48,752 bases of DNA from assembly GCA_024642505.1 (NCBI GenBank), contig JAHEAZ010000015.1:1-48752 (forward strand), in the 5' to 3' direction. A model generated the notes under the pieces. It was given only the letters and a program-made list of their open reading frames with translations, was not told the origin of the DNA and ran no database searches. Below are positions 1 through 48,752 of this stretch, piece after piece (position 1 is the stretch's first letter; each line of letters opens with the position of its first letter). Source of the DNA: Gammaproteobacteria bacterium. Its GTDB lineage: Bacteria > Pseudomonadota > Gammaproteobacteria > Steroidobacterales > Steroidobacteraceae. The position numbers and the translations under genes are program-made.

Positions 1-722
1 GCCATCAGCACCAGGAAGACGGCGAACCCACGCCTGAGGGTATCCTGTGGAACACGATTGGCGTAGTGGCTGCCGACGACGCTGCCCGCAGCGCCGAGCA
101 CGACAAAGGTCATGAGCACCGGCCAGTCGAGCGTCTGGCCCTGTGCCGACAACAGGTGCAGGTGCTTGAAGAAGCCGGTAAAGGCATTGAGCGAGATGAT
201 GGCGAGGCTTGTGCCGATGGCCACGTGCATGGTCAGGCCGCCCAGCAGTACCAGCGCCGGGAGGATCAGGAAGCCGCCGCCGACCCCGACGAAGCCGGTC
301 AGGAGTCCCACGGCCAGGCCGTCGGCAACCACCTTCGCAATCGGCCGGGCGGCGCCTCCCATCGGCTGGTAGCCGCCGCGGCGAAACATCATCACCGAGG
401 CGACCAGCATGACAACGGCAAACACGGCAAGCTGCACGGCCCCGCTGACGTGCCCCGATAGCAGCGCCCCGCCATAGGTTCCAGCCATGCCCGGCAGGCC
501 GAACCACAGCACGCTGCGCCAATCGATCTGGCCGCGAGCGATATTCTGCAGCGCGCCGATCGAGGCAATGCTGCCGACCACGCCTAGTGATCCGGCGACC
601 GCGATCTTCTCCGGCTGCCCGACGAGGTAGACCAGCACCGGCACGGTGATGATGGATCCACCAGAGCCGAGCAGGCCGAGCGAAAGACCGATGGCGACTG
701 CGCCGAGCCATGCGAGCAGCAT
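1..722 (-). CDS. TauE/SafE-family membrane exporter (partial, C-terminus outside the window)
   Basis: The reverse strand reads open from an ATG at 722 to the window edge, giving about 240 residues of a very hydrophobic protein. Two glycine-rich repeats are visible: GLLGSGGS near residue 18, and GFVGVGGGFLILPAL in the second half. This internal duplication is the hallmark of TauE/SafE (DUF81) permeases, which export sulfite, sulfoacetate or related organosulfur anions across the inner membrane. It is divergent from a persulfide-dioxygenase-like gene, and that pairing is common in sulfide/persulfide detoxification loci, so sulfite is the likeliest substrate (inference). The C-terminus is not in the window. 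The family call is secure; the substrate is not. Confidence 0.85.
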   Translation of the reverse strand, partial: MLLAWLGAVAIGLSLGLLGSGGSIITVPVLVYLVGQPEKIAVAGSLGVVGSIASIGALQNIARGQIDWRSVLWFGLPGMAGTYGGALLSGHVSGAVQLAVFAVVMLVASVMMFRRGGYQPMGGAARPIAKVVADGLAVGLLTGFVGVGGGFLILPALVLLGGLTMHVAIGTSLAIISLNAFTGFFKHLHLLSAQGQTLDWPVLMTFVVLGAAGSVVGSHYANRVPQDTLRRGFAVFLVLM

Positions 723-858
723 GCTTTGAGTGTCCGCTGACAGCAGCGAACAGGATAATCGGCGCGGAGCAACCGGGGCCAGCGCAATTTCCCCGGTACG
801 GAAACCGCAAGGCGATTTCTGCGAAGATAGACGGAAATCGGAAGATGGGAGAGCAAGC

Positions 859-1710
<852 letters not shown>

Positions 1711-1720
1711 AGAGCTGAAT

Positions 1721-1829
1721 TCCGGGGACAGTTTACCTATTTGGGAATCACCGATCCTTCGCGTCTATCTGCCGAGCCAGGTTGTTACTACTAATTTAGC
1801 GGCGGACAAATGGGTAAACTGTCCCCGGA
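1721..1829. repeat. REPIN/MITE-like inverted-repeat element
   Basis: Two 22-base arms, 1721-1742 and 1808-1829, are reverse complements with one mismatch. Each begins or ends with TCCGGGGACAGTTTAC or its complement. The roughly 65 bases between them are less GC-rich than the surrounding DNA and have no ORF. The GGGGAC terminal core recurs at 10133-10180 and 11057-11079. This architecture resembles REP doublets mobilised by RAYT (Y1) transposases. No transposase is present here. The element fills the gap between the dioxygenase gene and the trp control region and could also end upstream transcription. Confidence 0.65.
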
Positions 1830-1838
1830 TTTGTGGTC

Positions 1839-1868
1839 TTGACCGCTGGCGCAGCGCCCCGCCATACT
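1839..1868 (+). promoter_or_regulatory. Candidate sigma-70 promoter of the trp operon
   Basis: TTGACC at 1839-1844 (five of six matches to the -35 consensus) is followed after 18 bases by CATACT at 1863-1868 (four of six matches to the -10). Transcription would start near 1875, just before the leader-peptide ATG at 1877. It lies directly downstream of the inverted-repeat element. Inferred by eye only; a promoter further upstream is possible. Confidence 0.45.
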
Positions 1869-1876
1869 GCTACGCA

Positions 1877-1954
1877 ATGGACAATCGCCCGACACGGCTT
1901 GCGACGATTCGCTGGTGGTGGCACCGCTCTTCGGAGTGGTCGTCGGGCGCGTAA
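1877..1954 (+). CDS. trpL: trp operon leader peptide
   Basis: A 25-codon ORF runs from ATG 1877 to TAA 1952-1954. Codons 13-15 (1913-1921) are three consecutive TGG Trp codons, and codon 21 (1937-1939) is a fourth. The peptide around them reads IRWWWHRSSEW. It precedes a terminator/antiterminator pair and then trpE. In proteobacterial trp attenuation, scarcity of charged tRNA-Trp stalls the ribosome on such codons and allows read-through into the structural genes. No clear Shine-Dalgarno sequence precedes the ATG; with the promoter proposed here the transcript would be nearly leaderless. It is too short for routine gene calling. The function is strongly supported by codon content and position. 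Confidence 0.88.
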   Translation: MDNRPTRLATIRWWWHRSSEWSSGA

Positions 1955-1988
1955 GCATTTTTTCGATACGAACCCGACCCATCTCCGA
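1931..1988 (+). promoter_or_regulatory. trp antiterminator pairing region
   Basis: Bases 1931-1947 can pair with 1973-1988. TCGGAG (1931-1936) pairs with CTCCGA (1983-1988), TGG (1937-1939) with CCA (1979-1981), and GTCGGG (1942-1947) with CCCGAC (1973-1978). That is 15 base pairs with small bulges. The structure uses the 5' arm of the downstream terminator, so the two are mutually exclusive. A ribosome stalled on Trp codons 13-15 leaves 1931-1947 mostly free, while one reaching the stop at 1952 covers it. This is the expected logic of tryptophan attenuation. Confidence 0.8.
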
Positions 1989-2012
1989 GCAGGTGCCGGG
2001 GGTGGGTTTTTT
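1977..2012 (+). terminator. trp attenuator (intrinsic terminator)
   Basis: A 10-bp stem forms between ACCCATCTCC (1977-1986) and GGGGGTGGGT (1998-2007), including two G-U pairs, with an 11-base loop. It is followed by an uninterrupted T run through 2012. It lies 23 bases after the leader-peptide stop and 37 bases before the trpE start, and competes with the antiterminator helix described above. Confidence 0.88.
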
Positions 2013-2049
2013 GTTGTCCGCTCCCCGCTGCCGGTGACACGAGGAGCTC

Positions 2050-3434
2050 ATGAAAGCGCCGTTCGACATTGCCGCGGACCTCGATACCCCGGTCTCCGCT
2101 TATCTGAAGCTGGAGCCTTTCAAGCCCCGTTTCCTGCTGGAAAGCGTCGAGGGCGGTGAGCGGCTAGCCCGCTACTCGTTTATCGGTTTCGGTGATTGCC
2201 TGGAGGTACGGCTCGACCGCTCCGGTCTGAGGGTCGGCCGCTCGATGCGGCCCATGCCCGGCAACCGCAACGAGCTGCTTGCGGAACTGCGCAGCGCGTT
2301 GAAGGCGGCGCCGCGGCCCCTGCCCGAGGTGGCGGGCGTCCCGCTCGCCGGCGGCCTGGTCGGGGTATCGGCCTATGACCTGGTCCGTTTCTTTGAGCGC
2401 CTGCCGGACAGGGCGCGTCCCGACCTGCCGGTTCCGGATGCCTGCTATCTGGCCCCGAAGTCGTTTCTGGTATTCGACCACGTGACTCGCGGCATGGCGC
2501 TGCTGCATGCCGGACCGGAGTCCGAACGGCAGTTGCTGCGCGCCGAGATCATCCGGGCGTTGCGTGGGCCGGTCCCCTCGCGAAAAGCGCGCATCCGGAT
2601 TGCGCCGCCGATCCCCAGCCTCAGCCGGGACGAGTTCCTGGCGGGCGTAGGACGCACCAAGGAGTACATTGCCGCGGGCGACGTCTATCAGCTGGTGCTG
2701 TCGATCCGGTTCATGGGCCAGTGCGAGCTCGATCCTTTCGAAGCCTACCGGGCACTAAGGCTACTCAATCCCTCGCCCTACATGTACTACTGCGACCTCG
2801 GCGACCTGACCGTCGTGGGTTCCTCACCAGAGGCGCTGGTCAAGCTAAACGCCGGCCGCGCCCAGCTGCGACCGATTGCCGGGACGCGGCCGCGCTCGGA
2901 CGATGGCGCCGTTGACCTCGCCCGGGAGCAGGAGCTGCTGGCGGACGCCAAGGAAAACGCTGAGCACGTGATGCTCGTCGACCTGGCGCGCAACGACCTG
3001 GGGCGGGTAGCCTCGGCCGGCTCGGTGCACGTCGATCCCTATCGGGTGATAGAGCGTTACAGTCACGTGATGCACATCGTGAGCGGCGTCAGCGGCCAGC
3101 TCGCGTCGGGCCGGGACATGTTCGACTTGTTCGCGGCGGCCTTCCCCGCCGGTACGCTGGTCGGCGCGCCCAAGGTGCGCGCCATGGAGATCATCGACGA
3201 GCTGGAGCCAGTGCGCCGCGGGCTCTACGGCGGCACGGTCGGCTATTTTGGCCACGGCGGCGACATGGACCAGGCGATCACCATCCGTACGCTGGTCTTT
3301 TCGGGGGATCGATACGTCTACCAGGCGGGTGCGGGAATCGTTGCCGACAGTTCGCCTGAGGCCGAGCACGAAGAAGTGCTGGCCAAGAGCGCCGTGCTCG
3401 CGCGCGCCCTGAAAATGGCGGAGGAAGGCCTGTG

Positions 3435-3435
<1 letters not shown>
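2050..3435 (+). CDS. trpE: Anthranilate synthase component I
   Basis: This 461-residue protein makes anthranilate from chorismate with ammonia supplied by TrpG, the first committed step of tryptophan synthesis. Near the N-terminus, LLES is the usual Trp feedback-binding motif. The chorismate-binding core is clear, with [18 protein letters not shown], the [19 protein letters not shown] segment, and [20 protein letters not shown]. The ATG at 2050 follows a strong GAGGAG ribosome-binding site. It is somewhat shorter than many TrpE proteins (about 490-520 residues). PabB was considered, but the operon position and the LLES motif favour TrpE. Its TGA overlaps the trpG ATG. Confidence 0.96.
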
Positions 3436-4027
<592 letters not shown>

Positions 4028-4028
<1 letters not shown>

Positions 4029-5062
4029 TGGCGAGGCCACTCAGGGAAACACTGGAGACGCTGCTGGAGCGCGGCGACCTCTCGGAACGGGAGGCGTTCG
4101 AGTTGCTGATCGCGCTGACCGACCAGGACATGGCACCGCCTATGGCTGGTGCGTTGCTCGCTGCGCTGCGTGCCAAGGGCGTGACTGCCGAGGAAGTTCG
4201 TGGCTTCGCAAGCGGAATGCGTTCTCTGGCGCGCCGCCCGCGGATTGCTCCAGGTGCGCCCGTGGCAGACGTTGTCGGCACGGGCGGCGACGGCTCGCAT
4301 ACCTTTAATTTGTCGACCGGCGCGGCGCTGCTGGCTGCGGCGGCTGGCGTGCGCATCGTCAAGCACGGCAACCGCTCGGTCTCCTCGCGTTCGGGCAGCG
4401 CCGACGTGCTGGAGCACCTGGGTCTCAGGCTGCCGCTCGACGAGGAGGCGGCGGGACGCTGCCTGGAGTCGACCGGCTTCACCTTCCTGTTCGCTCCACA
4501 CTATCACCCGGCAATGAAAGCCATCGCGCCGGTACGTGCGGCGCTCGGTATCCGCACGGTGTTCAACTTGCTCGGACCCCTGACCAATCCGGCCGAGGCA
4601 CCCTTTGCAGTAATTGGCGCGTGGAGCCTGGACATCGCGAAGCTGATGGCGGACACGCTGGCCGGCATGCCAATCGAGCGCATGTTCGTGTTGCACGGCG
4701 AGACCGGCTGGGACGAGCCGACGCCTGCGGCACCGTTTGCGCTGTTCGACGTGCACCCGGGATCCGTAGTCCGATACCGGCGCGAGGCGGAGGATTTTGG
4801 TCTGCCGACTTGCAGGCCGGAGCAGCTCAGGGGAGCCGACGCCGCGCACAATGCCGCGAAACTGGCGGAGGTATTGCGCGGCCGGGAACATGGCGCACAC
4901 CGCGATGCGTTGGTGATGGGCGCCGCGCTGGTGCTGGAGGTGACCGGGCTCTCACCTGACCCTCGCGCCGCGGCGCTCGCCGCGGCCGCGGCCATCGATG
5001 ATGGGCGCGCTGCACGGGTCCTCGATGCGCTGGCGGCCTTTGGCGCGACGCAGGACACTTGA
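4028..5062 (+). CDS. trpD: Anthranilate phosphoribosyltransferase
   Basis: This 344-residue protein transfers phosphoribose from PRPP to anthranilate. The PRPP-binding motif is VVGTGGDGSHTFNLST, followed by KHGNRSVSSRSGSADVLE and the anthranilate-site segment FLFAPHYHPAMK. Length and motifs match the family. The ATG at 4028 overlaps the trpG stop as ATGA, indicating translational coupling. The frame is open further upstream inside trpG, but family homology begins at this ATG. Confidence 0.96.
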
Positions 5063-5063
5063 A

Positions 5064-5987
5064 GTGAGCGGATTTCTCGACCAGATGGCGGCGGGTAGTC
5101 GGGACCGTGCAACGTCCGCCAGGGTTCGCGAGCCGCTAGCCACCTTGCGCGCACGCTGCATGGACTTGCCCTCGCCACCGGCGCTGGCGCTGGATGGCGG
5201 CTTCAACCTGATCGCGGAGTTGAAGCTGCGTTCGCCGGCACTCGGTGAACTGGGCAGCGCGAGCGACGACCTGGCGGGTCGCGTGACGACCTATGCGCGC
5301 TCAGGCGCTGCCGCGGTTTCGGTGCTGACCGAGCCGTCGCGCTTTTCCGGTTCGCTGCGACATTTGCGGGACGCGGCGGCCACCCTCGCACCGATGGGTG
5401 TGCCGGCGATGCGCAAGGATTTCCTGGTCGATCCGTACCAGCTGTACGAGGCCCGCGCAGTCGGCGCGGGCGGAGCGCTGCTGATCGTGCGGATGCTGTC
5501 GCACGCTGCGCTCGGCGAGATGCTGGATTGTGCGCGCGAACTCGGTTTGTTCGTTCTCATCGAGACGTTTGACGAGGCGGACATCGCTGCGGCGGAGCGG
5601 GGGATCGTGGCCGCTGCCGGGCGCGGAGGCGGGTGTCTGCCGGAGCGGACGAGTTCGGCTCGCGGAGCGGAGCGGAGCGGAGCGAGCGAAGCTGACGGCC
5701 CGGCCGACCAGCGCCCGCCAGCGGCGGGCGGCATCCTCCTCGGCGTCAACAGCCGCGACCTGCAGACCCTGGCGGTCGTACCGGAGCGCCTCGAGCAGCT
5801 GGCACCGGGTCTGCCACGCGAGTACCCGCGGGTGGCGGAGAGCGGAATGACAACACCTGCCGACGCGGCGCGCATGGTCCGCGCCGGCTACGACATGGTG
5901 CTCGTCGGCGGTGCGCTGATGTCGGCGCCGCACCCAGGTGCGCTGGTTCGGGCCATGCTCGAGGCGGGCAGGGCGGTGGCTGCGTGA
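5064..5987 (+). CDS. trpC: Indole-3-glycerol phosphate synthase with an unusual internal insertion
   Basis: This 307-residue TIM-barrel enzyme closes CdRP to indole-3-glycerol phosphate. The strand motifs appear in order: LIAELKLRSP, VSVLTEP, MRKDFLVDPYQ, ALLIVRML, FVLIETFDEADI, LLGVNSRDLQTL, VAESGM and MVLVGGALM. The start is GTG 5064, two bases after the trpD stop. Between strands 5 and 6, residues about 185-221 form an Ala/Gly/Arg-rich insertion encoded partly by four tandem CGGAG units (5663-5682). Typical proteins have only a short helix there, so the protein is about 40 residues longer than usual. The frame stays open and all catalytic motifs are kept, so activity is likely. It is a stand-alone trpC, not fused to trpF. 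Confidence 0.93.
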   Translation: MSGFLDQMAAGSRDRATSARVREPLATLRARCMDLPSPPALALDGGFNLIAELKLRSPALGELGSASDDLAGRVTTYARSGAAAVSVLTEPSRFSGSLRHLRDAAATLAPMGVPAMRKDFLVDPYQLYEARAVGAGGALLIVRMLSHAALGEMLDCARELGLFVLIETFDEADIAAAERGIVAAAGRGGGCLPERTSSARGAERSGASEADGPADQRPPAAGGILLGVNSRDLQTLAVVPERLEQLAPGLPREYPRVAESGMTTPADAARMVRAGYDMVLVGGALMSAPHPGALVRAMLEAGRAVAA

Positions 5988-6589
5988 AGCTGCTGGTGAA
6001 GGTCTGCGGCATGACGGATTCCGAGTCGCTCGAGGCCGCCATCACGGCAGGCGCAGATGCGATCGGATTCGTGTTTTACGGACCCTCGCCGCGCAATATT
6101 GCGCCGGCGGCTGCGGCGATCCTGGGTGCGAGAGTGCCACCGGGCGTCAGGAAGGTGGCGGTCACGCTGCATCCCGATCAGGGCTTCGTTGACGAGGTTT
6201 TGGCAGCGCTGACGCCGGACGTATGGCAGACAGACGCGGCTGACTTCCATTCGTTGAGGCTGCCGGCGGGAATCGAGCGCTGGCCGGTGTTCCGCAGCGG
6301 CGTGGTGCCAGCCCATTCGCTGCCTTCGAGGCTGCTGTTTGAAGGGCCGCGCAGCGGCACGGGCGAAGTATCCGACTGGAGCCAGGCGGCGGCGCTGGCT
6401 GGTCGCACTGAACTGATACTGGGCGGCGGCCTGACACCGGCCAATGTCACCAGCGCAGTGTCCACGGTGCGTCCTTTTGGTGTCGATGTGTCGAGCGGCG
6501 TGGAGTCGGCGCCTGGGCGGAAGGATCCGGCCCGTATATGGGAATTCGTAACGGCTGCGCGCGAGGCGGCCGCGGGAGTGACGGGATGA
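5984..6589 (+). CDS. trpF: Phosphoribosylanthranilate isomerase
   Basis: This 201-residue TIM-barrel protein catalyses the Amadori rearrangement of phosphoribosylanthranilate to CdRP. The catalytic Cys lies in KVCGMT near the N-terminus. Other family signatures are ADAIGFVFYGPSPRNI, ILGGGLTPANV and the phosphate-binding GVDVSSGVESAPGRKD. The start is GTG 5984, overlapping the trpC TGA. Its own stop overlaps the trpB ATG. Length is normal. Confidence 0.95.
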   Translation: MKLLVKVCGMTDSESLEAAITAGADAIGFVFYGPSPRNIAPAAAAILGARVPPGVRKVAVTLHPDQGFVDEVLAALTPDVWQTDAADFHSLRLPAGIERWPVFRSGVVPAHSLPSRLLFEGPRSGTGEVSDWSQAAALAGRTELILGGGLTPANVTSAVSTVRPFGVDVSSGVESAPGRKDPARIWEFVTAAREAAAGVTG

Positions 6590-7830
6590 GTTATGCGATC
6601 GACCCCGGGCAGGCGAAGGCGCTGCTCGAAATGGAACAGCGCGGCAGTTTTCCCGATCCACGGGGCCGCTTCGGGCCTTTCGGCGGACGCTACGTGCCCG
6701 AAACACTGGTCCCGGCGCTCGACCGGTTGGAGGACGGCGTGCGCCGTTACCTGCACGCGCCCGAGTTCCAGCAGGAGTTCTCCAGCGAACTGCACAGCTG
6801 GGCCGGCCGCCCGACGCCGCTCACTCACGCGCGCGAGCTGTCGAGGCGATGGGGCGCGGACGTGTGGTTGAAACGCGAGGACCTCGCTCACACCGGCGCG
6901 CACAAGATCAATAACGCGATCGGGCAGGCGCTGCTGGCCAAGCGACTGGGTGCGAAGCGCATCGTTGCGGAGACGGGCGCCGGTCAGCACGGGGTCGCGA
7001 GTGCCGCTGCCTGCGCCCGCTTCGGCATGCCCTGCGTCGTCTATATGGGTGCGGTGGATACCGAGAGACAGGCGCCAAACGTAGGCCGGATGAAACTGCT
7101 CGGAGCCGAAGTAATTCCCGTGACGAGCGGCGACCAGACGCTGCGCGCGGCGATCGACGAGGCGTTGCGCGACTGGGTGTCCGACCCAGCCGGTACCTAC
7201 TACCTTCTCGGTTCGGCGGTGGGTCCGCACCCATACCCATACCTGGTGCGCGAGCTGCAGTCGGTGATCGGCAAGGAAAGCCGGCAACAGATTGTCGAGC
7301 GTGCTGGCGGACTGCCGGACGTGGCGGTCGCCTGCGTCGGCGGCGGCTCCAATGCCATCGGCCTGTTTCATCCGTTCATCAACGATGCCACTGTCGCCCT
7401 GCTTGGAATCGAGGCAGGTGGTCGCGGTCCTGGACTCGGCGACAACTCGGCCACGCTGAGCTTCGGCAGGCCCGGTGTGCTGCAGGGTTGCTACACGATG
7501 ATCCTCCAGGACGATGACGGGCAGGTCCAGGAAACACACTCTGTCTCTGCCGGGCTCGACTACTCCGGCGTGGGGCCGGAGCATGCTCTGCTGATGGCCA
7601 CGGGCCGGGTGACCTACCTGCAGGCCACCGATGACGAGGCCCTCGATGCGCTGGCGGAGTGTTGCCGCGCGGAAGGTATCCTGCCGGCGATCGAGACGGC
7701 GCACGCGTTTGCCGGGGCGCGGCGCTGGGCGCGGGATAATCCGGGCGGACGCATACTGATTGGCCTGTCCGGGCGCGGCGACAAGGACATGCCGACTCTG
7801 CAGAAGACGCTGCTGAGGGGAAAGCTGTGA
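6586..7830 (+). CDS. trpB: Tryptophan synthase beta chain
   Basis: This 414-residue PLP enzyme condenses indole with serine. The PLP lysine (about Lys107) is in HTGAHKINNAIGQ, with AETGAGQHG, the phosphate-binding GGGSNAIG, and the C-terminal LSGRGDKD. The ATG at 6586 overlaps the trpF stop (ATGA). The same frame is open slightly upstream, but conservation starts here. It works as an alpha2-beta2 complex with TrpA, encoded next with overlapping codons. Confidence 0.97.
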   Translation: MSYAIDPGQAKALLEMEQRGSFPDPRGRFGPFGGRYVPETLVPALDRLEDGVRRYLHAPEFQQEFSSELHSWAGRPTPLTHARELSRRWGADVWLKREDLAHTGAHKINNAIGQALLAKRLGAKRIVAETGAGQHGVASAAACARFGMPCVVYMGAVDTERQAPNVGRMKLLGAEVIPVTSGDQTLRAAIDEALRDWVSDPAGTYYLLGSAVGPHPYPYLVRELQSVIGKESRQQIVERAGGLPDVAVACVGGGSNAIGLFHPFINDATVALLGIEAGGRGPGLGDNSATLSFGRPGVLQGCYTMILQDDDGQVQETHSVSAGLDYSGVGPEHALLMATGRVTYLQATDDEALDALAECCRAEGILPAIETAHAFAGARRWARDNPGGRILIGLSGRGDKDMPTLQKTLLRGKL

Positions 7831-8603
7831 TGCAGCCGCACGAGACCATTGCGCACGCCATCGCCGCGGCAGCCCGGAAGGGTGCGCCCGCGATCGTCGC
7901 GTTCCTGACTGCCGGCTTTCCACGCAAGCAGGACTTTGCGGCACAACTCGCTGCGATCGGCGAGGCGGCCGACGTGGTTGAAATCGGGGTGCCTTTCTCC
8001 GATCCCATGGCCGATGGCATGACCATCCAGCGCTCGAGCCACGCCGCCCTGCAGCAGGGGATCTCGTTGCAATGGATCCTCGACACGCTCAGCGAGCTGC
8101 CGACCAGGCCAAGTGCCCCGCTGCTGCTCATGAGCTATCTGAATCCTCTGCTGGCCTATGGACTCGATCGATTGCCCGGGGCGGCGCACGCGGCCGGTAT
8201 CGCCGGCTTCATCGTGCCGGACCTGCCGTTTGAGGAAAGCGATGAGCTACGCACCGCGCTCGAATCGGAGGGCCTCGCGCTGGTACAGATGGTCACGCCG
8301 GTCACGCCAGCGACCCGGCTGGCGATGCTCTGCCAGTCGGCGCGCGGCTTCGTCTATGCAGTGACCATGACGGGGACTACCGGCAAAAGCGTGGCGGTTC
8401 CCGACGATGTTCTGGATTACATGGATCGGGTGCGCGCAATCTCGCCTGTGCCGGTCTGCGCAGGCTTCGGGATTCGCAGCGCGGAGCAGGTTGAGCGCAT
8501 GGCCGGGCACGTCGACGGCGTCGTAGTCGGCTCGGCGCTGGTCGAGGTGCTCGAACGCGGCGACGATCCAGCCAGTTTCCTGAGGGGACTGCGAGGCGGC
8601 TGA
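7830..8603 (+). CDS. trpA: Tryptophan synthase alpha chain
   Basis: This 257-residue TIM-barrel protein cleaves indole-3-glycerol phosphate and passes indole to TrpB. The catalytic Glu and Asp are in VEIGVPFSDPMADG; most relatives have Pro where this protein has Met (ADGMTIQ). GFGIRSAEQV and DGVVVGSALVE form the phosphate site. ATG 7830 follows GAGGGGAAAG and overlaps the trpB stop as TGATG. It is the last gene of the operon; no intrinsic terminator is evident in the 30 bases before the next gene. Confidence 0.96.
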   Translation: MQPHETIAHAIAAAARKGAPAIVAFLTAGFPRKQDFAAQLAAIGEAADVVEIGVPFSDPMADGMTIQRSSHAALQQGISLQWILDTLSELPTRPSAPLLLMSYLNPLLAYGLDRLPGAAHAAGIAGFIVPDLPFEESDELRTALESEGLALVQMVTPVTPATRLAMLCQSARGFVYAVTMTGTTGKSVAVPDDVLDYMDRVRAISPVPVCAGFGIRSAEQVERMAGHVDGVVVGSALVEVLERGDDPASFLRGLRGG

Positions 8604-8633
8604 CAGCAGCTGCCGAGGCTTCAACGGGGGTAT

Positions 8634-10127
8634 GTGCTGTTGTCCAGCGAGCATCCCGCGCCATCGGCGCCGCTCCTTGAGAGCGGCCTCGGACGCGAAC
8701 TGGCGCCCTACATACTGGAGCACGCGGACAAGTCCGGCTTCGCCCTCCTGCAGCATGGTCCAGCGGCGCTACTGGCGCGCGCCGTGCTGGCGGACCTCGC
8801 GACGGCAACACTGGACGTCCAGTACTACATATTCGAAAGCGACCTGACCGGCACTCTGCTGACACAGCGGATCCTTGACGCCGCCGACCGTGGTGTAAGG
8901 GTTCGCCTGCTGCTCGACGACAACAACCTGCGCGGCTCCGAGGACGGCCTGAAACTGCTGGCCGCGCACGATTCCATCGAGATCCGGGTCTTCAATCCGT
9001 ACCGCCAACGCAGGCGATGGCCCAGGCTTTTCGAGCTTGCATTCAACTTCCGTCGCCTGCAGAGGCGCATGCACAACAAGATCTTCGTGGCAGACGGAGT
9101 GACCGGCATCTTTGGCGGCCGCAACATCGGCGACAACTACTTCGAGGCACACCGCGATGCAAACTTTGCTGATTTCGATGTGCTGGTGGTGGGCGCGCTG
9201 ATCGGGGACGCGACCGCAAGCTTCGAATCGTACTGGCAACATTCGCTGGCAGTGCCGATCGGGCGACTGACTTCAACCAGGCCCGATCGGGCGAGTCTTG
9301 GCTTGCTGCGTGCCGCGCTGCAGGAACGCCTGGCGGGAGTCGAGGGCCTGGAGCAGCGCTACGAGCGCGCGCGGCTCCGCATGCTCGAGATCCTGGAGGA
9401 CCCGGACGAGGCCATGATCTGGGCCGAGGCGGAGTTCATTGCCGATGCGCCGGAAAAGCTTGAAGCCGCCGACCCGGCCACCTCGCCGGTGCTGGACCGG
9501 CTGTTCGGGCTGTGGGCCGGCGCCTGTCGTGAAGTTTTGATCGAGTCAGCGTACTTCGTCCCGCGACGGCGTGGCGCGGATTTCATCATCGCTCAGGCGC
9601 AACGCGGAGTCAGGACCAGATTGCTGACGAATTCGCTGGCGGCCAACGACGTGTCGCCCGTTCATGTGGGCTATGCCAAGTACCGACGTCGCCTGCGGAA
9701 GGCGGGCATCGAACTCTACGAGTTCAAGCGCCGGGTGACGCGAAGCCGTGAGGACATGGCGCTGACGGGTGGATCGAGCGATGCGTCGTTGCACGCCAAG
9801 GTCGCGGTATTCGACCGCCACGTCACCTGGGTCGGCAGCTTCAATCTCGACCCACGCTCAGCGGAACTCAATACCGAACTCGCCATCGTCATTCACAGCG
9901 AAGCGCTCTCCCTCCAGGCAGCCGGGATGATCGAACGGGACCTGGAACCGGATCGTGCCTGGAAAATTGACCTTGCGCCGCGGGTCAGCGGCGGCTCCCA
10001 GATCGTATGGCGGGGTCTCCGTGAGGACCGCATGGTCAGGCTCAGTCGGGAGCCAGACGCGACCCGCCGACAGCGCGCGATTGTCAGCGTACTGAAGCTC
10101 ATCCCCGGGATCGAAGGCCTGCTGTAG
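8634..10127 (+). CDS. Phospholipase D-family protein, cardiolipin synthase-like (ClsC type)
   Basis: This 497-residue protein has two HKD motifs: MHNKIFVADGVTGIFGGRN around residues 145-165, and LHAKVAVFDRHVTWVGSFNLD near residue 390. Two HKD sites in one chain form the active site of phospholipase D enzymes. The overall pattern (DVQYYIFESDLTG, DDNNLRGSEDGL, SAYFVPRR) is that of ClsC/YmdC-type cardiolipin synthases, which join phosphatidyl groups at the inner membrane. No transmembrane segment is obvious. The start is taken as GTG 8634 behind a G-rich ribosome-binding site; an out-of-frame ATG overlaps it. Only 30 bases separate it from trpA, so it may be co-transcribed. Confidence 0.85.
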   Translation: MLLSSEHPAPSAPLLESGLGRELAPYILEHADKSGFALLQHGPAALLARAVLADLATATLDVQYYIFESDLTGTLLTQRILDAADRGVRVRLLLDDNNLRGSEDGLKLLAAHDSIEIRVFNPYRQRRRWPRLFELAFNFRRLQRRMHNKIFVADGVTGIFGGRNIGDNYFEAHRDANFADFDVLVVGALIGDATASFESYWQHSLAVPIGRLTSTRPDRASLGLLRAALQERLAGVEGLEQRYERARLRMLEILEDPDEAMIWAEAEFIADAPEKLEAADPATSPVLDRLFGLWAGACREVLIESAYFVPRRRGADFIIAQAQRGVRTRLLTNSLAANDVSPVHVGYAKYRRRLRKAGIELYEFKRRVTRSREDMALTGGSSDASLHAKVAVFDRHVTWVGSFNLDPRSAELNTELAIVIHSEALSLQAAGMIERDLEPDRAWKIDLAPRVSGGSQIVWRGLREDRMVRLSREPDATRRQRAIVSVLKLIPGIEGLL

Positions 10128-10132
10128 AAGAA

Positions 10133-10180
10133 TGGGGACCGCCCCGTTCCTGGCGGCGCAGAAAACGCCACAGTCCCCTT
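10133..10180. repeat. REP-like inverted repeat between convergent genes
   Basis: The element begins with GGGGAC just after 10133 and ends with GTCCCC before a T run at 10179-10183. Inside it is a second stem, TGGCG (from 10151) with CGCCA (ending 10170). It sits between two convergent genes and could also act as a bidirectional terminator. Its GGGGAC ends are shared with the elements at 1721-1829 and 11057-11079. Confidence 0.6.
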
Positions 10181-10182
10181 TT

Positions 10183-10938
10183 TCAGGGCCGGCGGTAGAG
10201 GTGGACGAATCGGTCAGTCTTGCCACGCACCGACGGATCGAACACCAGCTTCCCGAGGTCGTCCCCGGGGTTTCGATAGCCGCCCCAGGTCTGTTCAAGC
10301 ACCAAGCCGTGGCGCTCGATGTCCGACTGGGTGAACCTCTCATCGATACGATGCAGGTCCTGTGCGGCCGAGCTGCCGGTGCCGGCCTTGGCCGCGTGGT
10401 CGACGATCAACAAGTGGCCGCCCGGTTTGAGGCTTGCCCGGACCTGTTCCAGAAAATCCGCCGCGTCGATCCGCGGCCAGCCGCTCGCGGGGTCGACGTA
10501 GTAAAGGTCGTGGTATGACATGAAGATGACCGCCAGGTCGAGGCGCTCCTTGCCTAGCTCGAGGTCGCAGGATTCGACCACATGCAATCCGATCTCACTC
10601 ATCCGGCCGTCGGCAAAGCGGGTCTTGAGACCGTCGCGCGCAAAGTTGAAGTAGCCGACGTTGTTGACCAGGTCTACGTGACCCTGCGGGCCGACTGCGC
10701 GGGCGAACAGCTCGCTCCAGTATCCCGCACCGCCGAAGATGTCGGCGACTACCTGGCCCGGGGCGATTCCCGCGAAGGCCATCAGCTCAGCCGGCTTGTC
10801 CCGAAAGTCCCTTTCACGGTCATCGCTACTGCGCTCCGGTGCGGAGACAGCTGTGGAGATGTAGCGTGGAATCTCGTCTGCCAGTGCCAGCCTGGCGACG
10901 GAAAACATGATTACCACAATCAGCGTCAGTTTCTTCAT
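10183..10938 (-). CDS. Exported SAM-dependent methyltransferase-like protein
   Basis: The protein has 251 residues. It starts MKKLTLIVVIMFSVARLALADE, a clear Sec signal peptide with likely cleavage after ALA near residue 19. The rest is a class I Rossmann methyltransferase fold: VVADIFGGAGYWSELFAR as motif I, LDLAVIFMSYHDLYY as motif IV, and LKPGGHLLIVDH as motif V/VI. This type (COG4798-like) recurs in proteobacteria without an assigned substrate. How a periplasmic protein would obtain SAM is unclear, so the catalytic role is uncertain. The ATG at 10938 is preferred over upstream starts in the same frame, because the signal peptide begins there. It is convergent with the phospholipase D gene. 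Confidence 0.8.
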   Translation of the reverse strand: MKKLTLIVVIMFSVARLALADEIPRYISTAVSAPERSSDDRERDFRDKPAELMAFAGIAPGQVVADIFGGAGYWSELFARAVGPQGHVDLVNNVGYFNFARDGLKTRFADGRMSEIGLHVVESCDLELGKERLDLAVIFMSYHDLYYVDPASGWPRIDAADFLEQVRASLKPGGHLLIVDHAAKAGTGSSAAQDLHRIDERFTQSDIERHGLVLEQTWGGYRNPGDDLGKLVFDPSVRGKTDRFVHLYRRP

Positions 10939-11056
10939 GGAATCCCCGGCTGGTCCGATTCTCGTTGACCTCCTGCCCAATATAGGATTGACCGTAGCAG
11001 TAATCGAGTGCCTGTTGCGGCTTCTGCGACGAGGCGAGCCGGTCCTGCGGCAGTCC

Positions 11057-11079
11057 GAAAAGGGGACTGTCCCTGTTTC
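11057..11079. repeat. 23-bp near-perfect palindrome with REP core
   Basis: A 23-base sequence centred on GGGACTGTCCC (11063-11073) reads almost identically on both strands, with two mismatched pairs and a central T. It lies 19 bases before the VOC gene start and about 120 bases upstream of the divergent methyltransferase gene. It could be an operator for either, or a solo member of the GGGGAC repeat family also seen at 1721-1829 and 10133-10180. Confidence 0.6.
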
Positions 11080-11097
11080 GTCGGTTAGGATGTTCAG

Positions 11098-11514
11098 GTG
11101 ATACGCGGAGTCCACCACATCAACTTTCTGGTGCGGGACCTCGATGAGGCCGTTGACCGTTACCAGCGCCTGCTTGGCGTCAGGATCGACCGGCGCGACG
11201 CACTGCCGGGCCGCGGAGTGCGCATGGCCCGCTTCCTTGCAGGCGAGACCTGGATCGTGCTGGTCCAGCCAGTTGCCGATGGCGTGCCGATGCGCCACCT
11301 GCAAAAGCACGGCGAGGGATTCTTCCTGATCTCCTATGGAGTGGACGATATCGCTGAAGCAGTCTCAAGCCTGCGGGCTGCGGGCGGATACACGACCAGC
11401 GATGAAGCGAGAACAGGGCTCGATGGATGGCGAGTCATCGATATCGCCGCGGACGAACTGAATGGGACCGTCGTGCAACTCTGCCAGGACGACACAGGGC
11501 GAGATCGGCCATGA
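11098..11514 (+). CDS. VOC-family (glyoxalase-like) protein
   Basis: This 138-residue protein opens with GVHHINFLVRDLDEAVDRYQ, the first beta-alpha unit of the vicinal oxygen chelate fold. A second half repeats the pattern (FFLISYGVDDIAEAVSSL). Members use a metal for isomerase, epimerase, lyase or dioxygenase chemistry; the spacing recalls methylmalonyl-CoA epimerases and glyoxalase I, but no specific assignment is justified. The start is GTG 11098. Its stop overlaps the ATG of the next gene. Confidence 0.8.
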   Translation: MIRGVHHINFLVRDLDEAVDRYQRLLGVRIDRRDALPGRGVRMARFLAGETWIVLVQPVADGVPMRHLQKHGEGFFLISYGVDDIAEAVSSLRAAGGYTTSDEARTGLDGWRVIDIAADELNGTVVQLCQDDTGRDRP

Positions 11515-11831
11515 AGCGTGTCTACACGGCCGAGTCGCTCGTGCAGGTCATGCATGTCAAGAACGTGCTGGCTGCCGAGGGTATTCGCGCGGAGATGCGC
11601 AATGACCGGTTGGGCAGTGTGATCGGCGAGATCCCGTTCCTGGAGACCTGGCCGCAGCTTTGGGTCGCGGAACTCGATTTTGATCGCGCGCAGGAGCTTA
11701 TCGAACAGGAGTTGCATGGTCCGGGGCTCGAGGAGCCTTCATGGAAGTGCAGGTCCTGTGGTGAGGAAGTGGAAGGACAGTTCATGGAATGCTGGAATTG
11801 CGGCGCCGAGCGGGTGCTGCCGGCGACATGA
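11511..11831 (+). CDS. DUF2007 protein with C-terminal zinc ribbon
   Basis: This 106-residue protein combines two small modules. Residues 1-70 resemble DUF2007 (putative signal-transducing, PII-like fold): VYTAESLVQVMHVKNVLAAEGI, then a short WVAELDFDRAQELIE element. Residues 77-100 contain CRSC and CWNC, four cysteines able to bind zinc. The family has no proven function. The ATG overlaps the preceding VOC stop and its own stop overlaps the following gene, so the three genes are probably translated together. Confidence 0.8.
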   Translation: MKRVYTAESLVQVMHVKNVLAAEGIRAEMRNDRLGSVIGEIPFLETWPQLWVAELDFDRAQELIEQELHGPGLEEPSWKCRSCGEEVEGQFMECWNCGAERVLPAT

Positions 11832-12532
11832 AGGGGGCCTCCGTAATCACTATCGATCCCCGTTTTCGGGGTCCGCCCGATTCGGGTAACGGCGGCTACG
11901 TCTGCGGTCTTGTCGGCGACGCGGCCGCTGTGCCGGTGGCGGTGCGCCTGAGGCGCCCACCGCCGCTGGAGATGCCGCTGACGCTGACCGAGACCGATGA
12001 CGTGCTGCGCCTGCTGAATGGCGACGAAGTCATTGCCGAGGCACGGCCCGATCCGGTGCGGCTCGACATCCCGATGCCGCCGGATCATGCCGAAGCGATC
12101 TCGGCTTCGCTCGGCTATATTGGCTTCGCGGAGCACGTTTTCCCTGGATGCTTCGTCTGCGGCCCGCGCCGCCTGGCCGGCGATGGCTTGCGAATATTCG
12201 CGGGGCCGCTGCCCGACCGGCCCCTTGTGGCTGCGCCCTGGATTCCGGATGCGACGCTCGCGGGTCATGACGGCTTCATTCGACCGGAGTTCCTGTGGGC
12301 GGCGCTCGACTGTCCCGGCTATTTCGCGACGCCGATGGCCGGGCGCATGGCCCTGCTCGGCGAACTGGCAGTAGCCATCGATCGCCGGGTCCGTCCGGGA
12401 GAGCCCTGCGTGATCCTTGGCTGGGAGCGCCATTCCAGCGGCCGCAAGCATCATGCGGGTACGGCGATCTTCGGCCGGGACGGCGAACTCGTGGCGCGGG
12501 CGAGCGCAACCTGGATCGAGCTGAACTCCTGA
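11828..12532 (+). CDS. Hotdog-fold thioesterase-like protein
   Basis: This 234-residue protein contains GCFVCGPRRLAGDGLRIF near residue 115, a variant of the CFVCG...GL motif of PaaI/THEM4-type acyl-CoA thioesterases. It also has a C-terminal GTAIFGRDGELVARASATWIEL strand set typical of the hotdog fold. An N-terminal half of similar size suggests a double-hotdog arrangement. A catalytic residue cannot be fixed by eye and the substrate is unknown. The ATG at 11828 overlaps the upstream stop (ATGA). Confidence 0.65.
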   Translation: MKGASVITIDPRFRGPPDSGNGGYVCGLVGDAAAVPVAVRLRRPPPLEMPLTLTETDDVLRLLNGDEVIAEARPDPVRLDIPMPPDHAEAISASLGYIGFAEHVFPGCFVCGPRRLAGDGLRIFAGPLPDRPLVAAPWIPDATLAGHDGFIRPEFLWAALDCPGYFATPMAGRMALLGELAVAIDRRVRPGEPCVILGWERHSSGRKHHAGTAIFGRDGELVARASATWIELNS

Positions 12533-12544
12533 CCTGGCGGCCGG

Positions 12545-12748
12545 CTACTCGCCGTCCGGATCGGGCCCTTGCCGTGTCTGCAGCTGGGCGTGGGTGTCCA
12601 GTTCGTGCGCCTTGCGGCCGCCTCGCGCGAGCGGGCCAGACTGCATGGCGCCACCAACCAGCACCCGGGCTAGCTCGACGCAGCGTGCGGCCGATGAGCG
12701 CTGGCTGCGCGGCCGGTGTGGCCAGCTCGTCCGCCGCCCCGATATCAA
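12545..12748 (-). CDS. Possible small ORF downstream of ubiB (unrecognised)
   Basis: The 269 bases between the hotdog gene and ubiB hold a minus-strand frame of up to 67 codons, from a TTG at 12748. Its C-terminal part (LARVLVGGAMQSGPLARGGR) looks protein-like, and the ORF would follow ubiB on the same strand. A second overlapping minus frame, containing FSAEQWIDIGAADELATP, looks equally plausible near the ubiB end. The region may therefore be a decayed or frameshifted gene. No family was recognised and there is no good ribosome-binding site. Low confidence. Confidence 0.2.
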   Translation of the reverse strand: MISGRRTSWPHRPRSQRSSAARCVELARVLVGGAMQSGPLARGGRKAHELDTHAQLQTRQGPDPDGE

Positions 12749-12801
12749 TCCACTGTTCAGCGCTGAAGAGAACTCCCTCAACCAGCCCGACCGAGAAATA
12801 C

Positions 12802-14445
12802 TCAGTTCCGCAGCCGCGCCAGCAGCCACCCGCCGCCGCCGATGGCGCACAGCCAGCCGAGCCAGTCGGGCGGGGTGCCGAGCGCAAGCCACACGACTCC
12901 GCCGAGGAAGAAGGCGGCGCCGGCAATGACCGAACTCCGCCTGCCCTGTTCGGTCCGCAGTTCCTCGCGCAGCGCCTCGACTGAAGAGGACTGGGTGCGC
13001 AGGCGGAAGTCGTCCTCGTAGGCGCGGCGCACAGCACGCTGCAGCACCACCGGAAGCATCTTCAGCGACTCGGCCAGGTCCGGCCAGTGGTCCCTCAGCC
13101 CCTTCGCGAAGGCCTCCGGGCCGACGCGCTCGTTCATCCACTCGCGCAATATCGGCCGCGCGGTCTTGAACAGGTCCAGCTCCGGGTACAGATCCCGCCC
13201 TAGCCCCTCGACGTTGAGCAACGTCTTCTGCAGCAGGATCAATTGCGGCTGCACAGGCATCTGGAAGCGCCGCGCCACCTCGAACAGGCGCAACAGCACC
13301 ATGCCGAAGGAAATTTCGCCAAGCGGCTTGTTGAAGATCGGCTCACAAACGGTGCGGACCGCCGCAGTCAGCTCGGAGAGCCGCGCGTTCGGTGGGATCC
13401 AGCCGCTCTCGAGGTGCAGTTCGGCGATGCGGCGCCAGTCGCGATCGAAGAATGCCAGGAAGTTGGCCGCCAGGTAGTACTGGTCGCGCGGCTCCAGCGC
13501 GCCGACGATGCCGAAATCGACGGCTGCGTACTTCGGATTGGCCGGGTCGGCTACGTCTACGAATATGTTGCCCGGGTGCATGTCGGCGTGGAAGAAATTG
13601 TGACGGAAGACCTGCGTGAAGAAGATGGTCACGCCGTTCTCGGCCAGCTTCTGGATATCGGTACCAAGCTGTCGCAGGCGCTGGATTTCGGCGATTGGCA
13701 CGCCATGGATGCGCTCCATGACCATGACATCGCGCCGGCACAGGTCCCAGTAGACTTCCGGGACGTGCAGCAATGGCGATCCGGCGAAATTGCGTTTCAA
13801 CTGCGACGCGTTGCCCGCCTCGCGCATCAGGTCGAGTTCGTCGAGAATGGTCTTCTCGTACTCCGCTACGACCTCGAGCGGGCGCAGCCGCCTGGACTCG
13901 GGCCAGTAACGTGCCGCGAGTCCCGCAAGCGAGTAGAGCACCTCGAGGTCGCGGCCGATGATCTGCCGCATGCCCGGTCGCAGTACCTTCACGACGACTT
14001 CACGGCCGTCAGTCAGCGTCGCCGCGTGCACCTGGGCGACCGAAGCAGCGGCCAGCGGCGCCTCGTCGAATGAACCGAACAGTTCGCCGATCGGGCGGCC
14101 AAGGGCAAGCTCGACCTGCGCGCGGGCTGCGGTACCGCTGAAGGGCGGCACCTGGTCCTGCAGTTTCGCGAGTTCGTCGGCGATGTCGCGGGGCAACAGG
14201 TCGCGGCGCGTGGACAGCGCCTGGCCAAACTTGATGAAGATCGGCCCGAGTTCCTCCAGCGCCAGGCGCAACCGCTCGCCACGGGTTGCACCCTTGCTGC
14301 GGGCAAACCAGGTCCAGGGAGACAGGTAGAACAGGAACCGCAGCGGGCGGTAGAGGTGCGTCGCGCGGACATAGTCGTCGAGTCCGTGGCGAACCAGCAC
14401 GCGCTGGATGCGGATCAGCCGACGTGCCACCGGCAGCGAAATCAT
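12802..14445 (-). CDS. ubiB: Ubiquinone biosynthesis regulatory kinase-like protein UbiB
   Basis: This 547-residue ABC1/ADCK-family protein has LEELGPIFIKFGQALSTR (the KxGQ motif), an Ala-rich AAASVAQVHAATL loop, VVVKVLRPG, HADMHPGNIF and AAVDFGIVG (the DFG-like metal site). Two hydrophobic helices at the extreme C-terminus (VIAGAAFFLGGVVWLALG and the WLCAIGGGGWLLA segment) anchor it to the inner membrane. UbiB is an atypical ATPase required for coenzyme Q synthesis. The ATG at 14445 overlaps the ubiJ stop. It is the last gene of the ubiE-ubiJ-ubiB set. Confidence 0.95.
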   Translation of the reverse strand: MISLPVARRLIRIQRVLVRHGLDDYVRATHLYRPLRFLFYLSPWTWFARSKGATRGERLRLALEELGPIFIKFGQALSTRRDLLPRDIADELAKLQDQVPPFSGTAARAQVELALGRPIGELFGSFDEAPLAAASVAQVHAATLTDGREVVVKVLRPGMRQIIGRDLEVLYSLAGLAARYWPESRRLRPLEVVAEYEKTILDELDLMREAGNASQLKRNFAGSPLLHVPEVYWDLCRRDVMVMERIHGVPIAEIQRLRQLGTDIQKLAENGVTIFFTQVFRHNFFHADMHPGNIFVDVADPANPKYAAVDFGIVGALEPRDQYYLAANFLAFFDRDWRRIAELHLESGWIPPNARLSELTAAVRTVCEPIFNKPLGEISFGMVLLRLFEVARRFQMPVQPQLILLQKTLLNVEGLGRDLYPELDLFKTARPILREWMNERVGPEAFAKGLRDHWPDLAESLKMLPVVLQRAVRRAYEDDFRLRTQSSSVEALREELRTEQGRRSSVIAGAAFFLGGVVWLALGTPPDWLGWLCAIGGGGWLLARLRN

Positions 14446-15059
14446 ATCTTGTTCCCGAGACGGCCTGGCTCGAGCCGCGCCAGGCGGGCCTCGAAGCGGT
14501 CGACGTCCTCGCGCAGCCGATCCACCTCCTCGAGCCAGGCGTCAACCTCGGGCCTGGCCGGCAGGTCGCGGCTTTCTTCGGTCAGGTACTCACCCATGTT
14601 GCGGGCCAGGGTGCCGAAGGCCCGCCGGCCAAAATCGAATGCCCCGCGAGCGACGCTGGCGACGTGATGAGCCGCGGCGTCGCCCGTCAGTCGCGACAGT
14701 TCCTCCTCAAAGTCCGGCCGTGCCGCCTTGAACAGCTTCTGGAATAGTTGCGCCGTCTCGGCGTCGCCGCTGATGCGGATGCTGCCCTGGCGTATGCGGT
14801 CCTCCGGCTCCGGTCCTGCCAGCGAGGCCAGCGCCAGCGGCGTGCCCTCGATGACTGCATCGGGTTCACTCTCACCGCCACCGGTGACCGAGATCGTTCC
14901 CGCCCTGGAGCTGAACCTGATACGCACTGGCGTCGGGCTTACGCGAACCTCGAGCGACCGGCCGTCGATTCTTCCCAGCAGCGCACGCGCCTGGGACGAG
15001 CCTGCAATGTTGCGGTTCAGCAGCGACTCGATCGGCTGGAACAGGGGGTCGCTGGCCAT
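14442..15059 (-). CDS. ubiJ: Ubiquinone biosynthesis accessory factor UbiJ
   Basis: This protein of about 205 residues has an N-terminal SCP2-like lipid-binding domain (VRIRFSSRAGTISV, DAVIEGTPLALASL, IRISGDAETAQ) and a C-terminal coiled coil (WLEEVDRLREDVDRFEARL). UbiJ binds CoQ intermediates within the Ubi complex. The start is ambiguous. ATG 15059 lies 4 bases after ubiE and is used here; a GTG at 15080 would add seven residues and overlap ubiE. Position between ubiE and ubiB is the usual gammaproteobacterial order. Confidence 0.9.
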   Translation of the reverse strand: MASDPLFQPIESLLNRNIAGSSQARALLGRIDGRSLEVRVSPTPVRIRFSSRAGTISVTGGGESEPDAVIEGTPLALASLAGPEPEDRIRQGSIRISGDAETAQLFQKLFKAARPDFEEELSRLTGDAAAHHVASVARGAFDFGRRAFGTLARNMGEYLTEESRDLPARPEVDAWLEEVDRLREDVDRFEARLARLEPGRLGNKI

Positions 15060-15063
15060 GGCG

Positions 15064-15825
15064 TCAGTAGGCGTAGCCACGGTGCACGGCTACGACGCCG
15101 CCCGTCAGGTTGTGCCAGCGGCAATCCTCGAATCCGGCCTGGCGCATCATGCCGGCCAGCGTTGGCTGGTCGGGGAACATGCGGATGGACTCGGCCAGGT
15201 AGCGGTAGCTGTCGGCGTCCCGTGCTACCAGCTTGCCCATCGCTGGCAGCACGCCGAAGGAATAGAGGTCGTAGAAAGGCTTCAGGCCCGCCACCGGCTG
15301 CGAGAATTCGAGCACCAGCAACTGCCCTCCCGGTCGCAGCACACGCCGCATCGAGGCGAGCGCCGCGGGCTTGTCGGTCACGTTCCGCAGTCCAAAGCCG
15401 ATGGTGATGCAGTCGAAGCTGTTGTCCGCGAACGGCAGCTTCTCCGCATTTGCCTGGACGAAGCCGACATTGCCGGTAAAGCCCTGGTCGAGCAGCCGGT
15501 CGCGGCCGCGGCTCAACATCTCCCAGTTGATGTCCGACAGTACCACCTGGCCCGAGCCACCCACCTGCCGGGCCAGTCCGGCGGCGAGGTCGCCGGTGCC
15601 GCCGGCGACGTCGAGTGCGCGCTGGCCGGACTTCAGTCCGGTCTGGCTGAGCGTGAATCGTTTCCACAACCGGTGCATGCCACCGGACATCAGGTCGTTC
15701 ATCAGGTCATAGTTGCCGGCGACCGAGTCAAACACGCTCCGCACGCGCCCGGCTTTTTCCTGGGGTGGCACCTGCTCGTAGCCGAAGTCGACTCTCGGCG
15801 GCTGCTTGTCGGCTGGGATAGTCAT
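15064..15825 (-). CDS. ubiE: Demethylmenaquinone/ubiquinone methyltransferase UbiE
   Basis: This 253-residue class I methyltransferase carries UbiE signatures: [20 protein letters not shown] near residue 28, [13 protein letters not shown] as SAM motif [17 protein letters not shown], and [12 protein letters not shown]. It performs the C-methylation step of ubiquinone (and menaquinone, if present) synthesis. Length and start match the family. The following 122 bases toward the DUF971 gene contain no recognised feature. Confidence 0.96.
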
Positions 15826-15947
15826 GGCTGGATCGTCTGGCCTGAACCGCGGATTCTACGGGGCCGGACTGCGAAACTCACGACGGGAGGCCGCAGCGCG
15901 CTGGGAGTGGTCCGGATTCGCACCCCGGCCGGCCAAGGTGGGTGTCG

Positions 15948-16325
15948 TCAGGCCGGTGGCGGCTTGCGCTCGTAGCCGAGCTTTTCACAGCGCTCGAGGT
16001 AGCGCGCCCATTTCTCATCGTATTTGGAGCCGAGCATGTAGAGGTATGCCCAGCTGAACAGCCCGCTGTCGTGGCCGTCGTCGAACTTCAGGCAGACCGC
16101 GTAGTTGCCGACGGGCGCCACCTCCCGGATCTGGACGTTCTCCTTGGCCAGCTCCAGCTTGCCCTCGCCGGGACCGTGGCCCTGCACCTCGGCGGAGGGA
16201 GAAAAGACCCGCAGGTACTCGAACGGCAGCACGAACGACTCGCCGTCCCGGAAGTGAACCTCCAGGACGCGCGACTTGCGCCTGAGCTTCAACTCCGCCG
16301 GCGGACCGGGATCTGACATGGTCAT
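15948..16325 (-). CDS. DUF971 (GBBH-like N-terminal domain) protein
   Basis: The protein has 125 residues with the DUF971 pattern: LRRKSRVLEVHFRDGESFVL, EYLRVFSPSAEVQGHG, then NYAVCLKFDDGHDSGLFSWAYL near the C-terminus. This matches the N-terminal domain of gamma-butyrobetaine hydroxylase and many small stand-alone proteins. The stand-alone forms have no established function, though links to Fe-S biology have been proposed for the family. It lies between hslU and ubiE, a conserved position in gammaproteobacteria. Confidence 0.88.
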   Translation of the reverse strand: MTMSDPGPPAELKLRRKSRVLEVHFRDGESFVLPFEYLRVFSPSAEVQGHGPGEGKLELAKENVQIREVAPVGNYAVCLKFDDGHDSGLFSWAYLYMLGSKYDEKWARYLERCEKLGYERKPPPA

Positions 16326-16363
16326 GTTCGTGCTCCTTCCCTGGCCGTGCCCACCGGCATGGC

Positions 16364-17686
16364 TTACAGGATATACCGGCTCAGGTCCTCGTCCTTGACG
16401 AGTTCACCGAGGTGTCGGTCCACGAACTCCGCGTCCACATTGATCGAGCTGCCGCTCTTGTCCGCCGCCTCGAACGAGATGTGCTCGAGCAGGCGCTCCA
16501 TCACCGTGTGCAGGCGCCGCGCCCCGATATTTTCGGTGCGCTCGTTGACCGACCAGGCAATCTCCGCGATCCGGCGGATACCGTCGGTGGCGAAGTGGAG
16601 GCTGACGCCCTCGGTTGCGAGGAGCGCTGCGTACTGGGTGGACAAGGAGGCATCCGGTTCGGTCAGGATTCGCACGAAGTCGTCCACGCCGAGCGAGGAC
16701 AGCTCGACGCGGATCGGGAAGCGCCCCTGGAGCTCGGGGATGAGGTCCGAGGGCTTGGCGGTATGGAACGCGCCCGAGGCGATAAACAGGATGTGGTCCG
16801 TCTTGACCATGCCGTACTTGGTATTGACCGTGCAGCCCTCGACCAGCGGCAGCAGGTCGCGCTGTACACCCTCGCGTGACACGTCCGCGCCGACGACTTC
16901 GCCACGCTTGCAGATCTTGTCGAGCTCATCGAGAAAGACAATGCCGTTCTGCTCGGCGTTGGCGAGTGCGCGCGTGCGCAGCTCCTCCTCGTTGACCATG
17001 CGTGCCGCTTCCTCGTCGGTAAGCACCTGCATTGCCTCACGGATCTTCATCTTGCGGTTGCGGGTCCGCTGCCCGCCCAGGTTCTGGAACATCTGCTGCA
17101 GCTGCTGGGTCATGTCCTCCATACCCGGCGGGCCCATAATCTCGAGCCCCGCGGAAACCATGCGGATCTCGATCTCGATATCCCGGTCGTCAAGCTGGCC
17201 CTCACGCAGCATCTTGCGGAATTTCTGCCGGGTGTCGACGTCCCTCGGGGCTGTGTCGGGCTGTAGCCCGCCCGGCTGCGGCCTTGGCAGCAGCGTGTCG
17301 AGGATGCGTTCCTCGGCTGCATCCGCGGCACGGTGGCGCACGCGCGCCATTTCCTCCTCACGCGTCAGCTTCACCGCGACGTCGACGAGGTCCTTGACGA
17401 TCGAGTCGACCTCGCGCCCGACGTAGCCGACCTCGGTGAACTTGGTGGCTTCGACCTTCACGAACGGTGCATGCGCCAGGCGCGCGAGCCGCCGGGCGAT
17501 CTCGGTCTTGCCGACGCCCGTCGGGCCGATCATCAGGATGTTCTTGGGCGTGATTTCCTGGCGCAGTGGCTCGGCGACCTGCATGCGCCGCCAGCGGTTC
17601 CTGAGGGCGACCGCTACGGCGCGCTTTGCATCCTTCTGGCCGACGATGTGCTTGTCGAGTTCCTCGACGATTTCGCGGGGCGTCAT
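16364..17686 (-). CDS. hslU: HslU ATPase subunit of the HslVU protease
   Basis: This 440-residue AAA+ unfoldase feeds substrates to HslV. The start is [17 protein letters not shown]. Walker A is [14 protein letters not shown], the pore segment is [14 protein letters not shown], Walker B is [10 protein letters not shown], and the C-terminus ends YIL, which in the family inserts into HslV. The region around residues 130-230 is the I-domain. The ATG at 17686 lies 13 bases after the hslV stop. An upstream extension of the frame inside hslV is not conserved. Confidence 0.97.
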
Positions 17687-17699
17687 GGTCTCCACGGCG

Positions 17700-18251
17700 T
17701 CAGACCGTCGGCAACTCGTCGATGACGACGTTGCGGTTGGTGTAGATACAGGTGTCGGCGGCGATCGACATGGCGCGCTCAACGACTTCCCGGGCACTGA
17801 GATCGGTGTTTTCGACCAACGCCCGCGCGGCTGCCTGCGCGAAGGGGCCGCCCGAACCGATCGCCATGATGTCATGTTCAGGCTCGATGACGTCGCCGTT
17901 ACCCGAAATGATCAGCGACGCGCTGGCATCAGCGACGCACAGGAGCGCCTCGAGACGCCGAAGCGCCCGTTCGGTGCGCCAGTCCTTGGCGAGCTCGATC
18001 GCAGCGCGGGTCAGGTTGCCGTACTTCTCGAGCTTGCCCTCGAAGCGCTCGAACAGCGTGAAGGCATCGGCGGTGCCACCAGCGAACCCCGCCAGTACCT
18101 TGCCGTCGTAGAGGCGGCGGACCTTGCGGGCATTGCCCTTCATGATGGTCTGGCCAAGCGTGACCTGGCCGTCGCCGCCCATGGCGACGGTGCTGCCACG
18201 GCGCACCGACAGGATGGTCGTCCCATGGGGATCGAAGCTCGAATCGGCCAT
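17700..18251 (-). CDS. hslV: HslV peptidase subunit
   Basis: This 183-residue proteasome-like peptidase has [45 protein letters not shown] and IAIGSGG-type segments (here [15 protein letters not shown]). The catalytic residue should be the N-terminal Thr of TTILSVRRG, but in this protein that Thr is preceded by a nine-residue segment after Met (ADSSFDPHG). There is no in-frame start at the Thr, so a short propeptide would have to be removed. Similar extensions occur in xanthomonad HslV. It is co-directional with hslU. Confidence 0.95.
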
Positions 18252-18259
18252 GCTGAATC

Positions 18260-19162
18260 CTACTTGCGGCGGCGGGCGCGGGGATGCGCCTTGTCGTAAA
18301 TGCGGGCCAGGTGCTGGAAATCAAGATGCGTGTATACCTGGGTCGTGCCGATATCGGAGTGCCCGAGAAGCTCCTGGACACCGCGCAGGTCGCTGCTCGA
18401 CTCCAGCAGGTGCGTGGCGAAGGAATGACGAAACAGGTGCGGGTGCACCTTCAGGTCGATTCCCTGGCGCCGGGCGGCGCGATCTATGCGTTGCTGCACG
18501 GCCCGAACGCCTAGCCGGCGCCCGCCCTGCCCGATGAAAACGGCTGTTTCCCCGGCACTGGCCAGCGCTGCGCGGTCCCGGAGCCAGACACTCAGCGAGC
18601 TGACCGCATGGCGACCGACCGGCAGCACGCGGGTCTTCGACCCCTTGCCCAGCACCCGCACCGTTCGATCGCCGAGATCGAGATCGGTCAGGTCGAGGCC
18701 AACCAGTTCCGCCAGCCGCAACCCCGAGCTGTAGAGCAGTTCCATCATGGCGTGATCGCGTCGCGCGAGGGGGTCATCCTCGGGTGGGCTGAGCAGTCGC
18801 GTCATGCGATCAGCGTCGAGCGTCTTCGGCAGCCGCCTGGTTGCCCTGGGCGCGCGGATCTCGTCCGCAGGGTTCGACTTCAGCTCACCCTCACGAATCA
18901 GGAAATTGAAAAAGTTGCGTAACGCCGACAAGCGCCGCTGGATGCTGCGCGGGCCGAGCCCGTTTCTGTGCTCGCCTGCCGCGAAGGTCCGCACGTGAAA
19001 ACTGTCCACCACCGGCCACGCAGCCAGCTCCTGCCTGTCACAGAAAATAACGAAGGCCTCCAGGTCGCGGCTGTAGCTGGAACTGGTGTGCGGCGACAGC
19101 CGGCGCTCAGTGCGCAGGTAGACAAACCAGCGTTCGATCCAGGCTGCCGCCGCAGCGTCCAT
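18260..19162 (-). CDS. xerC: Tyrosine recombinase XerC
   Basis: This 300-residue protein resolves chromosome dimers at dif with XerD. The N-terminal core-binding domain is seen in [12 protein letters not shown] and [17 protein letters not shown]. The catalytic Arg is in [14 protein letters not shown], HxxR in [12 protein letters not shown], then [14 protein letters not shown] with the nucleophilic Tyr. ATG 19162 overlaps the DUF484 stop as TGATG; a GTG one codon upstream is possible. Chromosomal context (dapF-DUF484-xerC) indicates XerC rather than an integron or phage integrase. Confidence 0.95.
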
Positions 19163-19866
19163 CACTCGACTACGAGTGCGGCGGCAATGAGCTCGCCGAT
19201 CCTCGCCAGGAAATCGGTGCTGACGGTAGGGTTGAAGCGCTGTGAGTCCAGCGCGCCGCAGGCCAGCAGGCCAAGGCTGCCGCCGGGGCCAAGCGGGACC
19301 AGTGCGACGGAGCCAACGTCCACCGCGCCTTCGCCAAAAAGGTAGTCGCGCTGGGAGTCGCGCACCTGGCCGCAGCGCGGCCTGTCGTTGGTGAATAGTG
19401 ATTCGAAGCCGCGCATTTCGGCGTCCTTGCGCTCGGCCAGCCGGACAAATGGCGACTGGCGTGCGGCCAGTGCGGCATCGTCGCGAAACAGCACCAGCAC
19501 CGCGCGCTGCACGTCGAAGTCCTCGCGCAGTGACGCCTCCACGGCGTCGATCACGCGATCCAGTCCGCGCGCGTGTACCAGTCGCGTGGTCAGTCGGTGG
19601 ATCTTGCCAGCCAGCTCGTCGTTGCCGCGCGCCACTCCGATAAACTCGGCCAGCTTTCGTTCCAGCTGCCGGTTGCGTTCGCGCAGCACATCGACCTGCT
19701 TCTCGAGCAGCGACACGGTGGTACCGCTGCCACGCGCGTCCGGCAGGCGGATGCGCTGGAGCAACTGGGGATTGCGCTCGAAAAACTCCGGGAACGCCTC
19801 GAGGAATTCCGCGACAGTGGTGTCGCTGAGCGTCCCTGTTCCTGCCGCCGCCGCCGATTTCGTCAT
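19162..19866 (-). CDS. DUF484 family protein
   Basis: This 234-residue protein has the DUF484 layout: an N-terminal TVAEFLEAFPEFFERNPQLL helix pair, a coiled-coil segment (SLLEKQVDVLRERNRQLERKL), and a GAF-like C-terminal half with ALVPLGPGGSLGLLACG. It sits between dapF and xerC as in many pseudomonads and relatives. The function is unproven; a sensory or regulatory role is only suggested by the GAF-like part. It overlaps both neighbours by four or fewer bases. Confidence 0.9.
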   Translation of the reverse strand: MTKSAAAAGTGTLSDTTVAEFLEAFPEFFERNPQLLQRIRLPDARGSGTTVSLLEKQVDVLRERNRQLERKLAEFIGVARGNDELAGKIHRLTTRLVHARGLDRVIDAVEASLREDFDVQRAVLVLFRDDAALAARQSPFVRLAERKDAEMRGFESLFTNDRPRCGQVRDSQRDYLFGEGAVDVGSVALVPLGPGGSLGLLACGALDSQRFNPTVSTDFLARIGELIAAALVVE

Positions 19867-20690
19867 ATCGTCACCTTGCCCTCGAATGAAGTCTCAGCCG
19901 GCCCGGTCAGCCAGATCGGCTCGCCCGGCCCCTTCCACTGTACGATCAGTTGTCCCCCCGGCAGGTCGACCCGCACTTCCTCACCGAGCAGGCCATGCCG
20001 GCGGCCCACGGCAACCGCGCCGCAGGCCCCGGTGCCACAGGCGAGGGTTTCCCCGGCGCCGCGCTCGTGCACGCGCAGGCGAATATGGTCGGGCGCCACC
20101 ACCTCCATGAAGCCGACGTTCGTACGCTTGGGGAAACGCACATGGTTTTCGATCGCGGGTCCGAGGCGGTCTACCGGGGCCTCAGTCACGGATGGTACGC
20201 GAATCACTGCGTGCGGGTTGCCTATGGACACCGCGCCAATCTCGACGACACCATCGCCAACGCTGAGCGGGTAGACACTGGCCTCGCCGCTGGCGTCGAA
20301 AGGAAGCGACGGCGGTGCGAAGCTGGGTATGCCCATGGCCACCGACACCAGGCCATCCTCGCGAACCCTGGCCCGGATCAGCCCCCCGGGGCTGTCCATG
20401 ACCAGCGTCCCGGGGCCGTGCCCGCGGCGGGCGTTGATGAAGCGCGCGATGCACCGCGCGCCATTGCCGCACTGCTCGACCTCGTCGCCGTCGGCGTTGA
20501 AGATCCGGTAATACACGACGGTACCGTCGCGCTGTGGCTGCTCCAGCATCAGCGCCTGATCGAAGCCGATGCCCGTGTGCCGGTCGGCCAGCTGGCGCAG
20601 GACCTCGGGCGTGAGGGCGCCTTCGGGCGGTGCCTCGAAGACGATGAAGTCGTTGCCCAGACCGTGCATCTTGGTGAAGGCCAGCTGCAC
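19863..20690 (-). CDS. dapF: Diaminopimelate epimerase
   Basis: This protein of about 275 residues interconverts LL- and meso-diaminopimelate for lysine and peptidoglycan. It starts near FTKMHGLGNDFIV. The two catalytic cysteines are in EQCGNGARC and LACGTGACG. GTG 20690 gives a normal-length protein (QLAFTKMHG...), although its ribosome-binding site is poor. The frame stays open upstream to 20789, but those residues overlap the preceding gene and are low-complexity. Its stop overlaps the DUF484 ATG. Confidence 0.93.
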   Translation of the reverse strand: MQLAFTKMHGLGNDFIVFEAPPEGALTPEVLRQLADRHTGIGFDQALMLEQPQRDGTVVYYRIFNADGDEVEQCGNGARCIARFINARRGHGPGTLVMDSPGGLIRARVREDGLVSVAMGIPSFAPPSLPFDASGEASVYPLSVGDGVVEIGAVSIGNPHAVIRVPSVTEAPVDRLGPAIENHVRFPKRTNVGFMEVVAPDHIRLRVHERGAGETLACGTGACGAVAVGRRHGLLGEEVRVDLPGGQLIVQWKGPGEPIWLTGPAETSFEGKVTI

Positions 20691-20721
20691 GGGGGGCTTG
20701 GCGGGGATAGGGCTCAGGGTG

Positions 20722-20976
20722 TCACTCCGGGTTGCAGACACAGCCGCCGCAGGGCGTGCCGTAGTCGCAGGGCCGCTCGGTGCTGCCAAGGTTGCCGCCC
20801 GAGATGACCGCGCCGCCGGTGATCAACCTTTTCACCGGACTCGAGCCGGGGGTCTTGCCGCGTGCCATGCCGGTGCGCTCGCACAGCTCTGCCCAGGTCG
20901 CGATTCGCTCGCTCATCTTGTGTGAAACCTCGACCACGTGGCCGTTGGCTTCGCACAGGTAGTCATAGGTTGGCAT
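20722..20976 (-). CDS. Small zinc-ribbon (FmdB-like) protein
   Basis: This 84-residue protein starts MPTYDYLCEANGHVVEV, close to the MPxYxYxC opening of FmdB-type zinc-ribbon proteins. It has a second cysteine group at its end (CDYGTPCGGCVCNPE). A Gly/Ser-rich linker joins them. The function is unknown. It lies upstream of dapF on the same strand and may head that transcript. Confidence 0.75.
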   Translation of the reverse strand: MPTYDYLCEANGHVVEVSHKMSERIATWAELCERTGMARGKTPGSSPVKRLITGGAVISGGNLGSTERPCDYGTPCGGCVCNPE

Positions 20977-21130
20977 GGGGCGATTCTAGCGCGTTTCGGC
21001 CCGGCATCTGGCACAGTGGCACCCCTGGCGCCGGCCTGCTGGCTGCGGGCCGGGAGTTCCCCCTTTCGCTCCGGGAGCCGTCAGTCGCTTCAGGGGAAAC
21101 CCCGCCCTTGCCGCCTACCGGCTTTAGATT

Positions 21131-21150
21131 CTGCGCGGCTGGCCGCGCAG
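21131..21150. repeat. Perfect 9-bp inverted repeat in an intergenic region
   Basis: CTGCGCGGC and GCCGCGCAG are separated by two bases, making a 20-base perfect palindrome. The 265-base intergenic region 20977-21241 otherwise shows no gene, RNA or promoter that I recognise. The palindrome lies about 90 bases before the next gene and could be a protein-binding dyad or RNA hairpin. Confidence 0.5.
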
Positions 21151-21241
21151 GTCGCGGTGACGGGCGCATTTACGCTAGTCTCGGCGCAGACCGCGGCGAT
21201 GCCGTACCGTCAGTGGCTGCAGGCAAGGAGGGTGCGCCATT

Positions 21242-21538
21242 TTGGGAATCCTGGGTCTGGTCGCAATCCTGCTACCCCAGATGCTGCTGGTGCTACTGCT
21301 CGGAAGCTACTTCGACCTGCTGGGCGGCTGGAATCACACTGACGCCGCGATGGGCGCGTTGATGGGGTTGTTCGTGGCTGCACCGGTCCTGGCAGCAATC
21401 TGGCTGGTGGCGCTGGCCATCTCCAATTGGCTCAGGCGCGCGCAAAGCGGACCGCGGCAGCCGCTGTGGCCCGCCGCAGCAGTACTGGTACAGGCTCTGT
21501 TCATCGACCTGGTGATCGTGTCGCAGGCGCACATGTAG
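21242..21538 (+). CDS. Small integral membrane protein (unrecognised)
   Basis: A 98-residue protein with three hydrophobic segments: residues 2-25 (GLVAILLPQMLLVLLLGS), about 37-60 (ALMGLFVAAPVLAAIWLVAL) and 77-95 (WPAAAVLVQALFIDLVIVS). No family was recognised. The start is TTG 21242, chosen because AAGGAGGG lies nine bases upstream and no ATG is available. It is followed by the exported protein gene at 21600 on the same strand. Confidence 0.6.
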   Translation: MGILGLVAILLPQMLLVLLLGSYFDLLGGWNHTDAAMGALMGLFVAAPVLAAIWLVALAISNWLRRAQSGPRQPLWPAAAVLVQALFIDLVIVSQAHM

Positions 21539-21599
21539 CGCGGTCGTTTGCAACAAGGGTACGAAGGCATCTGGAAGACCACTGTCGACGGGAAGGGTC

Positions 21600-22337
21600 A
21601 TGGCACGATCGCTTGGAGTGATTCTGCTGGCTGCAGCGCTTTCGGCGCCGGGATTCCTGCCTGCCGCGGCCCAGGACAACCAACCGGCGGAAGTGATCGT
21701 TCTGTCCGTGCTTCACCAGCTGCATGGAGAGATCGAGGGATACGATTTTGATGTCCTTGCGCAAACCATCGAGCGACTGCATCCGGATGTACTTGCCGTG
21801 GAGCTGACCGCGGCTGACCTTGAAAGCAGGCGTGAGCAGCCTAACAAGCAGGAGTACCAGCGGTCAGTGTTCCCACTGCTGGACAGGTACGGCTACGACG
21901 CTGTGCCACTCGAGCCCGATCAGCCCCGCTACGACGAGCTCGTCGGTCTCTTTCGCGGTGCGGCCGTCGGGCTGCGTCAGGACTACCCGGACAGGGCGGA
22001 GTCATTCGACCTGTTCGTCCGGTCGTTGTACCAACTTCTGGAGGAGAAATGGGTATCGCCGAGCGCGGTCAACTCCCGGGAGACAGATCTTCTGTTCGAT
22101 TTAAAGCACCGGTTTCAGGGTCTTCTGTTCGGCCCCGACGAGCGGGAGGCCTGGGAAGGCTGGAACCAGCACTTCTTGCGGCAGATTCTGAAGGCGGCCG
22201 CCGGTCATCCCGGAAAGAGGATACTGGTGCTCGTTGGCGCCGAGCACGCCTACTGGCTCCGTTCGCGGCTCGAAGGCCGGGACCTGGAGCTCCTCGATAC
22301 CGAAACCCTGCTTTCTTCCAGCGCCGGGATTCACTGA
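21600..22337 (+). CDS. Exported TraB/DUF5694-like protein
   Basis: This 245-residue protein has a signal peptide (MARSLGVILLAAALSAPG then AAAQD at about residues 22-26). The mature part has VIVLSVLHQLHGE, HPDVLAVELTAADLESR, and a C-terminal VLVGAEHAYWLRSRL. The His-rich start, acidic pair and EHxYWL ending resemble DUF5694/TraB-GumN-like proteins, predicted to be metal-dependent hydrolases. The resemblance is by pattern only, and no activity is established. A GGGAAGGGTC sequence precedes the ATG. Confidence 0.6.
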   Translation: MARSLGVILLAAALSAPGFLPAAAQDNQPAEVIVLSVLHQLHGEIEGYDFDVLAQTIERLHPDVLAVELTAADLESRREQPNKQEYQRSVFPLLDRYGYDAVPLEPDQPRYDELVGLFRGAAVGLRQDYPDRAESFDLFVRSLYQLLEEKWVSPSAVNSRETDLLFDLKHRFQGLLFGPDEREAWEGWNQHFLRQILKAAAGHPGKRILVLVGAEHAYWLRSRLEGRDLELLDTETLLSSSAGIH

Positions 22338-22409
22338 CGGGGACCAAAGCGGCTCTGCATCCAACGCCTTTGGGGTGTCGATATTGAAGGACAGCGGACT
22401 GGGATTCAG

Positions 22410-22826
22410 TTGAGCGTCACCAAGGTCCAGGCGCTTCACCAGACAGGTCGCCACGAGGAGGCCCGGATGCTGGTCGTCTTACTGGCGGCGCAGGACGGAT
22501 GCTTTCCCGATGATCAGGCGCGCGGTGCCCAGCTCGGCCTTGGCAGCACCTACCGGGCGCTCGGCGAGTACCAGCATGCAGGGGAGACGCCGAGTGTGGG
22601 CCTGTTGCGGTTCCCTGGCGCCAATGACCTGAAGGTCTTGCTGGCCATGGTCTGCTACAACCAGGAGAAGTCTGGAGCAGCGGTCGAGACCCTGCTGCAG
22701 GTAATCGCGCAGACGTCGGATGACAATTACGTCAGTCAGTACCGGAACGCCATTTCGCTCTACGCACAGGATACCGGGCGCAACTGGAGACAGCGTGGTC
22801 GAGTATTCTCTGAATCAACATCGTAG
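22410..22826 (+). CDS. TPR-like fragment or small hypothetical protein
   Basis: A 138-residue frame from a TTG. It contains helix pairs such as LHQTGRHEEARMLVVLLAAQ and LGLGSTYRALGEYQHA, resembling tetratricopeptide units. The frame is open upstream to the stop of the previous gene (22337), so the true start is unclear. There is no strong ribosome-binding site. It may be a remnant of a longer TPR protein; the next gene also encodes TPR-like helices. Confidence 0.4.
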   Translation: MSVTKVQALHQTGRHEEARMLVVLLAAQDGCFPDDQARGAQLGLGSTYRALGEYQHAGETPSVGLLRFPGANDLKVLLAMVCYNQEKSGAAVETLLQVIAQTSDDNYVSQYRNAISLYAQDTGRNWRQRGRVFSESTS

Positions 22827-22862
22827 CCACCAGGAGGCGCCGCTGGCAGAGGTGGTGTGTGC

Positions 22863-23795
22863 ATGAGCGGGCGACGCGTCGCCTGTTCAGGTCCATACTG
22901 CAAGTCCGGCGCGCATCTGCTGCCTGCATTCCTAATGACTTGTCTCGCCTTCCCGGTACCAACCATGGCAATTGATCTCGCGCCCCTCTGGAACTTCAAT
23001 GACCCAGAACTCAGTGAACAGCGCTTCCGTTCTGCCCTGCAGACCGCAACACCCGATGACGCCCTGGTCCTGCAGACACAGATTGCCAGAACATACGGTT
23101 TGCGGAAGAACTTCGTCGAGGCGCAGGCGATTCTCCGCTCGATAGAGCCAAAAATAGCTGCCGCGGGCCCCGAAGCCCAGACTCGCTTCTACCTCGAACT
23201 CGGCAGAACCTTTGCGTCGGCAGCGCATACGCCGGAATCGCAAACTCCAGAGGCAAGGGAAGCGGCCCGGGCGGCCTACGGCCGCGCGCTGGAAGTGGCG
23301 AAAGCCGCGGAACTCGACAGTCTGGCAATTGATGCGCTGCACATGTTTGCTTTCGTCGATACGGCCCCGCAGGACCAGCTGAAGTGGGGTCTGGAAGCAC
23401 TCGGGATAGTCGAATCATCTACGCAACCCCAGGCCATCAAGTGGGAGGCGTCCATTCGGAACAACATCGGTTATGCCCTGCATCAGCTCGCGCGATATCC
23501 GGAGGCCCTCGCGCAGTTCCAGCAAGCCGTCGTGATCCGGGAGCGGGAAGCCGATGCGGAGTCGACGCGTGCGGCCCATTGGATGGTTGCATGGACGTTG
23601 CGGGCGCTCGATCGTCTCGACGAGGCGCTCGAGATCCAGCTGCGCCTGGAGCGCGAATGTGAGGCCGCCGGCCAGCCAGACCCCTACGTCTTCGAGGAAC
23701 TCGAGATTCTGTACAGGGCGGAGGGAGATTTCGATCGGGCCGGGCACTATGAGAGGCTCAGGAAAGAACTGGTGAGCGGAACAGATGGACGCTGA
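22863..23795 (+). CDS. Tetratricopeptide-repeat protein, probably exported
   Basis: This 310-residue protein has a hydrophobic N-terminal segment (HLLPAFLMTCLAFPVP), which could be a signal peptide or lipobox-like export signal. Repeated helical hairpins follow: ARTYGLRKNFVEAQAIL, IGYALHQLARYPEALAQFQ and WTLRALDRLDEALEIQL. These are TPR units, which form a scaffold for protein binding. Its partner is unknown. GTG 22857 is an alternative start. Its end overlaps the start of the phosphatase-like gene by 11 bases, so the two are probably co-expressed. Confidence 0.7.
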   Translation: MSGRRVACSGPYCKSGAHLLPAFLMTCLAFPVPTMAIDLAPLWNFNDPELSEQRFRSALQTATPDDALVLQTQIARTYGLRKNFVEAQAILRSIEPKIAAAGPEAQTRFYLELGRTFASAAHTPESQTPEAREAARAAYGRALEVAKAAELDSLAIDALHMFAFVDTAPQDQLKWGLEALGIVESSTQPQAIKWEASIRNNIGYALHQLARYPEALAQFQQAVVIREREADAESTRAAHWMVAWTLRALDRLDEALEIQLRLERECEAAGQPDPYVFEELEILYRAEGDFDRAGHYERLRKELVSGTDGR

Positions 23796-24252
23796 AAACA
23801 GTTACCAGGTCTACGATTGGCTCTGGACCTCTGGCCAGCTGTCTGAGCGCGACGTTGCTTCATTACCTGCCATCGGTGTCGGCCTGGTCGTGAACCTCGC
23901 GCCGCCCAGTTCATCCAATGCCCTGCCCGGCGAAGCTGAGCTGGTAACACGGCGGGGTCTGGCATACGTCCAGATTCCGGTTGAGTGGGAGCGCCCGCAG
24001 GCGGCAGAGTTCGTTCAATTTGCAGGCGTGCTCGATGCATTTTCGGAACGAAAGGTATGGGTTCACTGCGCGAAGAACATGCGGGCTTCCACTTTCGTCT
24101 ATCTCTATCGAAAGCTTGTCCTCGGTGAAGATGAGGCGCCGGCGTCCTTTCCGATGCGCGACATCTGGACCCCGAATGAGACCTGGCAAGCTTTCATGGC
24201 CCAGGTTGGCGCATTGCATTCCAGCTGGCACGTGCGGGGGCGTCGACCCTGA
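23785..24252 (+). CDS. Protein tyrosine phosphatase-like protein
   Basis: This 155-residue protein has the Cys-based phosphatase loop VHCAKNMRAS (Cx5R) near residue 104, preceded by WTSGQLSERDVASL and VVNLAPP. These are typical of DSP/DUF442-like phosphatases. The loop's last residue is Ser, as in active enzymes, so activity is plausible. The substrate is unknown. It overlaps the upstream TPR gene by 11 bases. Confidence 0.75.
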   Translation: MDAENSYQVYDWLWTSGQLSERDVASLPAIGVGLVVNLAPPSSSNALPGEAELVTRRGLAYVQIPVEWERPQAAEFVQFAGVLDAFSERKVWVHCAKNMRASTFVYLYRKLVLGEDEAPASFPMRDIWTPNETWQAFMAQVGALHSSWHVRGRRP

Positions 24253-24369
24253 CGGACTGTGGCTCTGGCCTGCCAGCTTGTCGCCACGGGGCATTGCCGA
24301 GGCCAGCTGCCGGACGGCTCCCTTCGGCAGTCCGACGTTTTGCGCAAGCGTGTTCTTGATCAGGGGAAG

Positions 24370-24855
24370 ATGGACATGACGACGTCAGAAGATCCGAGAC
24401 CTCCTTTTCCGCCTTTCGACCTCAGCACTGCAACCCAGAAGGTTCGCATGGCAGAGGATGCCTGGAACACCCGGAACCCGGAGAAAGTCTCGCTGGCCTA
24501 TACACGCGACAGTGTGTGGCGTAACCGGGCCGAATTCCTGTCGGGCCGCCAGGCGATCGTCGAGTTTCTCACCGGCAAGTGGAACAGGGAACTGGACTAC
24601 CGCCTCATCAAGGAGCTCTGGGCGTTTCGCGACGACCGGATTGCCGTGCGCTTCGCCTATGAGTGGCATGACGATGCCGGCCAGTGGTTCCGATCCTACG
24701 GCAACGAGAACTGGGAGTTCGACCATCAGGGCTTCATGCGGCGCCGCATTGCCAGCATCAACGACCTTCCAATAGCGGAAGGCGAACGGAAGTATCGCTG
24801 GCCACTTGGGCGCCGTCCCGATGACCATCCTGGACTATCCGATCTTGGCCTGTAA
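24370..24855 (+). CDS. DUF1348 (NTF2-like) protein
   Basis: A 161-residue protein of the SnoaL/NTF2-like fold. [32 protein letters not shown], and [17 protein letters not shown] match the DUF1348 family. Members are small cone-shaped barrels, mostly of unknown function. The ATG at 24370 follows CAGGGGAAG; ATG 24376 is also possible. The frame is open upstream without conservation. Confidence 0.85.
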
Positions 24856-25076
24856 TTCCGTGCAGGCGTCATCGGCCGCACCCTCCATGGTTCCCGGCAC
24901 CCTCGAAGCAACCGGTCTGCTGTTCCACCGGGCGACCGGCGATGCAGGCGCCGCCGCGTTTGCCGCTATTCCTGCGCCGTGCTAGCTTTCATCGACCAAT
25001 CGCCGATTTCGTTTCCATCGCGTCTTGATGCCAGGGCGCCAGCCGCGGCGGCCGCCGAAGCCCGCCAGGAATACCG

Positions 25077-25373
25077 ATGCCAGAGGATGCTGACGACAAG
25101 TTCTTCGAGCGCGCCGATGCGCACATCAGCCTGTCGAACGAGCAGGTCAAGGAATCGACCCGCGGCAAGGTGAGCGCGTCGATGATGTACGCAACCTCAC
25201 GATTCAACGCCTGGGTAGGCGCAAGTAATTGCGACTCTGCCGAGGAACTGGCAGCTGCCCGGGATGAGGCACTCGAGTACTTCGTGAAGCAATACCGCGA
25301 AATGCTCCAGGAGAATCTGGACATGTACATCCAGAACTTCGATGAATACATGGGTGCGGGCAAGGATTCCTGA
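25077..25373 (+). CDS. DUF3144 protein
   Basis: The protein has 98 residues: FFERADAHISLSNEQVKE, then GKVSASMMYATSRFNAWV, and EYFVKQYREMLQENLDMYI. This is the full DUF3144 pattern, an acidic helical protein of unknown function seen widely in gammaproteobacteria. The preceding 220 bases have no gene that I recognise. Confidence 0.85.
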   Translation: MPEDADDKFFERADAHISLSNEQVKESTRGKVSASMMYATSRFNAWVGASNCDSAEELAAARDEALEYFVKQYREMLQENLDMYIQNFDEYMGAGKDS

Positions 25374-25410
25374 TCAATTGCTTGTCTCAGGACAACGGGG
25401 TGACTGACAG

Positions 25411-25770
25411 ATGCTTCAGGGTTCATGTCACTGTGGCGCAGTTTCCTTCCGGTTGAATACTGCCCCGGAGTGGCTGACTGAATGCAACTGCTCGGTCTGC
25501 CGGCGCATAGGCGGGCTTTGGGCTCATGCCGAGATCGAAGAGATAGCAATCGAGGGCAGCCGGAACGCGACACTGGCCTACAGCTGGGGCGACCGGACCC
25601 TGGCGTTCCATACCTGCAGGACCTGCGGCTGCACCACCCACTGGGAGAACCTGCATCCGGAGAAGTCTTCGCGCATGGCCGTCAACTGCCGCATGGCTGC
25701 ACCGGCGGACATCGGCGGGATACGTATCCGGCATTTCGATGGAGCAGACACCTGGACCTACGTGGACTGA
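25411..25770 (+). CDS. GFA-family zinc protein
   Basis: The protein has 119 residues. Cysteine groups GSCHCGAV, ECNCSVCRR and CRTCGC form the two zinc sites of the GFA fold (glutathione-dependent formaldehyde-activating enzyme-like). Most family members have no proven link to formaldehyde, so the function is not assigned. It starts at ATG 25411. Confidence 0.88.
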   Translation: MLQGSCHCGAVSFRLNTAPEWLTECNCSVCRRIGGLWAHAEIEEIAIEGSRNATLAYSWGDRTLAFHTCRTCGCTTHWENLHPEKSSRMAVNCRMAAPADIGGIRIRHFDGADTWTYVD

Positions 25771-25777
25771 TACATCC

Positions 25778-26077
25778 ATGGGCGGCCGCGATGTCTGGCT
25801 TCAGGGCCCTGCCCACCCGGATCAGCGTTTTAACCTTCCTCGGCTCGATAACCGATCCGGTCCGACGCAAGCAGTGCCGGTTGCTGCCAAAGAAGATGGC
25901 GGCCACGACGCGGTGCCGACTCACGATGTGGATGTCCTGCAGCGGCTGATCAAGACTTCAGTGCGCAACATGAGGCGGAAGCACCTACCGCTGGCCGTTG
26001 CTGCGATCGACGCGATTACCGATGACCAGGATCGCCAGGTAGTGCGCAAGACCTTCGAGCTGGTGCCCGCGCCCTGA
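25778..26077 (+). CDS. Hypothetical protein (unrecognised)
   Basis: A 99-residue frame. Its last 55 residues look like a folded helical protein (DVDVLQRLIKTSVRNMRRKH, LPLAVAAIDAITDDQDRQVV), while the first 40 are disordered in character. An alternative frame in the first half is also open. The ATG at 25778 has no good ribosome-binding site, so the start is uncertain. No family was recognised. Confidence 0.35.
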   Translation: MGGRDVWLQGPAHPDQRFNLPRLDNRSGPTQAVPVAAKEDGGHDAVPTHDVDVLQRLIKTSVRNMRRKHLPLAVAAIDAITDDQDRQVVRKTFELVPAP

Positions 26078-26138
26078 TCAAGAATGGGAAATTGGTCCGC
26101 GGGTCACCCTAGAATCTGCGTTGCATGCGGAGGAGTTG

Positions 26139-26930
26139 ATGAACATCATCGAGCATAACCGGGCAGCCTGGAATCGCGAGTCCGCGGCGGGCGGCGAGTG
26201 GTCCATCCCGGTCAGTCCCGAGGTGATCCAGGCAGCGCGGGCCGGCAACTGGAGCGTGATTCTGACGCCGACCAAGCCAGTACCGGCTTCCTGGTTCGGG
26301 CACCTGCGTGGCAAAGAGGTTCTGTGTCTGGCCTCCGGCGGCGGGCAGCAGGCGCCGGTGCTCGCGGCAGCCGGGGCCAAGGTCACCAGCTTCGATCTTT
26401 CGGACGTGCAGCTCGGCAAGGACCGCGAGGTGGCCGAGCGCGAGGGCCTGCCGATGCGCTGCATCCGCGGAGACATGTCGGACCTGTCGGGGCTTTGCAG
26501 CGAAACCTTCGACATCATATTCCACCCGGTCTCGAACCTCTTCGCTCCGGACGTGACCGCCGTATGGCGGGAGTGCTTTCGTGTGCTGAAATCTGGCGGC
26601 AACCTTCTGGCCGGGTTCATGAGTCCGGTGCTCTTTCTGTTCGACCCTGAGGAAGTGGAGCAGACCGGGCAACTCGTCGTCAGGTACAGGCTGCCTTACT
26701 CTGATCCCGACAGTCTGGCGGAGGAGGCGCGGCAACGATGGGCGCAAAGTCAGCGCCCGGCCGAGTTCGGCCATACGCTGCAGGACCAGATCGGGGGCCA
26801 GATCGCGGCGGGTTTCGCGCTGACCGGATTCTACGAGGATTACTGGACCGACGAGGCGACTCTGTTAAACCGCTACTCGGCGGTGTCCATCGCCACCAAG
26901 GCGACCAAGTCGGGACCCGCGCGGCCCTGA
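26139..26930 (+). CDS. Class I SAM-dependent methyltransferase
   Basis: This 263-residue protein has LRGKEVLCLASGGGQQAPVL (a motif I variant, with Ser-Gly-Gly-Gly), ITSFDLSD-like VTSFDLSDVQLGKDREVA, FDIIFHPVSNLFAPD, and CFRVLKSGGNLLAGF. It is a UbiE/BioC-type small-molecule methyltransferase with unknown substrate. The ATG at 26139 follows a strong GGAGGAG; an upstream ATG in frame is less well placed. Confidence 0.85.
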   Translation: MNIIEHNRAAWNRESAAGGEWSIPVSPEVIQAARAGNWSVILTPTKPVPASWFGHLRGKEVLCLASGGGQQAPVLAAAGAKVTSFDLSDVQLGKDREVAEREGLPMRCIRGDMSDLSGLCSETFDIIFHPVSNLFAPDVTAVWRECFRVLKSGGNLLAGFMSPVLFLFDPEEVEQTGQLVVRYRLPYSDPDSLAEEARQRWAQSQRPAEFGHTLQDQIGGQIAAGFALTGFYEDYWTDEATLLNRYSAVSIATKATKSGPARP

Positions 26931-26947
26931 ACGCTGTGAGGTGCCGC

Positions 26948-27475
26948 ATGCCGCCAGTGCAGATCCGCAGCCTGGGCCCGACGGACGCCAGCCAGTTTCG
27001 GGCGCTGCGCCTGCAGGGACTGTTGGAGTGTCCGACCGCATTTGCTTCCAGCTGCGATGAGGAAAGAAACCTCCCATCCGAGATGCTGGCGACCCGACTG
27101 ACGGAAACTCCGGATCAGGTCATCCTGGGCGCATTTGACGCGTCTTCGCTCGTCGGCGTGGTCGGGCTCATGCGCGAGCGACATCGCAAACTTGCACACA
27201 AGGCATTCATCTGGGGCATGTACGTCGCCCCGGCATTCCGCCGGCGGGGCGTCGGTCGACAACTGCTGGAAGGCGTGTTGCTTCGTGCGGAAGCGACTCC
27301 TGGACTGCGGCAGCTCAACCTGGGCGTCAACGCCGGCAACCAGGCCGCCAAGTCGCTCTACCATTCCCTGGGCTTCAGGGCATTTGGGCTCGAACGAGGC
27401 TTCATGGTCGTGGACGGTGAACTGCAGGACGAAATCCACATGACCCGCACGCTGGGCGGCGGCGAGCCGGGATGA
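26948..27475 (+). CDS. GNAT-family N-acetyltransferase
   Basis: This 175-residue protein has the GNAT acetyl-CoA loop in FIWGMYVAPAFRRRGVGRQLLEGVL, then LNLGVNAGNQAAKSLYHSLGFRAFG. It would transfer acetyl from acetyl-CoA to an amine; the substrate is unknown. It is the first of five GNAT genes in the next 5 kb. ATG 26948 follows GAGG. Confidence 0.88.
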   Translation: MPPVQIRSLGPTDASQFRALRLQGLLECPTAFASSCDEERNLPSEMLATRLTETPDQVILGAFDASSLVGVVGLMRERHRKLAHKAFIWGMYVAPAFRRRGVGRQLLEGVLLRAEATPGLRQLNLGVNAGNQAAKSLYHSLGFRAFGLERGFMVVDGELQDEIHMTRTLGGGEPG

Positions 27476-27534
27476 TCGCCGGGGCAGTGCTGATTGTTTA
27501 TGATCAGGTCGTTCGTACGCGGGGCAGGTGACGC

Positions 27535-27753
27535 ATGTTGATCAGGCAGATCGTCGCGGTCGTACTGATTGTTGCCGGGGTCGTCGGCCTGATCTATGGC
27601 CAGGTGTCGTACACGAAAAAGACCCATGAGGCCAACATCGCCGGGATAGAGCTTGCCTTGAAGGAAAAGGAAACAATCCGGATCCCGGCCTGGGGGAGTG
27701 GTGGCGCGGTTGCCGCGGGGACCCTGTTGCTGCTGTTCGGCAGGCGCCGCTGA
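27535..27753 (+). CDS. Small two-helix membrane protein
   Basis: A 72-residue protein with a transmembrane helix at 5-22 (QIVAVVLIVAGVVGLIYG), a polar connecting segment with YTKKTHE, and a second helix (GSGGAVAAGTLLLLFG) ending in Arg-Arg-Arg. It resembles short inner-membrane proteins that recur in proteobacteria without a known role. Confidence 0.65.
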   Translation: MLIRQIVAVVLIVAGVVGLIYGQVSYTKKTHEANIAGIELALKEKETIRIPAWGSGGAVAAGTLLLLFGRRR

Positions 27754-27771
27754 TCTGCAGGAACGCCAGTC

Positions 27772-28149
27772 ATGCCCATCCTGAGACTGGACATCGTCGA
27801 GAACGATGCCGACACACCTCGTTATGGACGCCAGGTCATACAGGAGCTGGCCGACGGACTGGGCAGGCTGTTCGGTACCGGGCCGGCCGGGACCTGGGTG
27901 CAGGTCCGTTACCTGCCGCGCGATTCCTACGCGGAAAACGATACTGTCCCGGACGACGATATCCAGCCAGTGTTCGTGCACGTGCTGAAGGCCCGTGTGC
28001 CTGAACCGCCTTCGTTGCGAACGGAAGCCGCGGCTATTGCGGCGCTGGTCGCGCGGGTCCTGGACCGACCGCAGGACAACGTACACGTCATCTACGAGCT
28101 GCCGGGTGCTGGTCGCGTGGCGTTCGGCGGCAGGCTGGTCGATGGCTGA
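27772..28149 (+). CDS. Tautomerase-like protein
   Basis: The protein has 125 residues, with repeating beta-alpha units. The C-terminal VARVLDRPQDNVHVIYEL pattern is typical of the tautomerase/MIF superfamily. Pro2 of mature tautomerases is the catalytic base, and this protein starts MPILRLD, consistent with that. A 4-oxalocrotonate or CHMI-type function cannot be specified. Its stop overlaps the next gene. Confidence 0.6.
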   Translation: MPILRLDIVENDADTPRYGRQVIQELADGLGRLFGTGPAGTWVQVRYLPRDSYAENDTVPDDDIQPVFVHVLKARVPEPPSLRTEAAAIAALVARVLDRPQDNVHVIYELPGAGRVAFGGRLVDG

Positions 28150-28642
28150 GCACGGCATACGGCGCAGGATTGCTGGCTCGCCCGTCCGGATTGACTACCT
28201 TGGCAAGCATGCTGAGCTGATCCCTACGCTGACCGGCTGGTTCGAGAATGAGTGGCCAGCGCACTATGGGCCGGATGGTCCGGGCAACGCGCAACAGGAC
28301 CTCGACTCCTACGCTAATCGCGATCAGCTCCCTGTCGGTGTGGTCGCCTTCCTCGACGAGCAGCCCTGCGCTGTGGCGGCATTGAAGGCAGAATCGATCC
28401 CGACACACCGGAAGCTCGGGCCCTGGGTCGCCGCGGGTTTCGTCCTCGCGACCCACCGGGGCAGGGGCATCGGCGCAATGCTGCTGGCCGAAATGGAAAT
28501 AGTTGCACGGCGGCTTGGCTACAAGCACGTATATTGTGGTACCAGCACTTCGGCGAGTCTTCTGGTCCGGAGCGGCTGGCGATTTCGCGGCCTTTCGGAA
28601 CACAATGCCGAACAAGTCCGGATATTCGAGAAGGACGTCTGA
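28142..28642 (+). CDS. GNAT-family N-acetyltransferase
   Basis: A 166-residue GNAT protein: WVAAGFVLATHRGRGIGAMLLAEMEIVAR holds the acetyl-CoA pyrophosphate loop (HRGRGIG). The last part, YCGTSTSASLLVRSGWRF, is the usual terminal strand region. The substrate is unknown. It starts by overlapping the tautomerase-like gene by eight bases. The following gene is also a GNAT. Confidence 0.82.
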   Translation: MAEHGIRRRIAGSPVRIDYLGKHAELIPTLTGWFENEWPAHYGPDGPGNAQQDLDSYANRDQLPVGVVAFLDEQPCAVAALKAESIPTHRKLGPWVAAGFVLATHRGRGIGAMLLAEMEIVARRLGYKHVYCGTSTSASLLVRSGWRFRGLSEHNAEQVRIFEKDV

Positions 28643-28661
28643 CCAGAGATCCGTTCGACCC

Positions 28662-29267
28662 ATGCCACACAGAACACTTTACTTGCAGACGACCCACCTT
28701 GACCTCGTGGCGATGACACTGGTGCACCTCGACGCTGAGGAAATGGGTGCGGGAGAGCTTGGCCTGCTGCTCGGCGTTGCCACGCCTAAGGGCTGGCCGC
28801 CCGGCGAGTACGATCGTGACGCGATGAAGGGCTTTCGCGAGCGTCTGGCTGCCGAAGGTGCCGACTCCGTCGGCTGGTATGGCTGGTACGCGATCCGGCG
28901 ACGCACTGCGCTGCAGTCGGCCGCGCTGGTCGGCGCTGGCGGCTTTCTCGGGCCGCCGGACGCGTCCGGTGCGGTGGAGCTCGGGTTCTCGATCCTGCCG
29001 GCGTTTCGCGGGAATGGCCACGCAACCGAGTTGGCGCTGGCGCTCGTCGACTATGCGCTGGCGCAACCGGGCGTAGATCGCGTCGTGGCGCACACGGCGG
29101 TAATCAATCGTCCGACCATCTCGGTACTGATGCGCTGCGGACTCCAGGCAGTCGCGCCGGGCGAGAAGCCGGGGACCGTACGCTTCGAACGCTCGGCCGG
29201 GGATGCGCTGGCGGAGGCGGAAGCCGACGAACCGGAAGGCTCGCTCGACGAAGACGACGGGGAATGA
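28662..29267 (+). CDS. RimJ/RimL-type N-acetyltransferase
   Basis: A 201-residue protein with RimJ-like features: LYLQTTHLDLVAM at the start, ELGFSILPAFRGNGHATELALALVDYA, and NRPTISVLMRCGLQAV. The loop FRGNGHA replaces the usual RGxGxA. An acidic tail (ADEPEGSLDEDDGE) follows the domain. The ORF ends by overlapping the next gene's ATG. Confidence 0.83.
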   Translation: MPHRTLYLQTTHLDLVAMTLVHLDAEEMGAGELGLLLGVATPKGWPPGEYDRDAMKGFRERLAAEGADSVGWYGWYAIRRRTALQSAALVGAGGFLGPPDASGAVELGFSILPAFRGNGHATELALALVDYALAQPGVDRVVAHTAVINRPTISVLMRCGLQAVAPGEKPGTVRFERSAGDALAEAEADEPEGSLDEDDGE

Positions 29268-30388
29268 TCCAGAGCGGAATCAGCACTTCCAGGCTGGCGC
29301 TGGAGCCGATCTGCCATGGCCACGCCGGGCCGCTCTTTGATGCGCTCAGGGACAGGCGGGTCTACGAACACATTCCGCTGGAACCGCCGGCGTCCATCAA
29401 GGAGCTGGCGGCACGGTATTCCTTTCTCGAGTCCGGCGGCTCACCACCACCGCATGAAGTCTGGGTCAACTTTGCGGTACGAATTCTGCCCGACGGTCCG
29501 TACATTGGCCGGGTCGAGGCGACAGTCGGGCCCGCCTCGGCGGACGTAGCCTACCTGCTTGACCCCCGACACTGGGGCCGGGGCTATGGGGCCGAAGCGG
29601 TCGCTGCATTGCTCGATCACCTCTTTTCTGAATACGACGTCGAAGTCGCGCGTGGCACGCTGGATACGCGCAACCGCCGGTCCGCCGCTCTACTCATGCG
29701 CCTCGGTTTTGTTTGCGTGGATCATGTCCGCAATGCTGATTCCTTCAAGGGCTCATCGAGCCACGAGTACGTCTTCGAGCTGCGGCGGAACAGCTGGAAC
29801 GCGGGTACCGCGGGCAAGGCGCCGGAACCGGTACCGAAGTCGCTTACCCCAATCCTCACCCCACGCCTCGTGCTGCGCTGCTGGACGCCCGGCGACGCGC
29901 CGCTGCTCAAGGAAGCGATCGACGCAAGCCTGCCGGAGCTCAAGCGGTGGATGCCATGGGCCGCGGCCGAGCCCTTGCCGGTCGCTGCGAAAGTCGAGCG
30001 AATAGGCAAAATGCAGCGTGCCTTCGCCGCCGGCGAGGACTGGACCTACGGCATCTTCGACCGGAGCGAGTCGCGGGTTGTTGGTGGTTCGGGGCTGCAT
30101 CCGCGAGTCGCGCCAGACCGACTCGAGATTGGCTACTGGATCCGCTCGTCTGAGGTGGGTCAGGGCCTGGCCACGGAGGTGGCCGCGGCGCTTGCCGACG
30201 TTGCGTTTCGCCTGCATGGCACCAGTGCCGTCGAGATTCACTGCGATCCTGGAAACGCGCGCAGCGCAGGCGTGCCGCGCCGCCTGGGTTTCGAACATGT
30301 CGAGACCCGGGTAGCCGACAAAGCAGCACCGGCTGTCGGTAGCCGCGACACGATGGTTTGGGTACTCCGGGCTCCGGGCTACTGCTAG
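29264..30388 (+). CDS. Tandem double GNAT acetyltransferase
   Basis: The protein has 374 residues, with two complete RimJ-like GNAT domains joined head to tail. Domain 1 (about 5-175) has LEPICHGHAGPLFDAL, DPRHWGRGYGAEAVAAL and NRRSAALLMRLGFVCV. Domain 2 (about 195-370) has LTPRLVLRCWTPGDA, SSEVGQGLATEVAAALADV and NARSAGVPRRLGFEHV. The frame is continuous, so it is a true fusion. One domain may be regulatory, or the two may act on different residues; the substrate is unknown. ATG 29264 overlaps the preceding stop as ATGA. Confidence 0.85.
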   Translation: MIQSGISTSRLALEPICHGHAGPLFDALRDRRVYEHIPLEPPASIKELAARYSFLESGGSPPPHEVWVNFAVRILPDGPYIGRVEATVGPASADVAYLLDPRHWGRGYGAEAVAALLDHLFSEYDVEVARGTLDTRNRRSAALLMRLGFVCVDHVRNADSFKGSSSHEYVFELRRNSWNAGTAGKAPEPVPKSLTPILTPRLVLRCWTPGDAPLLKEAIDASLPELKRWMPWAAAEPLPVAAKVERIGKMQRAFAAGEDWTYGIFDRSESRVVGGSGLHPRVAPDRLEIGYWIRSSEVGQGLATEVAAALADVAFRLHGTSAVEIHCDPGNARSAGVPRRLGFEHVETRVADKAAPAVGSRDTMVWVLRAPGYC

Positions 30389-30475
30389 GTCACCGAGTCG
30401 GAGCTCATGCTAGCCTTGCGCACTCGCGCGGCTGCCCGGTGCAGTGCGGGCTGAGATTGTTCGGGGAGAATCCGC

Positions 30476-30841
30476 ATGCCGATCATCGGAATCGATCACG
30501 TGCAGCTGGCGATGCCGCCCGGCGGCGAGGATCTGGCGCGCGCGTTCTATGCCGGGCTGCTGGGCATCCCGGAAGTACCCAAGCCCGCCCAGCTCTCGCA
30601 GCGAGGCGGAGCGTGGTTCGCGCTGCCCGGTGCCAGTCTTCACCTTGGCGTGGAGCAGGAATTCCGTCCGGCACGCAAGGCGCACCCGGCCTTGCTGGTA
30701 CAGGACCTGGTCGCGCTGATGCTTCAGCTGCGCGAGGCAGGATACGAGCTTACCGAGGATGCCCGGCTCGAAGGCTATGACCGATGCTTCGTAAACGATC
30801 CTTTCGGAAACCGCATCGAGTTAATGGAAAGGCGCGCATGA
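30476..30841 (+). CDS. VOC-family glyoxalase/bleomycin-resistance-like protein
   Basis: This 121-residue VOC protein starts GIDHVQLAMPPGGEDLARAF and ends FVNDPFGNRIELMERR, the classical metal-site motif (H...E). It has two beta-alpha-beta repeats. The metal-binding residues are present, but the substrate is unknown. Its stop overlaps the start of the flavodoxin-like/GNAT fusion gene. Confidence 0.85.
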   Translation: MPIIGIDHVQLAMPPGGEDLARAFYAGLLGIPEVPKPAQLSQRGGAWFALPGASLHLGVEQEFRPARKAHPALLVQDLVALMLQLREAGYELTEDARLEGYDRCFVNDPFGNRIELMERRA

Positions 30842-31917
30842 TCCGCCGTTTCCGGCCTGCGGATGCGGCGGTAATACTCGGTTCGTCCCGCAGCGACGGC
30901 AACACACGCACGGCGGTCGAGCTGGTGCTGGATGGCGAACCGATCGAGGTGATCGACCTCGCCAGGCTGGACATTGGCATGTACGACTACGAGCATCGCA
31001 ACGAGACTGACGACTTCCTGCGCCTTATCGACAGACTGGACGAGAAGCCGCTGTGGATCCTGGCCACGCCGGTGTACTGGTATGCGATGAGCGGCCAGAT
31101 GAAGGTCTTCTTCGACCGGCTGAGCGACCTGGTGACCATCCGCAAGGAGCAGGGCCGGAGCCTCAAGGGAAGATCCGTCGCGGTCATCGCCTCCGGTACC
31201 GACGACAGGCTTCCGGAGGGATTCGAGGCGCCTTTCCGGCAGACCTGCCAGTACCTCGACATGCACTACCGCGGCCTCCTGTACATCAAGTTTGGCGACG
31301 AGCGTATTCCGGCTGACGATCCCTTGACCGACGTGGCCGCCTTCAGGCGCAAGCTATTCTCTGGTGCCACCAGCCTGGTCGTCGGCAGGCGGGCGACAGG
31401 CCCGCGCGTTCACCTTGAGAAACCCTGCGCGTCCCGGCGTACGGAATTCCTGTCCGCCGTGGCGCGCAGCCGCGCACTGCACGGGCGCTTCGTCTCGCCG
31501 CCTGCCAGTGCCGTGGCGTACTCCGCCTGGCTGCGGCGGCTCCGTCACGCGACCCATGAGGGGCACTTCGTGGTCGACTCGTCTACGGGCGAGCTGGCTG
31601 GGGTCATCAACATCAGCGAGATCGTCCGGGGATCCTTCCAGAGCGCCTATCTGGGCTATTACGGCTTTGCCCCGCACGCCGGTAGCGGACGCCTGAGTGC
31701 TGGAATGCGGCTGGTGCTGCGCCGCGTATTCGACGGGATGCGATTGCATCGTGTCGAGGCGAATATCCAGCCCGACAACGCCGCTTCCATCGAGTTCGTG
31801 CGGCGCCTCGGCTTCATGCGCGAAGGGTATTCGCAGCGATACCTGAAGATCAACGGACGCTGGAGGGACCACGAGCGCTGGGCGCTGACACGCGAAAGCT
31901 GGCGTCCGGGCGGGTAA
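30838..31917 (+). CDS. Flavodoxin-like (NADPH-dependent FMN reductase) / GNAT fusion protein
   Basis: A 359-residue protein built of two domains. Residues about 8-180 have AVILGSSRSDGNTRTAVEL (the flavin phosphate loop), LATPVYWYAMSGQMKVFFDRL and the SVAVIASGTDD segment of NADPH-dependent FMN reductases. After residue 190 there is a full RimJ-like GNAT domain: RRTEFLSAVARSRALHGR, LGYYGFAPHAGSGRLSAGMRL and NAASIEFVRRLGFMREGYSQRYL. Both halves look complete and the frame is unbroken. ATG 30838 overlaps the VOC stop (ATGA); an earlier in-frame ATG at 30784 lies within the VOC gene. I know of no assigned function for this pairing. Confidence 0.85.
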   Translation: MIRRFRPADAAVILGSSRSDGNTRTAVELVLDGEPIEVIDLARLDIGMYDYEHRNETDDFLRLIDRLDEKPLWILATPVYWYAMSGQMKVFFDRLSDLVTIRKEQGRSLKGRSVAVIASGTDDRLPEGFEAPFRQTCQYLDMHYRGLLYIKFGDERIPADDPLTDVAAFRRKLFSGATSLVVGRRATGPRVHLEKPCASRRTEFLSAVARSRALHGRFVSPPASAVAYSAWLRRLRHATHEGHFVVDSSTGELAGVINISEIVRGSFQSAYLGYYGFAPHAGSGRLSAGMRLVLRRVFDGMRLHRVEANIQPDNAASIEFVRRLGFMREGYSQRYLKINGRWRDHERWALTRESWRPGG

Positions 31918-31945
31918 CGAACGCGGGCGCGGAGGGTTTCCAACC

Positions 31946-32437
31946 ATGTCGACGATCGAGGATCTTGTCGCCGAGGTCGAGCGGGAGGGCTTCGTCTTCC
32001 CGCCGGGCCGTATCACCCGTGGCGAGTTCGGGGATTCGAAGGAGCTGTCGACCCGCCTGTTGTCGCTGATTCACGATGGCGGCAAGCGCGCTACGGCCGG
32101 CCTGCTGTGGGACTTCGAGGCGGAAGCTGAACCGTTGCCCGCGCCTGGCGACATTGAAATTGCGCTAAACCATGCCGGAAGACCGGCGGTCGTTCTTCGC
32201 ATAACCGCGGTTGAGGTCGTCCCCTATGAAGAGGTGACCGCCGAGTTCGCGGCAAAGGAAGGCGAAGGCGACTTGTCGCTGACCTATTGGCGGGAAGCGC
32301 ACTGGGACTTCTTCTCGAGGCTGTGCAAACGGCTGGACAGGAAGCCGTCGGCCAGCATGCCGGTCGTCTGTACGAGCTTCGAGGTGCTTCACCGCTGCCG
32401 GGACTGTCCCCGTGAGGCTCCGGGCGCAGTAACCTAG
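31946..32437 (+). CDS. ASCH-domain protein
   Basis: The protein has 163 residues. GGKRATAGLLWDFEAEAEPLP, GRPAVVLRITAVEVVPYEEV and LTYWREAHWDFFSR form the PUA-like ASCH domain, thought to bind RNA or modified bases. Catalytic ASCH proteins can be hydrolases of N4-acetylcytidine; this one is not assigned. The C-terminal CRDC is unusual. Confidence 0.8.
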   Translation: MSTIEDLVAEVEREGFVFPPGRITRGEFGDSKELSTRLLSLIHDGGKRATAGLLWDFEAEAEPLPAPGDIEIALNHAGRPAVVLRITAVEVVPYEEVTAEFAAKEGEGDLSLTYWREAHWDFFSRLCKRLDRKPSASMPVVCTSFEVLHRCRDCPREAPGAVT

Positions 32438-32468
32438 GCAGATCAGGGACCGCGGTCTGACAGGCCAG

Positions 32469-34310
32469 ATGACCAGCGACAAGGACACGACCGGGACAAT
32501 GGGCCAGGCTCTGCATCCGGATGAAATCCTGGCATCACAGGATTTTCGGGCCGGGCTCGATCGCGTGGCGCTTGACTGTGGAGAATCTCCGGCGGTCGCC
32601 GCAGCCGAGGCGGGACGGTACCTCAAAGAACTGCGCACCGGACAGAACCGGTTTCTCACGGGTCTGTTCCTGCGCGCTGGCCGGGCACTGTGTGGCGCCG
32701 GTTATGGCGCGATCGACTACGACCTGGAACAGGTAGAGCGGCTGCGATCTGTGTTCGCACGTTACCCGGTTGCGGTGCTGTCGAGCCACCGCTCCTACCT
32801 CGACGGCGGCGCGATCACGATCGGCTTCGCGGATCACGGCCTGCCCAGGTTGACCGGTTTCAGCGGCATCAACATGGCGTTCTGGCCACTTGGATCGATC
32901 TGGCGACGGGCCGGCATCATCTTTATTCGTCGCGGCGATACTTCGCCGGTCTATCGCTACACGCTACGCGAGTATCTCGGCCGGCTGGTCGAGCTCAGGA
33001 TGCACCTGACGTGGTTTATCGAGGGGACGCGCTCGCGCACCGGCAAGCTGGCTCCGCCCAAGCTGGGATTGCTGCTCGACATCATCGAGGCATACCTGCA
33101 GGGCAGGACGGCGGACCTGATGCTGCTGCCGGTCTCGGTTTCCTACGACCAGCTGCAGGAGGTCGAGGAATTCGCTGGCGAAGCACGCGGCGGCCGGAAG
33201 CAGGACGAAGGCCTCGGATGGCTGATCCGTTATGCGCGCGCCCAGCGAGGTCGCTACGGCGCGATCTATGTTCGTTTCGGTGAACCGCTATCGCTGCGTG
33301 AGCAGCTGGGCCCCGCTGGGGTCGAGGCCCTGGAAGAACCGGAACTGAAGGCACAGGCACATAAGCTCGCTTTCGAGGTGTCGTGGCGAATCAACCAGGC
33401 GACACCCATAACCGGTGCGTCGCTGGTCACGCTGGCGCTGCTCGGGGCACGCGGCGTGGCGCTGACGGTTCCGCAGATACGCATGGCGTTGCGCGGCTAC
33501 CTGGTCCACTCCAGGCAACGTGGGTTGCCATTGACCGCATCGGCAACGCTGGACGAGGAAGAGGGTATTACCCGGGTCCTGGATGCGCTGCGGTCCTACG
33601 ACGTGGTCAGCGGCTACACGGGTGGGCGCCAGCCGGTCTACGGTATCGGTCCGAATGGACACCTGGCGGCAGCCTACTACCGTAATTCCATCATCCACTT
33701 CTTTCTCGACAACGCCATTGCGGAGCTGGCGTGGCTGGGCGCCTGTCAGGCGCCGCCCGACGCACGCGAGCAGGCGTTCTGGACGGAAGCGCTCGCGCTC
33801 CGCGACCTGCTCAAGTTCGAGTTTTTCTTCCAGGAAAAGAAGGAGTTCCAGGAGACGCTCGAGAAAGAGGCCGCGCAGACGGATCCTGACTGGAAACAGC
33901 GATTGGCGCAGGGACCCGATGGTGTGCGGTCGATGCTGGTGCGGCTCGGCACACTCAGTTCCGACATGATGCTGCGATCTTTCATAGAGGCCTATGCGGT
34001 GCTGGCAGACGTGCTGGCAAGGCAGCAGGCGGACTGTACCGAGGCGCAGTTGCTCGACCAATGTATGGGTCTTGGCAGGCAGTACCTTTTGCAGCGCCGG
34101 CTGGGCAGCCCCGAGTCCGTATCGCGGCACCTGTTCCAGACCGGAATACAGCTGGCCCACAATCGTGATTTGTGCAGTCACGGCCCTAGTGTGGGGGAGC
34201 GGCGGCGGCAGTTTGCCGACGAGCTCTGGGGGGTCGTCGGGCGCATGAACCTCGTCCATGACATTGCCGTGCGGCGCGTCGAACGCCTGGTCGCCGCGGA
34301 GCGTGGCTGA
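32469..34310 (+). CDS. Glycerol-3-phosphate acyltransferase, PlsB-like (short)
   Basis: A 613-residue acyltransferase with the HX4D motif in SSHRSYLDGG, GIIFIRRGD, the FIEGTRSRTGKLAPPK block, and a LLPVSVSYDQL segment, all in the PlsB order. Bacterial PlsB is usually about 800 residues. This protein lacks part of the N-terminus and has a long alpha-helical C-terminus. The expected step is acylation of glycerol-3-phosphate to lysophosphatidate at the inner membrane. It is convergent with the monoacylglycerol-lipase-like gene 21 bases away. Symbol plsB is likely but not given, because of the short length. Confidence 0.85.
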   Translation: MTSDKDTTGTMGQALHPDEILASQDFRAGLDRVALDCGESPAVAAAEAGRYLKELRTGQNRFLTGLFLRAGRALCGAGYGAIDYDLEQVERLRSVFARYPVAVLSSHRSYLDGGAITIGFADHGLPRLTGFSGINMAFWPLGSIWRRAGIIFIRRGDTSPVYRYTLREYLGRLVELRMHLTWFIEGTRSRTGKLAPPKLGLLLDIIEAYLQGRTADLMLLPVSVSYDQLQEVEEFAGEARGGRKQDEGLGWLIRYARAQRGRYGAIYVRFGEPLSLREQLGPAGVEALEEPELKAQAHKLAFEVSWRINQATPITGASLVTLALLGARGVALTVPQIRMALRGYLVHSRQRGLPLTASATLDEEEGITRVLDALRSYDVVSGYTGGRQPVYGIGPNGHLAAAYYRNSIIHFFLDNAIAELAWLGACQAPPDAREQAFWTEALALRDLLKFEFFFQEKKEFQETLEKEAAQTDPDWKQRLAQGPDGVRSMLVRLGTLSSDMMLRSFIEAYAVLADVLARQQADCTEAQLLDQCMGLGRQYLLQRRLGSPESVSRHLFQTGIQLAHNRDLCSHGPSVGERRRQFADELWGVVGRMNLVHDIAVRRVERLVAAERG

Positions 34311-34331
34311 CGCGCGCTGCGTTAGCGTCTT

Positions 34332-35171
34332 TCAGTGGCGGGCCTCGAGCCAGGACTCGAGGTCGGCGAATACCTGGGCCCGCTCGGGTTCGTGAAAGAC
34401 CTCGTGGTACAGCCCTTGGTAACGCTTCACCGTCCGGTCCGTGCTTCCGATCCTTGAATAGGCTGGCTCAGCGTTGGCCAGCGGTACGAGCGCATCGCCT
34501 GTGCCGTGCAGCACGAGCACGGGGGTACGCAGTTGCCCGGTCCTTGCGGCGAGTCCGGTCATGGCGTCGAGCAGTTCAGCCGCGGTGCGGGCCGGAACTG
34601 CGCCGTGGAAGACCAGGGGATCGTTCTGGTACTCACGGACGATGTCGGGATCGCGCGAGATGGCTTCTGCCGGTAGCGTGACTACGCCAAGGTTGGGCAG
34701 GATGGCAGACAGCAGCCGCGCCAGTACGATCCGCCAGCGCGGCACGCCCGGGTCTGCGCCCAGCGCGGGCGCCGAAAGCACCAGCGCCGATAACGACTCC
34801 GGGTTGGCCAGAGCGTAGGCCAGGGCTATGGCCCCGCCCATGCTGTGACCGATCAGGATGACGCGTGAGCGATCGTGACGTTCCCTGACCTCGCCGATCA
34901 GGCGACCAAGATCATCCACGAGGAACTGGAATCGGTCGATCATGGCACGGCGGCCGGAGGATCGGCCGTGCCCCCGATGATCGAGCGCGTGAATCGCATA
35001 GCCGAGTCGCAGCAGCCGCTCGACCAGCTCGTCAAAACGATCGCTGTGCTCGGCCAGGCCGTGCGCAATGACGATGACACCAACCGGTTCACAATCGGGC
35101 AGCCAGCTCTGCCGGAACAGCCGTGCGCCCTGCGTTCCATCCATCGAGCTTTCTTCGTGACGCAACAGCAT
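34332..35171 (-). CDS. Alpha/beta hydrolase, monoacylglycerol lipase-like
   Basis: A 279-residue alpha/beta hydrolase: VIVIAHGLAEHSDRF, DHRGHGRSSGRRA, the nucleophile Ser in LIGHSMGGAIAL, Asp in LHGTGDALVP, and His in YHEVFHEP. The HG...GHGxS...GHSMGG set fits serine-aquaporin-fold monoacylglycerol lipases/lysophospholipases. It lies upstream of the HAD-PlsC gene's 3' end on the same strand. The N-terminus could start at ATG 35171 or ATG 35144; 35171 is used. Confidence 0.85.
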   Translation of the reverse strand: MLLRHEESSMDGTQGARLFRQSWLPDCEPVGVIVIAHGLAEHSDRFDELVERLLRLGYAIHALDHRGHGRSSGRRAMIDRFQFLVDDLGRLIGEVRERHDRSRVILIGHSMGGAIALAYALANPESLSALVLSAPALGADPGVPRWRIVLARLLSAILPNLGVVTLPAEAISRDPDIVREYQNDPLVFHGAVPARTAAELLDAMTGLAARTGQLRTPVLVLHGTGDALVPLANAEPAYSRIGSTDRTVKRYQGLYHEVFHEPERAQVFADLESWLEARH

Positions 35172-35189
35172 TCCTCCCGGGATTCTGGC

Positions 35190-36749
35190 CTATCCGCGCC
35201 AGCTGTCGAGCGTGTCGAGGAACAGCTGGCGCACACCGGCGATGTGCGCATCCAGGTCCTCGAGTCTCCAGTCAGCCACGGGAATGGGCGGCAGCACGGC
35301 GATGTCCACGGTCCCGGGGCGCATGAACCGTGCATCCCGGGCACCGACGTCTTCGGCATTCCTGATGACGATCGGCACGATCGGGACACCGGCTTCCATC
35401 GCCATGCGGAACGCGCCTTTCTTGAACGGTGCCACCGTGTTCCCGGTAACGCGGGTGCCCTCCGGTGCAACCAGCATTGAGATGCCCTCCGACAACAGTC
35501 GCGTCGCGGGTTTCAGCGCCTCTACCGCCGTCTTGCTGTCCCTGCGGTCCACGAACGCGATGTTCATGAAACGACTGGCAGCCGCGAAAATCGGCACGTT
35601 CTGCAGTTCCTTCTTGGCCACCGCGCCAAAGTCGCGCCGCACGAGGTTGCCGACAATTTGCGCGTCGAACATGTTTCTATGATTCCAGATGAAGACCGCC
35701 GGCCGGGCAGACCAGAGATGCTCCTCGCCCACGACGTTCAATTCGACCTCGCCGAGTGCGAGGGAAATGTCAGTCATTGACGATGAAAGCAGGTTGGCGG
35801 CTTCACGCTTGCGGCCGGTGAGCAGCCGGATGGCCACGGCGCCCAGGAAAACCGGTACCGAGCTTGCCGTCGCAGCAAGATTGCGCAGCACCACGTCGAC
35901 GCCAGGCCGGCCGCGACTGGCGAGTCGCAGTACCGGCCAGTGACGGCGTGCGGCCACCCGCGAGAGTTGTGACCTGGGATTGACCGGCCGGGGATGGCCG
36001 ACCAGATGCATGAGCGCCTCGTCCTCGTCACCGTCGGCATAGAAGAAACTCTGGTCCAGGTCGACGCCATGTTTCGCCGCGAAACACCGCACCGCTTCCG
36101 CCTTTCGCGGACCCCACAGGGTCGGTCCTGTCGACTTCCCGGTCAGCAAGCCGTCCCTGGCCTCGAGCTCGGTACAGAGGATGTTGTTCACGCCCAGGCT
36201 TTTCGCGGCAGGCTCGAGCTGGAACCGGGAACCGGAGGAGGCGATGACGACCGTATGTCCCTTCTTCAGGTGCGTGGCGACGAGCTGACGCATCTCGGGA
36301 AAGACCCTCGGCTCCAGATCCCGGGAAAACAGCTCCTGGCCAAGCGCCTCCATGCTATCCACGCGCTTGCCGCGCCATTCCGACATGCCCAGCTGGATGA
36401 CCTCGCGCTGGGAGACGGTACCAGCCAGTGCGCTGGCCAGCGTGGCGGCGGTGCGCGCCAGGTCGGCGGGACCGATTTCCTTCCGGCGAATCCTCTCGCC
36501 GATGAAGGTGAGGATGGAATAGCCGGCGATCAGTGTGCCGTCGTAGTCAAAGAAGGCGCCGACCCGAGAGCCGCCGGCGCTCGCCTCGATCTCCGCGATG
36601 TGCCCAGACACCGCGCGCGGTTCCGCCACCGGCACCGGCTGGGTGGTCCGCTTGCGAGCGGGCTGTGCGCGACGGTTGGCGCCCGCAACGGGCGTCCCCG
36701 GCTTGCGGCTGTGCCGCGTTACGCGCTTGCCAGGTGGCGAGGAGCTCAT
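35190..36749 (-). CDS. HAD-IB phosphatase / 1-acylglycerol-3-phosphate acyltransferase fusion
   Basis: A 519-residue two-domain protein. Residues about 60-270 form a SerB-like HAD-IB hydrolase: FFDYDGTLIAGYS (catalytic Asp-x-Asp), VIASSGSRFQLEP and FFYADGDEDEALM. Residues about 335-515 form a PlsC acyltransferase: NHRNMFDAQ (HX4D), FVDRRDSKTA, APEGTRVTG and IVIRNAED. A low-complexity basic N-terminus precedes them. Fusions of this type are known, including in mycobacteria. It could convert lysophosphatidate to phosphatidate and help dephosphorylate it to diacylglycerol (inference). The ATG at 36749 overlaps the wax-synthase stop. Confidence 0.88.
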   Translation of the reverse strand: MSSSPPGKRVTRHSRKPGTPVAGANRRAQPARKRTTQPVPVAEPRAVSGHIAEIEASAGGSRVGAFFDYDGTLIAGYSILTFIGERIRRKEIGPADLARTAATLASALAGTVSQREVIQLGMSEWRGKRVDSMEALGQELFSRDLEPRVFPEMRQLVATHLKKGHTVVIASSGSRFQLEPAAKSLGVNNILCTELEARDGLLTGKSTGPTLWGPRKAEAVRCFAAKHGVDLDQSFFYADGDEDEALMHLVGHPRPVNPRSQLSRVAARRHWPVLRLASRGRPGVDVVLRNLAATASSVPVFLGAVAIRLLTGRKREAANLLSSSMTDISLALGEVELNVVGEEHLWSARPAVFIWNHRNMFDAQIVGNLVRRDFGAVAKKELQNVPIFAAASRFMNIAFVDRRDSKTAVEALKPATRLLSEGISMLVAPEGTRVTGNTVAPFKKGAFRMAMEAGVPIVPIVIRNAEDVGARDARFMRPGTVDIAVLPPIPVADWRLEDLDAHIAGVRQLFLDTLDSWRG

Positions 36750-38194
36750 GCGATCATTTCCTGGTCAGCGCTCTGGCCTGTCACTATGGCACCGACGCGC
36801 GGCCGTGCACCTCCGAGTCGGAGCGTCTCCCGGAAACCCAGCGTCAGGCACTTCGCGAACAGGTCGGCACGGGTGATGGCCGCCGGATCATAGTTGATGC
36901 CGATGAAGCAGGTGCCGGCGATGGATTGCATGGTGAACATGGCTGCGACACCGGGAACCGGTCCGAACGCATAGGACTTCAGGATCCTCGTGCCCGCGAT
37001 GTAGATCGGCGTCTTCGGGCCCGGGATGTTGCTGGCCTGGATGTCCGGCTTCGGCGTGGAGCCCGCGATCGCATGTAATGCCGTCGACGGCAGTCGCGCC
37101 AGCACCGGCGCCATCATGCCCATGACGCTGATGGCAGGCTCGGTGCGGCCGTTCCGGACTGCGCGTCCTATAGACTTGAGGCGTTCCACCGTGTCTTTCG
37201 CCCCGACCGGCGCCGCCATCAGGATGGCGCCGAAGTAGTTGCCGGCGGCAGGGTCATCGGACGTACGCAGGTTCACCGGGATGGCCATCGGCAGGCTTTC
37301 GACCGGTTCGCCGAGCGCTTCGTGGTAGCGGCGAAGCGCGGCCGTGATGCAGGCAACATAGACGTCGTTCACGGACGCGCCAGCCGCCCTGCCTGCGCGT
37401 TTCATGTCCTCGAGCCGCACCTCGAATGCAGCGCAGCGTCGCCTCAGGCTGCGGCCAGCCAGCAGTGGCGAGGGCGGCCCGTGCGGACCAAGCACCCGGC
37501 CCAGCGATTCGGCGAATCCGGCCGTGGTGGCCAGGGCCGATGACAGGTCACGCAGGCTCCTGGCCGTCGCCGCGAGCTGCCGGAGGCCATGGAAAGTGGC
37601 GCGCAGCGCGCCGCCGGGGAACCTGGCGAGCGAACGGTTGAGCAGTTCCTCGGGCGTGACGTCCTGCGGTATCGGCGCCGGCGGCATGGGTCCTTTATCG
37701 GACACACGCTGCCTGTCCAGTAATGCAGCGAACAATTCGAGTGCGCCGATGCCATCGGTGACGGCATGGCTCATCTTGATGATGATCCCCGCACGGCTAC
37801 CCTCCATGCCTTCCAGCAACACTGCCTCCCACAGCGGTCGTGAATCATCGAGCGGAGTGGTCACCTCGGCCTGTGCCGCGTCGAGCAGCTCGACCAGCGA
37901 TCCCGGCGCGGGCAGCCGGCCGAAGCGAAGGTGATCACCCAGGTCGAAGTCTGGATCGACGATCCAGGACGGAAGGAACAGTGCTACGGGAGGCGCGACC
38001 ACTCTCTGGCGCATCCGTACGATCAGGCGGCTTGCCCGGTCGAAAGCGTCGATGAAATGCTGGCGATCGGGCCTGTGGTCGAGCACGTAGGCGACGGCAA
38101 GCATGGCGCGCGTGCGCGGGTCATCGTCGCCGCGATACAGGAATGCGTCGAACGCCGACATGGTTCGACTGTCGTGAACTTGCTCGTCCGTCAT
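36746..38194 (-). CDS. Wax ester synthase / diacylglycerol acyltransferase (WS/DGAT)
   Basis: A 482-residue member of the condensation-domain-like WS/DGAT family. The family motif PLDDSRPLWEAVLLEGM (about residue 114), then MSHAVTDGIGALEL at about 141-154, corresponding to HHxxxDG, and SNIPGPKTPIYI near residue 400. The first His of HHxxxDG is Ser142 here; the second, catalytic His143 and Asp147 are kept. It esterifies fatty alcohols or diacylglycerol with acyl-CoA to make wax esters or triacylglycerol. The ATG at 38194 is chosen as the family start; the frame is open upstream to 38272. It is divergent from the thioesterase gene at 38362. Confidence 0.9.
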   Translation of the reverse strand: MTDEQVHDSRTMSAFDAFLYRGDDDPRTRAMLAVAYVLDHRPDRQHFIDAFDRASRLIVRMRQRVVAPPVALFLPSWIVDPDFDLGDHLRFGRLPAPGSLVELLDAAQAEVTTPLDDSRPLWEAVLLEGMEGSRAGIIIKMSHAVTDGIGALELFAALLDRQRVSDKGPMPPAPIPQDVTPEELLNRSLARFPGGALRATFHGLRQLAATARSLRDLSSALATTAGFAESLGRVLGPHGPPSPLLAGRSLRRRCAAFEVRLEDMKRAGRAAGASVNDVYVACITAALRRYHEALGEPVESLPMAIPVNLRTSDDPAAGNYFGAILMAAPVGAKDTVERLKSIGRAVRNGRTEPAISVMGMMAPVLARLPSTALHAIAGSTPKPDIQASNIPGPKTPIYIAGTRILKSYAFGPVPGVAAMFTMQSIAGTCFIGINYDPAAITRADLFAKCLTLGFRETLRLGGARPRVGAIVTGQSADQEMIA

Positions 38195-38361
38195 GACTTC
38201 GTCCGCTTCCCCGGGGACAAACTGCCCTGGGGCCGCCAGGCGGCGAGCGGCAGGCCAGCCCCTCGGGCACACGATACAGTCAAGATGATTCCTCGCGGCG
38301 CGCGAAACGGGTAGCGTATTTGCCCGTAAGATGAGCCAGCCGTACTGGTGGGGAGCCTAAC

Positions 38362-38811
38362 GTGGAAGCCTTCAGTATCAAGATGCGCGCCCGCTGGGCG
38401 GACATGGACCAGAATGCTCACTTGGCGAACAGTGCCTTCCTGGACATGGCGGTGGACGTACGGATGATGTACTTCTCGCAGAGGGGGTTCGCGGCGTCCG
38501 AGTTTGCGAGGCGCGGGTTCGGCCCGGTGGTACGTCGCGATGAAGCGGACTACCTGCGCGAAGTCCACCTGCTGGAGGACCTGACGGTCACGCTCGAGCT
38601 GGCCGGGCTCGCGGAGAACGGCTCGCGATTCCGCCTGGCCAATGATTTCTACAAGGCAGATGGTAAGCCCTGCGCGCGATTGCGCACCGAAGGCGGGTGG
38701 CTGGACCTCGGCGAGCGTCGGCTGATTTGCCCGCCCGCAGACGTACTTGGAGCTCTCGACCAACTTACTCGCACAACCGACTTCGAGGTATTGCCCCCAA
38801 GCGTCAGGTAG
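38362..38811 (+). CDS. 4HBT hotdog acyl-CoA thioesterase (YbgC/FadM-like)
   Basis: A 149-residue hotdog protein. ARWADMDQNAHLANSAFLDM is the classical 4HBT motif with the catalytic Asp, followed by GFGPVVRRDEADYLREVHLLEDLTV. It would hydrolyse an acyl-CoA thioester. The start is GTG 38362 with GGGGAG six bases upstream. It is divergent from the wax synthase gene, so its promoter shares the 167-base gap with that gene. Confidence 0.85.
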   Translation: MEAFSIKMRARWADMDQNAHLANSAFLDMAVDVRMMYFSQRGFAASEFARRGFGPVVRRDEADYLREVHLLEDLTVTLELAGLAENGSRFRLANDFYKADGKPCARLRTEGGWLDLGERRLICPPADVLGALDQLTRTTDFEVLPPSVR

Positions 38812-38882
38812 TCGAGACTTTTCCGGTCCGGCGATACTGTCTGACCGAGTCCTGGCGAAACGGGCCAACCGACGGGAGCGGC

Positions 38883-40379
38883 ATGCCGAATACAACGTCC
38901 CCTAGCGAAGAATTGATTGCTCCCGGGCGCCGTGCTGCGCTGATGCGGAGACTGCGCGCCGTGCTGCGCTCCGAATGCCTGCTGACCGACGCGGAGGACA
39001 CTCGACCTTACGATTGCGACGGCCTGACCCTGTATCGCCAGTTGCCGATGGTGGTTGCGTTGCCCGAAACGACAGCACAGGTCGCCGCGGTCTTGAAGCT
39101 CTGCCATGAACTGCGTATCCCGGTGGTGCCGCGTGGCGCAGGGACGGGGCTGTCGGGCGGCGCGCTACCCCATGCCACAGGCGTGCTGCTGTCGCTGGCC
39201 AAGCTCAATCGCATCATCGCAATCGACGCCCGGGCGCGGATCGCAACGGTCGAGCCCGGGGTGCGCAACCTCGCCATTTCGGAGGCGGCCGCGCAGCACC
39301 GCCTGTATTACGCCCCGGACCCCTCCAGCCAGATTGCCTGCACGATCGGCGGCAACGTCGCCGAGAATGCCGGCGGCGTGCACTGCCTGAAATACGGCCT
39401 CACGCTGCATAACGTGCTGCGGATCCGCGGCCTGACGATGGAGGGGGAAGCAGTCGAGTTCGGCAGCCACGCGCTGGACGCGCCGGGACTCGACCTGCTG
39501 CCGCTGGTCGTCGGGTCCGAGGGCATGCTCGCGGTCGTCACCGAAGTGACCGTAAAGCTGGTGCCGACTCCGCAGCTGGCACGCTGCGTGATGGCGAGCT
39601 TTGACCGCGTGGAAGACGCCGGCAATGCGGTCGCTACGCTGGTTGCCGCCGGCATCATTCCGGCCGGGCTCGAGATGCTCGACCAGGCGGCATCGCGGCT
39701 GGTGGAGCCGCACGCGAGAGCTGGCTATGACCTTGATGCTGCCGCAGTGCTGCTGTGCGAGTCGGATGGAACTCCCGCAGAAGTCGAGGAAGAGATCTTC
39801 CGCATCAGCGAGATCCTTCGCTCCGCGAGGGCGACCCGTATCCAGGTATCCAGCAGCGAAGCCGAGCGCCTGCGCTTCTGGGCCGGACGCAAGAACGCCT
39901 TCCCGGCTGCCGGTCGCGCCGCACCCGCCTACTACTGCATGGATGGCACCATCCCGCGCAAGCACCTTGGTGGCATGCTGAAGGCGATCCAGGCGATGGA
40001 GCAGAAATACGGATTGCGTTGCCCGAACGTGTTTCATGCCGGCGACGGCAATTTGCATCCGTTGATCCTGTTCGACGACGGGGACCCGGACTCCGTGGCA
40101 CGCGCCGTGGCCTTCGGCGTCGAAATCCTGGAGGAGAGTGTGCGCCTTGGTGGCACGATCACCGGCGAGCACGGCGTCGGCGTCGAGAAGATCGACCAGA
40201 TGTGCTCGCAGTTCGGCGGACCGACGCTCGAGGCCTTCTTCGGCGTGAAGCGCGCCTTCGATCCCTCCGGGCTGCTCAATCCCGGCAAGGTCGTGCCGAC
40301 GCTGCATCGCTGTGCGGAGCTCGGCGGGATGGCCGTACATGCTGGCACGCTGAAATTTGCTGATCTGCCGCGGTTCTGA
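38883..40379 (+). CDS. glcD: Glycolate oxidase FAD subunit GlcD
   Basis: This 498-residue FAD-linked oxidoreductase has PRGAGTGLSGGALP, GGNVAENAGGVHCLKYG (FAD-binding domain), and the C-terminal NVFHAGDGNLHPLI and GEHGVGVEKI motifs. It oxidises glycolate (or D-lactate) to glyoxylate with GlcE and GlcF. The ATG at 38883 begins the conserved sequence; the frame is open upstream without conservation. glcE starts at the overlapping TGATG. Confidence 0.95.
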   Translation: MPNTTSPSEELIAPGRRAALMRRLRAVLRSECLLTDAEDTRPYDCDGLTLYRQLPMVVALPETTAQVAAVLKLCHELRIPVVPRGAGTGLSGGALPHATGVLLSLAKLNRIIAIDARARIATVEPGVRNLAISEAAAQHRLYYAPDPSSQIACTIGGNVAENAGGVHCLKYGLTLHNVLRIRGLTMEGEAVEFGSHALDAPGLDLLPLVVGSEGMLAVVTEVTVKLVPTPQLARCVMASFDRVEDAGNAVATLVAAGIIPAGLEMLDQAASRLVEPHARAGYDLDAAAVLLCESDGTPAEVEEEIFRISEILRSARATRIQVSSSEAERLRFWAGRKNAFPAAGRAAPAYYCMDGTIPRKHLGGMLKAIQAMEQKYGLRCPNVFHAGDGNLHPLILFDDGDPDSVARAVAFGVEILEESVRLGGTITGEHGVGVEKIDQMCSQFGGPTLEAFFGVKRAFDPSGLLNPGKVVPTLHRCAELGGMAVHAGTLKFADLPRF

Positions 40380-41446
40380 TGGCCGCATCGCTGGAATCGC
40401 TGCTCGACCTGGTGCGCGCGGCCGCGGCGGCACGGACCCCGCTGCGAATCCGTGGTGGTGGCACCAAGGATTTCTACGGCAACACGCCCAGCGGCGAGAT
40501 CCTGGATACCCGCGGTCTGCAGGGCATCGTCGCTTACGAGCCGAGCGAGCTGTTCGTCACGGCGAACGCAGGGACATCATTAAGGGAGCTCGAGGCGGTC
40601 CTGACGGAACGTGGCCAGATGCTGCCGTTTGAGCCGCCGCACTTCGGCGACAGCGCGACGGTGGGTGGTTGCGTCGCAGCCGGACTGGCCGGTCCACGGC
40701 GCGCCTCGTTCGGCGCAACCCACGGCGGCGTCCGCGACTTCGTGCTCGGAGCACGCCTTCTCGACGGTCGCGGACAGTTGTTGTCCTTCGGCGGCACCGT
40801 CATCAAGAACGTAGCGGGCTACGACGTTGCCCGCGTGCTGGCCGGATCGCTGGGGGTCCTGGGCGTCATCGTCGAGGTGTCGCTGAAGGTGTTGCCGCGG
40901 CCGCTGGCCGAGACGACCTTGCGATTCGAGCTGGACCAAGCTGCGGCGCTCGTCCGACTCAACGAGTGGGGCGGGCGGCCGTTGCCGATCTCTGCATCCG
41001 CATGGTGCGGCGGTGAACTATTCCTGCGCCTGTCGGGAGCGCCGGCGGCAGTCGCGGCGGCTCGTGACATCCTCGGTGGCACGGAGATAGTCGGCGACGG
41101 TCCGTGGACGGAGATCCGCGAACAACGGCATGTATTCTTTTCCGGTGACCCGCCGCTATGGAGGATCTCCGTTCCTTCCACTGCAGACGTCGTCGGTTTT
41201 GGCAACCAACAGATGATCGAGTGGGGCGGCGCGTTGAGGTGGCTACGCTCGGCGCATCCGGCCGCAGAGATCCGGGCGAAGGCACAGACGCTTGGCGGCC
41301 ACGCGACGCTGTTTCGGGGCGGCGACCGATCGCAGGGCGTGTTTACGCCGTTGTCTCCGGCGCTGAAGGCGATCCACCGTCGGCTCAAGGCCGAGTTCGA
41401 CCCGGCCGGCATCTTCAATCCGGGCCGGATGTACGCGGAGCCCTGA
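40379..41446 (+). CDS. glcE: Glycolate oxidase subunit GlcE
   Basis: The protein has 355 residues and the FAD_binding_4 fold: RIRGGGTKDFYG, FVTANAGTSLRELEAVL, GGCVAAGLAGPRR and VIKNVAGYDVARVLAGSLG. GlcE is the second flavin-binding subunit. The overlap with glcD (TGATG) and 5-base gap to glcF indicate one operon. Confidence 0.94.
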   Translation: MAASLESLLDLVRAAAAARTPLRIRGGGTKDFYGNTPSGEILDTRGLQGIVAYEPSELFVTANAGTSLRELEAVLTERGQMLPFEPPHFGDSATVGGCVAAGLAGPRRASFGATHGGVRDFVLGARLLDGRGQLLSFGGTVIKNVAGYDVARVLAGSLGVLGVIVEVSLKVLPRPLAETTLRFELDQAAALVRLNEWGGRPLPISASAWCGGELFLRLSGAPAAVAAARDILGGTEIVGDGPWTEIREQRHVFFSGDPPLWRISVPSTADVVGFGNQQMIEWGGALRWLRSAHPAAEIRAKAQTLGGHATLFRGGDRSQGVFTPLSPALKAIHRRLKAEFDPAGIFNPGRMYAEP

Positions 41447-41451
41447 AAATC

Positions 41452-42681
41452 ATGCAGACGCAACTCGCCGGGTCCATCCGCGACACACCCGAGGGCCAGG
41501 AGGCAGCGGCGATCGTGGGGCGCTGCGTGCACTGCGGATTCTGCACGGCGACCTGCCCGACCTATCAATTGCTCGGTGATGAGCTCGACGGGCCGCGTGG
41601 CCGTCTCTATCTGATCAAGCAGGTGCTGGAGGGGGTTGAGCCGACCGCAAAGACCCAGCTGCATCTCGATCGCTGCCTCACCTGTCGCGCCTGCGAAACC
41701 ACCTGTCCTTCCGGCGTGCAATATGGCCGCCTGCTCGATATCGGCCGCAAGCTTGTCGGCGACAGGGTGCCAAGGTCCGGCGGCGCACGGCTGCTCCGCG
41801 CCGTGCTGCAGGGGGGCGTCACCGGTGCACTATTCCCTGTGGCCGTGAGACTCGGGCAGGCGCTGCGACCACTGCTGCCGCGCCTGCTTCGCGACCAGGT
41901 GCCACCGCGGCAGCGCTCGGGTGCCTGGCCACAACGTCGGCAGCTACGAAAGGTCTTGATGCTCGCGGGTTGCGTGCAGCCGGCGATGAAGCCCAACATC
42001 AATGCGGCCACGGCGCGGGTACTCGACGCCCTGGGCATCGAGACTGTCGTACCGAAGGCGGCGGGCTGCTGCGGCGCGATCCGCTTCCACCTGGCCGACC
42101 AGGATGGCGGCCTGAGCGATGCGCGCCGCAACATCGATGCCTGGTGGCCCGAGGTCGAGGCCGGCGCCGAGGCGATCGTCATGAATGCCTCGGGTTGCGG
42201 CAGCATGGTCAAGGAGTACGGCCACTTGCTACGCAACGACGCTGCGTATGCGGAGAAGGCGGCCCGTGTCAGCGAGATGACACGCGACCTTGCGGAGCTG
42301 CTGCCCGAATTCGCACCCACGCTGAAGGAAAGATGGATCAGCGCTCCGCGCGAGCGCGTGGTTTTTCACCCACCCTGTTCGCTGCAGCATGGCCAGAGGA
42401 TTCGCGGTGCGGTCGAGGCGCTGCTTACCGGGCTCGGCGTCGAGGTCCTGCCGTTTGCGGACAGCCACCTGTGCTGTGGTTCGGCGGGGACCTATTCGCT
42501 GCTGCAACCCGACCTGTCGCGGCAGCTACGCGAACGCAAGCTCGATGCGCTGATGAAGGCGCGGCCCGATGTCATTCTCTCGGCCAACATCGGTTGTGTT
42601 GCACATCTTGGCGCCGCCGCGCAGATTCCTGTCCGGCACTGGATCGAGTTGCTGGACGAAAGACTCGCGGCCGGCCGCTAG
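41452..42681 (+). CDS. glcF: Glycolate oxidase iron-sulfur subunit GlcF
   Basis: The protein has 409 residues and two 4Fe-4S clusters: CVHCGFCTATCPTY and CLTCRACETTCPSG. Two CCG (cysteine-rich) domains follow, seen in AAGCCGAIRFHLAD and HLCCGSAGTYSLL. It passes electrons from GlcD/GlcE to the membrane quinone pool. The ATG at 41452 follows glcE directly. Confidence 0.95.
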   Translation: MQTQLAGSIRDTPEGQEAAAIVGRCVHCGFCTATCPTYQLLGDELDGPRGRLYLIKQVLEGVEPTAKTQLHLDRCLTCRACETTCPSGVQYGRLLDIGRKLVGDRVPRSGGARLLRAVLQGGVTGALFPVAVRLGQALRPLLPRLLRDQVPPRQRSGAWPQRRQLRKVLMLAGCVQPAMKPNINAATARVLDALGIETVVPKAAGCCGAIRFHLADQDGGLSDARRNIDAWWPEVEAGAEAIVMNASGCGSMVKEYGHLLRNDAAYAEKAARVSEMTRDLAELLPEFAPTLKERWISAPRERVVFHPPCSLQHGQRIRGAVEALLTGLGVEVLPFADSHLCCGSAGTYSLLQPDLSRQLRERKLDALMKARPDVILSANIGCVAHLGAAAQIPVRHWIELLDERLAAGR

Positions 42682-42731
42682 CCGGTTGTGCAACCTTCCT
42701 CGTCCAGCATGAAAGGCGGTCCGGCGCGCGC

Positions 42732-44492
42732 TCAGCGCTGCAGCACGTACGCACCCGGGGCGTCGGCTGCCGGCAGGTAACCCTTCGCGGGTGCGCCCAT
42801 TGGCGGTGGTGCAACGCGTTCCGGTGACGAGTGTGCATCCAGCCACGAGCCCCAGGTTGGCCACCATGAGCCCTGCGTCACTTCGGTGGATTCGAACCAC
42901 TTGTCGGCTGTCAGGCGCGATTCACCGGCCTTGCGCGTGCGCAGGCGATGGCGACGCTTGGGGTGCGCTGGCCCGCTGATGATCCCGGCGTTGTGGCCGC
43001 CGCTGGTCAGCAGGAAGGTGAACTCGCTGCATTGTACATAGCGGTCAACCTTGTAGACGGACTTCCATGGCGCCACGTGGTCCGTTTCCGTCCCGACAAC
43101 GAACATGGGCACGGTAATGTCGGAGAGGTGGATGGTTTCACCCTCGACCTGGAAGCGGTCATGCGACAGGTCATTGTTGAGATACAGCCCGTAAAGGTAT
43201 TGCGTGTGCATCTTCGCCGGCATTCTGGTGCCATCGGCGTTCCAGGCCATCAGGTCGATCATGCCTGCCCGCTCGCCCTTCAGATACGCGTTCACCGCCG
43301 GCTGCCACAGCAGATCGTGCGCGCGCAGCATCGCGAAGGCGGCGCCCATCTTGGATGAATCCAGCACGCCCTCCTTCAGCATCAGCGCTTCCAGCATCGC
43401 CAGCTGCGACGGGCTGATGAACAGCGACAGCTCGCCGGGTTCGCTGAAATCGGTCTGGGCGGCGAACATCGTAACGTCCTTGATGCGCTCGTCGCCCTTG
43501 CGACCGAGCGCCGCCGCGGCGATCGCCAGTAGCGTCCCACCGATGCAGTAGCCGACTGCGTGAATCTTGCGATCGGGCACCACGGAGCTCACTGCATCGA
43601 GTGCGGCGTACACACCCTTCCTGACGTAGTCATCCATGCCGACGTCGCGGTCGGACACCGAGGGGTTTTTCCACGAGATCATGAACACTGTGTGGCCTGA
43701 ATCCACCAGCCACTTGACCATCGAGTTCCTGGGCGACAGGTCGAGGATGTAGTACTTCATGATCCATGCCGGCACGATCAGTACGGGCTCGGCGTACACG
43801 TCGGGCGTCGTTGGCGAATACTGGATCAGCTCCATCAGGTCGTTCTTGAAGACCACCTTGCCGGGCGTTGCGGCAATCTCCTTGCCGACCCGGAAATTGT
43901 CGGTGCCGGGCGTCTCGCCGCCCTTGACCGTACGCTCCATGTCCTCGAGGAAGTGCTTCCAGCCGCGCGACAGGTTGGCGCCTTTTTCCTGCATGGTTAG
44001 CTGGATCACTTCGGGGTTGGTGCCCGGATAGTTGGCGGGCGAGGCCGCTTCAGCCAGCTGCTGCACGGCGAAGCCCATCATTTCGGCATTGCGCTCCTGC
44101 ACGCCGTCAACGCCGGAAACGGTTTCCTGCAGGAACTTGGCGTTGTTCTGGTAGGCGCGCGCGTAGACGTTGAAAGGGAACATCTGCCAGGCGTCGCCCG
44201 AGAAACGCTGGTCACGGTGGCCGGGGTCGTTCGGGGCCAGCGGCTGGCCCTGCATGGCTTGGGTGGTGAACATCCACAGGTCGAAGGCGCTGTTGACTAC
44301 GGCCTGCTGCACAGCCATTTGCTTGGCCGGAGAGGTGATGTAGTGGAGCCACCAGTCGGAGAAGGCTGCGCCGTAATCCTGCAGCGATATCCCGCCGGTC
44401 ATGCGGGCGAGAGCCGCCCGGAATTCCCGGTCGACCGTTTCAAAGGCGTCGCGGGTCCCGACGGACTTGTCGGCTTGCGAGATCTCGGTCAT
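42732..44492 (-). CDS. phaC: Class I poly(3-hydroxyalkanoate) synthase
   Basis: A 586-residue polymerase that joins hydroxyacyl-CoA units. The lipase-like box is VGYCIGGT with nucleophile Cys316. The triad is completed by Asp471 in GTETDHVAPW and His500 in SGGHNAGI. The N-terminal region has FPFNVYARAYQNNAKFLQE and NPEVIQLTMQEKGAN, typical of class I (short-chain monomer) PhaC. No phaA, phaB or phasin gene is adjacent in the window. The ATG at 44492 follows AAGGGG. It is convergent with glcF. Confidence 0.95.
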   Translation of the reverse strand: MTEISQADKSVGTRDAFETVDREFRAALARMTGGISLQDYGAAFSDWWLHYITSPAKQMAVQQAVVNSAFDLWMFTTQAMQGQPLAPNDPGHRDQRFSGDAWQMFPFNVYARAYQNNAKFLQETVSGVDGVQERNAEMMGFAVQQLAEAASPANYPGTNPEVIQLTMQEKGANLSRGWKHFLEDMERTVKGGETPGTDNFRVGKEIAATPGKVVFKNDLMELIQYSPTTPDVYAEPVLIVPAWIMKYYILDLSPRNSMVKWLVDSGHTVFMISWKNPSVSDRDVGMDDYVRKGVYAALDAVSSVVPDRKIHAVGYCIGGTLLAIAAAALGRKGDERIKDVTMFAAQTDFSEPGELSLFISPSQLAMLEALMLKEGVLDSSKMGAAFAMLRAHDLLWQPAVNAYLKGERAGMIDLMAWNADGTRMPAKMHTQYLYGLYLNNDLSHDRFQVEGETIHLSDITVPMFVVGTETDHVAPWKSVYKVDRYVQCSEFTFLLTSGGHNAGIISGPAHPKRRHRLRTRKAGESRLTADKWFESTEVTQGSWWPTWGSWLDAHSSPERVAPPPMGAPAKGYLPAADAPGAYVLQR

Positions 44493-44535
44493 GCGGCTAA
44501 CCCCTTGAAAGAACTGGCGCCTACGCTAACCCAGA

Positions 44536-44541
44536 ATTATA
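44536..44541 (-). promoter_or_regulatory. Candidate -10 element upstream of phaC
   Basis: The minus strand reads TATAAT 44 bases before the phaC ATG. The -35 region is weak by eye. The rest of 44493-44738 is AT-rich around 44680-44700 and contains no ORF that I can support. Confidence 0.4.
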
Positions 44542-44738
44542 TTGTGCAGTGCAGCAAAAAGCCAGCGAAGGGTTACCGAAAGGCCACCGGCCGGCGGCGC
44601 CGTTGCACGAGTGACTCGGCCGAATTGGGGGGGCATAGCCGGGAATACCGCTTGGAGGCCGCGCCAGATATCAGTTAAGGCAATGAAAAATAAATTATTT
44701 TCCGCAGAGACTCGTCCGGCTTCGAAGCGAGGTCAGTC

Positions 44739-45956
44739 TCAGAGCGATGCGTCCCTGAGGGTCACTGCCGGATCGGCTAGTCGACCCAGGTCGAATTGGA
44801 CGCACTCCGCGATCAGCTTCCTGGCCGACATGAAGTCCTTGACGTGATTTACGGCATCCAGTGCGATCAGCTCGCTGCCGCGCAGGTAGCAGCAACTGAA
44901 GGCACGTGCAGCAGGGTCGCCGCGCAGCACCACGCGGTCATAGCCTTCGGCGAGTCCCACGATCTGCAGTTTAAGGTCGTACTGGTCCGACCAGAACCAC
45001 GGCACCTTGTCGTGGATTACTTCGCGGCCGCAGATATTGGCGGCGGCCGTCTTCGCCTGCTCGAAGGCGTTGTCTACGGACTCGAGTCGGATGCGCCTCC
45101 CGTATCGCGGGCTCGGATGGCTGGCGCAGTCGCCAATCGCGTAGACATCCGGATCACTCGTGCGGCAATACCGATTGACCGTGATGCCGTTGTCGCAGGC
45201 GATGCCGGCATCGGCGGCGAGCTCTACGTTCGGCAGGATGCCGATTCCGACGATGACGAGGTCGGCCGGGTAGGCCGAGCCATCGGCGCACCGTACCGCC
45301 GCAACACGGCCTGTCCCTTCGAATCGCTCGAGCCGCTCGTTCAGGCGGATGGCGACGCCATGGGAGGCATGCTCGGCGCCATAGAACGCGCTCATTTCCG
45401 GCGCGACCACCCGCGACATGACTCGATCGGCCATCTCCAGCACCGTCACCGCAAGTCCCAGCTTGATGCAGCTGGCCGCACACTCCAGGCCGATGTAGCC
45501 GGCCCCGACGATGACCACGCGCCGCACCGATGAGAGCTCCGCCCGGATACGGTCGACGTCGTCCATGCTGCGCAGGCAATGGATGCCCGGCAGATCGGCT
45601 CCAGGCACCGCCGGCGGCCGGGCGCGGGCGCCAGTCGCAAGCAGCAACCGGCCGTAGGCAATGTCGGATCCGTCGTCGAGCCGCACGCTGCGTCCGGACA
45701 GGTCGAGCCGTTCGACGCGACGGCCCAGCATCAACTCCACCCGCCGCTGCTCGTAGAAGGGCGCTGGCCGGATCCACAGGCGGTCGGCCTCGAGTTCACC
45801 GGCCAGGTACTTCTTTGACAGCGGCGGGCGCTGGTAAGGCAGCCGCGGCTCATCTCCAATGAGCACGATCCGTCCGGCATGCCCCTCGCGCCGGAGACTG
45901 TCCACCGCCTGTGCTGCGGCGTGGCTGGCGCCGACAAGGACAAGGGTGTCTTCCAT
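44739..45956 (-). CDS. FAD-dependent ferredoxin reductase-type oxidoreductase
   Basis: A 405-residue two-dinucleotide-domain flavoprotein: LVLVGASHAAAQAVDSLR (FAD), VVIVGAGYIGLECAASC (NAD), and DVYAIGDCAS. The C-terminal part, PWFWSDQYDLKLQIVGLAEGYD, matches putidaredoxin/rhodocoxin reductases, which feed NADH electrons to a [2Fe-2S] ferredoxin and then a P450. No P450 is adjacent. ATG 45956 is used; the frame is open upstream to 45998. Confidence 0.88.
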   Translation of the reverse strand: MEDTLVLVGASHAAAQAVDSLRREGHAGRIVLIGDEPRLPYQRPPLSKKYLAGELEADRLWIRPAPFYEQRRVELMLGRRVERLDLSGRSVRLDDGSDIAYGRLLLATGARARPPAVPGADLPGIHCLRSMDDVDRIRAELSSVRRVVIVGAGYIGLECAASCIKLGLAVTVLEMADRVMSRVVAPEMSAFYGAEHASHGVAIRLNERLERFEGTGRVAAVRCADGSAYPADLVIVGIGILPNVELAADAGIACDNGITVNRYCRTSDPDVYAIGDCASHPSPRYGRRIRLESVDNAFEQAKTAAANICGREVIHDKVPWFWSDQYDLKLQIVGLAEGYDRVVLRGDPAARAFSCCYLRGSELIALDAVNHVKDFMSARKLIAECVQFDLGRLADPAVTLRDASL

Positions 45957-46150
45957 GCGGCGGGTCCCCCGGGTCTGGTCTGTCGCAGGAGTCGTCAACT
46001 TGAGAGCGTACTGATCGGAGCGTGTGTTTTACATCGGCCTGCGCCATGCTTCGCACCAGTGAAGCGCGTCGGCTCCGGGCCATGCTCCATGATGGTGCGC
46101 AATCAGACCGAGCCACTGCGCAAGTTCCTGATTTCAATGGATACCCGTTC

Positions 46151-46911
<761 letters not shown>

Positions 46912-47025
46912 CCGGTCCACCCCGGGTATGCGCCTGCCTGGCGCGAAAAGATTTTTGGTATTCAGCGATGGATTTCGCCGGTTCCGGGCGTCTAATGGGT
47001 GCGTCCGCCACCTAGGAGACAGGGT

Positions 47026-48000
47026 ATGCCGTGCGCCATCCGCTTGCACGCCCACGGGGGCCCCGAGGTGCTGCGCCTCGAGGAGGTCGCGGTCGGCAGG
47101 CCCCGCCGTGGGGAGGTTCGCCTGCGGCAGACGGCGGTCGGGCTCAATTTCATCGACGTTTATGGCCGTACCGGCCTGTATCCAGTCACCCTGCCATCCG
47201 GCCTCGGCCAGGAAGCGGCTGGCGTCGTCATCGAGCTTGGCCCAGGAGTCAGGAGCCTGAAGGAAGGCGACCGGGTCGCCTATGTGCACTCGCAACCCGG
47301 TTCCTACGCCGACGAGCGGGTGATGCCGGTCAACCGCCTAGTCAGGGTCCCGGCCGACGTAAGCGACCAGCAGGCGGCCGCGGTGATGCTCAAGGGGCTG
47401 ACTGCCTGGTACCTGCTGCGACGCACCTACCGGGTGCGCAAGGGAGACCCGGTGGTCATCCACGCGGCCGCGGGCGGCGTGGGCCTAATCGCGGTGCAAT
47501 GGGCCCGGCATCTCGGCGCGGAGGTCATCGCGGTCACCGGCAGTGGCGAAAAGGCGGCCATGGCCCGTGAGCACGGTGCGCACCACACCATCCTGCTCGG
47601 CCGCGGCGACCTGGCCGCGAGGGTGCGCGAGATCACCGGCGGCAAGGGCGTGCCAGTGGTCTACGATTCCATCGGCAAGGACACGTTCTTCGATTCGCTC
47701 GATTGCCTGCGGCCATTCGGGCTGATGGTCACCTACGGCAACGCTTCGGGCCCGGTGCCACCTTTCTCGCCGATGGAGTTGGCGAAGCGCGGTTCGCTGT
47801 TCCTGACCCGGCCGACGCTGTTCACCTATATTGCGAAAAGGGCGGCACTCGAACGCGGCGCGGCCGAATTGTTCGCGGTCATGGCGAGCGGTGCGGTAAG
47901 GATCCGTATCGGGCAGACCTACCCGCTGGCGGACGCGGCGCTGGCACACCGCGAGCTCGAGGCCCGCCGGACCACCGGCTCCACCGTGCTGATCCCCTGA
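47026..48000 (+). CDS. Quinone oxidoreductase (Qor-type zinc-free MDR)
   Basis: A 324-residue medium-chain dehydrogenase/reductase. It has the GLNFIDVYGRTGLYP motif, VIHAAAGGVGLIAVQWA for NADPH, and lacks the zinc-binding Cys set. The family reduces quinones or enones with NADPH. The ATG at 47026 follows AGGAGACAGG. The end precedes the outer-membrane gene by 11 bases. Confidence 0.92.
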   Translation: MPCAIRLHAHGGPEVLRLEEVAVGRPRRGEVRLRQTAVGLNFIDVYGRTGLYPVTLPSGLGQEAAGVVIELGPGVRSLKEGDRVAYVHSQPGSYADERVMPVNRLVRVPADVSDQQAAAVMLKGLTAWYLLRRTYRVRKGDPVVIHAAAGGVGLIAVQWARHLGAEVIAVTGSGEKAAMAREHGAHHTILLGRGDLAARVREITGGKGVPVVYDSIGKDTFFDSLDCLRPFGLMVTYGNASGPVPPFSPMELAKRGSLFLTRPTLFTYIAKRAALERGAAELFAVMASGAVRIRIGQTYPLADAALAHRELEARRTTGSTVLIP

Positions 48001-48011
48001 CCGGAATTCCG

Positions 48012-48752
48012 ATGCAAAAACGACTGGCAGCGGCAGCGATCCTGGCATCGCTGGCGATGGCAACGACGTCGCCGTCGGACGCCGCCGTGGTCCGGGACCG
48101 TGCCGAGCCCTGGAGCCCGGTACGAATCGTTCCCCTGGCCGAGGGCGAATCGCTGCCGACGCCGGAGGAACTGGAGGCACGTGGCGCGACGGTTGGAGAG
48201 ATCCTCGTCAAGGTCTACGACGTGTTCGACCCGAGCGACCCGCGCGAGGATAACTGGGTTTACCGGACTGCGAACGCGCTGCACTACAAGACGCGCCAGC
48301 AGGCGGTCGTCGAGCAGCTGACGTTCCAGACCAGCGACCAGATCATGGTGCAGCGGCTGCAGGAGAGCGAGCGCATCCTGCGCCAGCGGCGCTACCTGTA
48401 TGACGCAGTCATCCGGGTGGCGCGCTACGACCCACAGACGAACGTCGCGGACATCGAAGTCTCCGTGCGCGACGTGTGGACGCTCAATCCCGGCATCAGC
48501 TATTCCAATACCGGCGGCAAGAGCAAGACAGCCTTCGAGCTCGAGGAACTGAATCTGTTCGGCCGCGGCGTCAAGCTGCAGTTCGGCTATGACAACGACG
48601 TCGATCGAACGTCGATAAACGTGGACTGGCTGGATCCGAACTTCCTCGGCAGCCGCTGGCGGCTTGCGGCGAGCTACGCCGACCTGAGCGACGGCCAGAC
48701 CCAGTACCTGTCGCTCGACAGGCCGTTCTATTCCTTCGACTCGCGCTGGGCG
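48012..48752 (+). CDS. Outer membrane beta-barrel protein with POTRA-like domain (partial)
   Basis: An open frame from ATG 48012 to the window end (247 codons, no stop). It begins with a signal peptide (MQKRLAAAAILASLAMATTS). Segments such as VLKVYDVFDPS-like VKVYDVFDPSDPRED and QRLQESERILRQRRYLYDA suggest POTRA domains. The sequence then turns to amphipathic strands (FELEELNLFGRGVKLQFGYD, FLGSRWRLAASYADL), as in the Omp85/BamA-type surface-antigen barrel. Family call is tentative as the C-terminus is missing. Confidence 0.7.
   Translation, partial: MQKRLAAAAILASLAMATTSPSDAAVVRDRAEPWSPVRIVPLAEGESLPTPEELEARGATVGEILVKVYDVFDPSDPREDNWVYRTANALHYKTRQQAVVEQLTFQTSDQIMVQRLQESERILRQRRYLYDAVIRVARYDPQTNVADIEVSVRDVWTLNPGISYSNTGGKSKTAFELEELNLFGRGVKLQFGYDNDVDRTSINVDWLDPNFLGSRWRLAASYADLSDGQTQYLSLDRPFYSFDSRWA

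Follow-up and report, generated by a model that had tools for sequence, protein, structure and literature searches.

A predicted ribosome-mediated attenuator with a putatively leaderless leader peptide mRNA upstream of the trp operon in Steroidobacterales

The window, that is, the whole stretch of 48,752 nucleotides analysed here, corresponds to contig C4 in a draft genome of 3.1 Mb and 156 contigs from a member of the Steroidobacteraceae. It contains a tryptophan biosynthesis operon of seven genes on a single strand, in the order trpEGDCFBA, and the region upstream of trpE shows the following features:

1839-1844, + strand: -35 hexamer TTGACC of the putative trp promoter; TTGAC is kept in the 54 of 65 leader regions with a perfect match
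1863-1868, + strand: putative -10 hexamer CATACT, 18 nt after the -35 hexamer and ending 8 nt before the leader ATG
1877-1954, + strand: trp leader peptide ORF of 25 codons, with ATG at 1877 and TAA ending at 1954 (MDNRPTRLATIRWWWHRSSEWSSGA), presumably translated from a leaderless mRNA
1913-1921, + strand: three consecutive Trp codons (stalling site), read directly
1937-1939, + strand: fourth Trp codon, within antiterminator segment 2 (GGAGTGG core)
1919-1945, + strand: 1:2 protector (pause) hairpin, arms 1919-1929 and 1934-1945
1931-1988, + strand: 2:3 antiterminator, arms 1931-1947 and 1973-1988
1976-2012, + strand: 3:4 intrinsic terminator, stem-loop 1976-2008 and T-run to 2012
2041-2046, + strand: Shine-Dalgarno sequence GAGGAG of trpE, read directly
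2050-3435, + strand: trpE, anthranilate synthase component I
3432-8603, + strand: trpG, trpD, trpC, trpF, trpB and trpA, adjoining or overlapping, the rest of the operon

The nearest named records by TrpE are the metagenome-assembled genomes CTSoil_134 (90% identity) and SG8_30 (87%), and the TrpE of Steroidobacter and Peristeroidobacter is about 73% identical to that of the window. The TrpE of Steroidobacterales (2050-3435 in the window) is divergent: it scores 472 bits against the NCBIfam model trpE_most (cut-off 518) and 269 bits against trpE_proteo (cut-off 495), and its best relatives of the class outside the order are about 45-51% identical. A separate origin of the order's trp operon is possible. 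The trpC gene (4998-5987) matches its models over two separate segments, the first of which stops near residue 200, and this suggests an insertion. Upstream of the leader and on the same strand there is a metallo-hydrolase gene (730-1710), whose product is similar to the C-terminal portion of Blh, a bifunctional sulfur transferase/dioxygenase (359 bits against a cut-off of 625). Between this gene and the trp promoter lies an inverted pair of a dispersed repeat, at 1710-1743 (CCGGGGACAGTTTACC) and 1807-1840 (GGTAAACTGTCCCCGG), whose right arm extends into the -35 hexamer. A further pair is found in contig C16 (L343), with matches also in C151 (L344), C111, C94 and C60; this repeat resembles a REP/BIME element.

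The original prediction had described a 25-codon leader with three Trp codons in tandem and a fourth downstream, two mutually exclusive hairpins and six T, with the elements lying 37 bases before trpE. Direct reading confirmed each of these elements where it had been placed. The antiterminator is composed of the pairs 1931-1936:1983-1988, 1937-1939:1979-1981 and 1943-1947:1973-1977, and the terminator arms are 1977-1986:1998-2007. The T-run occupies 2007-2012, so that the first of the six T doubles as the last base of the stem, and 37 bases separate its end from the trpE ATG at 2050. The description of the attenuator as complete held in that all parts are present and conserved, but it had passed over the promoter and the 1:2 hairpin. 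Folding, which had been proposed as a check, favoured the element: the RNA of 1877-2016 folds better than its shuffles (z -2.9), of which 1/200 was as good. The 1:2 hairpin of the window reaches a z of only -0.5 against base shuffles. A simple terminator scanner run over 1690-2060 returned no terminator, possibly because its loop limit is 8 and the arms named above leave a loop of 11 nt. Searches with Rfam gave no match in the whole window at the gathering cut-off, nor in 1800-2100 at E up to 10. The prediction had further considered the leader too short for ordinary gene calling and likely absent from standard annotations; E. coli trpL is annotated.

A search for TrpE was made in 79 genomes, that of the window among them, and upstream DNA was taken for 69 of the 78 relatives, which together with the window gave 70 regions. 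The nine relatives excluded before the first count comprise two without a TrpE match (G006 and G064) and seven with a partial or PabB-like match only (G031, G035, G054, G056, G060, G065 and G073). A tandem-Trp leader, defined as a suitably placed short ORF with WW, WWW or WRW, is present in 65/70 of these regions, the window counted. Five regions show no such leader: G002, G003, G052, G058 and G071, and the TrpE of G058 and G071 is only about 50% identical to that of the window. The longest run of Trp codons is three in 43 leaders, two in 19, one in two and four in one. In relatives with an earlier stop of the leader, the position of the window's fourth Trp codon does not form a codon. A terminator hairpin followed by a T-run was found in 61 of the 65 leader regions, its usual form being ACCCATCTCC-loop-GGGGATGGGT. 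Three regions have a leader and no terminator accepted by the program (G029, G057 and G070), and G014 was left out of the terminator counts, the only hairpin found there being spurious. An earlier terminator finder, which had selected the 1:2 hairpin or a different one in part of the genomes, among them that of the window, was replaced. Two of the three regions without an accepted terminator, L167 (G070) and L168 (G057), keep a WWW leader and show a candidate terminator hairpin without a T-run; perhaps these leaders reflect another mode of control, or decay. Among 49 named records, which overlap with the first set, 43 have both the promoter and the Trp leader, and 34 satisfy a strict pattern for the terminator.

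Segment 2 has its GGAG core at a nearly fixed distance from the first Trp codon, 20.7 nt with a standard deviation of 1.9, in the 52/65 leaders in which a simple pattern suffices to read the core. In these 52 leaders the stop codon ends 18 to 54 nt past the start of the first Trp codon (mean 31.6, standard deviation 12.0). With the first distance near-constant and the second variable, it is the stalling place relative to segment 2 that is conserved, and not the end of the peptide.

Two genomes of the window's own genus, G002 and G003, show neither the Trp codons nor the terminator, and both keep the promoter with an ATG 6-7 nt after it. From this ATG to trpE there are 86 nt in G002:C64 (L122) and G003:C57 (L121), versus 173 in the window, and the ORF of 29 codons left over runs into the trpE start with an ATGA overlap in both. 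The loss is likely a deletion in their common ancestor. Since two species of the genus lack the element, its loss is evidently tolerated in this genus, and a copy that is present yet non-working in the window's own genome can be imagined; with all parts intact there, and a score of 80.8 bits (E 3.2e-17) with the covariance model R1 described below, of which the window is one of the 49 members, we regard such a defect as very improbable.

An alignment (A1) was made of 49 of the 61 usable sequences, after exclusion by choice of 12 that were near-duplicate or divergent. On A1 the terminator helix shows 95.0% of cells paired and changes on both sides in 5/11 pairs; all 500 shuffles fall short on each of the five measures, and RNAalifold recovers this helix unaided. 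The antiterminator shows 75.8% of cells paired, versus 39-55% when slid by one to three columns. Its outer helix has 45-55% of cells unpaired per pair, being either misaligned or variable, and its count of double-change pairs is reached by 68/500 shuffles and that of further pair types by 29/500. Taken singly, 45/61 sequences have a segment 2:3 duplex better than that of their dinucleotide shuffles (p < 0.05). The 1:2 hairpin can form, with a mean z of -1.5 against base shuffles and 43/65 leaders below -1. The comparative alignment that had been suggested thus bore out the terminator, through covariation, and the Trp codons, and was weak for the outer antiterminator helix.

Folding was then combined with a model ribosome that covers 12 or 15 nt downstream of the first base of the A-site codon. 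When the full leader is folded at equilibrium, the terminator prevails in almost all sequences, whatever the ribosome state (stalled P < 0.5 in 1/61). As a test of the switch this calculation was abandoned, because it shows none, and it was replaced by partial-transcript folding, in which segment 4 is unmade; this test was chosen after the full-leader result had been seen. Since the terminator wins at equilibrium even with a stalled ribosome, the switch must be kinetic, and in the classical model the choice is made while segment 4 is still unmade. In the partial transcript, a ribosome on the first Trp codon leaves segment 3 held by upstream RNA in 61/61 sequences, and a ribosome on the stop codon does so in 10 to 12/61; the difference between the two states exceeds 0.3 in 58/61. 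Together with the near-fixed spacing of Trp codons and core, these folds support the claim that the positions fit a stalling mechanism. Without a ribosome segment 3 is held in 47/61 sequences (0.98 in the window), and the stalled state exceeds the ribosome-free state by more than 0.3 in only 20/61. The folds therefore do not predict termination on an untranslated leader, unlike the classical model with its 1:2 hairpin.

That segment 3 is held in most sequences without any ribosome would also fit a reading in which the leader is not translated at all, the short ORF next to a terminator being a matter of chance and trpE being either uncontrolled or governed by a Trp-sensing protein of the TRAP or TrpR type. 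The leader peptide has no family match in Pfam or NCBIfam, and a TrpR-related gene is present: PF01371 matches in 35/40 family genomes, and the protein of the window's genome is a YerC/YecD protein (69.4 bits, cut-off 42.2) that reaches 26.7 bits against the TrpR model, with its cut-off of 67.25. However, true TrpR is over the cut-off in none of the 40 genomes (in the control set of 14 genomes, only E. coli passes), and tandem Trp codons at a near-fixed distance from segment 2 in 65/70 regions argue against chance, so that this explanation is very improbable. The search for Trp-sensing regulators covered TrpR; as none exceeds the cut-off, attenuation is likely the main control by tryptophan in these genomes.

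At E up to 1e-3 the covariance model R1 matches 177/198 genomes of the order, 49 of which are alignment members and match by construction. In the 139 genomes outside the earlier sets (G308-G446), at least 128 match; the misses are 10 among those listed and one further, and six of them belong to a single genus, g36, which is also the genus of G058 and G071. Second matches were found in 12 genomes: ten are at the same place on the other strand and two are elsewhere (G445:C197 and G389:C137). With E up to 1e-4 across the class, R1 matches 7/232 genomes, and three of the seven belong to the order. The four matches outside the order comprise L251, in another family, which shows a WWW ORF and a terminator, and three that by eye look like plain terminators. 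The Rfam model RF00513 (Trp_leader, gathering cut-off 41 bits) exceeds its cut-off in none of 30 family genomes and in 1/14 control genomes; sub-threshold matches at the trp leader were obtained in three of the 30 (G010, G013 and G018, E 0.7-1.8). The TrpE search in the class gave 2/124 at 1e-120 and 81/94 at 1e-60, and the matches outside the order from the latter search are roughly 35-54% identical. A scan for Trp-rich ORFs at 28 outgroup loci of the class gave seven matches (L192, L197, L203, L204, L205, L210 and L212), of which L192, L204 and L205 alone look like possible leaders on visual inspection.

The promoter at 1839-1868 is the sole sigma-70-like site found in 1690-2060, where shuffles have a mean of 0.1. 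A perfect TTGAC/ATACT pair, 19-20 nt apart, is present in 54 of the 65 leader regions, and in 54/54 of these the next in-frame start follows after 6-10 nt; in base-shuffled upstream regions a site of score 8 or more, a looser requirement, lies at 5-10 nt in 5/1300 trials. A held-out set was made of 60 further regions of the order, from genomes outside A1, picked from the better R1 matches listed; R1 starts only at the Trp codons and is therefore blind to the promoter. There the perfect promoter was found in 47/60 regions, in all of them 6-10 nt before the start, and four of the five leaders unparsed by the program also have it, at 6-9 nt, which raises the count to 51/60. One of these four, L306, shows a hairpin without a T-run. 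The strict TTGAC/ATACT/ATG pattern occurs at two places in the 3.1 Mb of the window's own genome and at none in a reversed control; the second place (L346, G000:C65:31039-31076) is at the start of an ORF that presumably encodes a YqgE/AlgH-like protein. A pattern of ATACT, ATG and TGGTGG over the 232 class genomes was discarded as evidence, being swamped by chance matches (202/232).

Pairing with the anti-Shine-Dalgarno sequence at -4.5 kcal/mol or better was found upstream of 3/61 leaders, which is rarer than in shuffles (13.6%), versus 43/58 trpE starts, where the starts had been chosen for best pairing, which favours trpE. The 61 leaders scored are those of the 65 that remain after leaving out two with a promoter score of 6 and two whose picked promoter lies more than 15 nt away. 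Transcription from sigma-70 promoters usually starts about 6-8 nt past the -10 hexamer, which would place the 5' end of the mRNA on the leader AUG or no more than about 4 nt from it. Most likely, then, the leader mRNA is leaderless, starting at or near this AUG. The same attenuator could instead be transcribed from a start farther upstream, from another promoter or by read-through from the metallo-hydrolase gene, the TTGAC/ATACT site being secondary. The same-strand gene upstream ends at 1710, the perfect match is missing in 11/65 leaders, the CATACT of the window is not the consensus -10, and the proposed start is placed by consensus only, all of which leave some room for this. Against it stand the spacing of 6-10 nt, which recurs in the first set (54/54) and in the held-out set (47/47, plus the four parsed later), the lack of any second sigma-70-like site in 1690-2060, the scarcity of Shine-Dalgarno-like pairing, and G002 and G003, where the attenuator is lost and the promoter is kept with its ATG. 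An upstream start is accordingly improbable, and a leaderless leader mRNA remains the preferred reading.

We consider it highly probable, on the grounds of the sequence elements, their conservation and spacing, and the folds of the partial transcript, that the region serves the trpEGDCFBA operon as a ribosome-mediated attenuator of transcription, with a leader peptide presumably encoded at the start of a leaderless mRNA and a predicted response to tryptophan in vivo. RNA polymerase would start on the leader AUG itself or at most some 4 nt away, and the leader peptide would be translated from the leaderless mRNA. With ample Trp-tRNA, the ribosome would reach the stop codon and cover segment 2, leaving segment 3 free for the 3:4 terminator pairing. 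When Trp-tRNA is scarce, the ribosome would stall on the Trp codons and cover segment 1; segment 2 would then be free, the 2:3 pairing would form before segment 4 is made, and transcription would continue into trpE.

As the mechanism is classical, the find is mainly one of annotation, and its value in this respect is an element present in 177/198 genomes of the order, which the Rfam trp leader model, applied with its cut-off, does not reach. What makes it useful is the predicted leaderless arrangement, with many natural variants available, whose peptide and stop codon vary among the 52 measured. We would add, as a tentative and rather unlikely proposal, that in Steroidobacterales the main control over the entire trp pathway is an attenuator with a leader lacking any 5'-UTR, that leaderless initiation sets the basal level of termination, that the switch senses the conditions of leaderless translation as well as Trp-tRNA, and that a further function, as in Sinorhizobium meliloti, could fall to the leaderless RNA or peptide once released. 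In the open-access literature searched, no paper on attenuation in Steroidobacter was found, nor, by title, one on leaderless trp leaders in Gammaproteobacteria; comparative papers on proteobacterial attenuation were reportedly written by Vitreschak and by Merino.

Among known systems, E. coli trpL (Rfam RF00513, Trp_leader) likewise encodes a tandem-Trp leader peptide before trpE and uses the scheme of 1:2, 2:3 and 3:4 hairpins, and many Steroidobacterales leaders share its WW(W)R-x-S ending. It differs in that 33 nt separate its -10 hexamer (TAACT allowed) from the ATG, versus 6-10 nt in Steroidobacterales, and in its Shine-Dalgarno pairing of -4.5 kcal, a value that few of the Steroidobacterales leaders reach. 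E. coli also has TrpR, unlike the genomes analysed here at the model's cut-off. Leaderless initiation in attenuation is known in Actinobacteria. In these, attenuators of amino-acid genes also combine a leader peptide and a terminator before biosynthetic genes, in another phylum; there, some components are reported to be missing in many cases, and the term leaderless is absent from the main text (PMC1262725). For trpL of S. meliloti, the 5' end of rnTrpL is reported to begin with the trpL ATG, which may allow it to serve as a leaderless mRNA; transcription repression does not act on trpLE(G), and a role in trans is reported for the leader peptide or sRNA (PMC7298713). The present case resembles it in a promoter that abuts the ATG and in the want of a TrpR over the cut-off in our genomes, and the differences are that S. 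meliloti is an alphaproteobacterium and that only trpE(G) is attenuated there, whereas the full seven-gene operon follows the attenuator in the window (PMC7298713). The Steroidobacterales variants would allow leaderless initiation in attenuation to be tested beyond Actinobacteria and beyond the Alphaproteobacteria (PMC7298713). The mechanism itself is known, being that of an E. coli-type trp attenuator, and the probable leaderless arrangement is a notable variation of it that is itself known in S. meliloti.
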